Shown piece by piece: positions 1-64,000 of a DNA stretch of 64,000 bases. The stretch is from NCBI RefSeq assembly GCF_000025305.1, contig NC_013740.1:1674001-1738000 (forward strand), given 5' to 3'. Made by a program: the position numbers and the translations under genes. The stretch comes from Acidaminococcus fermentans DSM 20731. GTDB lineage: Bacteria; Bacillota; Negativicutes; Acidaminococcales; Acidaminococcaceae. Numbering within the stretch: position 1 is the first letter of the stretch; every line of letters begins with the position of its first letter. Below the pieces are notes generated by a model that saw only the letters and a program-made list of their open reading frames with translations, made no database searches and had not been told where the DNA came from.

Positions 1-250
1 CGGTGTTTTCCGGACGCAGGGTCAGGCTGCGGCCGCTCCGGTCCGTAAAGGTGTACATTTCCTTGTCCACCACGTCCGTGCCGTCCCCGATGCCTCTCTG
101 GAACAGCTCGGTATGTTCAAAAATCGGGGTTCTGATTTCCTGATAGTTGAATTCCCGGCATACTTCACGAATGATTTGTTCTGCATAGCGCCAGCCATTG
201 ATGGTGCCCGGCAGAATGTCTTTGGTACCACGCGGTACCCCTGTTAACAT
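1..250 (-). CDS. hisS: Histidyl-tRNA synthetase, N-terminal part (cut by window edge)
   Basis: This is the first 83 residues of a class II aminoacyl-tRNA synthetase that charges tRNA-His in the cytoplasm. The reading starts [14 protein letters not shown], the typical HisS opening, and continues with the class II motif 1 region (residues about 35-60, [18 protein letters not shown]) and LRPENT of motif 2 at the edge. The ATG at 248-250 has a strong ribosome site (GGAGGGG, 6 nt upstream). The gene continues beyond position 1. It lies 53 nt downstream of the AI-2E family gene on the same strand and probably ends the recJ-relA run. Confidence 0.95.
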
Positions 251-303
251 AAAAATCCCCTCCGTCCACAGAACTTGTTTGAACTTATTAATTTTAACAC
301 AGT

Positions 304-1374
304 TTATTGGTTTTTATCAACTGACCCGGGACATTCCTCCCCGGCATGCCAGAAGTACCCGTACAGCACCTTGATGATGGACAGCACGGGAACGGCAAAG
401 ATCAGACCGGCCACGCCCCCGATCTGTCCCCCCACCATCACCGCCAGGATGATCAGCACCGGGTGCAGGGTGATGCTGTGGCCCATGAGATTGGGCATGA
501 TCACCTGGGCATCCACCTGGTAATACACCAGATACAGCACCAGCACCTTCAGGGCCAGGGAGGGCTTCTGGAGCAGGGCGATGAACACCGCCGACAGGGT
601 CCCCACCACGGATCCCACCAGGGGGATCAGTTCGCTGATCATGGCCAGGAAGCCCAGCACCAGGGTGTACTGGACACCCAGGATGGAGTTACCGGCGGTC
701 AGGCAGGCGGCGGCCACGAAGCACAGTTTGAACATATTGTCCACATAGGCGCAGAGGATCCGGCCCATATCCGACAGCACCCGGTCCGCCAGGGGCTGTT
801 TTTCATAGGCAAAGAGCCCCACCACCATTTTTTTCAGGGTCCGCCAGTCCTTCAGGAAATAGAAGCTGAGGAAGGGGACCAGGGCCAGGCTCACCAGGCT
901 CTTGGCCGCCTGGACCGTGGAGGCCAGCATGTCCTTCAGAAGACCCATCACATAGGTGCTCAGGCTGCTGCCGGCCTGCTGGAGCATATCCCGGGTATTG
1001 GGCGGCAGCTTCTGGGCTTCGCTGCCCAAAAACAGGCTGATGCTTTCATTGGCTTTGGCTGCCAGTCCCGGCATGGCCTTCAGCAGGGTGTTCACCTGGG
1101 TCACCAGGGGAACGATCAGCACATTGGCCGCCGCATACAGGAACAGCCCGAACAGCAGGAAGGCAATGAGCACCGCCAGGGTGTTGGGAAAGGCCCGTCC
1201 TTTGATTTTCAGCCGTTCCAGCCGGTCCACGATAGGATACAGCAGGAAGCTCATGCCGATGGCCAGGAACACCGGAAGGAACCAGTGGCCCAACAGATAA
1301 AAAGCCCCGAACCCCAGGAGACCGAAAAGCAGCTTGATCACCAGTCCCCGGGGCTTCTGTTGTTTGTCCGTCAT
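304..1374 (-). CDS. AI-2E family transporter (PerM/YdiK type membrane protein)
   Basis: A 356-residue polytopic inner-membrane protein of the AI-2E/PerM family, seven or eight predicted hydrophobic segments: two near the N terminus (residues about 15-55), one at 65-90, then the conserved C-terminal block with [20 protein letters not shown] near residues 240-260 and [16 protein letters not shown] near 305-320. The substrate of most family members is not known; the AI-2 name comes from E. coli TqsA and should not be taken literally. It is 12 nt from the MBL hydrolase gene upstream and probably cotranscribed with it. Confidence 0.88.
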
Positions 1375-1386
1375 AGGGTCACGACC

Positions 1387-2010
1387 TTACTGGAGGAACG
1401 GGTTCCGCCGTTTTTCCCAGCCCACCGTGGTGGCCGGACCGTGGCCCGGAAGCAGCTTGTAGTCATCGGGCAGTACCAGCAGCTTGGTCTTGATGGAGTC
1501 CAGGATGGCATCATAGGAACCGCCGGGCAGGTCCGTCCGGCCGATGCTTTCCAAAAACACCGTATCCCCGCAGAACACCACTCCGTCTCCGATGATGCAC
1601 ACCCCGCCGGCGGTGTGGCCCGGGGTGGCGGCGATGGTGAAGTCCATGCCGGCCACATTCAGTTTTTCCCCGTCGGTAAAATATTCATCCGGAGGATCGA
1701 ATTTCTTGTCCCGGTTGGTAGAATAGGACAGGCTGCTGTTCCACACCCGGAGCATGGGCGCATCCTCCCGGCTCATGTACACTTTGGCGCAGGTGGCCGC
1801 CTTCACTTCGTCCAGGGCGGACACATGGTCCCCATGGCCGTGGGTGATGAAAATGGCCGGGACCTTTTCGATGCCGGCTTTGGCCACCGCGTCCATGATC
1901 CGGTTGGCTTCATCCCCCGGATCCACGATGATGCCCTGGTTGTTGGCCTCATTTTTGATGATGTAACAATTTTCCTGGATCGGTCCCACGACCACCCGAT
2001 AGATTTTCAT
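1387..2010 (-). CDS. MBL-fold metallohydrolase (glyoxalase II-like)
   Basis: A 207-residue single-domain metallo-beta-lactamase-fold hydrolase. The zinc motif THGHGDHVSAL is at residues about 56-66, followed by the later ligands in TPGHTAGG (about 130) and the acidic/histidine ligands in FCGDTVF and LPGHGPATT near the C terminus. This arrangement is that of the hydroxyacylglutathione hydrolase-like (YcbL type) group, which hydrolyse thioesters or related compounds; the true substrate is unknown. It sits between dtd and the AI-2E family gene with gaps of 16 and 12 nt. Confidence 0.88.
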   Translation of the reverse strand: MKIYRVVVGPIQENCYIIKNEANNQGIIVDPGDEANRIMDAVAKAGIEKVPAIFITHGHGDHVSALDEVKAATCAKVYMSREDAPMLRVWNSSLSYSTNRDKKFDPPDEYFTDGEKLNVAGMDFTIAATPGHTAGGVCIIGDGVVFCGDTVFLESIGRTDLPGGSYDAILDSIKTKLLVLPDDYKLLPGHGPATTVGWEKRRNPFLQ

Positions 2011-2026
2011 AGATTCCTGTTTCCTC

Positions 2027-2476
2027 CTAAAAACTTTTTCCGCTGTCCAGCAGGATGGTCACCGGCCCGTCGTTCACCAGGGCCACTTCCATATGGGCCT
2101 GGAACTGACCGGTGGCCACCGGGATCCCTTTGGCCCGGAGTTTGTCCGCCAGCGCTTCATACAGCCGGTTGGCTTCCTCCGGAGCTGCCGCCTGGGTAAA
2201 GGACGGCCGCTTGCCATGGCGCACATCCCCGTAAAGGGTGAACTGGGAAACCAGCAGGATGCTGCCTCCCACCTGGGCCACGGACAGATTCATTTTTTCA
2301 TCCTCATCTTCAAAGATCCGGAGCCCCGCCAGCTTCTCTGCCAGGTAGGCTCCGTCCTTTTCCGTATCCTCCCGGGCCACTCCCAGGAGCACCAGGAGAC
2401 CGGGGCCGATGGCTCCCACGTTTTTTCCGTCCACGGTGACGGAGGCTTCCGTCACCCGCTGTACCACTGCACGCAT
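2027..2476 (-). CDS. dtd: D-aminoacyl-tRNA deacylase
   Basis: A 149-residue DTD protein that removes D-amino acids (and glycine from tRNA-Ala) from tRNA. Both signature motifs are present: SQFTLYGD near residue 77 and [11 protein letters not shown] near residues 134-144, the Gly-Pro pair forming the chiral selectivity filter. Length and start ([13 protein letters not shown]) match the family exactly. The gene follows relA by 7 nt, a neighbour arrangement common in Firmicutes. Confidence 0.97.
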
Positions 2477-2483
2477 GATTTCC

Positions 2484-4706
2484 TCACAGTCCGGACACTT
2501 TCCGGTCCACTTTGTACACGCCCTTGATCCGCCGCAGCCGGCCGATGATGTAGTTCAGCTGGTCCAGGCTGCTGATGTCCAGTCCCATGTCGATGAAGGC
2601 GGTTTTGTTGGGATTGGTGTGGGCATTGATGGAGTTGATGTTCACTTTGGTTTCGCTGGCCACGGTCATGATGTTGGCCATGACTCCGGGCTGATCCACC
2701 GCCGTCAGCCGCAGTACCACCTTGTAGGCCGTATCCGTATCCACGTTCCAGGATACTTCGATCATCCGATTGGGATCTTCCGTGTTGGCCAGCACATTGG
2801 GACAGTCCGCCCGGTGGACGGACACCCCGTGGCCCCGGGTGATGTATCCCACAATGGGGTCCCCGGGAATGGGGTTGCAGCACTTGGCCAGCTTCACCAT
2901 GATATCGTCCTCGCCCTTTACCAGGATCCCGTGGCTGCCCTTGTGGGTCTTCACGGTCTTGGGCTTCAGTTCGCTGAGGAGCTGGGTCAGGTTCTTGGTG
3001 GTGTTCTGGCGCTGGGTCTTTTTGTACAGGTCCACCAGCTTCACCATGACCCCGTTGACCAGGAGGCCTCCGTAGCCCAGGGCCGCCAGCAGGTTCTCCA
3101 CGCTGCCGTCCATATGGCACCGGGACGCCACTTCCTTCAGGTTCTCCGGAGTCAGCATGATGTTCACGTCATAGCCCAGCCGCCGGCATTCCTTCTCCAG
3201 CATTTCCCGGCCGTTGACGATGTTCTCTTCCCGCCGTTCCTTCTTGAAGAACTGCTTGATCTTGTTCTTGGTCTGGCTGGATCCCACGATGTTGATCCAG
3301 TCCCGGCTGGGTCCCGGAGAGGATTTGGAGGTGATGATCTCCACAATGTCCCCGTTCTTCAGGTGGTAGTCCAGAGGCACGATCTTGCCGTTCACCTTGG
3401 CACCCACACAGCTGTTGCCCACCCCGGTATGGACCCGGTAGGCAAAGTCGATGGGCACGGAGCCCTCCGGCAGGTCCAGTACATCCCCCTGGGGAGTGAA
3501 CACGAACACTTCGTCGGAGAACACGTCCATTTTCACGGTATCCACGAATTCATGGGGATCCCGCATATCCTTATGCCATTCCAGCAGCTGGCGCAGCCAA
3601 GCCATCTTGGCATCCACATTCTTGTCGGAAGAGCTGGGCATCTTGGAGCCGCCGCTTTCCTTGTACCGCCAGTGGGCCGCCACCCCGTATTCGGACACCT
3701 TGTGCATTTCAAAGGTCCGGATCTGGATTTCCAGGGGCTGGCCGCTGGAAGAGACCACCGTGGTGTGCAGGGACTGGTACCCGTTGGATTTGGGCACAGC
3801 GATGTAGTCCTTGAACCGGCCGGGAATGGGTTTCCACTTGCCGTGGACGATTCCCAGGACCCCGTAGCAGTCCTTCACCGTATCCACCAGCACCCGGACC
3901 GCCAGCAGGTCGTAGATTTCGTTGATGGTCTTGTGGTCCCGCTGCATCTTCTTGTAGATGCTGTAGAAGCTTTTGGGCCGGCCCTGGATCTGGCAGTTGA
4001 TGCCGGATTCCTCGCACAGTTTCCGGAGTTCATCCATGGCCTCCTGGACCATGGCTTCCCGTTCGTGGCGCTTCACCTTCACCTGTTCCACCAGTTCGTA
4101 GTAATGCTGGGGTTCCATATAGCGGAATGCCAGGTCTTCCAGTTCCCATTTGATGGCGTAAATCCCCAGCCGGTGGGCCAGGGGCGCGTAGATTTCCAGG
4201 GTTTCAGAGGAGATCCGTTTCTGCTTGTTCACGGGCATGAATTTCATGGTCCGCATGTTGTGCAGCCGGTCCGCCAGCTTGATCAGCACCACCCGGATGT
4301 CCTTGGCCATGGCCAGGAACATCTTCCGGTAGTTTTCCACCTGCTGTTCTTCCCGGGAAATGTATTCGATTTTCCCCAGTTTGGTGACCCCGTCCACCAG
4401 CATGGCCACTTCCCGGCCGAAAATGTCTTCCATCTGGTCCAGGGTCACTTCGGTGTCTTCCACCACATCATGGAGAAAAGCGGCTGCCAGGGTCACATCG
4501 TCCATCTGGAGCTGGGCCAGGATGCTGGCCACCCCCAGGGGATGGATGATGTAGGGTTCCCCGGAGGCCCGTTTCTGCTTGGCATGGGCCTCTGCCGCAA
4601 AATTGTAGGCTTCCCGGACGAACTCCACCTGCCGGGGGGTCAGATATTTGCTGATGCGGGCATAGAATTCCTCCGCACTGATGGGCTTGTCATCGAGCTG
4701 TTCCAT
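2484..4706 (-). CDS. relA: Bifunctional (p)ppGpp synthetase/hydrolase, RelA/SpoT family
   Basis: A 740-residue long Rsh enzyme that makes and degrades the stringent-response alarmone (p)ppGpp. Domains in order: HD hydrolase (residues about 45-190, with HPLGVA and FLHDVVEDT), nucleotidyltransferase synthetase (about 240-355, with [20 protein letters not shown]), TGS (about 395-455), helical/zinc-finger part, and a C-terminal ACT domain (about 665-735). The intact HD motif suggests hydrolysis is retained, so the enzyme is likely bifunctional. It is 4 nt downstream of recJ and 7 nt upstream of dtd. Confidence 0.96.
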
Positions 4707-4710
4707 TGTT

Positions 4711-7059
4711 TCACCTTCCTGCTGCCCAAAGAGCGGCGATTTCCGCCGGCTGCAGCTTCCAGCTGCGGTTCAGGGCCTGGAAACGGCGGTCATATTCCGC
4801 CTGCAGCGCCTGGAACCCTTTGGATTCCTGCATATTCTTGTGGCCCGTATCTCCCAGGGAAACCAGTCCCGCTTCCCGGTTGAACAGGTGCAATTCATAA
4901 AAAATGTCCAGGACAGTCTGGCTGATCGGACATCCGTTTTCCGCCGTCAGCTGGCGCAGCTGGGCTTCCTGACATGCTCCCTGCTCCCGCAGCCGGTTCC
5001 GGATGGCCGTATAGCACACCCGCAGCCCTGCCAGATCCGGATACTGCCGGCGGAGGGCATCCCGCCGGGCCAGAAGGTCTTCCCGGCCGTACAGCAGATA
5101 GAGCCGGCCGGGCTGGTCCCCTTTCAGGGGGAATTTTCCCGGCTGGAGCACCTTTTCCGCCCCTCCGTCCCAGAACACCACCACCCCGGTCTCTTCCGGC
5201 AGGGGGTCTCCATAGGGAAGGATGCAGGCTTCCGGATATTTTTCCTTCAGGGCTACACTATCCTCTACATATACTACCGTCTTTTTATCTTTTTGTAAAA
5301 TACTATTTAACTCTGTCTCCTTGTTCCGGTTCTCATGCCGCCAGTCGATGATGGTATAGGGGGCTTCCACCGCCGATACCTCCAGGTCCACCGCCGTCAC
5401 CCCCCGGAAGGTGTTCACCCTGGGGGAAAAGGCCACCGCCGCCACTTCCCCCGGATAGAAGGAATGGAACCGGGGCCCCTCCTGCCACAGCAGCCCCTTG
5501 TACCGGAAGCCCCCCTGTTTCAGCAGGAACTTCAGATGGTTGTGGTCCCTGCCCAGAAGGGACACCTCCTGGATCTGGGCCTTGGCGAACCCCAGCACCG
5601 GTGCCGGGTTCCCCACCCCGAAGGGCTCCATTTGGGCCAGCTGAGCCACTGCCTCCGGGGTGATTTCCCGGTCTTCCGGCACGAACCAGTCCGGCACCGC
5701 CGCTGGTTCGTAGGGTTTGTGGTCCAGCATCTCCGCCACCACCCGGGCAAAGGCTTCCCGGAACGCCGGGATCTCCGCCGTCCTGATGGTGAGCCCCGCC
5801 GCCTGGGCATGGCCCCCGAACTGGACCAGATGGTCCCGGCACCGGTCCAGGGCCTGGTACAGATCCAGGGGCGGGATACTCCGGCAGGATCCTTTGGCCG
5901 TTTCTCCGTCAATGGACAGGAGCACGGAAGGCAGATGGTACTTCTCCGTCATCCGGGAGGCCACGATGCCGATGACTCCCGGGTGCCAGCCTTCCTCTCC
6001 CAGCACCAGGCTCCATTCCGGCGGACCCTGTTTGGCCAGCTGGCGTTCCGCTTCTTCAAAGATCTTCTGGCTGAGGGCCTGCCGTTCCTGGTTGGCAGAA
6101 TTCAGTTCCTCTGCCAGCTCTTTGGCGGTTTCCGGATCCCGGGCCGTCAGCAGCTTCACTGCCGTCATAGCGTCGTCCAGCCGGCCCGCCGCATTGATCC
6201 GGGGGCCCAGGCCGAAGCCGATGGTGCCGCTGTTGATGGCGCTGCCCGGGGCCACGGTCACATGGATCAGGGCCTGGAGGCCCGGCAGCGGACTGTGGGG
6301 CATCCTGGCCAGCCCTTTCCGGACGATCTCCCGGTTTTCGTCCTGCAGCGGCACCATGTCCGCCACCGTGCCCAGGGCCACCAGCTCGATCAGCTCATCC
6401 CAGTAAAGATCCGGCTGGCCGGTGCGTCTCTGTTCCAGGGCCTGGCACAGCTTGAAGGCCACCCCCACCCCGGCGATGCCCTTGAAGGGATACTCGTCCC
6501 CGGGCTGGTTGGGGTTCACCACCGCCAGGGCCGGAGGCAGCTGCCGGGGGGCCAGATGGTGGTCCGTGATGATGATGTCCAGTCCTTTGGGGGCATCCGC
6601 CACCACCTGGGCTCCGCTGATCCCGGTATCCACGGTGATCAGCAGCTTCGTGCCCCGGGCGGCGATTTTTTCCAGGGCCGGTCCGTTGAGACCGTACCCT
6701 TCCCGATCCCGCCGGGGCACATACACATCCACTTTGGCCCCCCGGGCCTGCAAAAACAAATACAGCAGGGAACTGGCCGATGTACCGTCCACGTCGTAAT
6801 CCCCGTAGATGGTCATGGGTTCGCCCTGCTGCAGTGCCTGAAGGATCCGGTCCACAGCCCGGTCCATATCTTTCAGCCGGAAGGGATCATAATAGGGCTG
6901 CGTCTTCCCTTCCAGGAATTCTTTCACTTTCTCCGGTTCCGTCAGATCCCGGCGGACCAGGATGCCGGCCAGAAGGGGAGAGATCCCCAGCTCCCGGCAC
7001 AGGGTCCGGATCTGGGGTTCCCGTGCTTCATCCGTTCTTCTGATTCTGGTGTAGATCAT
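4711..7059 (-). CDS. recJ: Single-stranded-DNA-specific exonuclease RecJ
   Basis: A 782-residue DHH-family 5'-3' exonuclease for recombination and mismatch repair. The phosphoesterase motifs are visible: DYDVDGTSA at 87-95, TDHH at 165-168 and GGHAQAAG of the DHHA1 domain at 415-422. After the OB-fold (about 450-560) there is an additional C-terminal region of about 200 residues typical of the longer Firmicute RecJ. The gene is 9 nt downstream of the LapA-like gene and 4 nt upstream of relA. Confidence 0.96.
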   Translation of the reverse strand: MIYTRIRRTDEAREPQIRTLCRELGISPLLAGILVRRDLTEPEKVKEFLEGKTQPYYDPFRLKDMDRAVDRILQALQQGEPMTIYGDYDVDGTSASSLLYLFLQARGAKVDVYVPRRDREGYGLNGPALEKIAARGTKLLITVDTGISGAQVVADAPKGLDIIITDHHLAPRQLPPALAVVNPNQPGDEYPFKGIAGVGVAFKLCQALEQRRTGQPDLYWDELIELVALGTVADMVPLQDENREIVRKGLARMPHSPLPGLQALIHVTVAPGSAINSGTIGFGLGPRINAAGRLDDAMTAVKLLTARDPETAKELAEELNSANQERQALSQKIFEEAERQLAKQGPPEWSLVLGEEGWHPGVIGIVASRMTEKYHLPSVLLSIDGETAKGSCRSIPPLDLYQALDRCRDHLVQFGGHAQAAGLTIRTAEIPAFREAFARVVAEMLDHKPYEPAAVPDWFVPEDREITPEAVAQLAQMEPFGVGNPAPVLGFAKAQIQEVSLLGRDHNHLKFLLKQGGFRYKGLLWQEGPRFHSFYPGEVAAVAFSPRVNTFRGVTAVDLEVSAVEAPYTIIDWRHENRNKETELNSILQKDKKTVVYVEDSVALKEKYPEACILPYGDPLPEETGVVVFWDGGAEKVLQPGKFPLKGDQPGRLYLLYGREDLLARRDALRRQYPDLAGLRVCYTAIRNRLREQGACQEAQLRQLTAENGCPISQTVLDIFYELHLFNREAGLVSLGDTGHKNMQESKGFQALQAEYDRRFQALNRSWKLQPAEIAALWAAGR

Positions 7060-7068
7060 GGCTGCTTC

Positions 7069-7464
7069 TTACTCCTTGGGCCGAAAAGGTTTGATGATGG
7101 GGTCCTTGTCCCGGGAAGGATCGAAAGTCCTCCCTTTTTTCGCCCCGGACCGGGGCAGGTCCATCCGGGGGATCCGGCCGGAAGAAACCTGCTCCCGCTG
7201 CCGGGCTTCCCAGTTTTCCTTCTTTTCTTCCAGCTGCCGGAGCTGTTCCTTCAGCTTCCGGTCCTTCATGTAATGGCCGGCCTTCACCTTCAGGGTCCAC
7301 AGGCTGGCCAGCAGGAAGCCCAGCAGCAGACAGCCCAGGATGATCAGGGCCAGGGACAGGGAGAAATGCCAGACCAGGAAGCTCACTTCCACCGCGGCCG
7401 CATTCTGGAGAGCAAAAATGGCAATGAAAAGGGCAATGATGCCCATGATGATGGCATACAGCAT
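7069..7464 (-). CDS. LapA-domain membrane protein (DUF1049)
   Basis: A 131-residue protein with two N-terminal transmembrane segments (residues about 1-22 and 34-56) separated by the LapA/DUF1049 signature around FALQNAAAVEVSFLVW, then a charged coiled-coil (about 65-95) and a basic tail. LapA/YciS proteins in proteobacteria assist lipopolysaccharide assembly; the role here is inferred only from the family. The ATG at 7462-7464 follows an AAGGA ribosome site; a longer frame upstream runs into the neighbouring gene and has no site. It appears to be the first gene of the run ending in hisS. Confidence 0.82.
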   Translation of the reverse strand: MLYAIIMGIIALFIAIFALQNAAAVEVSFLVWHFSLSLALIILGCLLLGFLLASLWTLKVKAGHYMKDRKLKEQLRQLEEKKENWEARQREQVSSGRIPRMDLPRSGAKKGRTFDPSRDKDPIIKPFRPKE

Positions 7465-7519
7465 AAGAGCACATCCTTTCCGTCCGAATCCATGTGGGAC
7501 AAACCTTGCGTGATGTTCT

Positions 7520-7525
7520 ATTATA
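7520..7525 (-). promoter_or_regulatory. Putative -10 box of the lapA-recJ-relA-dtd-hisS run
   Basis: On the minus strand a perfect TATAAT lies about 55 nt upstream of the LapA-like start. I see no good -35 box 17 nt further upstream, so activity is uncertain. Confidence 0.4.
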
Positions 7526-7547
7526 CCGTATTTTGGGAAGAAAAAGA

Positions 7548-7580
7548 AGGGGCTGCTGCACCTGGCGTGCAGCGCCCCTT
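7548..7580 (-). terminator. Terminator of the 2-hydroxyacid dehydrogenase gene
   Basis: A GC-rich stem-loop (AAGGGGC...GCCCCTT with a TGCTGCAC/GTGCAGC core) lies directly after the stop codon at 7590 and is followed on the minus strand by CTTCTTTTTCTTC. It shares its stem core with many other terminators in this window. Confidence 0.75.
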
Positions 7581-7589
7581 TCTCACAGG

Positions 7590-8537
7590 TTATATGCTTT
7601 TTTTGTACCCGGTCTTCCGGTCCACCTGGTTTTCCAGGGATTCTCCGGCCAGGTAGTGCCGCAGGTTCCGGGCGGCGATGGCCACAGCCTTGTCCCAGGT
7701 CTGGGGCAGGTGATGGTCCCCGCTGATGTGGGGAGTGATCAGCAAATTGGGCACATCCCACAGGAGACTGGTTTCCGGCAGCGGTTCCGGATCCGTTACG
7801 TCCAGGGCGGCGCCCCCCAGTCTGCCTTCCTTCAGGGCCCGGGCCAGGTCTTCCTGGACTACCGCACTGCCCCGGCCGCAGTTGATGAAGAAGGCCCCGG
7901 GCTTCATGGCACAAAAGAGCTGCTCATTGTACAGATGGGTGGTTTCCGGAGTACCGGGCAGCACGCTGGCCACCACATCCGCCCGGCCCAGGAGCCGGGG
8001 CAGGTCCTCCATGGTCCCCATTTCCTCCGCTTCCGGGGGCATTGCTCCCCGGTGCCGCCGGATGCCGATCACATGGGCGCCCAGGAGTTTGCACAGCCGG
8101 CCATAGGCCCGGCCGATGTCCCCGAAGCCCACCACCACAACGGTGGCCCCGTCCAGGCTGGTCACTTCTCCCTCATCCTTCCACCGGTGCTCCAGCTGGT
8201 TCCGGTGATACAGGTACAGCTTTTTCTGGAGGGACAGGGTCAGGGCCAGCATGTGTTCCGAAAGGGCCTGGCCATAGGCGCCGGTGCAGTTGGTCAGCTG
8301 CACCCGGGGATCCAGGATCCCGGGTTTGCAGTAGGCATCGGCTCCGGCGGAATTCAGCTGGACCCATTTCAGATCCGTCAGTGCGGCCAGCCGCTGGGGC
8401 CGTACATTGCCGATGATCACTTCCGCCCCCTGGAGCACGGCATCCTCCTTCCCGTAGGCGAATTCCGCCCCGGGAGCCGCCGCTTCCAGCACTTTTTTGT
8501 CCTTGTCCCGCATGAACATGGGTACTGCAATTTTCAT
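7590..8537 (-). CDS. D-isomer specific 2-hydroxyacid dehydrogenase family protein
   Basis: A 315-residue NAD(P)-dependent oxidoreductase of the D-2-hydroxyacid dehydrogenase family. The Rossmann motif VVVGFGDIGRAYGR is at residues about 137-150; the catalytic Arg is in NCGRGSAVV (about 228), Glu in DVTDPEPLP (about 257) and His in LITPHISGDHH (about 280). It belongs to the GhrA/SerA-like group acting on small 2-keto or 2-hydroxy acids; substrate not determinable. It stands alone between two intergenic regions, with an AAGGA ribosome site before the ATG. Confidence 0.88.
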   Translation of the reverse strand: MKIAVPMFMRDKDKKVLEAAAPGAEFAYGKEDAVLQGAEVIIGNVRPQRLAALTDLKWVQLNSAGADAYCKPGILDPRVQLTNCTGAYGQALSEHMLALTLSLQKKLYLYHRNQLEHRWKDEGEVTSLDGATVVVVGFGDIGRAYGRLCKLLGAHVIGIRRHRGAMPPEAEEMGTMEDLPRLLGRADVVASVLPGTPETTHLYNEQLFCAMKPGAFFINCGRGSAVVQEDLARALKEGRLGGAALDVTDPEPLPETSLLWDVPNLLITPHISGDHHLPQTWDKAVAIAARNLRHYLAGESLENQVDRKTGYKKSI

Positions 8538-8828
8538 GGTATCAGTCCTTTCCTTATGGGGTGCTGCCGCCTTTGCGGCAGCACCGTCACTGGTCCATAG
8601 TCACTGGACGAAAGAAGGCAGCCGGCCTGCGGCTGCCTTTCATTGTATAATACTGGCTCGTACGCGCCTTTGGCTTGTCCTTGCCTCTCCTATAGAAATC
8701 CAGACAAGCAGCGCATTAAAAGAAAAGCACAGTCCTGTTTTTCATTCGAAAGAACCCGTCAGCCACGGGTTCTTTCCATCGGCCAGTGACCAGTGACCGG
8801 GCCGCCAGAGGTTCTGGCTGCCATCCTG
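8538..8828. repeat. Hairpin-rich intergenic region with two heptad elements
   Basis: No gene is visible. The 291 nt hold three stem-loops (8560-8585, GGTGCTGCCGC/GCGGCAGCACC; 8614-8641, AAGGCAGCC/GGCTGCCTT; 8749-8775, AAAGAACCCGT/ACGGGTTCTTT) and two copies of the dispersed heptad element: GTCACTG-GTCCATA-GTCACTG at 8586-8606 (plus orientation) and two GTCACTG units plus GCCGATGGAA at 8773-8800 (minus orientation). The 8749-8775 stem lies downstream of secF and may end its transcript. Confidence 0.7.
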
Positions 8829-9710
8829 TCATCTTTTCAGTTTCTTCCGGAAAAACAGCCACATGCTGCCGGCCAGGAAGGTGGAGGTGTAGAACCCGCT
8901 GCAGAAGCCCACCAGCATGGCGAAGGAGAAGTTGTGGATGGTTTCTCCCCCGAACAGGAAGATGGCCACCACCGCAAACAGGGTGGTCAGAGTGGTGTAC
9001 ACGCTCCGGGTCATGGTCTGCCAGATGCTGGCATCCACCAGATCCCCCATGCTTTCGTTCCGCCGGTGGGTATGGAGATTTTCCCGGATCCGGTCGAACA
9101 CCACGATGGTGCCGTTGACGGAATACCCTACCACGGTCAGCAGCGCCGCCACAAAGGAGGAATCGATTTCCAGATGGAGCACGGAGAACCAGGTGAGGGT
9201 CACCATCACGTCGATGATCAGGGCCACGATGGCCGCCAGGGCGAACCGCAGCTCAAACCGGATGGTGATGTAGATGATCATCAGCACCCAGCTGAGGACC
9301 ACGGCGCCCACGGCGCTTTTCACCAGGTCGCCGCCCACGGTGGCGCCCACGTTTTCCACCCGGAGCACTTCATTATGCCCCAGACGGTTGGACAGATCGT
9401 TCATCACATCCACCCGCTGGCTGTCGCTGATGAGACCGGTCCGGATCAGCACCGACTGGCTGCTTTCCACCTGCTGGTCACTGCTGCCCAGCTGGATTAC
9501 GCTGCTGCCCAGCTGATGATCGCTGAGCACGGTCCGCACCTGGGCCACCGTTACTGGCTGGTCGAATTTAATATCCAGGATGCTGCCCCCGGTAAAATCA
9601 ATCCCCAGGTTGAAGCCCCGGGCAAACATGGAAACAATCCCTACAATCAATACTACAGCCGTAATGGAAAAGAAGATCCTGGCATGCTTGACTATGGAAA
9701 ACTTTTTCAT
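8829..9710 (-). CDS. secF: Protein translocase subunit SecF
   Basis: A 293-residue RND-like membrane subunit that works with SecD in proton-driven protein export. It has the N-terminal transmembrane helix (about 13-32), the Sec-specific GIDFTGG motif at about 36-42, a periplasmic domain and five C-terminal helices including SVNGTIVVFDRIREN (about 213-227). It overlaps the secD stop by 4 nt (ATGA), so translation is coupled. Length is normal for SecF. Confidence 0.97.
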   Translation of the reverse strand: MKKFSIVKHARIFFSITAVVLIVGIVSMFARGFNLGIDFTGGSILDIKFDQPVTVAQVRTVLSDHQLGSSVIQLGSSDQQVESSQSVLIRTGLISDSQRVDVMNDLSNRLGHNEVLRVENVGATVGGDLVKSAVGAVVLSWVLMIIYITIRFELRFALAAIVALIIDVMVTLTWFSVLHLEIDSSFVAALLTVVGYSVNGTIVVFDRIRENLHTHRRNESMGDLVDASIWQTMTRSVYTTLTTLFAVVAIFLFGGETIHNFSFAMLVGFCSGFYTSTFLAGSMWLFFRKKLKR

Positions 9711-10960
9711 CGTGCCGCCTCCCCTTTTCCGTCTTTTGCTTTCGGCTGGAAGGCTTTCGCCCCGAACCAGGCCGGATTCTTCGTGAAATTGCTGCCGATC
9801 AGGGCGCCAAGGATGAATTTGGTCACCGTCACCGCCGTGAACATACTGATCAGTACCCCCAGGGCCAGGGTCACCGCAAAGCCCTTGATGGGCCCGGTGC
9901 CCAGATAGAACAGCACGGCAGCCGCCATCAGGGTGGTCACGTTGGAGTCCAGGATGGTGGTAAAGGCCCGGGAGAACCCGGAGTTTACCGCCGCCCGGAG
10001 GGTCTTGCCATTGGCGATTTCTTCCTTGAACCGTTCAAAGATCAGCACGTTGGCATCCACGGCCATCCCGATGGACAGGATGATCCCGGCCATGCCCGGC
10101 AGGGTCAGGGTGGCGTTGAGCCCCTTCATCACCGCCAGCAACAGCAGGGTATAGAGCAGCAGCACAATGTCCGCCACCAGCCCGGACAGCCGATAGTACA
10201 GCAGCATGAACAGGAACACCCCGGCCAAACCGATGGCAAAGGCCTTCATGCTGGCGTCCTTGGCGTCCTGCCCCAGGGTGGGTCCAACGGTCCGGTTTTC
10301 CACCACTTCCAGTTTCACCGGCAGGGAGCCGCTGCGCAGCAGGATGGCCAGATGTTCCGCTTCCTTGGCGTCCTTGGACCCGGTGATCTGGGCATTGCCC
10401 CCGGTAATGGGTTCGCTGACCCGGGGTGCCGTCAGCACCTTGCCATCCAGCAGGATGGCAATCTGCCGGCCCACGTTCCGGGCGGTGAGGTCGGCGAATT
10501 TTTTGGCCCCGTCTTCATTGAACTGCAGTGTGACCACCGGCTGACCGCTCTGGTCCGCACTGGCCTTGGAATCCTTCAGGTCTTTCCCGGTAAGGACGGT
10601 GTTCCCTTCCATATCCTTGAATTCCAGCATGGCCGTTTTGCCCAGCATGGCAATGGCCTGTTCCGGATCCTTGACCCCGGGCAGTTCCACGATGATCTTG
10701 TCCTTGCCCTGGCGCTGGATCACCGGTTCCGTCAGGCCCAGTTCGTTGACCCGGCGGCTGATGATCTGGATGGACCGGTTGATGGCATCGTCATCCACCT
10801 TGCTTTCCGGCGTTTCCTGGGCCTGGAGCACCACATGGGTGCCCCCCTGCAGGTCCAGGCCCTGCTTCACCGTACTCACCAGCGGTTTGATGAACACGGC
10901 AAACGCAATCACAATGGCCAGTACTGAAACCAGCAGCTTGGCCCGATTCTTACTTTCCAA
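9707..10960 (-). CDS. secD: Protein translocase subunit SecD
   Basis: A 417-residue SecD, with one N-terminal transmembrane helix, the GLDLQGGTHVVL motif (about 34-45), the P1 periplasmic domain and a C-terminal membrane domain with IGMAVDANVLIFERFKEE near residues 297-314, which carries the proton-path Asp. It is on the short side for SecD because the P1 domain is compact, as in many Firmicutes. It lies 12 nt after the 5-formyl-THF cyclo-ligase gene and overlaps secF. Confidence 0.97.
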   Translation of the reverse strand: MESKNRAKLLVSVLAIVIAFAVFIKPLVSTVKQGLDLQGGTHVVLQAQETPESKVDDDAINRSIQIISRRVNELGLTEPVIQRQGKDKIIVELPGVKDPEQAIAMLGKTAMLEFKDMEGNTVLTGKDLKDSKASADQSGQPVVTLQFNEDGAKKFADLTARNVGRQIAILLDGKVLTAPRVSEPITGGNAQITGSKDAKEAEHLAILLRSGSLPVKLEVVENRTVGPTLGQDAKDASMKAFAIGLAGVFLFMLLYYRLSGLVADIVLLLYTLLLLAVMKGLNATLTLPGMAGIILSIGMAVDANVLIFERFKEEIANGKTLRAAVNSGFSRAFTTILDSNVTTLMAAAVLFYLGTGPIKGFAVTLALGVLISMFTAVTVTKFILGALIGSNFTKNPAWFGAKAFQPKAKDGKGEAAR

Positions 10961-10972
10961 AACGATTCCCCC

Positions 10973-11548
10973 TCATTTTCCGTTGGTCTTGCATACCCGC
11001 AGTCCTTTTTCCGTACACAGATAACGGACTTTTGCGTCGTGGGCACTGGTGGGCAGTTCCTTCCGGACCTGCACTTCGTACCCGATTGCCATGGGAACCC
11101 CTTTGGTGCACCGGGGCAGGAACCGGTCATAATACCCGGCTCCCCGGCCCAGCCGTTCTCCCTGGGCCGTGAAGCCCAGCCCGGGTGTCAGCACCAGGTC
11201 GATGTCTTCCGGGGCGATGGTCTCCACCGGCTCCTGGGGCGTCCGGATCCCGTACCGGTCCCGTCCCAGCTTTTTCAGGGTCACCAGCCGGGCAGCGGCC
11301 ATCTCTCCCGGAGCCTCCAGGATCTGGGGCACACAGACGGTCTTGCCCATGTTGAGGGCGGTCTGGAGGGACTGGTCAATGTTCACTTCTCCCGGTTCTG
11401 CCAGGTAGCCCATGATCACTTTCCCTTCCAGGAACAGCCGGCTGTTGACGATATGGCTGTTGATTTCCCGGTTGAACCGGTGGATTTCCCGCTGGTTCAG
11501 CTTCTGGATCCGTTCCCGGATTTCCTGGCGGACAGCTTTCTTTTCCAT
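10973..11548 (-). CDS. 5-formyltetrahydrofolate cyclo-ligase family protein
   Basis: A 191-residue enzyme of the 5-FTHF cyclo-ligase (FthC/YgfA) family, which converts 5-formyl-THF to 5,10-methenyl-THF with ATP. The family motif PGLGFTAQGERLGRGAGYYDRFL is present (residues about 125-147; the Gly-rich ATP site is GRGAGYYD). The ATG shares one base with the yajC stop (TAATG), so it is translated with yajC. Its place inside the yajC-secD-secF block is a local gene insertion relative to the usual yajC-secD order. Confidence 0.93.
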   Translation of the reverse strand: MEKKAVRQEIRERIQKLNQREIHRFNREINSHIVNSRLFLEGKVIMGYLAEPGEVNIDQSLQTALNMGKTVCVPQILEAPGEMAAARLVTLKKLGRDRYGIRTPQEPVETIAPEDIDLVLTPGLGFTAQGERLGRGAGYYDRFLPRCTKGVPMAIGYEVQVRKELPTSAHDAKVRYLCTEKGLRVCKTNGK

Positions 11549-11916
11549 TATTTTTCTTCTCCGGTCCCTTCTGCCTTGGGCGCTTCTTCAGCGGGAGCTT
11601 CCGCCGGCTTGGCTTCCGGTTCGGCCTTCTTTTTGGTGTCGTTCTTGCTGAAGGCGGAGGTGATCACGCCGCCCACGGCGGATTTCCGGATGTGGAATTC
11701 CACCCCTTCCGCCACCTTGATCCGGACCTTGTCTTCCTGGACTTTGGTGATGGTGCCCAGAATGCCCCCGATGGTGACGATGTTGGTGCCCACCTTCAGG
11801 GAATCCAGCATTTCCGTGCGTTTCTTCTGGTCCCGTTTCTGGGGCCGGTAGATCATCACATAGAAGATCACACCCATGAGAATGAAAGGCCAGGCCATTT
11901 GAAGCAGATTGTCCAT
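11548..11916 (-). CDS. yajC: Preprotein translocase subunit YajC
   Basis: A 122-residue small membrane protein associated with SecDF. One transmembrane helix (residues about 6-24, ending MIYRPQKRDQKKR) is followed by the conserved cytosolic segment LKVGTNIVTIGGILGTI (about 40-56). The C-terminal 30 residues are a low-complexity Ala/Glu/Lys/Pro tail. It follows tgt by 6 nt, the classic tgt-yajC-secD order. Confidence 0.96.
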   Translation of the reverse strand: MDNLLQMAWPFILMGVIFYVMIYRPQKRDQKKRTEMLDSLKVGTNIVTIGGILGTITKVQEDKVRIKVAEGVEFHIRKSAVGGVITSAFSKNDTKKKAEPEAKPAEAPAEEAPKAEGTGEEK

Positions 11917-11922
11917 CGAAAA

Positions 11923-14071
<2,149 letters not shown>

Positions 14072-14084
14072 TTTTTTCTCTCTC

Positions 14085-15392
14085 CTAATAGACCTGTTTG
14101 AGGGTAATTCCCTTGTAATAATGGGACAGGATGGTCCTGTAACTGTTCTTTTTCTTCTGGAGGGCCATACCTCTGGCTCCCCACTGGCTCAGGCCCACCC
14201 CGTGGCCGAACCCGTTTCCGGAAATGATCACCTTTTCCCCTTCCACATTGGAGAAAAGCCGCATGTCTCCCACACTGGCTCCGTCGGTTCCGTCTTTTTT
14301 GCCGCCCCCGATGGGGATGGTCTTTTTCCCGATGGGATAGCCGTAGCCGTTGGTGATGGTCACATCCAGTTCTTTGGGCCGTTCCAGGCCGATCTGGATA
14401 TCGAACAGGGTGCTGTTCAGGTCCAGCAGGGACCGGACCTGGCTGCCGGTAAGGGTCACGCTTCTTTTGGACCCCACAAAGGTCAGCCGCTTCACCCGGC
14501 CGGAAATTCCCCGGTCCGGGGTCCAGCGCATGGGGGCTGCCGTGCGGGCGGAGAGCCGGATGCCCTGGAGGTCTCCCAGGTCATAGCCCCCCTGGCTCAG
14601 CAGCCGGGTCAGCTGGACTTTGGTAAAGGTCCGGGTCCAGGAAAATTTGGGAGAATCCTGGTCATAGTCCGGCACCGCCTGGAGATAGGGGATGTCTTTC
14701 CCCCACACGGCACTGGCCGCTTCCGTATAGCCCCCGCCGCTGCTGTGGAACACCGCCTGGATGGGTTCTCCCTGGTACAGAGCCGCCACGCCGCTGGTGG
14801 CATCCACCAGTCGGGAGGTGTTGGCATGCTCCGCAGAAAGGCCCCCGTACACCTGGCCCAGTTCATTGGACCGGATGTCGAAATTGGGATACTTCCCATG
14901 CTCCAGGCTGTAGAGGGCAAAGCTCCGTGCCGCCACTGCCTGGGCCTTGATGGCTTCATCGGGCCACAGGGGAAGCACTTCTTTGGCCACCACCCCGTAG
15001 AGATACTGTTCCAGAGGCAGGGTATTCACCACATTCAGGTTCTTTTTCCCGCTGTTCAGGAGCACCGTCAGGGCGCCCCGGTATTTTTTCTGGTGCACCA
15101 GCACCGGGTCCCGGGCATCAGCGGCCACCAGGGACACCTGGCTGCCTTCCAGTTTTTTCTGGTCCGCATACAGGGACCCGTTCTTCACGCTGATAAAATG
15201 GCTGCCCGGATTCAGCACCGTGGTCTTTCCCCGGCTGTCCACCACTTTGATCTTGCCGGTCGAACTCACCTGGGCCGCAAACTGATCCACCGCCAGCCCC
15301 ACCCGGAGCTTCGGACCGCTCCCGGCCGCCAGGGCCAGGCTCTGGATCAGCAGCAGCAGGACCAGCAGGAAAACCGTCCGTTTCCCTTTCAT
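14085..15392 (-). CDS. SpoIID/LytB domain protein
   Basis: A 435-residue exported protein with a clear signal peptide (residues 1-23, hydrophobic core [17 protein letters not shown]). The SpoIID domain runs from about 120 to 430, with [23 protein letters not shown] (about 125-147), the AVAARSFAL motif, [12 protein letters not shown] and [19 protein letters not shown] near the C terminus. SpoIID is a lytic transglycosylase of engulfment, but homologues occur in non-sporulating bacteria where they act on peptidoglycan. It overlaps the ruvB stop by 4 nt; nothing else in the window is sporulation-related. Confidence 0.92.
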
Positions 15393-16405
15393 TTCGTTCC
15401 GTCCTCCGTGGGATAGGGCACCCCCAGATACTGGTACGCCGCCAGGGTGGCCTGCCGTCCCTTGGGGGTCCGCTGGAGCATCCCCAGCTGCATCAGGTAG
15501 GGTTCGTACACATCTTCCAGTGTCTCGGTCTCTTCGTTGAGAGAAGCCGCCAGGGTATCCACCCCCACCGGCCGTCCGCCGAAATCCTTCACCAGCTTGT
15601 GCAGCAGCCGCCGGTCGTTCTGGTCCAGGCCCAGGTCATCGATTTCCAGCCGTTTCATGGCATCCCGGCACACGTCCCGGGTGATTACCTCATGGCCCCC
15701 CACTTCCGCAAAGTCCCGGACCCGCTTCAGCAGCCGGTTGGCCACCCGGGGGGTGCCCCGGCTCCGCCTGCCGATCTCATAGGCCCCTTCCGGTTCGATG
15801 GATACTTTCAGGATTTCCGCCGCCCGTTCCACAATGATCTGGAGTTCTTCCGGGGTGTAGAATTCCAGGTGGCAAATCACCCCGAACCGGTCCCGGAGAG
15901 GCGCCGCAATGGACCCCATCCGGGTGGTGGCCCCGATCAGGGTGAACCGGGGCAGATCCAGCCGGACGCTCCGGGCTGCAGGCCCCTTCCCGATGATGAT
16001 GTCCAGGGCATAGTCCTCCATGGCGGAATACAGGATTTCCTCCACGGTTTTCGGCAGCCGGTGGATTTCATCGATGAACAGCACATCACTGTCACTCAGG
16101 TTGGTCAGGATGGCCGCCAGGTCCCCCTGCCGTTCCAGAGCCGGCCCGCTGGTGATCCGGATGTTCACGTTCAGCTCGTTGGCGATGATGTTGGCCAGGG
16201 TGGTTTTCCCCAGGCCCGGCGGTCCGTAGAGCAGTACATGGTCCAGGGCCTCTTTCCGCTTCAGGGCCGCCTGGATAAAAATCTCCATATTTTTCTTCAC
16301 TTTGGACTGGCCGATGTATTCCGCCAGCCGCCGGGGACGCAGGCTGTACTGCCATCCATCCTGTTCCTGCTCATGCCCGGCGATTACCCGATTGGTATCT
16401 TCCAT
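15389..16405 (-). CDS. ruvB: Holliday junction branch migration helicase RuvB
   Basis: A 338-residue AAA+ motor that drives branch migration with RuvA. Walker A is [15 protein letters not shown] (about 60-73), Walker [10 protein letters not shown] (about 109-117), sensor 1 GATTRMG and arginine finger PLRDRFG (about 163-176) are present, followed by the winged-helix C-terminal domain. The start lies directly next to the ruvA stop, and the stop overlaps the spoIID-like start. Confidence 0.98.
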
Positions 16406-17020
16406 TTAACTCCTCCTGGCCAAAAGGCGCAGGGCCTCCTTCAGAAGGTCCTCCGCCCTGCTGTCAGCAGTCACTTTCAGTTTTTTCAGCACCTGGGCGA
16501 TTTCTCCCTGGGTGTATCCCAGATAACTGAGCCCTTCGGCCACCGCTCCCAGGGTGGTGGTGTCGTCCTCCGGCACGTCTCCGTCGAATCCCCCTGCCGT
16601 GCCCTCTTCTTCCAGGCCTTCCGGACCGGTCATGTCCTTCAGTTCCAGCAGCAGCCGTTCAGCGGTCTTCTTGCCGATGCCCGGCAGCTTGGTGAGGAAT
16701 TTCAGGTCCCGGCTCTTCACCGCCAGGTAGAAGGCATCCACCTTGGCCGCCGACAGGATGCCCTGGGCCACCTTGGGACCGATGCCGCTGACGGTGATCA
16801 GCTGGGTGAACAGGGAATAGGCGTCGTAGGACAGGAAGCCGAACAGCTGGAGGGCATCCTCCCGTACGGACAGATAAGTGTAGATCTTCACCTTCTGGTC
16901 CACCTGGATCCGGGACAGATCCCCGGTATTCAGGAAAATCCGGTAGCCCACCCCCTGGGTGTCCACCAGACAGAAATTCGTTCCAATATGGTCCACCCGT
17001 CCGGTAATGAATCCGATCAT
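16406..17020 (-). CDS. ruvA: Holliday junction branch migration protein RuvA
   Basis: A 204-residue RuvA with the N-terminal OB fold (MIGFITGRVDHI), paired helix-hairpin-helix motifs (VSGIGPKVAQGILSA about 76-90 and LPGIGKKTAERLLLEL about 113-128) and the C-terminal RuvB-binding domain (about 155-204, YTQGEIAQVLKKL). An acidic linker lies around residues 132-152. It overlaps ruvC by 4 nt. Confidence 0.98.
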   Translation of the reverse strand: MIGFITGRVDHIGTNFCLVDTQGVGYRIFLNTGDLSRIQVDQKVKIYTYLSVREDALQLFGFLSYDAYSLFTQLITVSGIGPKVAQGILSAAKVDAFYLAVKSRDLKFLTKLPGIGKKTAERLLLELKDMTGPEGLEEEGTAGGFDGDVPEDDTTTLGAVAEGLSYLGYTQGEIAQVLKKLKVTADSRAEDLLKEALRLLARRS

Positions 17021-17514
17021 CGCATTCTCTCCTGCAGTTCCTGTTCCCGGATGAAGTTCAGCCCTGTAATGCCAATGGCCAGGGCATCGGCCACATCATC
17101 CGGTTTGGGTTTTTCCTCGATATGGAGCAGTTTCTGTACCATATAGGTCACCTGTTCCTTGTTGGCCCGTCCGGTACCGGTGATGGCCTGCTTCACCTGG
17201 ATGGGCGTATAGCCGTAGACCGGGATGCCGGCCCGGGCCGCCGTCAGCAGGATGACCCCCCGGGCCTCCCCCACCGCAATGGCCGTAGTCACATTCCGGT
17301 TGAAGAACAGTTTTTCCACGGACATGAAATCCGGATGGTACCGGTCGATCAGGTCCGTCAGTTCCTCATAGATTTTGTTCAGCCGTCGCTCCGGCAGCAT
17401 GTCCTTGTCCGTAAAAACGGCCCCGTAGTGGACCGGGATCAGACGGCTCCGTTCCAGACGCACCAGCCCGTAGCCGCAGATCGCCGTTCCCGGGTCGATA
17501 CCCAATGCCAGCAT
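17017..17514 (-). CDS. ruvC: Crossover junction endodeoxyribonuclease RuvC
   Basis: A 165-residue Holliday junction resolvase. The first catalytic Asp is in MLALGIDPGTAICGYG (residue 7), Glu in SVEKLFFNRN (about 66), and the C-terminal acidic pair is in KPDDVADALAIG. I chose the ATG at 17512-17514 because an AGGAGG site sits 9 nt upstream; a longer frame from a TTG at 17538 would place that ribosome site inside the coding region. It is the first gene of the run through secF. Confidence 0.96.
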   Translation of the reverse strand: MLALGIDPGTAICGYGLVRLERSRLIPVHYGAVFTDKDMLPERRLNKIYEELTDLIDRYHPDFMSVEKLFFNRNVTTAIAVGEARGVILLTAARAGIPVYGYTPIQVKQAITGTGRANKEQVTYMVQKLLHIEEKPKPDDVADALAIGITGLNFIREQELQERMR

Positions 17515-17536
17515 ATCCGATTCCCTCCTTAGGGTC

Positions 17537-17579
17537 AAAAAGCCGGCCTCCGGGGAAAAAGGTCCCCAGCTGGCCGGCC
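17537..17579 (-). terminator. Terminator after yebC
   Basis: On the minus strand a strong stem (GCCGGCC..GGGGACC/GG.CCCC..GGCCGGC arms, inner and outer) is followed by TTTTT. It separates yebC from the ruvC run. Confidence 0.85.
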
Positions 17580-17617
17580 GTATTCATTCCTGGGATGGCT
17601 GTGAGGCAGCTTCCCCC

Positions 17618-18349
17618 TTATTCTTCCTCAGGCAGGTCAGCGTTCGTATAAACGTCCTGCACGTCGTCCAGTTCATTGAAAGCATCGATCATGTTCTGGA
17701 CTTTTTCTGCATCTTCCCCGGCCACGGCAATGGTGTTGTCCGGGATCAGGGACAGTTCGCTCATGGCCACTTCGATGTTGTGGTCAGCCAGAGCCTTTTC
17801 CACGGCATCATAGTCTTCCGGAGAAGTGGTGATCACATAGGCATCGTCGGTGGTTTCCATGTCTTCCGCACCGGCATCCAGTGCCACTTCCAGTACTTCG
17901 TCCTCAGAAGGAGCCCCTTCCTTTTCCACGGTGAACACGCCTTTGTTCTTGAACATCCAGCCCACACAGCCGGATTCACCCATGTTCCCGCCTTTGGAGA
18001 ACACGTGCCGCACATCGGCCGCCGTCCGGTTCCGGTTGTCCGTCAGGGCGCTGACCATAATGGCCACCCCGGCCGGGCCGTAGCCTTCGTAGGTGATCTG
18101 TTCGTAGTTGGAGCCTTCGGTGGCACCCTGGCCCTTGGCGATGGCTCTCTTGATGTTGTCCTTGGGGATGTTGTTGGCTTTGGCCTTGGACAAAGCCAGT
18201 TTCAGTCTCATATTGCCAGTAGGATCAGGACCGCCCATACGTACTGCGATGGTGATTTCCCGGCCGATTTTCGTGGTGATTTTCCCACGGAGAGCATCAG
18301 CCTTCCCTTTTTTGAATTTGATATTCGCCCATTTGGAATGTCCTGACAT
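17618..18349 (-). CDS. YebC/PmpR family DNA-binding or translation factor
   Basis: A 243-residue member of the YebC/PmpR (TACO1) family. It begins with the family opening MSGHSKWANIKFKKG, has NIPKDNIKRAIAKGQG (about 55-70) and YEGYGPAGVAIMVSALTDNRNRTA (about 85-108). Family members were described as transcriptional regulators; recent work assigns TACO1/YebC a role in relieving ribosome stalling. An AGGAGG ribosome site precedes the ATG. Its place upstream of ruvCAB is conserved in many bacteria. Confidence 0.95.
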   Translation of the reverse strand: MSGHSKWANIKFKKGKADALRGKITTKIGREITIAVRMGGPDPTGNMRLKLALSKAKANNIPKDNIKRAIAKGQGATEGSNYEQITYEGYGPAGVAIMVSALTDNRNRTAADVRHVFSKGGNMGESGCVGWMFKNKGVFTVEKEGAPSEDEVLEVALDAGAEDMETTDDAYVITTSPEDYDAVEKALADHNIEVAMSELSLIPDNTIAVAGEDAEKVQNMIDAFNELDDVQDVYTNADLPEEE

Positions 18350-18379
18350 GCTAAATTCCTCCTACATAAATTCGAAAAC

Positions 18380-18420
18380 GCCGGGTATGGAGCCCTGTTT
18401 TCAACGTACTCATACCCGGC
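18380..18420 (-). terminator. Stem-loop after the [FeFe] hydrogenase gene
   Basis: Perfect 10-bp arms GCCGGGTATG/CATACCCGGC with a 21-nt loop, followed on the minus strand by GTTTTC. The poly-U tract is short, so termination may be partial. Confidence 0.6.
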
Positions 18421-18438
18421 TATTTTATCACACTCTGT

Positions 18439-19953
18439 TTATTTGCGCAAATATACCCGTTCCATGTCCACGTGCTTCACACCGTCCATGGCTTTTTCGA
18501 TTTTCCCGGCGCTGTCCGCCTGGGTGGTGCCGGCGAACCGTTTCAGCAGCACCCGGGTGAGGCCCGGTTCCGTCAGCGCTCCCGGTCCGTTCAGGCAGCC
18601 TTTCTGGCAGGCCATCCCTTCCAGATACTGGAGATCCAGTTTCCCGGCTTCCACATCCTTCAGGGCTCCCAGACATTCATCCAGCCCGTTGCAGTACAGG
18701 GTCTTCAGGGAATCCACTTCCACTTCCGGATGGTTGTCCCGGATGTAATCCTTCACGGCGGTGCTGACCCCGGCAGCCTGGGGGAAGCTGCAGCCGTCGG
18801 CGGAAGAAGCGGGATTGAACGGTGCCACTTCGCATTCCGCCGGATCGATGCCCCGGCTGTCCATCATGCACTTCAGCTCTTCGAAAGTCAGGACGAAGTC
18901 AATTTCGTCCGGATGTTCCCGGGCTTCCACCTTCTTGGCGATGCAGGGCCCGATGAAACAGGTCAGGGCACCGGGATGGGCATATTTTTCCAGCTTGCTC
19001 CGGGCCACCATGGGAGACACTGCATCGGAGATGCAGTCCGCCAGTTCCGGAGCGTGGCGCTTCACCGTAGCCACGAAGGCAGGGCAGCAGGAGCTGGTCA
19101 GGATCTTCTGTTTGCCGGTGGGCACCTTTTCCAGCAGTTCTTCCGCTTCGGAAATGGTGGTCATATCCGCCCCCAGAGCCACTTCCTTCACGGAAGCAAA
19201 GCCCAGTTCCTGGCAGGCCTTCACGATCTGGCCCGGCTGTACCTTCAGGCCGAACTGGCCCACGAAGGAAGGCGCCAGCAGTGCCACCACTTCCTTGCCG
19301 CTCTTGATGGCCTGGATCAATTGGACGATATGGCTCCGTTCCTCGATGGCGCCGAAGGGGCAGGCTCCCCGGCAGGCACCGCATTCCACACAGATGTTCT
19401 TGTCGATTTCCGCTTTTTTATTCTTGCCGGTATGGAGGGCATGGACCTTGCAGGCATTTTCACAGGGACGGGCGATTTCCACCACAGCGCCGTAGGGGCA
19501 GGCCCGTTTGCAGTTGCCGCATTCAATGCACATGTCATAGTCGATATGGGCGCGGCCCTGGTATACGGAAATGGCTTTCTTGGGGCAGCCGTTCATGCAC
19601 CGGTGGGTCAGGCAGCGGCGGCACACATCGGTGATCATGTATTTGTTCACCGGGCAGGCAGAGCAGGCTTCCGGCAGCACAGCGATCACGTGCTGGGTCC
19701 GGTCCACCGGTTCCGTGGTGGCCTTGTTGGCGGCATCGATGATGTTCATGTCTTCGTTGACACCCAGGGCCACACAGATCCGTTCCTTCAGCACCGCCCG
19801 TTCCTTGTGCACGCAGCACCGGGTCCGGGGGGTGTTTTCGTTGACGATCTGCAGCACGTCATACACATGATCCGGCAGGTTCCCGTCATAGGCCATCTTT
19901 GACACCATGGTCAGCACTTTCCGTCTGATGTTCGTAATAACAGTGACTTCCAT
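18439..19953 (-). CDS. [FeFe] hydrogenase, group B type (ferredoxin-like domains plus H-cluster domain)
   Basis: A 504-residue iron hydrogenase that likely interconverts protons/H2 with reduced ferredoxin. The N-terminal part has Cys-rich motifs near residues 97-124 and two 4Fe-4S ferredoxin motifs (CIECGNCKRACP about 142-153; CVECGACRGACP about 187-198). The H-cluster domain carries L1 TSSCCPAF (about 286-293), L2 FIGPCIAKK (about 333-341) and L3 GMACQKGC (about 446-453); the four cluster-binding Cys are present. L1 has PAF rather than PGW and L2 has GPC rather than MPC, which fits the group B enzymes and not the classical group A HydA. No maturase genes are in the window. It is monocistronic with its own upstream region. 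Confidence 0.88.
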   Translation of the reverse strand: MEVTVITNIRRKVLTMVSKMAYDGNLPDHVYDVLQIVNENTPRTRCCVHKERAVLKERICVALGVNEDMNIIDAANKATTEPVDRTQHVIAVLPEACSACPVNKYMITDVCRRCLTHRCMNGCPKKAISVYQGRAHIDYDMCIECGNCKRACPYGAVVEIARPCENACKVHALHTGKNKKAEIDKNICVECGACRGACPFGAIEERSHIVQLIQAIKSGKEVVALLAPSFVGQFGLKVQPGQIVKACQELGFASVKEVALGADMTTISEAEELLEKVPTGKQKILTSSCCPAFVATVKRHAPELADCISDAVSPMVARSKLEKYAHPGALTCFIGPCIAKKVEAREHPDEIDFVLTFEELKCMMDSRGIDPAECEVAPFNPASSADGCSFPQAAGVSTAVKDYIRDNHPEVEVDSLKTLYCNGLDECLGALKDVEAGKLDLQYLEGMACQKGCLNGPGALTEPGLTRVLLKRFAGTTQADSAGKIEKAMDGVKHVDMERVYLRK

Positions 19954-20115
19954 ATCTTGCTCCCCTTTAAATCATTGAAATTCGATCAATCTACATGCCC
20001 TCTATCATACCATATTTTATAAGAAAAAATAAGCCGGGAACTGTATATTTTTAAGTAAGAGTGAAACAAAAGTTACACTTATCCATAAATTCAGGCTTAT
20101 GGCGGATATAACAAA

Positions 20116-20144
20116 GGAGTGCCGCACATTGGGTGCAGCACTCC
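20116..20144 (-). terminator. Terminator of threonine synthase gene
   Basis: Stem GGAGTGCCGCAC/GTGCAGCACTCC with a 5-nt loop, just after the thrC stop at 20165; on the minus strand TTTGTTAT follows. Same stem core as other terminators in the window. Confidence 0.75.
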
Positions 20145-20164
20145 CGTATATACAGTGACCACTT

Positions 20165-21667
20165 TTATTCCAGACCCAGCAGCTTCTTCACTTCCGCTTC
20201 CATCCGGGTCTTGTCCACCACATCGCTCTGGCGTTTCTGGAGCTTGGACAGTTCCTGCATCCCGGCCGGGATGGGCATCTTGGCCAGCCGGCTCAAATCG
20301 TCCATGGCCACGAAAGGATCCAGTGCCTTTCCTTCGTAGGTGTCCGGATCGATGGAGGCCAGGACCACATCATTGAACTTGAAGGGGCTGGCGGTACTCA
20401 GCACGATGCTGTAGGTTTCGTCCCCGGTCATCAGCCGGTACTTTTCCATGGCCTTGTAGGCCACCGCCGTATGGGGATCCATCACATAGCCATAGTTGTT
20501 GTACACATCCCCGATGGTTTCCCGGGTTTCCACTTCGTCCACCCAGGTGCCGAAGAAATCCTTCAAAATCTTGTTCTGGAGTTCCGTGCCGATCTTGTAT
20601 TCGCCCTTTTCGTTCAGTTCCTTCATCCATTCCGCCACCTGGACTGCATTATGGTCGGTTTCTTCGAACAACAGCCGTTCCAGGTTGCTGGAAACCAGGA
20701 TATCCATGGAGGGAGAAATGGTCTTGTGGAACGGACGCTTCCGGTTGTAGACCCCGGTATTGATGAAGTCCGTCAGCACATTGTTGCTGTTGGAAGCACA
20801 GATGAACTTGTTCACCGGCAGCCCCATCAGTTTGGCATAGAACCCGGCCAGGATGTCCCCGAAGTTCCCGGTGGGCACGGCAAAGTTCACAGGGGCCCCG
20901 TTTTCGATCCGGCCACTGTTCACCGCATCCGCATAGGCACTGAAATAGTACACGATCTGGGGCACCAGCCGTCCCCAGTTGATGGAGTTGGCCGAAGAGA
21001 AGGCACAGCCGTGGGCCTGGAGTTCTTCCGCCAGAGGCCGGCTGCCGAACAGAATCTTCACCCCGGTCTGGGCATCGTCGAAGTTCCCTTCCACGGCCAC
21101 GGCATGGACATTGGCTCCCCGCTGGGTCACCATCTGGAGTTTCTGGATGTCGCTGACCCCCTCCTGGGGATAGAACACGATGACCTCCGTTTCCGGCACA
21201 TCGGCGAACCCAGCCATGGCCGCTTTCCCGGTATCCCCGGAAGTGGCCACCAGGATCACCAGTTTTTTCTGTTCCCCGGTCTTCTGGACCGCCTTGGTCA
21301 GGAACAGAGGCAGAATCTGCAGGGCCATGTCTTTAAACGCACAAGTGGGGCCATGCCACAGTTCCAGTACGTCCAGGTTGTCTTTCAGAAGGTGCAGCGG
21401 TGCCGGGAAATCCCCGAACCGTTCCTTGCTGTAAGCCGTTTCCACACAGTTTTTCAGTTCATCTTCGCTGTAATCCGTCAGAAAACGGGCCAGTACCGTC
21501 AGTGCCCGGGCACTGTAGGGTGCTTCCCGCATGGCATCGATTTCAGCCAGGCTGATGGGCGGAAATTCCTTGGGGACGAACAGTCCACCGTCTGCCGCCA
21601 GGCCATTGGAAATGGCGTGAGCCGAGCTCACCATGTCAGTTTTCCCTCTTGTACTAATGTATAACAT
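20165..21667 (-). CDS. thrC: Threonine synthase
   Basis: A 500-residue PLP enzyme converting O-phosphohomoserine to threonine. It starts MLYISTRGKTDMVSSAHAI, has the PLP-lysine segment GPTCAFKDMALQ (about 104-115), the phosphate-binding VATSGDTGKAAMAG (about 141-154) and NSINWGRLVPQIVYYF (about 228-243). This is the long, fungal/E. coli-like class. The ATG at 21665-21667 is preceded by AGTAGGGGGGACT; an ATG 33 nt upstream in frame lacks such a site. A promoter TTGCGT-17-TATGAT lies upstream. No other threonine genes are nearby. Confidence 0.95.
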   Translation of the reverse strand: MLYISTRGKTDMVSSAHAISNGLAADGGLFVPKEFPPISLAEIDAMREAPYSARALTVLARFLTDYSEDELKNCVETAYSKERFGDFPAPLHLLKDNLDVLELWHGPTCAFKDMALQILPLFLTKAVQKTGEQKKLVILVATSGDTGKAAMAGFADVPETEVIVFYPQEGVSDIQKLQMVTQRGANVHAVAVEGNFDDAQTGVKILFGSRPLAEELQAHGCAFSSANSINWGRLVPQIVYYFSAYADAVNSGRIENGAPVNFAVPTGNFGDILAGFYAKLMGLPVNKFICASNSNNVLTDFINTGVYNRKRPFHKTISPSMDILVSSNLERLLFEETDHNAVQVAEWMKELNEKGEYKIGTELQNKILKDFFGTWVDEVETRETIGDVYNNYGYVMDPHTAVAYKAMEKYRLMTGDETYSIVLSTASPFKFNDVVLASIDPDTYEGKALDPFVAMDDLSRLAKMPIPAGMQELSKLQKRQSDVVDKTRMEAEVKKLLGLE

Positions 21668-21700
21668 AGTCCCCCCTACTTTCTGCATATCGCAATTCAA

Positions 21701-21729
21701 ATCATAGCATAAGAACTGTATATACGCAA
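21701..21729 (-). promoter_or_regulatory. Promoter of thrC
   Basis: Minus strand: -35 TTGCGT (21724-21729), 17-nt spacer, -10 TATGAT (21701-21706), about 34 nt upstream of the start codon. Confidence 0.6.
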
Positions 21730-21811
21730 CAATTCCCGTTCAAATATTTTCTTTGTTCGCATTTCATCCGGTCCCCCGGAGGCCGGACGGCTTTCCTATC
21801 CCGTTCCCTTT

Positions 21812-21820
21812 TGTTATAAT
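21812..21820 (+). promoter_or_regulatory. Extended -10 promoter of nadE-queT
   Basis: TGTTATAAT is an extended -10 (TGn-TATAAT), 45 nt upstream of the nadE ATG. A -35 match is poor, as is usual for extended -10 promoters. Confidence 0.55.
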
Positions 21821-21865
21821 GGAAGCAGTTCAGTTCATTATATCAATTTATGGAGCGAGAGACAA

Positions 21866-23773
21866 ATGGACGTTAAAATTGCTTGTGCGCAAATCCAAAT
21901 CGAACCGGGCAATCCGGAAGCCAACACCCGGAAAGCCCTCCAGGCCATAGCCAAAGCCCGGGCAGCCCAGGTGGACATCCTGCTCCTGCCGGAACTGATG
22001 GTCCCCGGCTATCTCCTGGGCGACCTGTGGGAACAGAGTGCCTTTCTCCAGGACTGCGAAGCCTGGGGCCGGGAGATTATCGCCGCCAGTGAAGGCCTGT
22101 GCGTAATTTTCGGAAACATTGCCACCGACCCTGCCAAAGTCAATGAAGACGGCCGGGTGCGGAAGTACAATGCCGCTTTTGTGGCCCAGGACGGAAAACT
22201 CCTCCGGGGCGGCCTGCCCTACCCCTTCATCAGCAAGACTTCCCTGCCGGACTACCGGGAATTCGACGACAGCCGGTACTTCCACAGCATCGCCAAACTG
22301 CTGCCGGAACTGGGGCCGGATGTGACCATCGAAGACCTGGTGAAGCCGGTCTCCCTTACCCTCCGGGGCCGGGAGCTGAAACTGGGGGTCCTTTTGTGCG
22401 AAGACGGCTGGACGGAAAACTATCATTATAATGTACCGGAGCTGCTGAAGAAGAACGGGGCCCAGATCCTCTGCAACCTGTCCTGTTCTCCCTACACCTT
22501 CCACAAGAACCGGAAACGCCATGACCTGTTCGTGAACCAGTCCCGTTCCTGTGCCATCCCCCTGGTGTACTGCAACAATGTGGGAATCCAGAACAACGGG
22601 AAGAACGTGTTCACCTACGATGGCTGCAGCTGCATGTACGATGCACGGGGAGAGATGGTCACCGATTCTCCGGCCTTCCAGGAAGATCTGCTGGTGAGCC
22701 TGTGGAATCCGGATACCGGTTCCATCCAGGGAGAACGGGGACTCCAGGAACCCTTGTCCGATGCCCAGGAAATCTACCGGTCCCTGCGCTACGGGGCCTC
22801 CCTGTTCCTGGACCAGCTGGGGATCCGAAAGATGACCATCGGGGTTTCCGGAGGCATCGACTCCGCCGTCACCGCCGCTTTCTACGTGGATATCCTGGGT
22901 CCGGAAAATGTGCTCCTGGTGAACATGCCCAGCCAGTACAATTCCGATCTGACCAAAAACCTGGCCCAGAAAATGGCGGAAGCCCTGGGGGCCAGCTACG
23001 CCATCCTGCCCATCCAGGAAGTGGTGGACAAGACCATCCTCCAGTTCAGCAGTACGGACATCCACAACTATGCCACCGGAAACGATTTCCACCTGAAAGT
23101 AACCCCTTTTGCCGCCGAGAACATCCAGGCCCGGGACCGGGGTGCCCGGGTGCTGGCCGGTCTGGCTTCCCTGTTCGGGGGCGGGTTCTCCTGCAACTCC
23201 AACAAAGCGGAAATGACCGTGGGCTACGCTACCTTCTACGGGGACATTGCCGGGGTGCTGGCACTGATCGGCGACCTGTGGAAGCACCAGGTCTATGGAT
23301 TGGGCCGGTATCTCAATGAAGAAGTGTTCCGCCGGGAAGTGATCCCGGACGAAATCTTCAAGATCAAACCCAGTGCGGAACTGTCCGCCGCCCAGACCGT
23401 GGGGACCGGTGGAGACCCGCTGGTGTATCCCTACCATGATTACCTGCTCCAGGCCTTTGTGGAAAGCTGGAACAAAACCTCGCCGGAAGAATTGCTGGGC
23501 TGGTACCTGGAAGGCACCCTGGAAGACCATCTGGGCTGCGAAAAAGGCCTGGTCCGGCAGCTGTTCCCGGATGTCCGATCCTTTATTGATGACCTGGAAC
23601 GGTGGTGGAAACTGTTCTGCGGCCTGGCGGTGGCCAAACGGATCCAGGCTCCGCCCATCCTGACCATTTCCAAACGGGCCTATGGCTATGACCACCGGGA
23701 AGCCCAGCTGAAACCTTTCTATTCCCGGAAATACAGGGAAATGAAGGCCCTGGCCCTGGGAGAACAGGCATGA
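21866..23773 (+). CDS. nadE: Glutamine-dependent NAD+ synthase
   Basis: A 635-residue two-domain NAD synthetase. The N-terminal nitrilase-type glutaminase has the catalytic triad candidates Glu43 (LLLPELMVPGY), a Lys near 111-125 and Cys178 (GVLLCEDGW). The C-terminal ATP-pyrophosphatase domain has the P-loop GVSGGIDSAV (about 327-336). It makes NAD+ from deamido-NAD+ using glutamine as ammonia donor. The queT start overlaps its stop by 4 nt (ATGA). Confidence 0.97.
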   Translation: MDVKIACAQIQIEPGNPEANTRKALQAIAKARAAQVDILLLPELMVPGYLLGDLWEQSAFLQDCEAWGREIIAASEGLCVIFGNIATDPAKVNEDGRVRKYNAAFVAQDGKLLRGGLPYPFISKTSLPDYREFDDSRYFHSIAKLLPELGPDVTIEDLVKPVSLTLRGRELKLGVLLCEDGWTENYHYNVPELLKKNGAQILCNLSCSPYTFHKNRKRHDLFVNQSRSCAIPLVYCNNVGIQNNGKNVFTYDGCSCMYDARGEMVTDSPAFQEDLLVSLWNPDTGSIQGERGLQEPLSDAQEIYRSLRYGASLFLDQLGIRKMTIGVSGGIDSAVTAAFYVDILGPENVLLVNMPSQYNSDLTKNLAQKMAEALGASYAILPIQEVVDKTILQFSSTDIHNYATGNDFHLKVTPFAAENIQARDRGARVLAGLASLFGGGFSCNSNKAEMTVGYATFYGDIAGVLALIGDLWKHQVYGLGRYLNEEVFRREVIPDEIFKIKPSAELSAAQTVGTGGDPLVYPYHDYLLQAFVESWNKTSPEELLGWYLEGTLEDHLGCEKGLVRQLFPDVRSFIDDLERWWKLFCGLAVAKRIQAPPILTISKRAYGYDHREAQLKPFYSRKYREMKALALGEQA

Positions 23774-24255
23774 ACCGCCAGCCCTGGCTGCTGCGGAACG
23801 CCCTGCTGGCCGCCATCTATGCGGCCCTGACCCTGGGTCTGGCCCCTTTCAGCTACGGTCCCATCCAGGTGCGTCTTTCCGAATGCCTCACCCTGCTGGC
23901 CTTCTGCAGCCGGCGGTGGATCCCCGGCCTTACCATCGGCTGCTTCCTGGCCAATGTGGGCAGTCCCTTTGGACTGCCGGACATGGTGCTGGGGACCCTG
24001 GCCACTTTTCTGGGGATCTGGCCCATGCACCGGCTGAAGAGCCCTCTCCTGGCTTCCCTGTGCCCGGTGCTCAGCAACGGGGTGGTGATCGGGGCCGAGC
24101 TGGATTTCCTGGCCCAGCTGCCTCCGGACCTGTCCCTGGGAGCGGCCATGGCCTACATTGGCGCCGGCGAATTCCTCAGCGTCACCGTACTGGGAAATAT
24201 ACTGCTGAAAATGGTCCTGAAAAACGAAACCTGCAGGAGGATATTGGTAGAATAA
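23770..24255 (+). CDS. queT: QueT family queuosine-precursor transporter
   Basis: A 161-residue hydrophobic protein of the QueT family (substrate-binding S subunit of an ECF-type transporter) expected to import preQ1 or a related queuosine precursor. It has about five membrane segments and the family motifs YAALTLGLAPFSYGPIQVRLSE (about 18-39) and GCFLANVGSP (about 57-66). tgt and queA in the window use the imported base. No preQ1 riboswitch precedes it because it is coupled to nadE by a 4-nt overlap. Confidence 0.88.
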   Translation: MNRQPWLLRNALLAAIYAALTLGLAPFSYGPIQVRLSECLTLLAFCSRRWIPGLTIGCFLANVGSPFGLPDMVLGTLATFLGIWPMHRLKSPLLASLCPVLSNGVVIGAELDFLAQLPPDLSLGAAMAYIGAGEFLSVTVLGNILLKMVLKNETCRRILVE

Positions 24256-24294
24256 AAAATGGAGGCTGTTGCTCACGCGACAGCCTCCATTTTT
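24254..24294. terminator. Bidirectional terminator between queT and the glutaredoxin-like gene
   Basis: AAAAAATGGAGGCTGT and ACAGCCTCCATTTTT arms around a 10-nt loop, with A-run on one side and T-run on the other; it can end both converging transcripts. Confidence 0.9.
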
Positions 24295-24569
24295 CATTCA
24301 CTCACCTTTTGGAAAAACTCTCCCAGGATCTTTTCCATTTTTTCCCGGCCGTCCCCCGGCTGGGCTTCGTAGATTTTCTCATCCCCATAAAAGAAGGTGG
24401 GCACATAATAATAGTTCCGGCCCTTCAGTTTTTCCGGTTCCCGGTTTTCATTCACCTTCACCAGGGGGATCTTTTTGTATTCCGGATGGGTCGCAAACAG
24501 ATCCTCCAGCACTTCATTGGCCAGCCGGCAGTAAGGGCATCCATCCATGTAGATAAAAAGCAGTTCCAT
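24294..24569 (-). CDS. Glutaredoxin/thioredoxin-like protein
   Basis: A 91-residue thioredoxin-fold protein with the redox motif CPYC at residues 11-14 (YMDGCPYCRLANEVLEDL) and the cis-proline in YYVPTFFYGDE (about 56-66). This is the glutaredoxin-type motif in a short thioredoxin-like frame; it probably reduces disulfides or mixed disulfides in the cytoplasm. The ATG follows AAGGAGG. It is divergent from bioB, with a palindrome in between. Confidence 0.83.
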   Translation of the reverse strand: MELLFIYMDGCPYCRLANEVLEDLFATHPEYKKIPLVKVNENREPEKLKGRNYYYVPTFFYGDEKIYEAQPGDGREKMEKILGEFFQKVSE

Positions 24570-24591
24570 TGTATTGCCTCCTTTTCATATC

Positions 24592-24606
24592 CGCAAATGA
24601 TTTGCG
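24592..24606. promoter_or_regulatory. 15-bp palindrome between the glutaredoxin-like gene and bioB
   Basis: CGCAAAT-G-ATTTGCG is a perfect inverted repeat located upstream of the bioB -35 box and in the leader of the glutaredoxin-like gene. It looks like an operator, but no regulator can be named. Confidence 0.45.
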
Positions 24607-24627
24607 TTAACCTGTATTTTTAAAACG

Positions 24628-24656
24628 TTGACCTCGGAAAAATCCTTCTTTATAAT
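24628..24656 (+). promoter_or_regulatory. Promoter of bioB
   Basis: TTGACC (24628-24633), 17-nt spacer, TATAAT (24651-24656), 25 nt upstream of the coding region. Two direct repeats CGTTAACCT/CGTTGACCT (24605 and 24626), 21 nt apart, overlap the -35 region. Confidence 0.75.
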
Positions 24657-24680
24657 GATAACCATATTATACCAGAAGGG

Positions 24681-25661
24681 ATGAGATCATTGAAGAGAGA
24701 AGCTTTGCGTGCACTGACGGACCGGATTGTGGAGGGTTACCGGCTGAAACCGGAAGACCCGGAAGTCCAGGAACTCCTGACCCAGCCTCTGGAAGAACTC
24801 CAGGAAGAAGCCGGGCGTATCCAGCAGCACTTCTGCGGAAACCATGTGGATTTCTGCACCATCATCAACGCCCGGAGCGGCCGCTGTGGAGAAAACTGCA
24901 AATACTGTGCCCAGGCGGCCTGCCACCATACCGGCTGTGAAGAATACGGCTTCCTCTCCAAAGAAGAAGTGATGAAAACCGCCAAAGCCGACCAGGACGC
25001 CGGCGCCAACCGGTTTGCCATGGTCACCTCCGGACGGGCCCTGACCGGCAAAGATTTTGAAAAAGCCCTGGCCATCTACCGGGCCATGAAAAAGGATCTG
25101 ACCATCGACCTTTGCGCCTCCCACGGCATCCTCAGCCAGGAACAGTTCCGGAAACTCCGGGAAGCCGGCGTCACCAGCTACCACCACAACATCGAAACCT
25201 CCCGCCGGTACTTCCCCCAGATCTGCACCAGCCATACCTTCGAGGACCGGATCCGCACCATCAAAGCGGCCCAGGCCGAAGGGATGTGCGTCTGCTCCGG
25301 GGGCATCATCGGCATGGGCGAAACCTGGCAGGACCGGCTGGACATGGCCTTCACCCTGCAGAGCCTGGGCATCGAATCCATTCCCATCAATGCCCTGATG
25401 GCCATTCCCGGCACCGGCATGGAAGGCCGCAAGCCCCTGCCCGCAGAAGACATTCTCCGGACCATTGCCCTTTTCCGGTTCATCAACCCCACCGCCAACA
25501 TCCGTCTGGCAGCCGGCCGGAAGCTGCTGCCCCAGAACGGAGCCACCGCACTGAAAGCCGGCGCCTCCGCCTCCATTACCGGCAACATGCTCACCACCAG
25601 CGGCACCACCATCAAGGAAGACATGGAGATGCTGAAAGAACTGGGGATGACCAACCGGTAA
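24681..25661 (+). CDS. bioB: Biotin synthase
   Basis: A radical-SAM enzyme (326 residues from the ATG) that inserts sulfur into dethiobiotin. The SAM-binding cluster Cys are 69, 73 and 76 (GRCGENCKYCAQ), and GGIIGMGE (about 213-220) and TSGTTIKEDMEML near the end are typical. The AGAAGGG ribosome site directly touches the ATG at 24681, which is too close; a TTG at 24690 in frame is 9 nt from it and may be the true start, three codons shorter. No other biotin genes are adjacent, so it may act alone on salvaged dethiobiotin. Confidence 0.95.
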   Translation: MRSLKREALRALTDRIVEGYRLKPEDPEVQELLTQPLEELQEEAGRIQQHFCGNHVDFCTIINARSGRCGENCKYCAQAACHHTGCEEYGFLSKEEVMKTAKADQDAGANRFAMVTSGRALTGKDFEKALAIYRAMKKDLTIDLCASHGILSQEQFRKLREAGVTSYHHNIETSRRYFPQICTSHTFEDRIRTIKAAQAEGMCVCSGGIIGMGETWQDRLDMAFTLQSLGIESIPINALMAIPGTGMEGRKPLPAEDILRTIALFRFINPTANIRLAAGRKLLPQNGATALKAGASASITGNMLTTSGTTIKEDMEMLKELGMTNR

Positions 25662-25691
25662 AAAAAAGGACCCTGGACGGGTCCTTTTTTT
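25661..25691. terminator. Bidirectional terminator between bioB and rubrerythrin
   Basis: AAAAAAAGGACCC and GGGTCCTTTTTTT arms around TGGAC. Confidence 0.92.
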
Positions 25692-25697
25692 ATACCA

Positions 25698-26246
25698 TCA
25701 GAAGCATTCGCAGTTGACCATGAAATAGGATTTGGGATGAGCGCACACCGGGCAGACTTCCGGAGCTTTTTCCGCTTCCACGATATGGCCGCAGTTGGAG
25801 CAGATCCATACGGTCTTTTCACTGCGCTGGAACATGGTCCCGTCTTCCACTTTCTGCAGCAGGGCTCTGTACCGTTCTTCATGGTGCTTTTCAATGGCAC
25901 CCACAGCCTTGAACTTGTAGGCCAGATCCTTGAACCCTTCTTTTTCAGCGGTTTCAGCGAATTCCTTGTACATTTCCGTCCATTCGTAGTTTTCGCCGGC
26001 AGCGGCATCTTTCAGGTTGGCCACCGTATCAGGGATGGAACCACCATGGAGAGCCTTGAACCAGATCTTGGCATGTTCTTTTTCATTGCCGGAAGTTTCC
26101 AGGAAGTTCTGGGCAACCCGTTCGTACCCTTCCTTCTTGGCTACACTGGCATAATAGCCATATTTATTGTATGCCTGGGATTCACCGGCAAACGCAGTCC
26201 ATAAGTTTTTTTCAGTTTGAGAACCTTTCAATTCAGCCATTGTCAA
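25698..26246 (-). CDS. Rubrerythrin
   Basis: A 182-residue non-heme diiron peroxidase that reduces hydrogen peroxide in anaerobes. The ferritin-like domain carries the iron-binding Glu/His motifs ([32 protein letters not shown]) and the C-terminal rubredoxin domain has two CxxC knuckles (WICSNCGH and [11 protein letters not shown]). A very good promoter lies 75 nt upstream. The AAGGAGG site 7 nt before the ATG supports the start. Confidence 0.95.
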
Positions 26247-26320
26247 ATCCTCCTTTTTCTCTCGGGTTCCCCGGAACGAAGAACCACACCCCTTTGGGAC
26301 ATCATTTCTTTGACATCCTT

Positions 26321-26349
26321 ATAATACAATAGAAGTAGAAAATAGTCAA
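26321..26349 (-). promoter_or_regulatory. Promoter of the rubrerythrin gene
   Basis: Minus strand: TTGACT (26344-26349), 17-nt spacer, TATTAT (26321-26326). Just upstream, at 26355-26366, is an AT palindrome (AATAATTATT core) that resembles half of a PerR box; this is only a weak match. Confidence 0.7.
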
Positions 26350-26389
26350 GGCTTTTTAATAATTATTTTCGTTTAGTTTGATTTGTATC

Positions 26390-27547
26390 CTATTCTTTTC
26401 TGGCCATCCGCTCTGCCAGGATTTCTTTGGCGGTCCGGACCCTGCCGGACTTTTTCCCGTCCCGGGGTCCATGGACCCCTTCCAGGAAGATCCGCACCGG
26501 CAGGTTGGAAGAACCGGGGGGTGAAAAATAGAAGGCCGCGCTTTTCCCTGCCGGCACCTGTCCCAGCTTCATAGTCTCCCCATCATGGTCCCAGCCAAAG
26601 GAAAGCCCATTGTCCGGGATCCGGATGTACCGGGCGGTCTGCCCCTGGACCGTCAGCACCCCGAAGCCTGCATAAGCCCCTCCATAGGGATTGAACCGGA
26701 GCCGGGTGTCATTTTTTCCCCGGGTCCGGAAGTCCACATCGTACATGACCCCATAGTTCCCGTAATTCACCACAGGAGCGTTCCGGGTCACGTCCACGCC
26801 CCGCACATAGGGATCCCGATTGTCATCGGCCAGTTCCACGCCCCAGATGGTTCCGCTTTCCGTGTCAAAGGCTTCCGGCAGGGTCACATGGGCATCCGCC
26901 CCTTCAAACGTGCCCCGGAGCACATGGCCCCCTTCATCCGGAGGCAGGATGGCATAGACTTCTGCAGAAATCCGGGGATCCGCCTCCACCGGCATCATAA
27001 TGAAGGAAACTTCCACCGGCCGTGCAAAATCCAGGTCCACGATCCCGGTGACCAGTTCCTGGGGATGGAGGATGTATCCTCTCCCGTTGTTCAGGATGTC
27101 CCGGGGTTCGCTGAGGAAGAATTTCCTTCCGTTGGGCGCCGCACTGTAATACCGTTCCTGGGCTTCCTTGCCCGCAGCCAGCCAGTCCTCATTGGGCCGG
27201 GAGATCCCGGTTTTCCCGAAGCTTACCAGACTGGGCCGCAGGGTAGTCCGCCGCAGCAGCACAGCCAGCCGTTTGTCCGTGGATGTGTCATTCACATGAT
27301 GGAAGAACAGCCGGACCGGCCCTTCCACCGTATCCCGGTACATAATCCCGGTTTTCCCCACCATTTCCGGACTGTCCGAAAAAATCAGCTTGGGTCCGTC
27401 ATGGGTGATGGTTCCCTTTACTTCCTGATAGGACGGCACCCCGTCCTGCCAGGCCAGATCCTGCACCGAGGCCTGCGCTCCCAACGGGAACAGCAGAGCC
27501 AGGCCGGCGCAGAGCCAACTCCAGATTGATTGACGATACTGCAACAA
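26390..27547 (-). CDS. Exported protein of unknown function
   Basis: I do not recognise this family. The 385-residue product has a signal peptide (hydrophobic residues 10-22, cleavage expected after AQA near residue 26) and no further membrane segment. The rest looks like an all-beta extracellular protein rich in Gly, Asp, Pro and aromatic residues (for example FNPYGGAYAGFGVLTVQG about 285-302); it ends in a basic tail. It starts at a TTG with AGGAGG 5 nt upstream. It is a single gene, divergent from the racemase-like gene, and convergent with nothing. Secretion is the only supported statement. Confidence 0.75.
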   Translation of the reverse strand: MLQYRQSIWSWLCAGLALLFPLGAQASVQDLAWQDGVPSYQEVKGTITHDGPKLIFSDSPEMVGKTGIMYRDTVEGPVRLFFHHVNDTSTDKRLAVLLRRTTLRPSLVSFGKTGISRPNEDWLAAGKEAQERYYSAAPNGRKFFLSEPRDILNNGRGYILHPQELVTGIVDLDFARPVEVSFIMMPVEADPRISAEVYAILPPDEGGHVLRGTFEGADAHVTLPEAFDTESGTIWGVELADDNRDPYVRGVDVTRNAPVVNYGNYGVMYDVDFRTRGKNDTRLRFNPYGGAYAGFGVLTVQGQTARYIRIPDNGLSFGWDHDGETMKLGQVPAGKSAAFYFSPPGSSNLPVRIFLEGVHGPRDGKKSGRVRTAKEILAERMARKE

Positions 27548-27660
27548 TGGCCCCTCCTGTATTTAAAAGTCTGTTTGCAAGAAACATATTCCTTATTCTA
27601 TCACAAAATCCTGATATGCTTGTTATTTTCAGAAATTATCAAAAAGTCCGCTTTTTTCCC

Positions 27661-27689
27661 TTGTATAAAGCATGGCAAGCCGCTATAAT
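27661..27689 (+). promoter_or_regulatory. Promoter of the DapF-fold gene
   Basis: TTGTAT (27661-27666), 17-nt spacer, TATAAT (27684-27689). Confidence 0.65.
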
Positions 27690-27725
27690 ATGAAATATAG
27701 GATTTATTTATAAGAACCGTTTATG

Positions 27726-27745
27726 AAATCATGGCGTCATGATTT
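27726..27745 (+). promoter_or_regulatory. Perfect inverted repeat in the leader of the DapF-fold gene
   Basis: AAATCATG-GCGT-CATGATTT, 8-bp arms, lies between the promoter and the ribosome site. It may be an operator or a leader hairpin. Confidence 0.45.
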
Positions 27746-27766
27746 TTATCAGAAAGGAAGTTGCCT

Positions 27767-28582
27767 ATGAAAGTCCGTACCATGCAGGCCGATCCCAGCG
27801 GCAACGTCACTTTATATGTGCTGGATCCGGTCCCACAGAAAGACCGCAAGGAACTGAACCGCCAGTTGCTGACTCTCCACCCTTCCGTGGAGCAGGCAGG
27901 CTGTCTGTCCATCAAAGAAGGGCAGCCCCAGGTGGAAATGATGGGAGGGGAATTCTGCGGCAATGCCACCCGTTCGGCAGGTGCCTGTGCCCTTTACTTC
28001 AATGGGGAGAAGGAAGGAGAATTCCAGGTCACCTGCAGCGGCTGTCCCGTCCCGCTGCCCGTCCGGGCCAAAAAAGTCCGGGAGAACCTGTACGAGGCCA
28101 GCGTCCAGCTGCCCCCGCCCCTGTCCATGAAAAAAATCCGCCTGTCCTACGAACGGGAAAGCGTGGAATGTCAGGAAGTGGTGTTTCCCGGAATCACCCA
28201 CTATGTGTATTTTACCCTGAATGTGGATGAAGTGGACCAGGACCAGCTGTTCTATTCCCTCCAGCGGGAAATTTCCCGGGGAGAGGAACCGGAGGCCTAC
28301 GGCCTGATGCTGGTGGAAATGAGCACCCTGAAAGTGATCCCCATTGTGTATGTTTCTGCCACCGGTACCCTTTACCATGAAAACAGCTGTGGCAGCGGGT
28401 CCGCTGCCGTGGCTGCGGCCCTGACCCAGCGGCAGAAACGGTCCCTGGCGGCCACTCTCCAGGAACCGGGCGGACGTATCGACATCGAAACGGACTGGCA
28501 GGCTGAAAAGCTGGTTTCCATTACCATCGGAGGCCCTGTCCGGCTGGGACCGGAAACCCTGGAGGATACAGAGAAACCCTGA
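27767..28582 (+). CDS. Diaminopimelate epimerase-fold protein, probable amino acid racemase/epimerase
   Basis: A 271-residue member of the DapF superfamily with both catalytic Cys in place: Cys64 in GGEFCGNATRS and Cys208 in HENSCGSGSAA. The loops around them differ from true DapF (GxCGNGxR and ERGxGxT..CGTG), and GGEFCGNA is closer to CntK-like histidine racemases. So racemisation or epimerisation of an amino acid is likely but the substrate is open. No lysine or metallophore genes are adjacent. I chose the ATG at 27767 (AAGGA 8 nt upstream) over a TTG six bases before. Expressed from its own promoter. Confidence 0.78.
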   Translation: MKVRTMQADPSGNVTLYVLDPVPQKDRKELNRQLLTLHPSVEQAGCLSIKEGQPQVEMMGGEFCGNATRSAGACALYFNGEKEGEFQVTCSGCPVPLPVRAKKVRENLYEASVQLPPPLSMKKIRLSYERESVECQEVVFPGITHYVYFTLNVDEVDQDQLFYSLQREISRGEEPEAYGLMLVEMSTLKVIPIVYVSATGTLYHENSCGSGSAAVAAALTQRQKRSLAATLQEPGGRIDIETDWQAEKLVSITIGGPVRLGPETLEDTEKP

Positions 28583-28601
28583 TTCAGAGGCTCTTTCCCT
28601 C

Positions 28602-28631
28602 TTGACAACATTTCAAAACCCATGATAGAAT
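28602..28631 (+). promoter_or_regulatory. Promoter of tRNA-Leu
   Basis: TTGACA (28602-28607), 18-nt spacer, TAGAAT (28626-28631), 27 nt upstream of the mature tRNA. Confidence 0.8.
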
Positions 28632-28658
28632 ATTTTTGTTGTGATATCCATCACGCTT

Positions 28659-28744
28659 GCCGAAGTGGCGGAATTGGCAGACGCACTTGACTCAAAATCA
28701 AGCGCCCTAAAAGCGTGCCGGTTCGAGTCCGGCCTTCGGCACCA
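28659..28744 (+). tRNA. tRNA-Leu (CAA)
   Basis: An 86-nt class II tRNA. Acceptor stem GCCGAAG/CTTCGGC, D arm GGCGGAATTGGCAGAC, anticodon stem TTGA/TCAA with loop CTCAAAA giving anticodon CAA (reads UUG), a long variable arm (CGCCCTAAAAGCG) and T arm GCCGG-TTCGAGT-CCGGC are all visible. The 3' CCA is encoded (28742-28744). Confidence 0.97.
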
Positions 28745-28756
28745 ATTGAAAAGACG

Positions 28757-28792
28757 AAAGAGATTGTTGTTAAGGCAACAATCTCTTTTTTT
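28757..28792 (+). terminator. Terminator of tRNA-Leu
   Basis: AAAGAGATTGTTG and CAACAATCTCTTTTTTT arms with a 6-nt loop, 13 nt after the CCA end. Confidence 0.9.
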
Positions 28793-28835
28793 GTCAGCTG
28801 TCAACGGTCACTGGCCGATGGAAAGGCATTTTCCC

Positions 28836-29666
28836 TCATTTTGCCGGTACAATGGTTCCTTTGAATTTTTCCTCGATGAATTTTCTTACCGCTTCGGAAT
28901 GGAAGATTTCAGCGATTTTTTTGTATTCCCCTTTGTCTTTGTCCTTTTCCCGGGCAGCCAGCACCATCACAGCCAGCGGTTCATCGTCCTTTTCCCAGAA
29001 CAGCCCCTGCTTCTTCACATCCATGCCGGAACTCATCACATAATTCATGGTGATCACCGCCAGATCCACATCCGCCAGGCTCCGGGGCAGCTGGGCCGCT
29101 TCCAGTTCCTTGAACTTCAGATTCTTGGGATTTTCCACCACATCGCTGACCGTGGCTTTAAAGCCCACACCCTGTTTCAGTTTGATCAGGCCGGCTTTTT
29201 CCAGAAGCACCAGCCCCCGGCCCCCGTTGGTGGGATCATTCGGGATGGCCACAGTGGCCCCTTCCGGAACATTTTTCAGGTCATGGATCTTGTCGCTGTA
29301 GATCCCCATGCGCATCAGGATGGTATTCCCGATGGGCACCAGCTTGGTGCCGTTCTGCTTGTTGAAGTTGGCCAGGAAGGGCGCATGCTGATAGCTGTTC
29401 AGATCCAGGTCCCCTTCGGCCAGGGCTTTGTCCGGGGTGATGTAATCGGAGAATTCCACCACTTCCATATTGATCCCCTGCTTCTTGGCTTCGTCCGCCA
29501 CTGCATGGACCACATCCGCATGAGGCCCTGCGGTCGCCCCGATTTTAATGGGCTTGCCGCTGCCTGCACTTTTCTTGTCCCCACCGCTGCCGCCGCAGCC
29601 GGCTGCCAGCAGTGCCGCCGTTACCATCCCCGTCAAAAACAACAGAAGTTTCTTCTTTCCTTTCAT
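28836..29666 (-). CDS. MetQ/NlpA family methionine-binding lipoprotein
   Basis: A 276-residue substrate-binding lipoprotein of a methionine ABC importer. Lipobox LLAAGC puts the lipidated Cys at residue 24; the NlpA family motifs GATAGPHADVVHAV (about 43-56), NSYQHAPFLANF (about 89-100) and IPNDPTNGGRGLVLLE (about 131-146) are present. No metN or metI genes are in the window, so it is an orphan binding protein here. It has its own promoter, although a methionine synthase-like gene lies upstream on the same strand. Confidence 0.9.
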   Translation of the reverse strand: MKGKKKLLLFLTGMVTAALLAAGCGGSGGDKKSAGSGKPIKIGATAGPHADVVHAVADEAKKQGINMEVVEFSDYITPDKALAEGDLDLNSYQHAPFLANFNKQNGTKLVPIGNTILMRMGIYSDKIHDLKNVPEGATVAIPNDPTNGGRGLVLLEKAGLIKLKQGVGFKATVSDVVENPKNLKFKELEAAQLPRSLADVDLAVITMNYVMSSGMDVKKQGLFWEKDDEPLAVMVLAAREKDKDKGEYKKIAEIFHSEAVRKFIEEKFKGTIVPAK

Positions 29667-29696
29667 TTCATCGCTCCCCTTTTAATTCATATTAAT

Positions 29697-29746
29697 TTAC
29701 TAGTAATTGATGTGTATATCATAGACGGAAAAGAGAAAGATGTCAA
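29697..29746 (-). promoter_or_regulatory. Promoter of the MetQ gene with a 10-bp palindrome
   Basis: Minus strand: TTGACA (29741-29746), 17-nt spacer, TATGAT (29718-29723). The palindrome TTACTAGTAA (29697-29706) lies 11 nt downstream of the -10 box, where a repressor could act. Confidence 0.72.
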
Positions 29747-29775
29747 GAGACTGGATATGCGCAGCTCCCTGACCC

Positions 29776-30891
29776 TTATTCTCCCCAGACCTCCTGGACA
29801 ATGGAACGGACCAGAGCCAGTTTGGCCCATTGCTGTTCTTCCGTCAGCCTGTTGCCGATTTCGCAGGAGGCAAAACCGCACTGAGGACTGAGGCAAAGGT
29901 TTTCCAGGGGAACATACCGGGCCGCTTCCCGGATCCGGGCGATGACCTGTTCCCGGTCTTCCAGTTCCGGCCGTTTGGTGGTAATGAGGCCCAACACCAC
30001 CTTTTTCCCGGGAACCACTTCCTTCAGCGGTTCGAAGCTTCCGGACCGTTCATCATCGAATTCCAGATAAAAAGCATCCACATTCTCCCTGCCGAACAGC
30101 AGCGGCGCAATGGGGCCGTAGCCGCCCCGGGCCGCCCAGGTGGAATGGTAATTGCCCCGGCATACATGGGTGGTGATCACCAGATCTTTCGGACGGCCTT
30201 CCAACGCCATATTGTTCAATCTGAGGTATTCCTCCGCAATGGCCTTCAGGGAAACAGCTCCCTTCTGGCGCTTGTTCCAGTATTCCGTATCGCAGAACAT
30301 GCCCCAGGTGCAGTCATCGAACTGGATATTCCGGCAGCCGGCATGGTACAGATCCCGGATTACCTGCCTGTAGGCGGCGGCAATATCCTGGAGCAGCTCT
30401 TCCCGGTCCGGATACACCGCATCGGTGATTTTCCCGTTGTCTCCCCGGTACAGTTCTGCCAGAAGCTGTGCCGGCGCGGGCATGGTCTGCCGGGCCAGTG
30501 TATCATCATCCTCAAATCCCTTTACATACTTGAAGTGCTCCACAAATGGATGATTTTCTCCGCCGATTTTCCCGGTGACGATGGCGGTGCCCCGGGTGGT
30601 CTCCTCTCCGTGGAACTGGTAGCCGTGTTCCAGTTCAATGTGGGTGATTCCCTGGAAACCCCAGAAAAAGTCCAGGTGCCAGTAGCTCCGCCGGAATTCA
30701 CCGTCGGTGATGGTGTGGAGCCCGACGGCCTTCTGTTTTTCGATGAGCCTGGCGATCTCCTCATCTTCCACCTGCTTCAGGTCCAGGGCGGCAATCTCGC
30801 CCCGGGCAAAACTGGCCCTGGCCTCTTTGATCCGGTCCGGACGCAGGAAACTTCCTACAATATCAAAACGAAATGGTGCCTGCAAAGTCAT
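29776..30891 (-). CDS. Cobalamin-independent methionine synthase II-like protein (MetE C-terminal domain)
   Basis: A 371-residue TIM-barrel protein equal to the catalytic half of MetE, like B. subtilis YxjG/YxjH. The zinc ligands are plausible in THVCRGN (His and Cys, about 240-246), the Glu of LEFDDE (about 277-282) and the late Cys in SPQCGFAS (about 339-346). Such short MetE-like proteins transfer a methyl group to homocysteine or process other methionine derivatives. Its place next to MetQ supports methionine metabolism. The AAAATG start has only a weak ribosome site (GGGGGATTTTTAAA). Confidence 0.85.
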   Translation of the reverse strand: MTLQAPFRFDIVGSFLRPDRIKEARASFARGEIAALDLKQVEDEEIARLIEKQKAVGLHTITDGEFRRSYWHLDFFWGFQGITHIELEHGYQFHGEETTRGTAIVTGKIGGENHPFVEHFKYVKGFEDDDTLARQTMPAPAQLLAELYRGDNGKITDAVYPDREELLQDIAAAYRQVIRDLYHAGCRNIQFDDCTWGMFCDTEYWNKRQKGAVSLKAIAEEYLRLNNMALEGRPKDLVITTHVCRGNYHSTWAARGGYGPIAPLLFGRENVDAFYLEFDDERSGSFEPLKEVVPGKKVVLGLITTKRPELEDREQVIARIREAARYVPLENLCLSPQCGFASCEIGNRLTEEQQWAKLALVRSIVQEVWGE

Positions 30892-31021
30892 TTTTAAAAT
30901 CCCCCTCTGTATTCTGAGCCATCAGATAGTTGTTGTTTCTTCATGGGTCTTATTATAAGAAAGAGCGGGAATTTTGTATAATGGATAAAAGATTGGGATT
31001 GGTATAGATAAAAAGAATAGA

Positions 31022-31050
31022 GGAGTACTGCAGGTTCCGTGCAGCACTCC
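31022..31050 (-). terminator. Terminator after the VanZ-small protein pair
   Basis: GGAGTACTGCA/TGCAGCACTCC stem with a 7-nt loop, 5 nt beyond the stop at 31055; minus-strand continuation CTATTCTTTTTATC. Confidence 0.75.
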
Positions 31051-31054
31051 CCGT

Positions 31055-31324
31055 TTACCGGTTGATCCATTCATTGACCTTCCGGTTGTAGTACTCATTC
31101 TTTTTCTTCTGAACCCATTTGTCCCTTTCGTCACAGATGGCCAGCATTTCATCCACCATTTCTTCCGCAGTGGCCGGCTGGACATGGAGCAGGTACTGGA
31201 TCATCCGTTCCACGGTACTTTCCGTTCCCAGATTCCGGGCCATCAGATCTCCCAGTTCCGCCGGATATCCCAGGTTTACCACCACATCCACCAGTTCATG
31301 GCTCAGTTGTTCCAGTCTGGTCAT
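31055..31324 (-). CDS. Small conserved-looking protein of unknown function
   Basis: An 89-residue charged, mostly helical protein without membrane segment or Cys pair. The start MTRLEQLSHELVDVVVNLGYPAELG is preceded by GGAGACAGACT, and it ends in a basic, Asn-rich tail. It follows the VanZ gene by 21 nt and shares its terminator, so it is likely the second gene of that unit. I cannot name a family. Confidence 0.65.
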   Translation of the reverse strand: MTRLEQLSHELVDVVVNLGYPAELGDLMARNLGTESTVERMIQYLLHVQPATAEEMVDEMLAICDERDKWVQKKKNEYYNRKVNEWINR

Positions 31325-31345
31325 AGTCTGTCTCCTTTTCCCTGT

Positions 31346-31756
31346 TTATTTTCCCTTTTTCCACAGCCACCGGAGCAGCCGGCACAGCAGGATTCCTGCC
31401 AGCACGCCCAGGGTATCCAGCAGGATATCGGACACCTGGGCACTGCGGTCCGGGCTGAACAGCTGGAGGAATTCATCCACCGCGCCCACGGTGCCCCCCA
31501 GGAGCAGCGCCAGGAAGCTCCGGCCAGCCAGCCCTTCCAAGACCATGCCCAGGGCGGCGAATTCCGTTAGATGGGCCAGTTTCCGGATGGTATAGAAATT
31601 CAGATACCCCATGCCCGGCAGCGTCCCCCATCGGTTCAGGGCCAGATGGAGCACCGACTGGCTCTCTGCCTGGGAAACCCTTCCGTTCTGCAGGGAATGT
31701 CCCCAGATGAACCCCAGCAGCAGTACCAGCAGTATCCAAAGCAGCCTGCGGCCCAT
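31346..31756 (-). CDS. VanZ family membrane protein
   Basis: A 136-residue VanZ-like protein with about four membrane segments (7-20, 55-70, 78-96, 105-128). The family motif RKLAHLTEFAALGMVLEG (about 57-74) and DEFLQLFSPDRSAQVSDILLDTLG (about 93-116) are clear. VanZ gives low-level teicoplanin resistance in some vancomycin clusters, but most VanZ-domain proteins have no known role. The ATG at 31754-31756 has GGAGGTGGGG upstream; the longer frame has no ribosome site. Confidence 0.85.
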   Translation of the reverse strand: MGRRLLWILLVLLLGFIWGHSLQNGRVSQAESQSVLHLALNRWGTLPGMGYLNFYTIRKLAHLTEFAALGMVLEGLAGRSFLALLLGGTVGAVDEFLQLFSPDRSAQVSDILLDTLGVLAGILLCRLLRWLWKKGK

Positions 31757-31794
31757 AGCCCCACCTCCTGTCCGATGGGTATAATTATAGCATA

Positions 31795-31832
31795 AAAGAA
31801 GGTACTGCACGGAAAATGCAGTACCTTCTTTT
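31795..31832 (-). terminator. Terminator after the 46-residue ORF
   Basis: AAAGAAGGTACTGCA/TGCAGTACCTTCTTT arms with a 7-nt loop, 4 nt after the stop of the small ORF; on the minus strand TTCTTTTATG follows. Confidence 0.85.
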
Positions 31833-31835
31833 CTC

Positions 31836-31976
31836 TCATTTATGACTGGATCCTTCCACCCCATCACCGGTTTTTTTCGGGCTGTTCTTTTGGATGAGGG
31901 CACCCCATACGCTCTTGAAATCCTTGGGACGGAAGCCCAGATTCATTTCCCACACAGTCAATCCTACCATTTCCAT
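31836..31976 (-). CDS. Putative 46-residue small protein
   Basis: A short frame MEMVGLTVWEMNLGFRPKD...EGSSHK, 46 residues. Three signals make it more than chance: a ribosome site AAGGGAG 8 nt before the ATG, a perfect TATAAT about 60 nt upstream (32036-32041 on the minus strand), and a strong terminator 4 nt after the stop. The N half is hydrophobic/aromatic, the C half basic and polar. It is divergent from the LysR regulator at 32128, which may control it. The family is unknown to me. Confidence 0.55.
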   Translation of the reverse strand: MEMVGLTVWEMNLGFRPKDFKSVWGALIQKNSPKKTGDGVEGSSHK

Positions 31977-32035
31977 ACTGATCTCTCCCTTCCCTTTTAC
32001 TGGATGCTTGGTTTGTTTTCCTTTGTGGCTTCATT

Positions 32036-32041
32036 ATACGA
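32036..32041 (-). promoter_or_regulatory. -10 box of the 46-residue ORF
   Basis: TATAAT on the minus strand in the shared region between the small ORF and the LysR gene; the -35 is weak, which would fit an activator-dependent promoter. Confidence 0.45.
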
Positions 32042-32127
32042 TGGAATCGCTACAAAGAAAAACAAATAGATTTCAGCATTACTACAAGTTAACACCTGTG
32101 ATATAATACAAAAAAGGAGGCGGTTCC

Positions 32128-33081
32128 ATGGAACTGGCACAGAAAATGTTTCTTCTGGCAGCGGAAGAAATGAATTTTACCAAAGCAGCGAAACGGGCCT
32201 TTGTAACCCAGCAGTGTCTCAGCGAACATATCAGCAAACTGGAAAAACAGCTGCATACCAAGCTGTTTCTCCGAGGACGGCATCTTCAGCTCACAGAATC
32301 GGGAAAGGCCCTGGTCAGTACCCTGCAGCAGATCCAGCACCTGGAAGAGAACCTGGAGCATCGGATCCAGGAAATCGAAGCCGGAGAAATCGGGGAAGTC
32401 CGGTTGGGAATCAGCACCTCCCGGGCCCGGCTCCTGCTTCCGGGTTTCCTGGAAACTTTCCACAAAGAGTATCCCCAAGTCCACATTTCCATTACTTTGG
32501 GGGATACGGTCCGCCACATCCAGCTGCTGAAATCCCAGAAACTGGACCTGGTGGTGGGCCTGGATGCTCCGGCAGATCCCTTCCTGGAGGAACTGCTCAT
32601 CGGAAAGGAACAGCTGATGGTGGTGGGAACCCGTTCCTTCTTCCTGCAATATTATCAGGGGCCGGCCACTCCTGGAAAGTGGAATTCAGGGGATACCCTG
32701 TCCCTGAGCGACTTTTCCCCTTTTCCTCTGATTGGCAACCGGGAGCACATTACCCTGCTGGAACTGGTCCAAAGCTGTCTCCGGGAAAATCATCTGGATT
32801 GTCCCCAGCCCATTTCCATCAGCGACATCGGTACCCAGGTCCAGCTGTGCCGTCTGGGGCATACGGCCACCTTCTGCAATGATATCCTGGCTTTCCCCTT
32901 GATCCGGGAAGTGGAAAAGAGCCAGGAAGATCCCCTGCTGGCTTTTTACATTGCCAATGAGACCCACACCATGCGTTCCAGCATTTTGCGCCTGAAAGCC
33001 CAGGTACGGCCCAGATACCTGGAGGATTTCACGGAAGCATTGCTCCAGTATATGAAAAAAGCTGCTGCCACAGTCAGATAA
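32128..33081 (+). CDS. LysR family transcriptional regulator
   Basis: A 317-residue LTTR. The N-terminal winged helix-turn-helix (residues 1-60, with NFTKAAKRAFVTQQCLSEHI) is followed by a linker helix and a periplasmic-binding-like effector domain (about 90-310, GEVRLGISTSRARLLLPGFL). The effector is unknown. The ATG has GGAGGCGGTTCC upstream and an extended -10 TGATATAAT at 32097-32105. It is divergent from the 46-residue ORF and upstream of, but separate from, the ars operon. Confidence 0.9.
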   Translation: MELAQKMFLLAAEEMNFTKAAKRAFVTQQCLSEHISKLEKQLHTKLFLRGRHLQLTESGKALVSTLQQIQHLEENLEHRIQEIEAGEIGEVRLGISTSRARLLLPGFLETFHKEYPQVHISITLGDTVRHIQLLKSQKLDLVVGLDAPADPFLEELLIGKEQLMVVGTRSFFLQYYQGPATPGKWNSGDTLSLSDFSPFPLIGNREHITLLELVQSCLRENHLDCPQPISISDIGTQVQLCRLGHTATFCNDILAFPLIREVEKSQEDPLLAFYIANETHTMRSSILRLKAQVRPRYLEDFTEALLQYMKKAAATVR

Positions 33082-33110
33082 AACGGAGGAAATATGCCGA
33101 GCAGGTCTTC

Positions 33111-33168
33111 TTGACAATCTCCAGGAATCGTCTTATAATGCAGCTAATAGATTTATATTTATCAATAT
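33111..33168 (+). promoter_or_regulatory. ars promoter and first ArsR operator
   Basis: TTGACA (33111-33116), 17-nt spacer, TATAAT (33134-33139). The AT-rich operator 33147-33168 (ATAGATTTATATTTATCAAT plus AT) lies just downstream of the -10 box and matches, on the opposite strand, a second copy at 33523-33542. Confidence 0.85.
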
Positions 33169-33184
33169 GAAAGGAGAGTATCCC

Positions 33185-33505
33185 ATGGAATCTTTATCCC
33201 ATACAGCCCGACAGTTCAAGGCCCTGGGCGACGAAAACCGTCTCCACATCCTGGAACTTCTCCAGGGAGGAGAACGGTGCGCCTGCGTGCTGCTGGAAAA
33301 TCTCCATCTGTCCCAGCCCACCCTTTCCCACCATATGAAAATCCTGTGCGACGCGGGGCTGGTCACCGGTCGGAAAGAAGGCAAATGGGTCTACTATACC
33401 CTGAACCGGAACACAGCCCGGGAACTGGAAGAACGGATCCGGGCCCTGTTCCGGGAAATCCCCTCTCTCCAGCCGACGGACTGCAACTGCCACAAGTGCC
33501 AGTAA
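33185..33505 (+). CDS. arsR: ArsR family arsenite-responsive repressor
   Basis: A 106-residue winged-helix repressor. The recognition helix is LSQPTLSHHMKILCDAG; the As(III) site is probably Cys32 and Cys34 of GERCACVLLE at the start of the DNA-binding region, like ArsR of plasmid R773, with two more Cys pairs in the tail (DCNCHKC). The ATG at 33185 is 6-7 nt from AAAGGAGAG; an earlier ATG at 33167 would overlap that site. First gene of the ars operon and probably autoregulated through two operators. Confidence 0.94.
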   Translation: MESLSHTARQFKALGDENRLHILELLQGGERCACVLLENLHLSQPTLSHHMKILCDAGLVTGRKEGKWVYYTLNRNTARELEERIRALFREIPSLQPTDCNCHKCQ

Positions 33506-33522
33506 ATTTTTTGCGTTAACAG

Positions 33523-33542
33523 ATTGATAAATTTCAATCTAT
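33523..33542 (+). promoter_or_regulatory. Second ArsR operator-like site, between arsR and arsD
   Basis: ATTGATAAATTTCAATCTAT, containing the perfect inverted repeat AGATTGA/TCAATCT, equals the reverse complement of the site at 33147-33168 at 18 of 20 positions. It may help control arsDAC-acr3 separately from arsR. Confidence 0.7.
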
Positions 33543-33569
33543 AAATTTATTTTCTGGGAGGAATCCATT

Positions 33570-34055
33570 ATGGAAAGAAAACAAGTACAGATTTTTGAAC
33601 AGGCCATGTGCTGCCCTACAGGACTTTGCGGTCCTTCCATCGATCCGGAACTGCTGCGGATTTCTGCAGTGCTGGACACTCTGGAAAAGCACGGAATCCC
33701 GGTGGAACGGTATAATCTGAGCAATGCGCCCCTCAAGTTCATCCAGACCCCGGCAGCCGCAGAATTCCTGCAGCACCATGGGCCTGAGGAACTGCCTCTG
33801 ATCCTGGCAGATGGAAAAATCTGGATGACCGGCCGTTACCCCACCAATGAGGAATTTGCCCGGATGCTGGATTTCAATCCGGCCCTGCTGGTCGAAGACT
33901 CTGCCCGGCAGGACAGCGAAAAACAAGGACCCGGCTCCTGCTGCTGCTGCGAAGAAGAACCGGTTACCGGATCCTCCTGCTGCTGCGAAGAAAAGAAAGA
34001 CAGCGAAACGTCCGGTTCCTGCTGCAGTTCCAGCTCTTCCAGCTGCTGCCATTGA
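33570..34055 (+). CDS. arsD: Arsenite metallochaperone ArsD with an extended Cys-rich tail
   Basis: A 161-residue ArsD that hands As(III) to ArsA. The conserved site is CCPTGLCG at residues 12-19 (Cys12, Cys13, Cys18). After the usual thioredoxin-like domain (to about residue 110) the tail is unusual: CCCC at about 128-131, CCC near 143-145, and two more CC pairs in a Ser-rich stretch. The typical ArsD has only two vicinal Cys pairs there and is about 120 residues. Good ribosome site (GGGAGGAATCC). Confidence 0.92.
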   Translation: MERKQVQIFEQAMCCPTGLCGPSIDPELLRISAVLDTLEKHGIPVERYNLSNAPLKFIQTPAAAEFLQHHGPEELPLILADGKIWMTGRYPTNEEFARMLDFNPALLVEDSARQDSEKQGPGSCCCCEEEPVTGSSCCCEEKKDSETSGSCCSSSSSSCCH

Positions 34056-34070
34056 AAAAGGGAGGCCCTC

Positions 34071-35804
34071 ATGGAACTGTATGATCCTTTTGCCGCCATC
34101 CGCACCCAGTATGTGTTCTTTACCGGCAAAGGCGGTGTGGGTAAGACCTCCACAGCCTGTGCCACCGCCGTGGCTCTGGCCGACGCCGGACAGAAAGTGC
34201 TGCTGGTCAGCACGGACCCGGCCTCCAATCTCCAGGACATCTTTTCTCTGGAACTGAAAGAAAAACCCACTCCCATTCCCGGTGTCCCCGGGCTGGAAGC
34301 GGCCAACCTGGATCCGGTCAAGGCCGCTGCCGCCTACCGGGAAAGCGTGGTGGGTCCCTATCGAGGCATTCTGCCGGAAGCCGCCCTGCGGAACATGGAA
34401 GAACAGCTGTCCGGTTCCTGCACCATCGAAATCGCTGCTTTCAACGCCTTTACGGATTTCCTCACAGATCCGGAAACGGCCACAGCTTATGATAAGATCA
34501 TTTTCGATACAGCTCCCACCGGCCATACCCTGCGGATGCTCCAGCTGCCTTCTGCCTGGAGCCAGTTTATCAGCACCAGTACCCACGGAGCCTCCTGTCT
34601 GGGTCAACTGTCCGGCCTGGAAAGCCGGAAGGCCCTGTACCGGCAGGCTGTAGAAACGCTGGCGGATCCTGGCCGGACCACCCTGCTTCTGGTGGCCCGT
34701 CCTGACCGGCCTCCGCTTTTGGAAGCGGACCGGGCATCCCGGGAACTGGCCAAACTGGGCATCGGCAACCAGCAGCTGATCATCAACGGGCTGCTGGAAA
34801 AAACCGATGATCCGGTCACCAAAGAACTTTTTGCCAAACAGCAGATGGCTCTGGCAGAAATGTCCCAGGGGCTGAAAATCCTGCCATCCTGGCAGATTCC
34901 CTTCCGGAGCTACAATGTGACCGGCCTGGACCATGTACGGGCTCTCCTGAAAGGGGAAGTGGCCCCAGTCGCCGGACGGGAACAACAGGCTCCCGTCTAC
35001 ACCCTCCAGGAGGTGGCGGAAGATCTGGAGCGGAATCATCGGAAGGTCATCTTCACCATGGGCAAAGGCGGCGTGGGAAAAACCACTGTAGCGGCCTCCC
35101 TGGCTCTCCGTCTGGCCCAAAAGGGACACCAGGTACTGCTCACCACCACCGACCCGGCCGGCCATCTCCAGGAAATCCTGGATCAGACGGACCGGCTCCA
35201 GCTGTGCCAGATCGATGAGCAGGCTGAACTCCGCCGCTACCAGAAGGAAGTCCTGGACCAGGCCCGGAAAAATGGCCTGAAAGAAGGAGATCTGGCTTAC
35301 ATCGAAGAAGACCTCCGTTCCCCCTGCACCCAGGAAATCGCCGTGTTCCGGGCATTTGCAGAAATCGTGGCCCGGTCCGGGGACCGGATTGTCATCATCG
35401 ACACTGCCCCAACCGGCCATACCCTGCTGCTCCTGGAATCCACAGAAAACTACGACCGGGAGATCCGCCGGACCCGGGGTGCTGTTCCCCCTGCCGTCCA
35501 GCAGCTACTGCCCCGGCTGAAAGGGCCGGAAACGGAAGTGGTGATCGTCACCCTGCCAGAAGCCACTCCTGTGTATGAAGCCCTGCGTCTGGAAGCAGAT
35601 TTGAAACGGACCCGGCTCTACAGCCGCTGGTGGATCATCAACCGGTGCTTCAGCCAGACTGCCGCCCAAAGCCCTCTGCTAAAGGCCAAAGCGGACCGGG
35701 AAATCCCCTGGATCAACCAGGTGGCAGCCCACGCCAGCGGCTGTGCGGCAGTGATTCCCTGGAAACAGGCAGAAATCAAAGGAAAGGTGCTGGAAACATT
35801 ATGA
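34071..35804 (+). CDS. arsA: Arsenite efflux ATPase ArsA (two-domain)
   Basis: A 577-residue duplicated ATPase that energises arsenite export. Each half has the deviant Walker A GKGGVGKT (residues about 21-28 and 329-336) and the DTAPTGHT signature (about 146 and 445). Cys residues near SGSCTIEIA (about 121) and SPCTQEIA (about 422) fit the metalloid site. It lies 15 nt after arsD, and its stop overlaps the arsC start (ATGA). Confidence 0.96.
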   Translation: MELYDPFAAIRTQYVFFTGKGGVGKTSTACATAVALADAGQKVLLVSTDPASNLQDIFSLELKEKPTPIPGVPGLEAANLDPVKAAAAYRESVVGPYRGILPEAALRNMEEQLSGSCTIEIAAFNAFTDFLTDPETATAYDKIIFDTAPTGHTLRMLQLPSAWSQFISTSTHGASCLGQLSGLESRKALYRQAVETLADPGRTTLLLVARPDRPPLLEADRASRELAKLGIGNQQLIINGLLEKTDDPVTKELFAKQQMALAEMSQGLKILPSWQIPFRSYNVTGLDHVRALLKGEVAPVAGREQQAPVYTLQEVAEDLERNHRKVIFTMGKGGVGKTTVAASLALRLAQKGHQVLLTTTDPAGHLQEILDQTDRLQLCQIDEQAELRRYQKEVLDQARKNGLKEGDLAYIEEDLRSPCTQEIAVFRAFAEIVARSGDRIVIIDTAPTGHTLLLLESTENYDREIRRTRGAVPPAVQQLLPRLKGPETEVVIVTLPEATPVYEALRLEADLKRTRLYSRWWIINRCFSQTAAQSPLLKAKADREIPWINQVAAHASGCAAVIPWKQAEIKGKVLETL

Positions 35805-36217
35805 ACCGAAAACCTGTTGTCGCTTTTCTCTGTATCCAAAATTCCTGCCGGAGCCAGATGGCCGAAGCCTTTGGCCGTCACCTGGCAGAAGATGTGTTTG
35901 TCAGCCGTTCTGCCGGTACCTGTCTGGCAGAACGGATCCATCCAACCGCCCAGCGGTTGATGAAGGAACTGTACCGGATCGACATGGAAAAAGAAGGCCA
36001 GTTCCCCAAAAGACTGGAATCCCTGCCCACGCTGGACATGGTGGTGACCATGGGCTGCGGTGTCCAATGTCCGGTACTGCCCGGGGTGAGGACCCTGACC
36101 TGGGAAATCCCTGACCCGGCCGGCAAACCAGATCCAGAGTTCCGTACCATTATAGAAACCATCCGGTCCCAGGTGCTGTCCCTCCGGGATCAGATGAAAG
36201 GAGATGTCACAAAATGA
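35801..36217 (+). CDS. arsC: Arsenate reductase, low-molecular-weight phosphatase type
   Basis: A 138-residue ArsC of the LMW-PTPase/thioredoxin-coupled class. The active-site loop CIQNSCRSQMAEA (Cys11, Cx5R) is clear, and a second redox Cys pair may lie in GCGVQCPVLPG (about 81-91), as in B. subtilis/S. aureus ArsC (Cys82/Cys89). The frame extends far upstream but the ATG at 35801 overlaps the arsA stop and begins the family sequence MNRKPVVAFLC. It overlaps acr3 by 4 nt. Confidence 0.93.
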   Translation: MNRKPVVAFLCIQNSCRSQMAEAFGRHLAEDVFVSRSAGTCLAERIHPTAQRLMKELYRIDMEKEGQFPKRLESLPTLDMVVTMGCGVQCPVLPGVRTLTWEIPDPAGKPDPEFRTIIETIRSQVLSLRDQMKGDVTK

Positions 36218-37257
36218 AGGAAGGTAAAGATCAGGGCATCAGCCCGTTCCAACGGTATCTTTCTCTTTGGGTATTCCTCTGCATGGTGGCTGGAGTCCTG
36301 ATAGGCCATTTCCTGCCGGCGGTGCCCCGTTTCCTGGACCGGCTCCAGATTGACGGGATTTCCATACCCATTGCCATCCTGATCTGGATCATGATCTATC
36401 CCATGATGATGAAGGTGGATTTCCAAAGCATCCGTGAGGTAGGGCGCCATCCCAAAGGACTGTTTGTCACCTGGATTACCAACTGGCTGATCAAGCCCTT
36501 TACCATGTATGGTCTGGCTGCCTTCTTCTTTTATCATGGATTCCACGGATTCATTCCAGAGGAACTGGCCACCCAATATCTGGCCGGGGCCGTTCTCCTG
36601 GGTGCTGCTCCCTGTACGGCCATGGTATTTGTATGGAGTACCCTGACCAAAGGAGATCCCGCTTATACGGTTGTCCAGGTAGCCACCAATGATCTGATCA
36701 TCCTGGTGGCATTCGTACCCATTGTCAAATACCTGTTGGGTGTATCCCATGTAACTGTTCCCTACAGCGTGCTGTTCCTGAGCATCTTCCTGTTCGTAGT
36801 GATTCCCCTTGCCGGAGGGATCCTGACCCGGATCAGCGTCATAGAGCGGAAAGGTGCTGCTTATTTCAACCAGATCTTTGTCCATAAATTCGATCAGGCA
36901 ACCACCTGGGGACTGCTGCTGACCCTGGTGATCATTTTCAGTTCCCAGGCCCAGGTCATCCTGTCCAATCCCTTCCATATCCTGCTGATCGCCATTCCCC
37001 TGGTCCTTCAAACCTATCTGATCTTTGCCATCGCCTATGGCGCCAGCAACCTGCTCCATCTGCCACATGACATTGCAGCTCCGGCCGGCATGGTCGGTGC
37101 CTCCAACTTCTTCGAACTGGCCGTAGCCGTGGCCATTGCCCTGTTCGGAGTTACCAGCCCCGCCGCCCTGGCCACCACCGTAGGCGTGCTGACAGAGGTC
37201 CCCGTGATGCTGAGCCTGGTGAAAATTGCCAACAGGAAACAACTGGACCACAACTGA
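36214..37257 (+). CDS. acr3: ACR3 family arsenite efflux permease
   Basis: A 347-residue, ten-helix permease of the BART superfamily (often named arsB). The key Cys is in LLGAAPCTAMVFVWS (about 128-142) and the Glu in LTEVPVML near residue 330; both are required in Acr3. With ArsA it may form a pump, with ArsD delivering arsenite. It is the last gene of the operon, followed by a strong terminator. Confidence 0.95.
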   Translation: MKEGKDQGISPFQRYLSLWVFLCMVAGVLIGHFLPAVPRFLDRLQIDGISIPIAILIWIMIYPMMMKVDFQSIREVGRHPKGLFVTWITNWLIKPFTMYGLAAFFFYHGFHGFIPEELATQYLAGAVLLGAAPCTAMVFVWSTLTKGDPAYTVVQVATNDLIILVAFVPIVKYLLGVSHVTVPYSVLFLSIFLFVVIPLAGGILTRISVIERKGAAYFNQIFVHKFDQATTWGLLLTLVIIFSSQAQVILSNPFHILLIAIPLVLQTYLIFAIAYGASNLLHLPHDIAAPAGMVGASNFFELAVAVAIALFGVTSPAALATTVGVLTEVPVMLSLVKIANRKQLDHN

Positions 37258-37273
37258 CAAAAACATAGGGAGT

Positions 37274-37313
37274 AAAGGCGCTGTGAAAAAATCATCCACA
37301 GCGCCTTTATTTT
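37274..37313 (+). terminator. Terminator of the ars operon
   Basis: AAAGGCGCTGTG/CACAGCGCCTTT arms, 11-nt loop, then ATTTT. Confidence 0.9.
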
Positions 37314-37318
37314 GCTAG

Positions 37319-37362
37319 CGTCAGCTGGCTTCCATCAGCTAGTGACTAGTGACTAGTGACGG
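37319..37362 (-). repeat. Heptad element with three GTCACTA units
   Basis: Read on the minus strand: GTCACTA three times, then GCTGATGGAA, then GCCAGCTGAC. One of nine sites of the same type in the window. Confidence 0.8.
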
Positions 37363-37391
37363 GGTGTGAAAAAGCATTTTTTCACACCCCC
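37360..37391. terminator. GGGGTGTGAAAAA/TTTTTCACACCCC hairpin
   Basis: Near-perfect stem followed on the plus strand by CTTTTTC. The same stem occurs at 54515-54549, in both cases beside a heptad element. Confidence 0.7.
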
Positions 37392-37525
37392 TTTTTCAGT
37401 GGCTGGTGGATAGCGAGTAGTGGTTGGAAAAGAATTTTTTGCACGCAGGGCAGGTCGGTAAGCAGGTCGATCAAAGCAATCGGCCCCTACAGCGTTGGGG
37501 TCATAGCAATACCGTATTCCCTCAG

Positions 37526-37698
37526 CCGGGCAGGGTGCCGCTGGCCGACCATGGAGCCGAGCGTAAAGCCATTTTCTGTTTCGCTCATCCACCGTGAGCC
37601 TCGTTCAAGCGAAGCGCGTTGGCGGAAGGCGGAATGGAACGGCGAGGCAGAAAATGGCAGGGAGGCGACTTTGCGTCGGCAAGGGGTGCCCTGCCCGG
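37526..37698. repeat. 173-nt nested imperfect inverted repeat
   Basis: Outer arms 37526-37549 and 37675-37698 (CCGGGCAGGG/CCCTGCCCGG at the tips), inner arms 37568-37584 and 37642-37658 (GCCATTTTCTG/CAGAAAATGGC perfect). No convincing gene is seen in 37392-37732. It may be a structured RNA or a small nonautonomous mobile element. Confidence 0.6.
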
Positions 37699-37732
37699 CG
37701 GCGACAAGCAGCCTTCTCCTCAGAACACAAAA

Positions 37733-37765
37733 AGAAAGAGCATCGCGTCTGCGATGCTCTTTCTG
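37733..37765 (-). terminator. Terminator of the rRNA operon
   Basis: AGAAAGAGCATCGC/GCGATGCTCTTTCT stem, followed on the minus strand by TTTTTG, 6 nt after the 5S 3' end. Confidence 0.92.
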
Positions 37766-37770
37766 GCTTA

Positions 37771-37886
37771 ACCGGCAGCTCCCTATCCTCCCGGACCGTT
37801 TCCAGTCGAGTACTTTCGGCGTATAAGGGCTTAACTGCTGTGTTCGGCATGGGAACAGGTGGATCCCCTTAGCTATCGCCACCGGA
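37771..37886 (-). rRNA. rrf: 5S ribosomal RNA
   Basis: About 116 nt. The terminal helix CCGGTGGC/GCTGCCGG and the conserved CCCATGCCGAACACAG loop are visible on the minus strand. Ends are set from helix I and may be off by a base or two. Confidence 0.93.
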
Positions 37887-37906
37887 TTTTCAATTGAAGG
37901 CATGAG

Positions 37907-37929
37907 CCCTCAAAACTTCATGAAGAGAC
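37907..37929 (-). other. 3' half of the 23S processing stem
   Basis: This segment is nearly complementary to 41265-41288 in the 16S-23S spacer (GTCTCTTC.TGAAGTTTT core). Together they would close a stem around the 23S precursor, the usual RNase III target. Confidence 0.65.
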
Positions 37930-38113
37930 ATATACGTTCTTTCGGACGTAACGTTACGAGCTTCTTTCGCTCACTTACTCTCTTATTTCGTATGCCTCAG
38001 CCGCTTCGCGGTAGAGGATACTCACGGATGCTCCTTTTCGTCGCATCCTTCTGAGTAAGTTCGCTGGCACGATTCTTTGCTGCGCTTCCGCTTGCAAACA
38101 ATCGGCGACTCAC

Positions 38114-41023
<2,910 letters not shown>

Positions 41024-41387
41024 AATTGCTTCGATAAATTGTCTGCTCCTTTGTCGCTCGTCGTTCGCCATCCTCGACATACTGGAGTATAGTCTGCGGT
41101 GGCTCTCTTTCTCGCTTCGCGGATCAGAGCAATTTCTCTTCGCAATTTTCTGGTTCAGTTTACTAAGGAACTTACGTTCCCTGGTATTCTCGTTACTCGT
41201 TTCTAAATTCGCATTTAGATCAGAGGTGCTTATCTGATCATCACATCAGATAAGACTTTGTTTTGTCTCTTCTATGAAGTTTTCAAGGTTCATGTTCAGG
41301 GACGAGCCCTGAGAACCGAATATTGTTCCTGACAGATGTGCGTCGACGAGAATAGAAGTAAGTCCTTGGACTCCTTCGGTTCTCCAT
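41024..41387 (-). other. 16S-23S spacer without tRNA genes
   Basis: 364 nt. I find no cloverleaf, in particular no tRNA-Ile or tRNA-Ala. It contains the 5' half of the 23S processing stem (41265-41288), the 3' half of the 16S processing stem (41310-41341), and a hairpin TTATCTGAT/ATCAGATAA (41230-41252). Confidence 0.75.
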
Positions 41388-42946
<1,559 letters not shown>

Positions 42947-43263
42947 AGAGTATTTTGAAGAGCCGCTTGGCTCTCGAAAAACTAGCTTTGATTTTTTAAC
43001 CTGGTTGTCATCCAGGTGACTCGATCTTATCACTAAAAGTGACTTGACCCGCACATCTGTCAACAATATTCAGTTCTCAAAGTTCGTCTCACTGTCTCAG
43101 CGACAGCTTCTATATAATACCAGACTTTCGTTTCTTTGTCAACAACTTTTTTCTTTCAATGTTTCAGTTGAAACATTTCGTTGTTGAGAAACCTTTTGTC
43201 TGTTGCTTTCTCAAGGAGAAAGCTTGTATAGTATAGCAAAAAGGGGTACCTCTGTCAACAAGT
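42947..43263 (-). promoter_or_regulatory. rRNA operon control region: tandem promoters P1 and P2
   Basis: Minus strand. P1: TTGACA (43253-43258), 17 nt, TATACT (43230-43235). P2: TTGACA (43137-43142), 17 nt, TATTAT (43114-43119), about 170 nt before 16S. Between them is the perfect palindrome AATGTTTCA-GT-TGAAACATT (43158-43177), 15 nt upstream of the P2 -35. The leader segment 43051-43079 is complementary to 41310-41341 and forms the 16S processing stem. No gene is present. Confidence 0.9.
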
Positions 43264-43276
43264 TTTTCAAAATAAA

Positions 43277-43309
43277 CCGTAAGGACCTCCCGGCGTGAGG
43301 CCCTTACGG
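43277..43309 (-). terminator. Terminator of the DUF2971 unit
   Basis: CCGTAAGGACCTC/GAGGCCCTTACGG stem with TTTATTTT following on the minus strand. Confidence 0.8.
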
Positions 43310-43336
43310 ACAAGATCCCGCAGGAGCCTTTATTCC

Positions 43337-44857
43337 CTACTTCAATACCTGTTCTGCTTTTTCCTTTACGTCCTGGTTTCCTTCCTGGAGCAGGAGCTTT
43401 TCCACCCCGTCCCGGATCTCCCCACTGAGCTTGTATCCCAGGTCTTTCCACTGGGCGAGGATTTCCAGGGCGGTGTTCCGGTTCATCAGGGCTGGGGACT
43501 GGAGAGCGGTGAGGAAAAGTTTTTCTCCTGTGCCCGGGAATCCGTACAGCTGGCTGAGGATCCGGTTCAGGTCCATATAGACCCCGTTCAGCTGTTCCTC
43601 AAGGGAAATTTCTCCGGGCCGTTTCTCTCCGAAGGCCTTCACAAAGCCGGGAATCAGCGCTTCATACAGTCCCATCACATGATGGTCATGGTGGCTATCC
43701 CCAGTAAGGGCATAGGGCAGCAGGTCCACATGGTCCAGAGGGGCCTGGAGCACCAGTTCCACAGCCTGTTGGGCATAGGGCAGGTCCAGTGTCCGGGCCA
43801 TTTCAAAGCCTTCCCCTTTTTTCATGGCCTGCTGGACGGTCTGGGCACAGGCAAAGGACAGCAAGAGTTTGCCGCAGGCCTGTTTCACCGTTTCCTGCTC
43901 TTTGCCGGCAAGCCTGCTCTGGGCGTATTGGAGGATGTGGAGGATTACCTGGTACTCTTCCAGTTCTTTTTCCTGTTCCTCGCAGTGCCGGAGAAATTCC
44001 GTCAGCAGTTTCACCGGCTGCCGGATCCGGGAAATCCCGGGCACTGGTTCGTCCACCAGCAGGGCATCCACCAGGGCTTCTGCCCCTTCAAAGGCTTTGG
44101 CCGTCAGGGTGGGCTGTTCCAATACCCCCAGCAGGTCCACATTTTCCGCCAGGAGCCGTGCGGTGTATTCCGGGTTCACATCGTTGTCCCATCCTTCCTC
44201 CAGCATCCACTGCCGGATCTGGGCCGTCCGGGGATCCAGGTATTCCAGGGCGGCGATCCGTCCCCAGCCGTACACCTGCCGGGCGGTCTGCCAGATTTCC
44301 TCCTGACCGTTTTCCCACTGGAGGAAGTTCCGCACACAGAACAGGGTGAATTCGTTGCACTTGGCCAGGAGACGGATTTCTTCCGCCAATTCTTCTTCCT
44401 GGTGCAGGTCGAAAAACTCCAGGAGACTCAGGGCAAATTTGATGATCTCGCTCTGGTCCGCTTCCTGGAGCAGCCGGTCAGCGAACCAGATCAGGGGTTC
44501 CGGATCCAGGGTATCCCGGTGGTCATCGATCCACTGCTGGACGGATTCCACATAGGCATTCATCAGATGGTCTTCCCCGTCGCTGAAAAACGCCTGCAGG
44601 GTCTGGACCGCCCGGTCATACTCTCCTTCCAGGATCTGGCTGAGCCCGTCCTGCAGTTCGGGGCTTTCTTCCCCTCCCTTGTCCAAGCCGGTGATGTTTC
44701 CTTCCATGAACCCGTCGCTGTAGTAAAATCCCCCGGCCGGTCCTTCCGGCTCCAGGGCCTGCTGCAGGGAATAGTCCCGGGGCAGCCGGCCCCGTTCATC
44801 CAGGGCATCATAGAGACGCTGGAGGATGGATGGTTGGGTAAAGGCAAAATTCTGCAT
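43337..44857 (-). CDS. Helical protein of unknown function (506 residues)
   Basis: I do not recognise the family. The product is soluble, acidic and almost entirely helical, with a rhythm of leucine-rich amphipathic helices that suggests a HEAT/TPR-like solenoid (for example ALMNRNTALEILAQWKDLGY near the C terminus). A His cluster (GDSHHDHHVMGLYEA, about 385-399) is striking. No signal peptide or catalytic motif. The ATG at 44855-44857 has AAGGAG 6 nt upstream; an upstream in-frame start would overlap the DUF2971 gene. It is 10 nt downstream of that gene, so they form one operon. Confidence 0.75.
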   Translation of the reverse strand: MQNFAFTQPSILQRLYDALDERGRLPRDYSLQQALEPEGPAGGFYYSDGFMEGNITGLDKGGEESPELQDGLSQILEGEYDRAVQTLQAFFSDGEDHLMNAYVESVQQWIDDHRDTLDPEPLIWFADRLLQEADQSEIIKFALSLLEFFDLHQEEELAEEIRLLAKCNEFTLFCVRNFLQWENGQEEIWQTARQVYGWGRIAALEYLDPRTAQIRQWMLEEGWDNDVNPEYTARLLAENVDLLGVLEQPTLTAKAFEGAEALVDALLVDEPVPGISRIRQPVKLLTEFLRHCEEQEKELEEYQVILHILQYAQSRLAGKEQETVKQACGKLLLSFACAQTVQQAMKKGEGFEMARTLDLPYAQQAVELVLQAPLDHVDLLPYALTGDSHHDHHVMGLYEALIPGFVKAFGEKRPGEISLEEQLNGVYMDLNRILSQLYGFPGTGEKLFLTALQSPALMNRNTALEILAQWKDLGYKLSGEIRDGVEKLLLQEGNQDVKEKAEQVLK

Positions 44858-44867
44858 GGTTTTCTCC

Positions 44868-45743
44868 TTATCGATAGGAACTTCTGGATATACGCAGCCG
44901 GACATTCCGGTCGTCATATCCGTTGGCGGCCAGGAACATCTTCAGGATGTCCAGATGGTCTTTCATGTCATTTTTGGGCCCCAGCACCACTTCCCGGACG
45001 GCGCTTTTGGCAAAGGGCATTTCCGTATAGGGCACCAGCCGGCTGGCTTCGGGACGGAAACGGATCTGCCGGTAGGCTTTCCGGTTGCCGGCGGCCATGT
45101 GGCCCTCCTGATCCTTCAGCAGCACCGGCAGCCAAAGGGCCCGGAGTTCTTTTTCGGAAGCAAAGCTGGCGTCCTTGCAGTAGTACCGGAGGGATGAGAA
45201 GGCGGCGTCGTCGGCAATGGCCCGGCGGATCTCCCGGTCGTTCAGATGCCGTCCCCGGGTGAGCCGCATACGGATCCAGTTCTTGGCCAGGGGCAGAAAC
45301 TGTTCTCCATATTCCTCTCTCATGTAGATGACTTTTTTCAGATAGTATTTGTTGGCAAAGTCCGCATTGAGATGGACGGTGGAACAATCGAAATCCATTT
45401 CCCGGGAGGAGAAGCCGATGGCAAAGCCCTGGCCATCATCCGCATAGGACCGCCACTGGGGCAGGATGTCCCCCTCTTCGGAAAAACACCCAAGGTAGAT
45501 GAAACAGGCGGAATGATGGTAGTACAGATCCCGGGCCGTATCCATCCGGGCCCGTTCAATCTCGCCGTCATCAGCCAGCTCTTCCAGGGCCTGTTCGAAC
45601 ACCGGGTCCAGCATCCGGTTTTCCCAGGCATCGTTGGTAAAAGACGCTTCGGTCAGCCAGAGGCACTGGTTGCGCAGTATATTGAAAAAGCCACTGGTGG
45701 AACAATAGTGATAGATCATGCGGTCTTCCTGACACGTGGACAT
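44868..45743 (-). CDS. DUF2971 domain protein
   Basis: A 291-residue protein with the DUF2971 pattern: MIYHYCSTSGFFNILRNQCLWLTEASFTNDAWE near the N terminus, CFSEEGDILPQWRSYADDGQGFAIGF (about 86-111) and ACKDASFASEKELRALW-like FASEKELR later. DUF2971 proteins are common near defence and stress genes, but their activity is unknown. The start at 45743 (MSTCQED) has GAAGG 6 nt upstream; an internal ATG 21 nt later has an equally good AGGAAG site. It is divergent from the LytTR gene. Confidence 0.8.
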   Translation of the reverse strand: MSTCQEDRMIYHYCSTSGFFNILRNQCLWLTEASFTNDAWENRMLDPVFEQALEELADDGEIERARMDTARDLYYHHSACFIYLGCFSEEGDILPQWRSYADDGQGFAIGFSSREMDFDCSTVHLNADFANKYYLKKVIYMREEYGEQFLPLAKNWIRMRLTRGRHLNDREIRRAIADDAAFSSLRYYCKDASFASEKELRALWLPVLLKDQEGHMAAGNRKAYRQIRFRPEASRLVPYTEMPFAKSAVREVVLGPKNDMKDHLDILKMFLAANGYDDRNVRLRISRSSYR

Positions 45744-45770
45744 AGTGCGCCTTCTTTCTCTTGGTTTTCC

Positions 45771-45791
45771 CTGCAGGAAGATTTCCTGCAG
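45771..45791. promoter_or_regulatory. Perfect inverted repeat upstream of the DUF2971 gene
   Basis: CTGCAGGAA-GAT-TTCCTGCAG, 9-bp arms, 28 nt upstream of the DUF2971 start. It lies downstream of a TATAAT (minus strand, 45810-45815). Possible operator or leader hairpin. Confidence 0.5.
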
Positions 45792-45959
45792 CCGCTCACA
45801 AAAGATATTATAGCGTACCTGCCGGAAAATTGCTCGCCGATCTTGGGGAAATCCATGGGAAACACACAAAAAAACAATAATTTTCTGCTATTTTTGAATA
45901 TTCATGATATACTGTACAGGTGTCCAGTTTTACAATTTTTCAGAAATGGAGGCCCCATT

Positions 45960-46667
45960 ATGTTCCACGTTGCCCTGTGCACTGACAATTCCCGTTCTCT
46001 CCACCAGCTCTCCGTCAATATCCAGCGCCTGCCCCACCCCACCGATGCTCTTGAGATCCACCCCTTTCTCCAGGAATACGATCTGCTCCGAAGCTGCCGC
46101 CAGGGCATCTGCTACAATCTGATCCTGTTGGGACCCTTCCAGGAGGCACACCATGTGCTGGATACGGCCCGGCGGATTCGGAAGCTGGACCCGGGAGTAT
46201 CCATTTCCCTGATTTCCCATGATCTCCGGGATTCTCTGGAAGGCTATGAAATCCCCCTGTTCCGGTTCTATGCCGGCACCGTCCCCATGCCGGTGCTCCA
46301 GCAGGACCTGGAGGAACTGATGCAGAAAAAACAGGAAGTCCAGAATGCATCCTTCCTGTTCAGCAACTGGCAGGGTGTCCACCGCTTTTTTCTGAAGGAG
46401 ATCCTCTATTTCAAATCGGAAGGCTCCCGGATCCAGGTGGTCACCCGGCTGGGCAGCTATATATACCGGGAAACCATGTCCACGGTGGAACGGCGGCTGG
46501 GCCGTTCCTGTTTCGTACGGATCCACCGGAGCTACCTGGTGAATCTCCACTGGGTGCGGAATGTGTGGGGCACAGAAGTGACCCTGCTGAACGGAAAGGT
46601 CCTGCCCCTGTCCAAGCACCGTTCCCGGGAAATCCGGGATGCTCTGCTGCAGCTGGGGGAGATATGA
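45960..46667 (+). CDS. LytTR DNA-binding regulator with a degenerate receiver domain
   Basis: A 235-residue AgrA/LytR-type regulator. The C-terminal LytTR domain (about 140-232) is well preserved (FLKEILYFKSEG, CFVRIHRSYLVNLHWV). The N-terminal half aligns with a response-regulator receiver, but the phosphoacceptor Asp is Gly58 (YNLILLGPF), the first acidic pocket reads LCTDN, and the switch Lys-Pro is replaced by Gly-Thr (FRFYAGTVP). Phosphorylation is therefore unlikely. No histidine kinase is nearby. Ribosome site GGAGG 7 nt before the ATG. Divergent from the DUF2971 pair. Confidence 0.85.
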   Translation: MFHVALCTDNSRSLHQLSVNIQRLPHPTDALEIHPFLQEYDLLRSCRQGICYNLILLGPFQEAHHVLDTARRIRKLDPGVSISLISHDLRDSLEGYEIPLFRFYAGTVPMPVLQQDLEELMQKKQEVQNASFLFSNWQGVHRFFLKEILYFKSEGSRIQVVTRLGSYIYRETMSTVERRLGRSCFVRIHRSYLVNLHWVRNVWGTEVTLLNGKVLPLSKHRSREIRDALLQLGEI

Positions 46668-46672
46668 AAAAG

Positions 46673-46699
46673 GGGTGCTGCACGCATCGTGCAGCACCC
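46673..46699 (-). terminator. Stem-loop with TGCTGCAC core between LytTR gene and FAD gene
   Basis: GGGTGCTGCAC/GTGCAGCACCC; the T run (CCTTTTTC) is on the minus strand, so it works mainly for the converging FAD-operon transcript and possibly both ways. Confidence 0.7.
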
Positions 46700-46745
46700 G
46701 TCAATGGTCAATGGCCCATGGGAGGAACCCGCATCAGCGGGTTCC
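46700..46745 (+). repeat. Heptad element with stem-loop
   Basis: GTCAATG twice, GCCCATG, then GGAGGAACCCGC-ATCA-GCGGGTTCC. The stem lies 3 nt from the stop of the FAD gene at 46748. Confidence 0.8.
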
Positions 46746-46747
46746 TT

Positions 46748-48136
46748 TCATTGTTTCATTCTTTCCCCGATGATCCGGGCCACGTAGACGCCGCTGGCGC
46801 TGGCCTGGCTCAGGCCACGGGTGATGCCGGCGCCGTCCCCGATGGCAAAGAAGTTGGGCAGCCGGGTTTCCAGCTGGTCATCCAGTTCCAGCCGGGCACT
46901 GTAGAACTTCACTTCCACCCCGTAAAGGAGGGTGTCGTCATTGGCCGTACCGGGCGCCACCTTGTCCAGGGCATAAATCATCTCGATGATGTTGTCCAGA
47001 TGCCGTTTGGGCAGCACCAGGCTCAGATCCCCGGGCACCGCATTGAGGGTGGGCCGCAGGAAGCTCTGGCTCAGCCGGTGGGCATTGGTCCGCCGGCCCT
47101 TGATCAGGTCCCCGAACCGCTGGACCAGCACCCCACCTCCCAGCATATTGGACAGGGAAGCAATGTGTTTGCCGTACCGGTGGGGTTCCTTGAAGGGTTC
47201 CGTGAACCGGTTGCTCACCAGCAGGGCAAAGTTGGTGTTGCCGCTGTTCTTTTTGGGATCACTGAAGCTGTGGCCGTTGACGGTGACGATGCCATCGGTA
47301 TTTTCCGCCACCACATAGCCGTTGGGGTTCATGCAGAAGGTCCGCACCCGGTCCCCGTATCCCTTGGTCCGGTACACCAGTTTGGCTTCGTACACTTCAT
47401 CGGTGATTTCCTGGAACACGGCGGCGGGCACTTCCACCCGGACCCCCACGTCCACCTGGTTGTTGGTAAGTTCCAGGCCCAGTTTCTCGCACTGGCCGGA
47501 GAACCATTCCGCCCCGGCCCGGCCAGGAGCCCCGATGAGATACCGGCACTGGATGGTATCCTCGCTGTTTTTCAGGAACACTTCATACCCTCCCTCACAG
47601 GGCTGGAAGGTATCCACCTGGGTATCGCACTGGATCTGGATTCCGTGTTCCACCAGGTACCGGTAGATGCTGGCCATAAGTTTCCGGTTGTTGTCGGTGC
47701 CCAGATGCCGGACTTTGGCGTTGAGCAGATGGAGGTCGTGGCCCAGGGCCTGCCGGCCGATCCGGCAGTTCTTGGTGGAATAGACTTCCCCGGGAGCCCC
47801 ATGCTTCAGGTTGATCTCATCCACATAATCGATCAGGTCCATGACGGTCTTTTTGGGGATGTAATCACTGAGCCACCCGCCGAATTCGGTGGTGAAATTG
47901 TATTTCCCGTCGGAAAAAGCCCCGGCGCCCCCGAATCCCCGCATAATGCTGCAGGGGGTGCAGCGGACGCATTTTTCCACTTTTCCGGCGATGATGGGAC
48001 AGCTGCGGAAATCGATGGCGTGGCCTTCTTCCAGGATCAGGACACTGACCTGGGGATATTTCAGGACAAATTCATAAGCGGCATAAATGGAGGCCGGGCC
48101 CCCGCCGATAATGGCTACATCGACTTTTTTCTTCAT
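46748..48136 (-). CDS. NAD(P)/FAD-dependent oxidoreductase (COG2509 type)
   Basis: A 462-residue flavoprotein dehydrogenase. The FAD-binding motif is VDVAIIGGGPASIYAAYEFV at the N terminus; CVRCTPCSIMRGFGGAGAFSDGK (about 36-58) is typical of the family, with a CxxC. The C terminus FFAIGDGAGITRGLSQASASGVYVARII carries the second FAD contact. Substrate unknown. The start overlaps the stop of the beta-lactamase-fold gene by 4 nt (ATGA). Confidence 0.88.
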   Translation of the reverse strand: MKKKVDVAIIGGGPASIYAAYEFVLKYPQVSVLILEEGHAIDFRSCPIIAGKVEKCVRCTPCSIMRGFGGAGAFSDGKYNFTTEFGGWLSDYIPKKTVMDLIDYVDEINLKHGAPGEVYSTKNCRIGRQALGHDLHLLNAKVRHLGTDNNRKLMASIYRYLVEHGIQIQCDTQVDTFQPCEGGYEVFLKNSEDTIQCRYLIGAPGRAGAEWFSGQCEKLGLELTNNQVDVGVRVEVPAAVFQEITDEVYEAKLVYRTKGYGDRVRTFCMNPNGYVVAENTDGIVTVNGHSFSDPKKNSGNTNFALLVSNRFTEPFKEPHRYGKHIASLSNMLGGGVLVQRFGDLIKGRRTNAHRLSQSFLRPTLNAVPGDLSLVLPKRHLDNIIEMIYALDKVAPGTANDDTLLYGVEVKFYSARLELDDQLETRLPNFFAIGDGAGITRGLSQASASGVYVARIIGERMKQ

Positions 48137-49092
48137 TTTTTAAACACCTCTTTGTCGTTGACTGTATTGAAGATAATGGAGGAAATCTGGTTGAGTGTCT
48201 TGCGGCTTTCTTCCGGGCGCACCGCTTTATCCATCAGGACCACCAGCACATATTTTTCCTTGGCATAGACGATGCCGGCCGCCCCCAGCACCTGCCCCTG
48301 GTCGGACTGGAGTCCGGCGATCCTGGCCTTTTGGGGCAGCAGGGCCCCCAGCATATCCCGGGCCGGCTGTTTCCGCAGCAGGTCCAGCAGATACCCGTCC
48401 TGCTTCGGGGACACGCATTTCCCCTGGTACAGCCGGGTCAGCAGGTTCACCGTATCGTTGACGGAGGTGTAGCTGAGCTGCCGTTTTTCTCCGGGAGCCA
48501 GGGTATCCTGGCCATTCTCGCCCCGGGGCAGCTGGGCCGTGCCCACCACCGTATCCGCATACCCCTGTTTGGCCAGCCATTCATTCAGGTCTTCCCGGCC
48601 GGCGATCCAGATCAGCTTGTACAGGGCCGTGGTATCGTTCTGGAGCACCATGTCTTCCAACAGGTTCCGGACCGTCAGCCGGCTGCCCGCAGGCAGTTTG
48701 TCCAGCACGGGACTGCCGGGCCGCCGGTCTTTTTCCCGGAGGGTATAGACTTCGTCCAGGGACAGGTCCCCATCCTCCGCCTGCCGGAGCACCCCGGCCG
48801 CCACATAGAGCCGGACCAGATCCCCGGCGGGCATCTTCCCGGAATAGTTGTAAAAAACATCATCATTTTCCAGGGAATGGTAGTACACGGAACAGGCGGC
48901 TCCGCTCTGGGCGATCACATTGTTCAGGTAATCATAGGGCAGCTTGGTGTCCTGGGAATGGACCGTTTGGGCATTCTGGGCCTGCTGCTGCTGTTCCAGA
49001 TACTTGGGACTCCGGTGGAGCAGGGTCAGGGAAACCGCCCCCACCACAACCAGCGCGATGAAGCAAAGGAGGATTTTCTTGTTGATGCTCAT
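48133..49092 (-). CDS. Class A beta-lactamase-fold protein lacking catalytic residues
   Basis: A 319-residue protein with an N-terminal membrane anchor (residues 6-25) and a serine hydrolase/beta-lactamase2 type domain (about 60-315). The motif positions do not hold the catalytic residues: SxxK reads D91-L-V-R94 (PAGDLVRLYVA), SDN reads QND (about 151-153), and KTG is replaced in GLQSDQG. So it is probably a pseudoenzyme that binds rather than cleaves. The start at 49092 overlaps the upstream stop (ATGA) and the ribosome site is weak, which fits translational coupling. Confidence 0.75.
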   Translation of the reverse strand: MSINKKILLCFIALVVVGAVSLTLLHRSPKYLEQQQQAQNAQTVHSQDTKLPYDYLNNVIAQSGAACSVYYHSLENDDVFYNYSGKMPAGDLVRLYVAAGVLRQAEDGDLSLDEVYTLREKDRRPGSPVLDKLPAGSRLTVRNLLEDMVLQNDTTALYKLIWIAGREDLNEWLAKQGYADTVVGTAQLPRGENGQDTLAPGEKRQLSYTSVNDTVNLLTRLYQGKCVSPKQDGYLLDLLRKQPARDMLGALLPQKARIAGLQSDQGQVLGAAGIVYAKEKYVLVVLMDKAVRPEESRKTLNQISSIIFNTVNDKEVFKK

Positions 49093-49769
49093 AATGTACT
49101 CATGACCTTTCTGTGGGCTTTCAGCCAGTTTTCCCGTTCCCGGTAATCCGGCAGCACCTGGGCCACCGATTTCCAGAACGCTTTGTTGTGAGACATGTTC
49201 CGGATGTGGCACAATTCATGGACCACCACATAGGCAATGACCTCCCGGGGACAGAACACCAGGGGCCAGGAAAAGCCGATTTCGCCCTTCCAGTTGCAGT
49301 ACCCCCACCGTTTCCGGGCCCGGCTGCATTTCACCACCGGCAGGGGCAGCTGCAGCTGGGCGGCATACCGTTCCACCTGGCTCCGGATCACATCCCGGAG
49401 CAGGCTGATCAGAAACCGGGCCAGGGATTCCCGGGTTTCTTCCCGGCCCATCACAAGGAGGCTCTCCCCTTCTTCCAGGGCAAAGCCTTTGCCGGCCCGG
49501 AGCCGCAGGGTGCAGGGTTTGCCGAACAGCAGGAACTGTTCCCCCTCCTCCAGACGGAGGGTGGGATGCTCTTCCCGCTCCCGGCGGACCCTGGCCTGGG
49601 CCCCGGTGATCCATTTTTCTTTTTTCGCCACCACCCGTTCCAGTTCCTGCCGGGAGACCCCGTAAGGGACCCGCAGCACCAGGGTACCGTCTTCCACCAC
49701 TTCGAAGCCGATGCTCCGGCGGAAGGACTGGATGATCCGGGCATTTTTCAGAATTGATTCAGCAACCAT
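49089..49769 (-). CDS. YgjP/M48-like metal-dependent hydrolase (DUF45)
   Basis: A 226-residue predicted zinc metallopeptidase. The motif VVHELCHIRNMSHNKAFW (about 182-199) supplies HExxH and the third His, and CSRARKRWGYCNWKGEIGFSW (about 148-168) is the other family signature. No substrate is known for this family. I chose the ATG at 49767-49769 with AGGA 5-6 nt upstream. First gene of the three-gene coupled operon, divergent from the CNNM gene. Confidence 0.87.
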   Translation of the reverse strand: MVAESILKNARIIQSFRRSIGFEVVEDGTLVLRVPYGVSRQELERVVAKKEKWITGAQARVRREREEHPTLRLEEGEQFLLFGKPCTLRLRAGKGFALEEGESLLVMGREETRESLARFLISLLRDVIRSQVERYAAQLQLPLPVVKCSRARKRWGYCNWKGEIGFSWPLVFCPREVIAYVVVHELCHIRNMSHNKAFWKSVAQVLPDYRERENWLKAHRKVMSTL

Positions 49770-49794
49770 AGCTTTCCTATTATAGCATAGAACA

Positions 49795-49823
49795 TTGACC
49801 AGTGTCATACTTTCTCCTATAAT
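49795..49823 (+). promoter_or_regulatory. Promoter of the CNNM/CorC gene
   Basis: TTGACC (49795-49800), 17-nt spacer, TATAAT (49818-49823), 30 nt before the ATG. Confidence 0.8.
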
Positions 49824-49853
49824 ATCAGTAATATACGGAGGAAGTGTAATAAA

Positions 49854-51152
49854 ATGGATGATTTGCATATACCAACGTCAGCCCTGACGCTGATTCTCAT
49901 GATTTTCATATCCCTTTCCGCCTTTTTTTCCGCTTCGGAAACGGCCCTGACCGGCTCCAACAAGCTGCGGCTGAAGAACCTGGCCAAAGGCGGCAACAGG
50001 AAAGCCCGGCGAGCCCTGCGGTTGCTGGACCATTTCGATGATGCCCTGTCCACCATCCTGATCGGGAACAATGTGGTGAATATCGCCACGGCTTCCCTGG
50101 CGGCGGCGGTTTCCACCGCGGCCTTCGGCACCTCCGGTCTGGCCCTGGCCACGGTATTCACCACCATTGTGATCCTGATCTTCGGGGAAATCATCCCCAA
50201 AAGCGTGGCCAGCGACGCTCCGGAAAAATATTCCATGGACTGTTCCCGGCTGCTCAGTGTGCTGGTGCTCCTGTTCACCCCCCTGAATTTCCTGTTCCGG
50301 ATGATGAAGTCCGCCTTCAACCACTGCCTGCGGAAAAAAGTCTCCCACCGGTTCGCCACGGAAGACGAGCTGCTGCTGATGGTGGATGAAGTGGAGCATG
50401 GGGGCGGCATCAACAAACAGGACAGCCAGCTGATCAAAAGTGCCATTGAATTCAGCGACATCCGGGTCCGGGAGATCATGACTCCCCGGGTGGACATGGT
50501 GGCCATGGATATTTCCGAAGGCAGCGAAGAAGCCCTGAAGCTGTTCAGCAGCCATGGTTTCTCCCGTCTGCCGGTTTTCAAGGATGACTACAGCGAAATC
50601 ATCGGGATCCTCCACGCCAAGGATTTCCTGGCGGCCTATCTCCAGAATCCCCGCTGCAGTCTGAAGAATCTGATCAAAAAAGCGGCCCTGGTCCATCAGT
50701 CCACCAAGATTTCCCGGGTGCTGAAGACCCTCCAGGAAGCCAAGGTGGAAATGGCCATGGTCATGGACAGCTATGGCACCGTACGGGGCCTGGTGACCAC
50801 GGAAGACATTGTGGAAGAGCTGGTGGGCGAAATCTGGGACGAGCATGACAAGGCGGTTTCTTCCTTCCGGAAGCTGGGCAGGAACCGGTACCTGGTCTCC
50901 TGTTCCTCCAATTCCCAGAATGCCAACCTGTTCGACCTGTTCAAATATCTGGATCTGGATATCGACGACTACGGCCTGGAAAACAATTCCATCAGCGGCT
51001 GGGTGGTGGATACCCTGGAGACCATACCCAAAAAGGGAGATTCCTTCGACTGCCGGAACCTCCATGTGACGGTGACCCGGGCCAATGAGCACCGGGTCCA
51101 GGAAATCATCGTGGAAGTGCGGCCGGAGAAGAAGGAGAAGAGTGAAGAGTGA
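49854..51152 (+). CDS. CNNM/CorC family membrane protein (hemolysin-like)
   Basis: A 432-residue protein with an N-terminal DUF21/CNNM membrane domain (about four helices, residues 8-170; SASETALTGSNKLRLKNL about 25-42), two CBS domains (about 205-330; EIMTPRVDMVAMD) and a C-terminal CorC_HlyC domain (about 340-425). Family members export or sense Mg2+ or Co2+; the hemolysin name is historical. Ribosome site GGAGG is 12 nt upstream, a little long. Confidence 0.9.
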   Translation: MDDLHIPTSALTLILMIFISLSAFFSASETALTGSNKLRLKNLAKGGNRKARRALRLLDHFDDALSTILIGNNVVNIATASLAAAVSTAAFGTSGLALATVFTTIVILIFGEIIPKSVASDAPEKYSMDCSRLLSVLVLLFTPLNFLFRMMKSAFNHCLRKKVSHRFATEDELLLMVDEVEHGGGINKQDSQLIKSAIEFSDIRVREIMTPRVDMVAMDISEGSEEALKLFSSHGFSRLPVFKDDYSEIIGILHAKDFLAAYLQNPRCSLKNLIKKAALVHQSTKISRVLKTLQEAKVEMAMVMDSYGTVRGLVTTEDIVEELVGEIWDEHDKAVSSFRKLGRNRYLVSCSSNSQNANLFDLFKYLDLDIDDYGLENNSISGWVVDTLETIPKKGDSFDCRNLHVTVTRANEHRVQEIIVEVRPEKKEKSEE

Positions 51153-51159
51153 CAGGGCT

Positions 51160-51215
51160 GTCAATGGTCAAGGGTCAATTGTCAATGGCCGATGGAAGCC
51201 AGCTTTACTGGCTTG
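51160..51215 (+). repeat. Heptad element with four units and stem-loop
   Basis: GTCAATG, GTCAAGG, GTCAATT, GTCAATG, GCCGATG, then GAAGCCAG-CTTTA-CTGGCTT. It lies 7 nt after the CNNM gene stop. Confidence 0.85.
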
Positions 51216-51254
51216 GAAAATAACAATTCCTGTATCAGAAAAGGATGTGCTGCT

Positions 51255-51785
51255 ATGGAAAACCGTATTCTTGTTGTAGTGGATATGCAGAATGATTTTG
51301 TGGGCGGAAGCCTGGGGTCGGAGGCGGCCCAAGACATTACCCTGAATGTGCTGAAAAAGGTGGCCAATTTCCCCGGCCGGGTGATCTTTACCCAGGATAC
51401 CCATGGAGAGGATTACCTGGAAACCCAGGAAGGCCGCCGGCTGCCGGTGAAGCACTGCATCAAGGGCACCCCCGGATGGCGGCTGATCCCGGCCCTGGAA
51501 AAGCTCCAGCAGGAACATCACTGGCCGGTGATCCAGAAGCCCTCCTTCGGTTCGGTGACCCTGGCGGAAGACCTGAAGGAACTGCACCGGAAACAGCCCA
51601 TCCAGAGCATCGAACTGATCGGGCTGTGCACGGACATCTGTGTAGTGAGCAATGCCCTGCTGCTGAAAGCGGCCCTGCCGGAAGTGGAGATCCGGGTGGA
51701 CAGCCGCTGCTGCGCCGGCGTAACGGAAGAAAGCCACCAGGCGGCCCTGGAGACCATGAGGAGCTGTCAGGTGGTTGTGGAGTAA
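51255..51785 (+). CDS. Isochorismatase family cysteine hydrolase (nicotinamidase-like)
   Basis: A 176-residue cysteine amidohydrolase. The triad is Asp10 (LVVVDMQNDF), a Lys near LPVKHCIKGTPGW (about 63-75) and Cys in ELIGLCTDICVVSNAL (about 120-135, the second Cys being the nucleophile). HCIKGTPGW resembles nicotinamidase HC..GTPG, so conversion of nicotinamide to nicotinate is a reasonable guess; nadE is also in the window. Start at 51255 has AAAGGA 9 nt upstream. Confidence 0.87.
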   Translation: MENRILVVVDMQNDFVGGSLGSEAAQDITLNVLKKVANFPGRVIFTQDTHGEDYLETQEGRRLPVKHCIKGTPGWRLIPALEKLQQEHHWPVIQKPSFGSVTLAEDLKELHRKQPIQSIELIGLCTDICVVSNALLLKAALPEVEIRVDSRCCAGVTEESHQAALETMRSCQVVVE

Positions 51786-51826
51786 AAAAAAGGTTGTTGC
51801 ACGTCCTGTGCAACAACCCCTTTTTT
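51784..51826. terminator. Bidirectional terminator, isochorismatase / nitroreductase
   Basis: AAAAAAAAGGTTGTTGCAC and GTGCAACAACCCCTTTTTT arms around GTCCT. Confidence 0.9.
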
Positions 51827-52340
51827 ACAGCACTTTCACCAATTCCTCGTTGCTTCTCCGTTCGTTGTGGAGATGGGCGGCGTGGACTCCTTCTGCGGCG
51901 TAGCCCAGGGGCAACAGCAGCAGGGGCACTTCCTTCAGATCCAGGCCGAAGGCATCGGCGGTCTGGGACACCGGGAAATAGTTCACCCAGCAGGAGCCGA
52001 TGCCCAGTTCCCAGGCTTCCAGCATCATATGGGTGGCCACGATGCTGGCATCCTGTTCCCCGGCCCGGATGCTGTGTTCAAAGGGGTTCACCCATTCCTC
52101 GTCCTTCCGGACGGTGACCATGAGCACCACCGGTGCATTGAAGGCGCACCGGGTCAGTCCCCGGATTTTTTCCAGGGCTTCCGGACTCTGGAGCACGTAC
52201 ACCCGGTAGGGCTGGTAGTTGTGGCCAGTGGGAGCGATCCGTCCCGCTTCCAGGATGGCCTCCATTTTTTCCTTTTCAATGGGTTTGTCGCTGAATTTCC
52301 GTACAGAATATCTGGCCTTGGCCAGGTCCATGAATGTCAT
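51825..52340 (-). CDS. Nitroreductase family protein
   Basis: A 171-residue FMN-dependent oxidoreductase of the nitroreductase family. The FMN phosphate-binding start DLAKARYSVRKFSDKPIE and the later GIGSCWVNYF (about 112-121) and LPLGYAAEG (about 148-156) are typical. Substrate unknown; many such proteins reduce quinones or nitro compounds. The ATG at 52338-52340 (MTFMDLAKARYS) is chosen because AGGAAAGG lies 11 nt upstream; a GTG 12 nt earlier overlaps it. Confidence 0.87.
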   Translation of the reverse strand: MTFMDLAKARYSVRKFSDKPIEKEKMEAILEAGRIAPTGHNYQPYRVYVLQSPEALEKIRGLTRCAFNAPVVLMVTVRKDEEWVNPFEHSIRAGEQDASIVATHMMLEAWELGIGSCWVNYFPVSQTADAFGLDLKEVPLLLLPLGYAAEGVHAAHLHNERRSNEELVKVL

Positions 52341-52370
52341 TTGTATGCACACCTTTCCTGTTTGATTGCT

Positions 52371-52475
52371 TTAGAAGCTGCTGCACAGGCAGCAGCCTCT
52401 GTCTCTGGTCCCTTGTCTCCGGCCGTTGACCGTTGACAGCTGACCGTTAACGGTGCTGTTGCCCATGCAACAGCA
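52371..52475. repeat. Inverted heptad elements flanked by two stem-loops
   Basis: Stem-loop AGCTGCTGC/GCAGCAGC (52376-52396), then GTCTCTG-GTCCCTT-GTCTCCG-GCCGTTG (52401-52428, plus orientation), then GTCAACG, GTCAACG, GTCAGCT read on the minus strand (52424-52444), then GTGCTGTTGC/GCAACAGCAC (52452-52473), which may end the map transcript. No gene is visible. Confidence 0.7.
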
Positions 52476-52479
52476 CGGC

Positions 52480-53298
52480 TTACCAGCTCAATACTTCCGG
52501 CTCCCCTTCAGTAATCAGCAGGGTATGTTCCCACTGGGCGCTGTCTTTGCCGTCGGCAGTGTGGACGGTCCAGCCGTTCACTTCATCGATCCACAGTTCC
52601 GGAGTGCCGGCGTTGATCATGGGCTCGATGGTGATCACCATGCCGGGCACCAGCAGCATGCCGGTTTTCCGTTTCCCCACATGGGACACAAAGGGATCTT
52701 CATGCATTTCCAGTCCTACCCCGTGGCCGCCGAATTCCCGGACCACGCTGCAGCCGTGTTTCTGGGCAAAGCTCTGGATGGCTGCTCCGATGTCCCCCAG
52801 GGTGTTCTTCCAGCCCACGGCGTTTTCCATGCCCCGCTTCAGGCATTCTTTGGTGATGCCCACCAGATTCTTCCGTTCCGCAGGCACCCGGCCCAGCATG
52901 AACATCCGAGAAGCATCCCCCACGTACCCTTCATAAATGGTGGTGGCGTCCACATTGACGATATCCCCGCTTTTCAGCACCTGATGGGGATCCGGGATGC
53001 CGTGGCAGATTACGTCATTGACGGAAGTGCACACGGATTTGGGAAAGCCCTCATAGTTCAGGCAGGCGGGAATGGCCTTCAGCTTCAGGGTGGTGTCGTA
53101 GACGATGGTGTTGATGTCATCGGTGGTCATCCCCACTTTGATGTTCTTTTCCACCGCATCCAGCACTGCGGAATTGACCTTGCCGGCTTTCCGGATCCCT
53201 TCGATCTGTTCCGGGGTCTTGATCATGTCCATCCGGGGCACTTCGTACCCTTTGGCGGCGTACTCCATGAGTTTCAGTTTCAGTTCACTTCTGTCCAA
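52480..53298 (-). CDS. map: Type I methionine aminopeptidase
   Basis: A 272-residue enzyme that removes N-terminal methionine. Metal ligands are recognisable: Asp in VNVDATTIYEGYVGD (two Asp), His in GHGVGLEMHEDP, Glu in TIEPMI and Glu near the C terminus. The frame begins at a TTG (53296-53298), 7 nt after AAAGGAGG; no in-frame ATG has a comparable site. The first 22 residues precede the usual IKTPEQIEGIRKAG start of the catalytic domain, a slightly longer N terminus than E. coli Map. Confidence 0.95.
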   Translation of the reverse strand: MDRSELKLKLMEYAAKGYEVPRMDMIKTPEQIEGIRKAGKVNSAVLDAVEKNIKVGMTTDDINTIVYDTTLKLKAIPACLNYEGFPKSVCTSVNDVICHGIPDPHQVLKSGDIVNVDATTIYEGYVGDASRMFMLGRVPAERKNLVGITKECLKRGMENAVGWKNTLGDIGAAIQSFAQKHGCSVVREFGGHGVGLEMHEDPFVSHVGKRKTGMLLVPGMVITIEPMINAGTPELWIDEVNGWTVHTADGKDSAQWEHTLLITEGEPEVLSW

Positions 53299-53526
53299 GC
53301 TGCATCCTCCTTTGCCCAGGGAAAGTTCCCCTGTGCTATTCTATTTTCTGATGAAATACGATATAATAAAGTCTTGCTGTCGGGTCCGGCTGAAGCCGTC
53401 AACCCGATGAATCATTATAACACAAATTTTACGGTTTTTTTCTCTGTTTGTTTCGAAATTGTTTAACCCTGCCTTTTATACTGTAGGAAAAGAGAGGGGT
53501 CCTGCCCCCAAGAAAGGATGACATCT
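53299..53526. promoter_or_regulatory. Divergent control region between map and the DUF368 gene
   Basis: No gene. On the plus strand TATAAT at 53361-53366 and TATACT at 53477-53482 are candidate -10 boxes, both with weak -35 regions. Confidence 0.4.
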
Positions 53527-54423
53527 ATGGATCTGTTCCTGAACATGGTCCGGGGTTTCTGCATGGCCCTGGCCGACAGCGTCCCCGGGGTATCCGGCGG
53601 CACCATTGCCTTTGTGCTGGGCTTTTACGACGAATTCATCGGTTCCCTGTATGTGCTCACCCACGGCAACCGGGAACTGAAACGGGAGGGCATCCGTTTC
53701 CTGGCCAAGCTGGGCATGGGCTGGGTCATCGGCATGGGTTCTTCGGTGCTGGTGATCTCCAGTCTTTTCACCAGCCGGATCTATGAACTGAGTTCCCTGT
53801 TCCTGGGCTTTTCCATTTTTTCCCTTCCTCTGATTATCCGGGAAGAGAAGGAATGCCTCCGCCGTGTGAGCCGGCTCCTGTTCCTGGTACTGGGGATCGT
53901 GCTGGTGCTGGTGATCGCGGCGGTGAACCCCACCGGCGGCCAGGGGACCAATGTGGAAATCGCCCACCTGACCCCTCTCCTGGGAGGATACATCTTCGTC
54001 TGTGCCATGATCGCTATCTGCGCCATGGTGCTGCCGGGGATCTCCGGTTCCACCATGCTGCTGATCTTCGGGCTGTATGTACCCATCATCAGCGCCATCA
54101 AGGAATTCCTCCATATGAACCTGTCCTATTTCCCGGTGCTGTGCGTTTTCGGCTTCGGGGTGCTCACCGGGATTGTGGGGATCATCAAGCTGGTGAAAAA
54201 TGCCCTGGACAACCACCGGGCAGCCATGGTGTACTTCATCCTGGGGCTGATGATCGGTTCCCTGTATGCCATTGCCCAAGGTCCCACCACCCTGAAAGTG
54301 CCCCAGCCGGCTCTCACCTGGGAAACCTTCCATATTTTCTGGTTCCTCATGGGCGGAGTGTTCCTGGCCGGCCTCAACGGGCTGAAGGCCTTTACAGAAA
54401 AGAAGATGCATCCGGACAAGTGA
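53527..54423 (+). CDS. DUF368 membrane protein (PopT-type polyprenyl-phosphate transporter)
   Basis: A 298-residue polytopic membrane protein with about eight helices. The two family repeats are seen: ADSVPGVSGGTIAFVLGFYDEF (about 16-37) and MVLPGISGSTMLLIFGLY (about 167-184). DUF368 (PopT) proteins have recently been shown to recycle undecaprenyl phosphate across the membrane for envelope synthesis. The ATG at 53527 is 8 nt from AAAGGA; the ATG at 53518 overlaps that site. Confidence 0.9.
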   Translation: MDLFLNMVRGFCMALADSVPGVSGGTIAFVLGFYDEFIGSLYVLTHGNRELKREGIRFLAKLGMGWVIGMGSSVLVISSLFTSRIYELSSLFLGFSIFSLPLIIREEKECLRRVSRLLFLVLGIVLVLVIAAVNPTGGQGTNVEIAHLTPLLGGYIFVCAMIAICAMVLPGISGSTMLLIFGLYVPIISAIKEFLHMNLSYFPVLCVFGFGVLTGIVGIIKLVKNALDNHRAAMVYFILGLMIGSLYAIAQGPTTLKVPQPALTWETFHIFWFLMGGVFLAGLNGLKAFTEKKMHPDK

Positions 54424-54452
54424 GAAAAGCACCGCTGCGGCGGTGCTTTTTT
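54424..54452 (+). terminator. Terminator of the DUF368 gene
   Basis: AAAAGCACCGC/GCGGTGCTTTTTT directly after the stop codon. Confidence 0.9.
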
Positions 54453-54516
54453 GTCATCTGTCAATGGCCGAAGGAAATCAATTTTGTAAAAATTGATTTC
54501 CTTCGGCCATTGACAG
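54453..54516. repeat. Heptad element inside a 28-bp-arm perfect palindrome
   Basis: GTCATCT and GTCAATG units, GCCGAAGGAA, then the sequence folds back on itself: 54458-54485 is the exact reverse complement of 54489-54516 with only GTA between. The reverse arm repeats the heptad end as CATTGAC. Confidence 0.9.
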
Positions 54517-54549
54517 GGTGTGAGAAAAATATTTTCACACACCCTTTTT
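54515..54549 (+). terminator. GGGTGTGAGAAAA/TTTTCACACACCC hairpin
   Basis: Stem followed by CTTTTTA. Second copy of the stem at 37360-37391. Confidence 0.7.
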
Positions 54550-54559
54550 ACCAAATCTG

Positions 54560-54588
54560 TTGACTCTCATATTAGCGTGTGCTAACAT
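54560..54588 (+). promoter_or_regulatory. feo promoter and overlapping operator
   Basis: TTGACT (54560-54565), 17-nt spacer, TAACAT (54583-54588). The palindrome ATTAGC-GTGT-GCTAAC (54571-54586, perfect TTAGC/GCTAA) lies between and over the boxes, as expected for iron-dependent repression by a DtxR/Fur-type protein. A related TTAG-N7-CTAA sequence is at 55112-55126. Confidence 0.7.
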
Positions 54589-54640
54589 ATCTGGTATAAA
54601 GATTAGGCTCTATGAATAAATTGTGAAAAGAGGTAGCAGC

Positions 54641-54853
54641 ATGCCCTTATCATTTGCCGACGAAGGCAGGACCTTGGTTGTCCTGCGGGTAGGCGGGTCC
54701 CCCAAGGTGCGGACCCATCTGGAAAACCTGGGCATCACCCAGGGCGCGGAGATTTCCATTGTCCAGCACACCCCCAGCGGGCTGATCCTGAACATCCGGG
54801 AATCCCGGGTGGCCGTCAGTATGGAAATGGCTGCCAAGATCACCGTACAGTAA
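54641..54853 (+). CDS. feoA: FeoA family protein (first copy)
   Basis: A 70-residue SH3-like FeoA domain protein (LENLGITQGAEISIVQHTPSG about 28-48) that assists FeoB. ATG at 54641 with AGAGGT 6 nt upstream; an earlier in-frame ATG at 54623 has no ribosome site. First gene of the feo operon, 14 nt before the second FeoA. Confidence 0.92.
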   Translation: MPLSFADEGRTLVVLRVGGSPKVRTHLENLGITQGAEISIVQHTPSGLILNIRESRVAVSMEMAAKITVQ

Positions 54854-54867
54854 CAGCAGGAGGTCGT

Positions 54868-55098
54868 ATGATGAACACATTGAAAGACGCCCTGACGGGC
54901 AAGGATTACGAAGTGGTGAAACTCCATGGCACGGGAGCCATCAAGCGCCGGATCATGGATATGGGCCTTACCAAGGGCACCCCGGTGCACATCCGGAAAG
55001 TGGCTCCTCTGGGAGACCCGGTGGAAATCAACGTGCGGGGCTATGAGCTGTCCCTGCGGAAAGCCGATGCGGAAATGGTGGAAGTGAAGGAACTGTAA
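54868..55098 (+). CDS. feoA: FeoA family protein (second copy)
   Basis: A 76-residue FeoA. The family motif IKRRIMDMGLTKGTPVHIRKVAPLGDPVEI is clear (about 25-54). It is only distantly similar to the first copy, so the pair is an old, not recent, duplication. AGGAGG precedes the ATG by 6 nt. Confidence 0.93.
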   Translation: MMNTLKDALTGKDYEVVKLHGTGAIKRRIMDMGLTKGTPVHIRKVAPLGDPVEINVRGYELSLRKADAEMVEVKEL

Positions 55099-55171
55099 TT
55101 TTTCACCCGTGCATTAGCTTTTTCTAACTATTTTTAAAATCAGTAAACTATGGGAAAGAAGGTAACGATTT

Positions 55172-57337
55172 ATGGAATTCAAGATTGCCCTTGCCGGCAA
55201 CCCCAATACTGGCAAGACCACCCTGTTCAATGCCCTGACCGGATCCAACCAGTTCGTGGGCAACTGGCCCGGGGTAACAGTTGAAAAAAAAGAAGGGAAA
55301 CTGATGGGCCATCCGGATGTGATCATCCAGGACCTGCCCGGCATCTACTCTCTTTCCCCCTACACCCTGGAAGAAGTGGTGTCCCGGACCTATCTGGTCA
55401 AGGAACGGCCGGATGCCATCCTGAACATCGTGGACGGGACCAACCTGGAACGGAACCTGTACCTGAGCACCCAGCTGGCTGAACTGGGGATCCCCATGGT
55501 AATGGCCGTGAACATGATGGACATGGTCCGGAGCAACGGAGACATCATCAACATCGATAAGCTGTCCCAGAAGATGGGCTGTCAGGTGATCGAAATCTCC
55601 GCCCGTACGGGAGAAGGCATCAAGGAAGCCGCAGACCTGGCAGCCAAGGTAGCCAAGCACCAGCAGGTAATGGTGGCCAAACATTCCTTCGACGGGCCGG
55701 TGGAACACGCTCTGGCCCACATTGAAGAAGCCACCCAGGGAATGCTCCCTGCCCATCAGGAACGGTGGTACGGCATCAAACTGTTCGAACGGGACGAAAA
55801 AGTCCGGGCTGCCCTGAAGCTGCCCCAGTCGGTCATCGACCACATTGATGGGGACATCGAAGCGGTGGAACAGGAAATGGATGACGATGCGGAAAGCATC
55901 ATCACCAACGAACGGTACAAATACATCAGTTCCATCATCCATGAGTGCAACATCAAAAAGAGCAAAGGAAAACTGACCACCTCCGACAAGATTGACAAGA
56001 TCGTCACCAACCGGTGGCTGGCCCTCCCCATTTTTGCCGCCATCATGTTCCTGGTCTATTATGTATCGGTGACCACCATCGGGACGGACGCCACGGACTG
56101 GGTCAATGACACCTTGTTCGGCGACATGATCATCCCTGCCGCCCATGATTTGATGGAAAGCCTGGAAGTGGCTGACTGGCTGGATGGTCTGATCGTGGAT
56201 GGGATCATTTCCGGCGTAGGCGCCGTGCTGGGCTTTGTACCCCAGATGGTGGTGCTGTTCATTTTCCTGGCCTTCCTGGAAGCCTGCGGCTACATGGCCC
56301 GTATCGCTTTCATCCTGGACCGGGCTTTCCGGAAGTTCGGCCTGTCCGGGAAATCCTTCATCCCCATGCTGATCGGCTCCGGCTGCGGCGTGCCCGGGAT
56401 CATGGCTTCCCGTACCATTGAAAACGAATCTGACCGGCGGATGACCATCATGACCACCACCATGATTCCCTGCTCCGCCAAGATGCCCATCATCGCCCTA
56501 ATTGCAGGGGCCTACTTCCACGGAGAATGGTGGGTGGCTCCCTCCGCTTACTTTGTGGGGATCTTCTCCATCATCATTTCTGGGATCATCCTGAAAAAAA
56601 CCAAGCTGTTTGCCGGGGATCCGGCCCCCTTCGTCATGGAACTGCCTCCCTACCATATGCCCACCCTGGGCAACATCGGCCGGAGCGTGTGGGAACGAAG
56701 CTCCTCCTTCATCAAGAAGGCCGGTACGGTAATCCTGCTGTCCACCATCCTGGTATGGTTCCTGTCCAGCTTCGGCTGGGATGACGGTGCCTTCACCATG
56801 CTGGATGAAGATGCCCTGAACGAAAGTATCCTGGCCTTCATCGGCACCAAAGTGGCCTGGCTCTTCGCGCCTCTGGGCTGGGGTGACTGGAAAGCGGCCG
56901 TGGCTGCCTTCACCGGCCTGATTGCAAAGGAAAACCTGGTGGGTACCTTCGGGATCCTGTATGGGCTGGCAGATGCCGCCGAAGACGGCCAGGAATTCTG
57001 GGGCACCTTTGCCCAGGAGTTCTCCGTGCTCAGCGCCTACTCCTTCCTGGTGTTCAACCTGCTGTGCGCTCCCTGTGTGGCTGCCATGGGCGCCATCAAA
57101 CGGGAAATGAACAACGGCCGCTGGACCCTGATCGCCATCGGCTACCAGTGCGGCTTCGCCTACTGCATGGCCCTGCTGTTCTACCAGTTCGGCAGCTTCA
57201 TTTCCACCGGGGTCTTCACCCTGGGCACGGCAGCCGCCTGTGTGATACTGGCCATCATGCTCTACCTGTTCTTCCGTCCGGCTCCCAAATACAATGGAGA
57301 AATCCAGATCAAAGACGCGGCGAATGCAGCGGAATAA
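55172..57337 (+). CDS. feoB: Ferrous iron transport protein B
   Basis: A 721-residue Fe2+ permease with an N-terminal GTPase domain: G1 GNPNTGKTT (9-17), G3 DLPGIYSLSPY (53-63), G4 NMMD (about 114). After a GDI-like helical spacer (about 170-260) come two Gate domains and membrane helices (about 290-700), including SGCGVPGIMASRTI (Gate, about 406-419) and NLLCAPCVAA with a conserved Cys in the pore. Length is normal. Ribosome site AAGAAGG is 9 nt upstream of the ATG. Confidence 0.97.
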   Translation: MEFKIALAGNPNTGKTTLFNALTGSNQFVGNWPGVTVEKKEGKLMGHPDVIIQDLPGIYSLSPYTLEEVVSRTYLVKERPDAILNIVDGTNLERNLYLSTQLAELGIPMVMAVNMMDMVRSNGDIINIDKLSQKMGCQVIEISARTGEGIKEAADLAAKVAKHQQVMVAKHSFDGPVEHALAHIEEATQGMLPAHQERWYGIKLFERDEKVRAALKLPQSVIDHIDGDIEAVEQEMDDDAESIITNERYKYISSIIHECNIKKSKGKLTTSDKIDKIVTNRWLALPIFAAIMFLVYYVSVTTIGTDATDWVNDTLFGDMIIPAAHDLMESLEVADWLDGLIVDGIISGVGAVLGFVPQMVVLFIFLAFLEACGYMARIAFILDRAFRKFGLSGKSFIPMLIGSGCGVPGIMASRTIENESDRRMTIMTTTMIPCSAKMPIIALIAGAYFHGEWWVAPSAYFVGIFSIIISGIILKKTKLFAGDPAPFVMELPPYHMPTLGNIGRSVWERSSSFIKKAGTVILLSTILVWFLSSFGWDDGAFTMLDEDALNESILAFIGTKVAWLFAPLGWGDWKAAVAAFTGLIAKENLVGTFGILYGLADAAEDGQEFWGTFAQEFSVLSAYSFLVFNLLCAPCVAAMGAIKREMNNGRWTLIAIGYQCGFAYCMALLFYQFGSFISTGVFTLGTAAACVILAIMLYLFFRPAPKYNGEIQIKDAANAAE

Positions 57338-57347
57338 GGTATAATAT

Positions 57348-57430
57348 GGGAGTGGCTGTTTACAGCCACTCCCTGTCAATAGTCAATGGTCAATGGCCAT
57401 TGGAAGGCAGGCGCCATGCGTCTGCCAATG
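57348..57430 (+). repeat. Stem-loop, heptad element and second stem-loop after feoB
   Basis: GGGAGTGGCTGT/ACAGCCACTCCC (57348-57373), then GTCAATA, GTCAATG, GTCAATG, GCCATTG (57375-57402), then GGCAGGCG.../GTCTGCC with flanking CATTGG/CCAATG (57398-57430). The first stem could attenuate feoB readthrough into the next gene. Confidence 0.8.
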
Positions 57431-57450
57431 AATAAAAAGGAGAATTGATT

Positions 57451-57591
57451 ATGGGTACTTTTGTTGTGGGACTGGTGCTCTTCCTCATCGTAGCAGCAGT
57501 GATCCGCAAGATGATCAAAGATCATAAGGCAGGAAAAAGTTCCTGCGGCTGCGACTGCGGAAGCTGCGGCATGTGTCATGGGAAGAAATAA
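57451..57591 (+). CDS. FeoB-associated Cys-rich membrane protein
   Basis: A 46-residue protein: one membrane helix (about 4-18, FVVGLVLFLIVAAVI), a basic stretch, and a Cys-rich tail with the pattern SCGCDCGSCGMCHGKK (six residues from the helix end onward, five Cys). This matches the small proteins often found after feoB in Firmicutes. ATG has AAAAGGAG 8 nt upstream. Confidence 0.9.
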   Translation: MGTFVVGLVLFLIVAAVIRKMIKDHKAGKSSCGCDCGSCGMCHGKK

Positions 57592-57627
57592 AAAAAACGG
57601 GATGCCGCTGGGCATCCCGTTTTTTTT
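57590..57627. terminator. Bidirectional terminator, feo operon / flavodoxin operon
   Basis: AAAAAAACGGGATGCC and GGCATCCCGTTTTTTT arms around GCT. Confidence 0.93.
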
Positions 57628-58258
57628 ATTTCACCCCCAGACTCTTCACCCAGTCCTTCACCTGGCTGTCCTGGAGGGTGCCGGTGAAGCAACGACCCTG
57701 GAGCCAGCTGCCTTTGCTGCCGGCCATTTCCTTCAGCTGGTCGGCGCTGCTGCCCATGCCGGAGCTGTAAGCGGTGGCAAAGGGAATCACCGTCTTGCCG
57801 GTGAAGTCATTGCTCTTCACGAAGGTATCCATGGGCCAGGCGGCAATGCCCCACCAGATGGGATACCCGACGAATACGGTGTCATAGTCCTGCCAGTTGG
57901 CGGGTTTGGCGTTCTTCAGAGCCACGTTCCGCAGGCTGGGGTCATCATGTTCCTGGTAGACCCGGGAACTTTTGTTGTTGTAATCCAAGTCTGCGGTCGT
58001 ATAGGGATTTTCCAGATCCAGCAGGTACAGATCCCCGCCGGTCTCCCCGGCAATGGCCTTGGCCACCTGTTCCGTCCGGTGAGTATTAGTATAATAGACC
58101 ACCAGTACCTTTTTGGCCTTGGCAGGCGCTTTTTCCGCAGCCGCCGTACCCGCTGCCTTGCCCCCGCCATTCTGGGCAGCCTGCTGTCCGCCGCAGGCCG
58201 TAACCGCCAGCAGAGACAGAGCCATGCAGACGATGGAAATCGCTTTTTTCCATCTCAT
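57626..58258 (-). CDS. Flavodoxin-type lipoprotein
   Basis: A 210-residue flavodoxin domain with a lipoprotein signal: lipobox AVTAC puts the Cys at residue 22, followed by a flexible Gly/Gln/Ala linker (to about 50). The FMN phosphate loop is in VVYYTNTHRTEQVA (about 53-66), with WQDYDTVFVGYPIWWGIAAWP (about 118-138) as the second FMN contact. An exported flavodoxin is typical of this family in gut Firmicutes. The start overlaps the stop of the small Cys-rich gene by 4 nt (ATGA). Confidence 0.88.
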   Translation of the reverse strand: MRWKKAISIVCMALSLLAVTACGGQQAAQNGGGKAAGTAAAEKAPAKAKKVLVVYYTNTHRTEQVAKAIAGETGGDLYLLDLENPYTTADLDYNNKSSRVYQEHDDPSLRNVALKNAKPANWQDYDTVFVGYPIWWGIAAWPMDTFVKSNDFTGKTVIPFATAYSSGMGSSADQLKEMAGSKGSWLQGRCFTGTLQDSQVKDWVKSLGVK

Positions 58259-58524
58259 GTTGTTTTCCTCCTTGTTCCTCTATGATTTTTCCTGCTGTTT
58301 TTCTCCAGATGGTACAGGAGATAATCCACATTGGTGAGTTTTTCCTGCTCCCGGTGGAGCTTTTTCAGGATTTCCTTCCGGTACTGACGGAGACACCGGC
58401 ACTGGCACCGATCATTCTTTTCCTGGAGGATTTTCCGGATGGTCTCTTCCGAACAGCCGGCCGCCTGGAGCACTTCCTGGCTCAGAGTCGTCTTTTTGAA
58501 ACTCTCCGCCTCCTTCTCATTCAT
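58255..58524 (-). CDS. Small Cys-containing protein, copy 1 of a recent duplication
   Basis: An 89-residue protein I cannot assign to a named family. It has a predicted helix-turn-helix-like N half (LSQEVLQAAGCSEETIRKIL), the Cys motif CQCRCLRQYRKE (about 46-57), and an amphipathic helix ending NVDYLLYHLEK. It shares about 85-90 percent identity in its core with the gene at 62029-62262. Its C-terminal 13 residues are specific. The ATG at 58524 overlaps the end of the CMD gene by 8 nt, and its stop overlaps the flavodoxin start. Confidence 0.8.
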   Translation of the reverse strand: MNEKEAESFKKTTLSQEVLQAAGCSEETIRKILQEKNDRCQCRCLRQYRKEILKKLHREQEKLTNVDYLLYHLEKNSRKNHRGTRRKTT

Positions 58525-58959
58525 TTCCATATACTTCTTTGGCATACCGGAAGGCTGCCCAGGCTTTGGGCCAGCCGGCGTAGAACCCCAGCTGGGTAAT
58601 GGCCTGGACCATTTCCTCCCGGGTTACTCCGTTCTTTTTAGCGGTGGCCATGTGGTACTGGAGGGAACTGTCTGTCAGTCCCTGGGCAATGAGCGCCGTC
58701 ACTGTCACCAGGCTCCGGTCGTGGAGGCTCAGCTTGTCGTTGGCGCTCCACACCTCTCCAAAAAGGATGTCATCGTTGTACCGGGCAAAATCCGGGGCAA
58801 AATTCCCCAGCTGATCCCGTCCTGCGGTTTGCACGATTTTGACCGTTTTTTTGTTTCATTTTCCATGGCTGCTGCCTCCCCAAAATGTATGCCCACGCAA
58901 GTCGTCATGACCAGGGCCAGTGCGAGTCCAGCAAATTGTTTCATGCGTTCGTCCATCAT
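58517..58959 (-). pseudogene. Exported CMD-family (carboxymuconolactone decarboxylase-like) protein, split by a -1 frameshift
   Basis: The N-terminal frame (from ATG 58957-58959, after AAGGAGG) encodes a signal peptide (MKQFAGLALALVMTTCVGIHFGEAAA in two runs: MKQFAGLALALVM and TTCVGIHFGEAAA) and ENETKK. The CMD domain (TAGRDQLGNFAPDF..., LSLHDRSLVTVTALIAQGL, VTREEMVQAITQLGFYAGWP) continues in the -1 frame. The join is a run of seven A at 58849-58855 read as A-AAA-AAA, a slippery pattern. Either a disabling frameshift, programmed slippage, or a sequencing error. Without the shift the domain could only start at a GTG (58834) without signal peptide. First gene of the flavodoxin operon. Confidence 0.75.
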
Positions 58960-59017
58960 GATTCCTCCTTCGGGTTATCTCCTGGATGTATCATAGCAAA
59001 TCCGCTCTTTCATATTA

Positions 59018-59026
59018 AATGCTTAT
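59018..59026. promoter_or_regulatory. ATAAGCATT motif upstream of the CMD-flavodoxin operon
   Basis: The minus-strand 9-mer ATAAGCATT, about 60 nt upstream of the start, is shared with the cupin/LysR intergenic region at 62736-62744. A TATGAT -10 lies between it and the gene (58989-58994). Confidence 0.45.
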
Positions 59027-59068
59027 CGTTCATCCATGGCAATAAGTAAAATGTATGAAAAAGGAAGC

Positions 59069-60823
59069 TTACAAAAGTGCCAGAATATCTTCAGCCGCCA
59101 GCTGGGGCGTCAGATGGTTCTCTTCCGCCAGCCTGGCGTAGTCATAGCGGTCATAGAAGGCCTTGGGGATGCCGAAATTCAATATGCGCATATCCGTTTT
59201 GCCATAATAGCTGGCGATCTTTTCTCCGAAGCCACCGGCCAGACAGCCATCTTCCATGGTTGCAACGACAGTATGATCTTTCCGCAGCTCTTCCAGGAGC
59301 TCTGTATCGAGGCCGGTGAGATAGCGGGGATTGATGACCGTGGCGTCGATACCGCGAGACTGCAGATCCTTTGCCGTCTGTTCTGCCAGGCCGTAGAAAT
59401 TGCCGGCACCCAGGAGAGCCACCTGGGAACCTTTATGGGTCACGGCAAAACGGTTCAGCTCCCTGTAATCCTTTTCGGCTTTCACTGGATAGAGGGAACC
59501 ATTTTCATAGACCGGTACAGGCACCCGGATAGCCACAGGATGGGTTTCCTGTGCGATGGCCCAGCCCAGCATTGCCTTATATTCTTCCAGGGTTGCAGGC
59601 GCCAGATACACCAGGTTCGGGATGTTGCTCAGCAGCGGGATATCATAGAAGCACAGATGGGTTACATCATTCATGCTGTACATGGATGCCCCGAATACCA
59701 GGAACGTGGCCGGGTTGCGATTTACACACACATCCTGGAACAACTGGTCGTACGTGCGCTGGAAGAATGTGGCATAACTGGCGAAGACGGGATGCATGCC
59801 GCCTTTGGCAAGCCCAGAAGCCATGGAGACAGCCTGTTCTTCGGCAATGCCCACATCGATGTACTGGCTGCCTGCTTCTTTCCGGCGTTCCGGCGTAAAG
59901 CCCATGACCATGGGTACAGCAGCCGTCATAGCCACCAGTTTCGGGTCCTTTTTCATCTGCTGCAGCAGGAAAGCAGCAGTGGCTTCACCGTACCTGTCCG
60001 TGTAGGGTTCCCTGACCTCGCCCGTTGCCAGGTCGAAGGGCATATGCCAGTGCCAGTCTTCTTTGTTCTTTTCTGCCGGGGCATAGCCCTTGCCCTTCTG
60101 GGTGACAATGTGCACCACCACAGGATGGTCAATATCCCTGACTTCCTCAAACGCACGGATCAGGGCTTCCACATCATTGCCGTCGGCCACGAAACGGTAG
60201 TCCAGCCCGAAGGCACGGAACAGATTGTCCGCTGCCTGCCCGTTGGTTTCCCGGAGTTTCTTGATGCCCTTGTACATGCCGCCGTGATTTTCTGCGATGG
60301 ACATGTCATTGTCATTGAAGACCACGATGAAATTCGTGCCCAATTCCCCCACGGTATCCAGCCCTCCAAAGGCCATGCCGCCGGAAAGGGAACCGTCGCC
60401 GATGACGGCAATGATGTTCTCTTTGCCGCCCTGCAGGTCACGGGCCTTGGCCAGACCGCTGGCCAGGGAAATGGAGGTGGACGTATGGCCCACGTTGAAG
60501 AAGTCGTGTTCACTTTCGTCCGGATTCGTATAGCCGGACACATCATTGTAATGGGCCGGGTCCGTATAAGCCTGCATGCGTCCGGTCAGCATCTTGTGGG
60601 GATAGGACTGGTGGGACACGTCATAAACGATTTTATCCTTCGGCGAATCGAATACGGTATGCAAAGCAACTGTCGCTTCCACAATGCCCAGGTCCGGGCC
60701 CACGTGGCCCATATGGACACTGGCCCGCTCCAGCATCGCCTTCCGCATTTCGTCGATCAGTTCCTGCCGTTCCTGGGGATTCAATTTTTTCAAGTCTTCC
60801 GGTCCCTTGATTTTTTCTAACAT
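59069..60823 (-). CDS. 1-deoxy-D-xylulose-5-phosphate synthase-like protein, short form
   Basis: A 584-residue thiamine-diphosphate enzyme. Transketolase-type domains in order: TPP domain with YDVSHQSYPHKMLTGR (about 68-83) and GDGSLSGGMAFGGLD (about 142-156), pyrimidine-binding domain with DVGIAEEQAVSMASGLAKGG (about 320-339) and the C-terminal transketolase domain (about 450-580). It is 30-40 residues shorter than usual Dxs and has VSHQSYPH for VGHQTYPH. It probably makes DXP for isoprenoids, thiamine or pyridoxal, but may be a divergent second Dxs. The base composition looks less CCGG-rich than its neighbours, suggesting possible transfer. ATG at 60821-60823 with AGGAG upstream. Confidence 0.82.
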   Translation of the reverse strand: MLEKIKGPEDLKKLNPQERQELIDEMRKAMLERASVHMGHVGPDLGIVEATVALHTVFDSPKDKIVYDVSHQSYPHKMLTGRMQAYTDPAHYNDVSGYTNPDESEHDFFNVGHTSTSISLASGLAKARDLQGGKENIIAVIGDGSLSGGMAFGGLDTVGELGTNFIVVFNDNDMSIAENHGGMYKGIKKLRETNGQAADNLFRAFGLDYRFVADGNDVEALIRAFEEVRDIDHPVVVHIVTQKGKGYAPAEKNKEDWHWHMPFDLATGEVREPYTDRYGEATAAFLLQQMKKDPKLVAMTAAVPMVMGFTPERRKEAGSQYIDVGIAEEQAVSMASGLAKGGMHPVFASYATFFQRTYDQLFQDVCVNRNPATFLVFGASMYSMNDVTHLCFYDIPLLSNIPNLVYLAPATLEEYKAMLGWAIAQETHPVAIRVPVPVYENGSLYPVKAEKDYRELNRFAVTHKGSQVALLGAGNFYGLAEQTAKDLQSRGIDATVINPRYLTGLDTELLEELRKDHTVVATMEDGCLAGGFGEKIASYYGKTDMRILNFGIPKAFYDRYDYARLAEENHLTPQLAAEDILALL

Positions 60824-60988
60824 CAGAATTCTCCTCTCATTTTTCTTTTGCATCGTCGTAATTGTGTACCTTCGTGCCGCCAGCGTATCATTTTTCCTTG
60901 ATGGTCACGTTGCCTGGCTGTAGCTGTAAAATCTGTTTTTTTCTCTCATGTTTTCTCGTTGTACAGGGACGTAACCCGTGGATGCTTT

Positions 60989-61993
60989 TCATCCCAGCCG
61001 CCCAGCCATAGACCTATTGATGGTCTGAGCCATGATTTGTTTCATGTTCCAGTCTCCGTGGATCCCGTCCAGGGAAAGTTCCGTGGGCAGGTCCTCCCCG
61101 GTTCCAAAGGGGGCCGCCACATCGATGTGGTCCCGGCTGCGGATATAGGCATTGACCTGGGCAAAAGACTGACGCCAGTTGTCCGCCGTGAGTTCGTCAA
61201 AGGCCTTCTGGATGTTGGCCGGATTGAGGGGTGGCAGGGTAAGATAGATGGGATGGATGCCCAGTGCTTCCGCCTTTTGCCCTATTTCTTCCAGATCCCG
61301 GATCACCTCTTCCGCCGACACCCCGGCACGGAGGCTGTTGGTGCCACCCATGATCAGCAGGTATTTCAGATGGAAGGGGCGCACATCCCGGTCGAACCGT
61401 TCCACCATCATGGCGCTGGTATCTCCGCTTTCCGACTGAGTGGCTCCCGGATTCCCGGTATAGGCATAGACAGGATACAGCAACAGTGAACCGTTGGTAT
61501 CCTGCATCCGGCTTCGGGGGACCGGTGCATTCCGTTCCACTTTCTGCAGACTGCTCTGAACTGCTACAGCCTGGGAATAATTCCCAAGGGGTCGCCCATC
61601 CAGGTCAAAAGCCCGCACCCGGTAATAGAGCACACCGGTAGTCTGTTTCTTCCGGAGTTTCTCCATGGGCAGCAGGGCCTGGGCAGAATAAATCCGACTG
61701 TTCCGGTACAGAGCCCCGGCGGCTTCCCGGGCGGAATCCAGATCGAGAGGAATCCCATCCAACACTTCCAGTTCATAGCGGACCGCATCCAACTGTTCCG
61801 GCCAAGTGAGCAGTCCCAGGTCCGCCCGGTCCACTTCCAATGCTGCCTGCCGGTTCTGAGCCGCCACAGGGGAAAAGCCGACCACCCGACGCACCGTACA
61901 GGAGCTGGCCAAAATCACCGGGATAGCCGCCAGAGCCAGAAAGCTCATGCCCAGTGCCTTCTTTTCCAGACTGGTCACTATGTTTTTTGCCAT
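60989..61993 (-). CDS. SGNH/GDSL-like hydrolase, probably missing block I
   Basis: A 334-residue protein with an N-terminal membrane segment or signal (residues about 14-32), a fibronectin-type-III-like part (about 55-145, ending YYRVRAFDLDGRPLGNY) and an SGNH hydrolase part. Block II-like SGDTSAMMVERFDRDV (about 190-205), block III MGGTNSL (about 215-221) and block V DGIHGDWNMKQ (about 312-322) are present. The expected block I with the nucleophilic Ser (GDS) is not seen; the sequence goes from a beta strand YPVYAYTGNPGATQ straight to block II. Third gene of the cupin operon. Confidence 0.7.
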   Translation of the reverse strand: MAKNIVTSLEKKALGMSFLALAAIPVILASSCTVRRVVGFSPVAAQNRQAALEVDRADLGLLTWPEQLDAVRYELEVLDGIPLDLDSAREAAGALYRNSRIYSAQALLPMEKLRKKQTTGVLYYRVRAFDLDGRPLGNYSQAVAVQSSLQKVERNAPVPRSRMQDTNGSLLLYPVYAYTGNPGATQSESGDTSAMMVERFDRDVRPFHLKYLLIMGGTNSLRAGVSAEEVIRDLEEIGQKAEALGIHPIYLTLPPLNPANIQKAFDELTADNWRQSFAQVNAYIRSRDHIDVAAPFGTGEDLPTELSLDGIHGDWNMKQIMAQTINRSMAGRLG

Positions 61994-62028
61994 GATGCTT
62001 CCTTCTTTCTTTGTTCATCAAGGTCCTT

Positions 62029-62262
62029 TTATTGTCTTTTCTCCAGATGGTACAGGAGATAATCCACATTGGTGAGTTTTTCCTGCTCCCGGTAGAAATT
62101 GGCCAGAAGTTCCTTCCGGTACTGGCGGAGGCAGCGGCACTGGCACCGGTCACTTTTTTCCTGGAGGATCTTCCGGATGGTCTCTTCCGGACAGCCGGCC
62201 GCCTGGAGCACTTCCTGGCTCAGGGTAGTCTTTTTGAGACTTTCCGTCCCCTTCTCCTTCAT
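62029..62262 (-). CDS. Small Cys-containing protein, copy 2 of a recent duplication
   Basis: A 77-residue paralogue of the gene at 58255-58524. It contains LSQEVLQAAGCPEETIRKIL, CQCRCLRQYRKELL and NVDYLLYHLEKRQ. The nucleotide sequences also stay close over about 230 bases, so the duplication or a gene conversion is recent. The ATG at 62260-62262 overlaps the cupin stop (ATGA). Unknown function; association with a cupin here and a flavodoxin/CMD there suggests a shared accessory role. Confidence 0.8.
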   Translation of the reverse strand: MKEKGTESLKKTTLSQEVLQAAGCPEETIRKILQEKSDRCQCRCLRQYRKELLANFYREQEKLTNVDYLLYHLEKRQ

Positions 62263-62678
62263 TTCAGCCTGCCATATTCTGCCGGATCCACCGCTTCGCA
62301 CCATTCATTGCTGGTGCCTTCTCCAGGCACTTCCAGAGCCAGATGCTGGAAGGCGGAATCCGGAGCCGCCCCGTGCCAGTGCTTCACTTCCGGAGGAATG
62401 TTCACCACATCCCCGGCTTTCAGTTCCTGGGCCGGCTTTCCCCATTCCTGGTAATAGCCCCGTCCGGCGGTGACGATGAGGATCTGTCCGCCTCCGTTGG
62501 CTGCATGGTGGATGTGCCAATGATTCCGGCAGCCCGGTTCAAAGGTCACCACCGCTGTGACCACCTGCTGGAGGGTCAGCATGTTCAAATAGCTCTTTCC
62601 ATCAAAATATTGGGCATACCCTGTATTTTCTTTTCCCAGGGCAAAGGGGCTCGTTTTTTCCAGTTCCTGCAGATCCAT
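62259..62678 (-). CDS. Cupin domain protein
   Basis: A 139-residue single cupin. Metal ligands are visible in HWHIHHAANGGGQ (His-x-His, about 51-63) and the second motif HWHGAAPDSAFQHLAL (about 104-119). Similar cupins sit beside CMD-family proteins and flavodoxins in anaerobes, and some are fused to CMD domains. The first gene of its operon, divergent from the LysR gene; AAAGGAG 7-8 nt before the ATG. Confidence 0.88.
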   Translation of the reverse strand: MDLQELEKTSPFALGKENTGYAQYFDGKSYLNMLTLQQVVTAVVTFEPGCRNHWHIHHAANGGGQILIVTAGRGYYQEWGKPAQELKAGDVVNIPPEVKHWHGAAPDSAFQHLALEVPGEGTSNEWCEAVDPAEYGRLK

Positions 62679-62732
62679 ATGATCGACTCCTTTCCTGTCA
62701 TAGTTGTATTGTATTCCATCTTCTTACGGATG

Positions 62733-62745
62733 TATAATGCTTATA
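62733..62745. promoter_or_regulatory. LysR-box-like site TATAA-TGC-TTATA between cupin and LysR genes
   Basis: A palindrome with T-N11-A spacing, containing the 9-mer also found at 59018-59026. Its position between divergent genes fits autoregulation and control of the cupin operon by the LysR protein. Confidence 0.55.
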
Positions 62746-62788
62746 ACAAGTAGTTGAAAATACATTTTTCCTATTGCAGGAGGAAATC

Positions 62789-63685
62789 ATGGAAATCCGT
62801 ACCCTGAAATATTTTCTGGCGGTGGCCCGGGAGCAGAACATGACCGAAGCCGCCAATGTACTGTTCGTCACCCAGCCTACCCTGTCCCGGCAGATGGCAG
62901 ACCTGGAAAAGGAACTGGGAAAGAAGCTCTTTGTCCGGACCAATCGGAGTACCACCCTGACGGAGGAAGGAATGCACCTGCGCCAGCGGGCGGAAGAGAT
63001 CCTGGCCCTGGTGGACCAGACCAAAGAAGAGATCCGGGAAGACGACATGGACCTTTCCGGCTGCATACGGATCGGTGCCGGAGAAACCCGGGCCATGCAC
63101 TGGGTCACCGACACCTTCGCCGAACTCCATCAGGAGTATCCCCATCTGACTATCGAGCTGTTCACTAACAACGCAGACGGAGTCCAGGAGCGCCTGGAAC
63201 ACGGACTGCTGGATTTCGGACTGTTCATCGAACCCTTCAACCCGGAAAACTACAACTTCCTCCGTCTCCCGGAACCGGACCAGGTGGGCATCGTTACCAG
63301 CCTCCACAGCCCCTGGGCTCACCTGGAAAAAGTGACCCCCAAAGAGCTCCAGGCCATGCCCCTTCTCATTTCCTCCCGGACCACCCAGAAGACCTTTGAT
63401 CTTTCCCGCTGGTCCGGTGGCCAGGTAACCCTGGAAACTCTCTGTGTGGCAGGCCGCTTCGACCTGATTGGCAATGCTTCCCTGTTGGTCCGTACCGGTC
63501 AGGTAAATGCCCTGGGCCTGGACCATCTGCTGCAGATCGAAACCCAGGGCCTGAAGGTCATCCCTCTGGATCCTCCCCTGTCCGTCGGCAGCCTGGTGGC
63601 CTGGAAGAAGTTCCGGCTCCTGTCCCGTTCCAGCCAGGTGTTCCTGGACCAGTTAAAGCAAAAACTTTCTGATTTTTCCCATTGA
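62789..63685 (+). CDS. LysR family transcriptional regulator
   Basis: A 298-residue LTTR: winged helix at 1-60 (NMTEAANVLFVTQPTLSRQM), linker helix, and effector domain (about 90-295, GCIRIGAGETRAMHWV). ATG at 62789 with AGGAGG 5 nt upstream. By the usual divergent arrangement it should control the cupin operon; the shared 9-mer suggests that it also controls the CMD-flavodoxin operon. Effector unknown, possibly an oxidised or aromatic compound. Confidence 0.91.
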   Translation: MEIRTLKYFLAVAREQNMTEAANVLFVTQPTLSRQMADLEKELGKKLFVRTNRSTTLTEEGMHLRQRAEEILALVDQTKEEIREDDMDLSGCIRIGAGETRAMHWVTDTFAELHQEYPHLTIELFTNNADGVQERLEHGLLDFGLFIEPFNPENYNFLRLPEPDQVGIVTSLHSPWAHLEKVTPKELQAMPLLISSRTTQKTFDLSRWSGGQVTLETLCVAGRFDLIGNASLLVRTGQVNALGLDHLLQIETQGLKVIPLDPPLSVGSLVAWKKFRLLSRSSQVFLDQLKQKLSDFSH

Positions 63686-63820
63686 CAAAGGTATATGAAA
63701 AGTGTACTATTGAGCTATAAAAAGATAGAATTATTATTAAAATAATTTTATTTTTAAGTTGTTCTGTTATAACCTGAAGGAATCTGTCAATCAATTTTCC
63801 CAAACAGAGGAGGTACGCGT

Positions 63821-64000
63821 ATGTTATTCACCACCACACAGGAACATGAAGAATTCCGCGCCAAGGTCCGGGGCTTCGCGGAAGCCAAGATCAAACCCAT
63901 TGCGTTCATGCTGGACAAGGAAAACAAATTCCCTGATGAACAGGTTAAGGAAATGGGCGAACTGGGATGGATGGGCATCCCCTTCCCCAAAGAATATGGC
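63821..64000 (+). CDS. Acyl-CoA dehydrogenase, N-terminal part (cut by window edge)
   Basis: The first 60 residues (MLFTTTQEHEEFRAKVRGFAE..., LDKENKFPDEQVKEMGELGW, GIPFPKEYG) match the N-terminal helical domain of short-chain acyl-CoA dehydrogenases such as butyryl-CoA dehydrogenase. In glutamate- or amino-acid-fermenting anaerobes this enzyme reduces crotonyl-CoA with EtfAB. AGAGGAGG lies 8 nt before the ATG. An AT-rich region of 135 nt separates it from the LysR gene. Confidence 0.9.
   Translation, partial: MLFTTTQEHEEFRAKVRGFAEAKIKPIAFMLDKENKFPDEQVKEMGELGWMGIPFPKEYG

Follow-up and report, generated by a model that had tools for sequence, protein, structure and literature searches.

The constant partner of the small genes found twice in a 64,000-nucleotide stretch of the Acidaminococcus fermentans DSM 20731 genome (the window; contig NC_013740.1, positions 1,674,001 to 1,738,000) is a LysR-type regulator and not a flavodoxin, a carboxymuconolactone decarboxylase (CMD) or a cupin. 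Profile comparison showed that their predicted products correspond to the second helix pair and long helix that make up the C-terminal half of MerR-type regulators, without the winged helix, and we refer to the genes as headless MerR-like genes. Their product is probably a small helper of a LysR switch and not a metal carrier. The features around the two copies, A and B, are as follows (coordinates are those of the window).

57626..58258, minus strand: flavodoxin (PF12682), downstream of copy A; its N-terminus looks lipoprotein-like by eye
58255..58524, minus strand: copy A, headless MerR-like gene, open frame of 89 aa
58517..58834, minus strand: catalytic part of a CMD (PF02627), upstream of copy A
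59069..60853, minus strand: 1-deoxy-D-xylulose-5-phosphate-synthase-like enzyme (NF008968), between both half-operons
60989..61993, minus strand: SGNH/GDSL-like protein (PF13472), downstream of copy B
62029..62262, minus strand: copy B, headless MerR-like gene, open frame of 77 aa
62259..62678, minus strand: cupin (PF07883), upstream of copy B and divergent from the LysR gene
62774..63685, plus strand: LysR-type regulator (PF03466 and PF00126), divergent from the cupin and copy B

The neighbours that an earlier note had named from the sequence, CMD, flavodoxin, cupin and SGNH, were borne out by the models PF02627, PF12682, PF07883 and PF13472, the last scoring 37.1 bits (cut-off 32.9). The SGNH/GDSL-like protein of the window is without the GDS motif and is internally shortened relative to the sister species, by an apparent deletion at 61435-61443. 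The signal-peptide-like part of the CMD lies in another frame than the catalytic part, with an apparent frame break at 58846-58852, and the cupin is similar to NF049940, a model for (R)-mandelonitrile lyase, with a score under that model's cut-off. The LysR frame contains an in-frame ATG at 62789. The same note had both copies joined to their neighbours by stop-start overlaps; this holds for three of the four junctions (CMD/copy A, 8 nt; copy A/flavodoxin, 4 nt; cupin/copy B, 4 nt) but not for copy B and the SGNH gene, which are separated by a gap of 35 nt.

A LysR gene was present within 6 kb of the headless gene in 114 of 122 distinct relatives, counted from all open frames (genes were called as open frames and not by a trained gene finder) at loci of which some end less than 6 kb from the headless gene. 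In 85 of the 122, the LysR gene was divergent with a gap of at most 400 bp. For comparison, positions no more than about 6 kb from any of its 36 LysR matches make up 17.4% of the A. fermentans genome, from which alone the background rate was taken. The check that the earlier note proposed for its reading has a split outcome: 83 of the 122 relatives have none of flavodoxin (PF12682 type), CMD and cupin within 6 kb, yet the contexts were not random: a LysR gene or one of nine redox or detoxification enzyme types was found within that distance in all 122.

The LysR proteins themselves are related. All 90 LysRs longer than 230 aa that are encoded within 600 bp of a headless gene fell in one clade of 125 (support 0.91), picked by script as the clade with the most headless-linked and the fewest own-genome tips. 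Eight such LysRs that adjoin full-length MerRs belong to the same clade, and 34 of the 35 LysRs sampled from the A. fermentans genome fell outside it, the remaining one, a member, being the LysR of the window. In reverse searches, with loci fetched for the best LysR matches only, 10 of the 11 fetched loci closest to the LysR of the window (window included) had a headless gene within 1.5 kb. Over both searches, only 31 of 59 fetched loci did (29 of 57 genes, as two turned up twice), which shows that relatives of these LysRs can manage without the headless gene.

The promoters between the two genes often share a dyad. TTC-N7-GAA, the best of 341 gapped patterns, occurred in 48 of 79 LysR/headless promoters, which are partly related, against 3.75 expected, and many clostridial promoters have it. 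With at most two mismatches, its long form had only two matches in 18 genomes, both beside a headless gene; with three mismatches, there were 15 matches in the 18 genomes against five for the reversed control, and most were distant from a headless gene. One LysR locus (L310) has the dyad and no headless gene. The dyad was not found beside the headless genes of the window or of its congeners, and a search of the window for a LysR operator with a clostridial matrix, trained on the sites that it scores, gave no match above 8 bits.

The enzymes near the headless gene are varied. At least one of the nine types was encoded within 6 kb in 117 of the 122 relatives and, in raw counts without a background rate, AKR was the commonest (51 of 122), followed by alpha/beta hydrolase (50), FMN reductase (43), Fe-ADH (34) and CMD (14). 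Seven of the 122 loci have a 1-deoxy-D-xylulose-5-phosphate-synthase-like gene near the small gene. Judged from the enzyme families, the operons would serve in the clean-up of carbonyls, quinones and other electrophiles or in redox clean-up. Of the genomes sampled, 42 of 200 in the class and 19 of 398 in the phylum were positive for small proteins of this type, counts that include some full-length MerR matches.

The MerR homology was established by profile comparison, from which two headless frames longer than 130 aa were left out. In hhalign, 120 headless proteins aligned with 14 full-length MerR-like proteins, which the headless profile had itself retrieved, with a probability of 98.3% (E 1.6e-14, score 85), and solely to columns 63-131 of the 132 in the MerR profile. 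Against six canonical MerRs, of which three (from L183, L198 and L221) had been retrieved by the winged helix only, the probability was 82% (E 1e-5, score 37.7). Reversed controls scored 11.6 and 8.7, and the best of 30 column shuffles scored 17.3. PF13411 was detected in all three of the MerR profile members scanned (two of the 14 and one of the six). Two apparent natural fusions, L141 (a 255-aa frame) and L192 (307 aa), run by eye through the antisense of the neighbouring LysR gene and were kept out of the profile.

Neither copy (77-89 aa) matched the N-terminal winged helix (PF13411/PF00376), and neither had a Pfam or NCBIfam model above cut-off; no library model was found for small proteins of this type. 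Of the parts that define the MerR family, the headless proteins thus have the C-terminal helix pair and long helix, by profile, and no detected DNA-binding domain. The predicted model, with helices at 16-21, 26-34 and 38-84, agrees with the former. Fold-search matches were few and weak and comprised the MerR chains 4ua2, 3gp4 and 6xl5 together with ribosomal and tRNA-processing chains; the best MerR chain had a Foldseek E of 5.9, and VIA-align gave Z values (5.1, 4.0 and 3.9) such as common helical arrangements also reach. By sequence, copy A matched nothing among solved structures under E 0.065 (annexins), and a 54-row profile matched nothing under E 0.05, with the MerR chain 3gp4 at E 0.25. 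Weak library matches of copy A to DUF4143 and UFL1_C were under the cut-offs, and RecX appeared (E 0.022) for one of nine relatives only.

The duplication of the small gene is real. A direct repeat of 229 nt with 90% identity (58299-58527 and 62037-62265) was recovered in a search of the organism's own genome with an E of 9.7e-84, far above chance. To call the copies close to identical overstates the case, as 23 of 226 bases differ (89.8% identity) and the last 14 residues of copy A are unlike those of copy B and of the sister species. Identity to the single gene of a sister species (G003) is 91.6% for copy A and 89.3% for copy B. Because the copies are about as distant from each other as from the single gene of two congeners, we reject the recent duplication or gene conversion proposed in the earlier note, and the distances give no support to a recent cassette move. 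Values of dN/dS between 0.03 and 0.28 indicate purifying selection on the headless gene.

The neighbours of the two copies, described before as unrelated, all belong to one operon in two congeners, with cupin, CMD, a single headless gene, flavodoxin, SGNH and a second flavodoxin. From this gene order, the most likely reading of the window is duplication of a block followed by complementary losses: the CMD-headless-flavodoxin-SGNH block would have been duplicated, and different losses in each copy would have left cupin-B-SGNH and CMD-A-flavodoxin. Against this history, the headless gene is the only member of the block that is still present twice. Doubtful, by our estimate, is an origin of the copies by ectopic recombination or insertion with a second paralogous cluster of the genome (620-636 kb) instead of tandem duplication. 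The stretch 5' of the CMD (58869-59064) does match that cluster and not the sister-species operon, within a match of 83% over 58530-59064, and the region is a mosaic to that extent; however, copy A, so similar to the sister-species gene, has only 54% protein identity to the headless gene of the second cluster. Carriage by plasmids or phages found no support, as copy A had no match among plasmids and one clostridial relative had none among plasmids and phages.

The role that we favour, if tentatively, is that of a small accessory of the adjacent LysR that tunes an electrophile or redox-stress operon, perhaps through Cys24. The earlier note had allowed for a regulator, and this option is supported by the MerR half and the LysR partnership. 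The headless protein would form a helical dimer, as its MerR homology suggests, would be made from a promoter controlled by the adjacent LysR and would act as accessory or feedback sensor of that LysR. Stress may be sensed through Cys24, which many headless proteins have (71 of 74 in one set and 30 of 46 in another) and none of the 20 compared MerRs has, 4 of 24 winged-helix matches having been dropped because they were judged to be other MerR types. All 20 have F, M or V at this position. Cys24 is missing in 16 of the 46 headless proteins of the latter, less biased set, which came from genome searches. In the 80 loci found via the pattern DCLDYL[IV]Y (the best 80 of 381), Cys65 is present by construction.

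A precedent for such an accessory may be GltC of B. subtilis, a LysR-type regulator under the control of another protein, RocG, which is reported to bind it (PMC6794564). The LysR and the headless protein would work in the same way, but RocG is an enzyme, whereas no enzyme homology of the headless protein was found in the libraries scanned. If the headless protein sets LysR activity, half a transcription factor of one family would serve a regulator of another, and the pair would open a way to study how reactive carbonyls or quinones are sensed by anaerobic Firmicutes. It is possible, if somewhat unlikely, that the two form a two-protein switch in which a MerR, after losing its DNA-binding domain, came to serve a dedicated LysR clade as sensing or feedback subunit. 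One family would then be the sensor and the other would contact DNA, with the full-length MerR/LysR gene pairs being ancestral.

A subunit or adaptor of an operon enzyme (reductase, hydrolase or flavodoxin) seems an unlikely identity for the headless protein. Its gene lies in enzyme operons, with start-stop overlaps in the window and one of the nine enzyme types near almost every relative, but no enzyme is constant, even AKR falling far short of LysR in the counts given above, and the protein is homologous to part of a regulator.

Id-like microproteins of eukaryotes are, like the headless protein, dimerization modules without a DNA-binding part. It is improbable that the headless protein is a bacterial counterpart, pairing with full-length MerRs and keeping them off DNA. 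Its homology is to the MerR dimerization half, and full-length MerR relatives share its kind of LysR/redox cluster and its LysR clade. Of 122 headless genes, 7 have a MerR-type winged-helix gene within 6 kb, and of the 35 genomes that carry a headless gene, 32 gave one MerR_1 match or more. However, no MerR_1 domain was detected in the other three (G000, G004 and G544; about 99% complete), so a MerR partner is not obligatory. A. fermentans, with its three headless genes, is among these, which weakens a MerR decoy as the general role. Id-like microproteins pair with their parent family, whereas that of the headless protein went undetected in these three genomes.

A Cys-rich metal or redox carrier, the other option of the earlier note, is very improbable: CQCRC is present in both copies and two sister species, but cysteines at 40, 42 and 44 were seen in only 3 of the 46 genome-search relatives, each from this genus, and so speak against a conserved metal site. 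Cys42 occurred in 1 of 74 in the other set, and the predicted model consists of helices only. Redox enzymes as neighbours, and even a Cys cluster, are no proof that a small gene encodes a metal carrier.

By gene content, the closest known MerR regulators are those of the NmlR/AdhR clade. When methylglyoxal or formaldehyde is present, AdhR of B. subtilis raises the expression of adhA, yraC (a CMD protein) and yraA; the adhA response to formaldehyde requires the conserved Cys52 of AdhR (PMC4776306). The headless protein shares the C-terminal half of MerR-family regulators, and full-length relatives are found in such LysR/redox clusters as well; it differs in being without the winged-helix DNA-binding domain and in having a LysR as its usual neighbour. 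BldC, TnrA and GlnR likewise have a pared-down MerR fold, but they keep the winged helix and are without the coiled coil, the opposite reduction to that of the headless protein (PMC5859096). No report of a headless MerR beside a LysR was found among the matches listed in the open-licence PMC literature (titles and abstract starts). Database records of such small proteins are, we presume, often named '6-O-methylguanine DNA methyltransferase'.

The window spans positions 1674001-1738000 of the 2,329,769-bp genome. Both copies of its small gene were confirmed as open frames, as were the neighbours described in the earlier note. Features of the region include:

58255-58524, minus strand, small gene, copy A (89 aa)
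58846-58852, minus strand, seven-A run in the carboxymuconolactone decarboxylase (CMD) gene
59069-60853, DXS-like enzyme (NF008968)
60989-61993, SGNH gene (334 aa)
62029-62262, minus strand, small gene, copy B (77 aa)
62774-63685, plus strand, LysR gene

The repeat common to the two copies is 229 nt long and 90% identical. The stop-start overlaps said to join each copy to its neighbours were seen at three of the four junctions; at the fourth, 35 nt separate copy B from SGNH.

Neither copy had an above-cut-off match in Pfam or NCBIfam. For one clostridial relative, Pfam gave nothing at E 0.01, and nine relatives searched against NCBIfam gave a single weak match (RecX, E 0.022). Family searches with the small protein also retrieved full-length proteins of about 115-141 aa with an N-terminal MerR winged helix (PF13411 in all three scanned); their C-terminus can be aligned to the conserved region of the small protein. 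When a profile of 120 small proteins was compared with one of 14 such full-length MerRs, the probability was 98.3% (E 1.6e-14, score 85); with six canonical MerRs it was 82% (score 37.7). Reversed and shuffled controls scored at most 17.3. The predicted structure (mean pLDDT 81.6) consists of two short helices and a long one spanning 47 residues, the layout expected for the C-terminal half of MerR; fold searches with it returned matches that were weak on their own. We call the small protein a headless MerR-like protein, and by the defining feature of the MerR regulator family, the DNA-binding domain, it is not a member. Cys24 is present in 71 of 74 headless proteins and in 30 of the 46 from the less biased genome-search set, and its place is taken by F, M or V in all 20 MerRs compared. 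Purifying selection acts on the headless gene (dN/dS 0.03-0.28). At one fetched locus (L127:5809-6201), a 130-aa frame has a short stretch that by eye resembles the start of a dehydrogenase and continues as a headless MerR-like protein; this may be a fused gene or a remnant.

Members of the family turned up in 42 of the 200 genomes sampled from the class and in 19 of 398 from the phylum, some of the matches being the full-length form. For 114 of the 122 distinct headless genes, a LysR gene was located within 6 kb; by comparison, stretches no more than about 6 kb from a LysR make up about 17% of the present genome. The nearest LysR was divergent for 101 of the 122, and in 85 cases it was divergent and no more than 400 bp away. 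At least one of nine redox/detox enzyme types was within 6 kb of 117 of the 122 (raw count), and flavodoxin, CMD or cupin within 6 kb of 39. In the usual clostridial layout, the headless gene is the first gene divergent from LysR and is followed by a gene for an Fe-alcohol dehydrogenase, aldo/keto reductase, alpha/beta hydrolase or FMN reductase. The DXS-like enzyme recurs near the headless gene at 7 of 122 loci (the window, L122, L132, L135, L144 and L146 among them). The fetched regions contained 17 full-length relatives. Eight of these sit 67-241 bp downstream of a same-strand LysR, and another precedes one by 26 bp; these nine tandem same-strand pairs, 26-241 bp apart, are at or near redox genes (L180, L181, L213, L215-L220).

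The LysRs near a headless gene (90 of 90) or a full-length relative (8 of 8) fell into one clade of 125 (support 0.91), which excluded 34 of 35 LysRs sampled from the present genome. In reverse searches, a headless gene lay within 1.5 kb at 10 of the 11 closest fetched loci for the window LysR (window included), at 10 of the 13 closest for a clostridial LysR (own locus included), and at 31 of 59 fetched loci (29 of 57 genes) for both searches; a winged-helix MerR took its place at two of the 59. This type of LysR is therefore often, but not always, accompanied by the headless gene.

The LysR/headless promoters contain a dyad, TTC-N7-GAA, in 48 of 79 regions vs. 3.75 expected, which extends in the promoter listing to a clear TGtTATTC-N7-GAATAaCa followed by TGaTAT. 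It agrees with the T-N11-A rule for LysR boxes. With up to two mismatches, 18 genomes held only two matches, both beside a headless gene; three mismatches gave 15 matches vs. 5 for the reversed pattern, with three more beside a headless gene. The dyad was not detected next to the headless genes of the window and of its congeners, and a conserved one (26.5 bits) occurs at L310 (genome G581), a LysR locus with no headless gene within 1.5 kb. For these two reasons the dyad belongs to LysR and not to the headless gene.

From the variation of the neighbouring enzymes, the lack of a detectable MerR_1 in 3 of 35 genomes and Cys24, we propose that the headless protein may serve the adjacent LysR as an accessory or as a feedback sensor and would be made from a promoter that this LysR controls. 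The enzymes vary but LysR hardly does, and this favours a partner of a regulator over an enzyme subunit. A general role as a MerR decoy is spoken against by the lack of a detectable MerR_1 domain in the present genome and two others of 35 (PF13411 had no match in the whole present genome and matched in 12 of 14 control genomes). The present genome has 36 LysR substrate-domain matches.

GltC with RocG is a precedent for the proposed arrangement, a LysR regulator whose activity is set by a second protein (PMC6794564), and the Bacillus subtilis AdhR regulon, which covers genes for an alcohol dehydrogenase and for a CMD protein and responds to methylglyoxal and formaldehyde, is one for the gene content of headless loci (PMC4776306). 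The reverse truncation, a winged helix without the coiled coil, is already known from BldC, TnrA and GlnR (PMC5859096). No description of the headless form beside LysR was seen among the listed results of searches of the open-licence literature.

In the sister species G003 and G004, the same place holds a single operon divergent from LysR (cupin, CMD, small gene, second flavodoxin, SGNH, lipoprotein-like flavodoxin). Duplication of the CMD-small gene-flavodoxin-SGNH block followed by complementary losses explains the order in the window (cupin, copy B, SGNH, DXS-like gene, CMD, copy A, flavodoxin), where only the small gene of that block is still in two copies. Nucleotide identities (A-B 89.8%, A-G003 91.6%, B-G003 89.3%) and synonymous distances (0.26, 0.30 and 0.35, respectively) date the copies to roughly the time when these congeners diverged, which does not support the recent duplication suggested in the earlier note, and gene conversion is not needed. 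Some recombination did take place, since the region upstream of CMD resembles that of a second, similar paralogous redox cluster (L162, G000:C1:620000-636000; cupin, flavodoxins, SGNH, CMD, headless gene and LysR). This cluster holds a third, more distant headless copy (at 627574; 54% at the protein level).

The SGNH protein has 334 aa vs. 455 in a sister species and has no GDS motif, which lies in the lost in-frame internal stretch. In CMD, the seven-A run lies between the catalytic frame and one that looks like a signal peptide (58729-58959); it marks either a frameshift, an error in the sequence or a slippage site. Strong constraint on the catalytic frame (24 synonymous and 1 non-synonymous differences from G003) shows that the gene is not just in decay. 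On the 3' side of the gene ending at 54423, positions 54458-54516 form a perfect inverted repeat of 28 nt with a loop of 3 nt.
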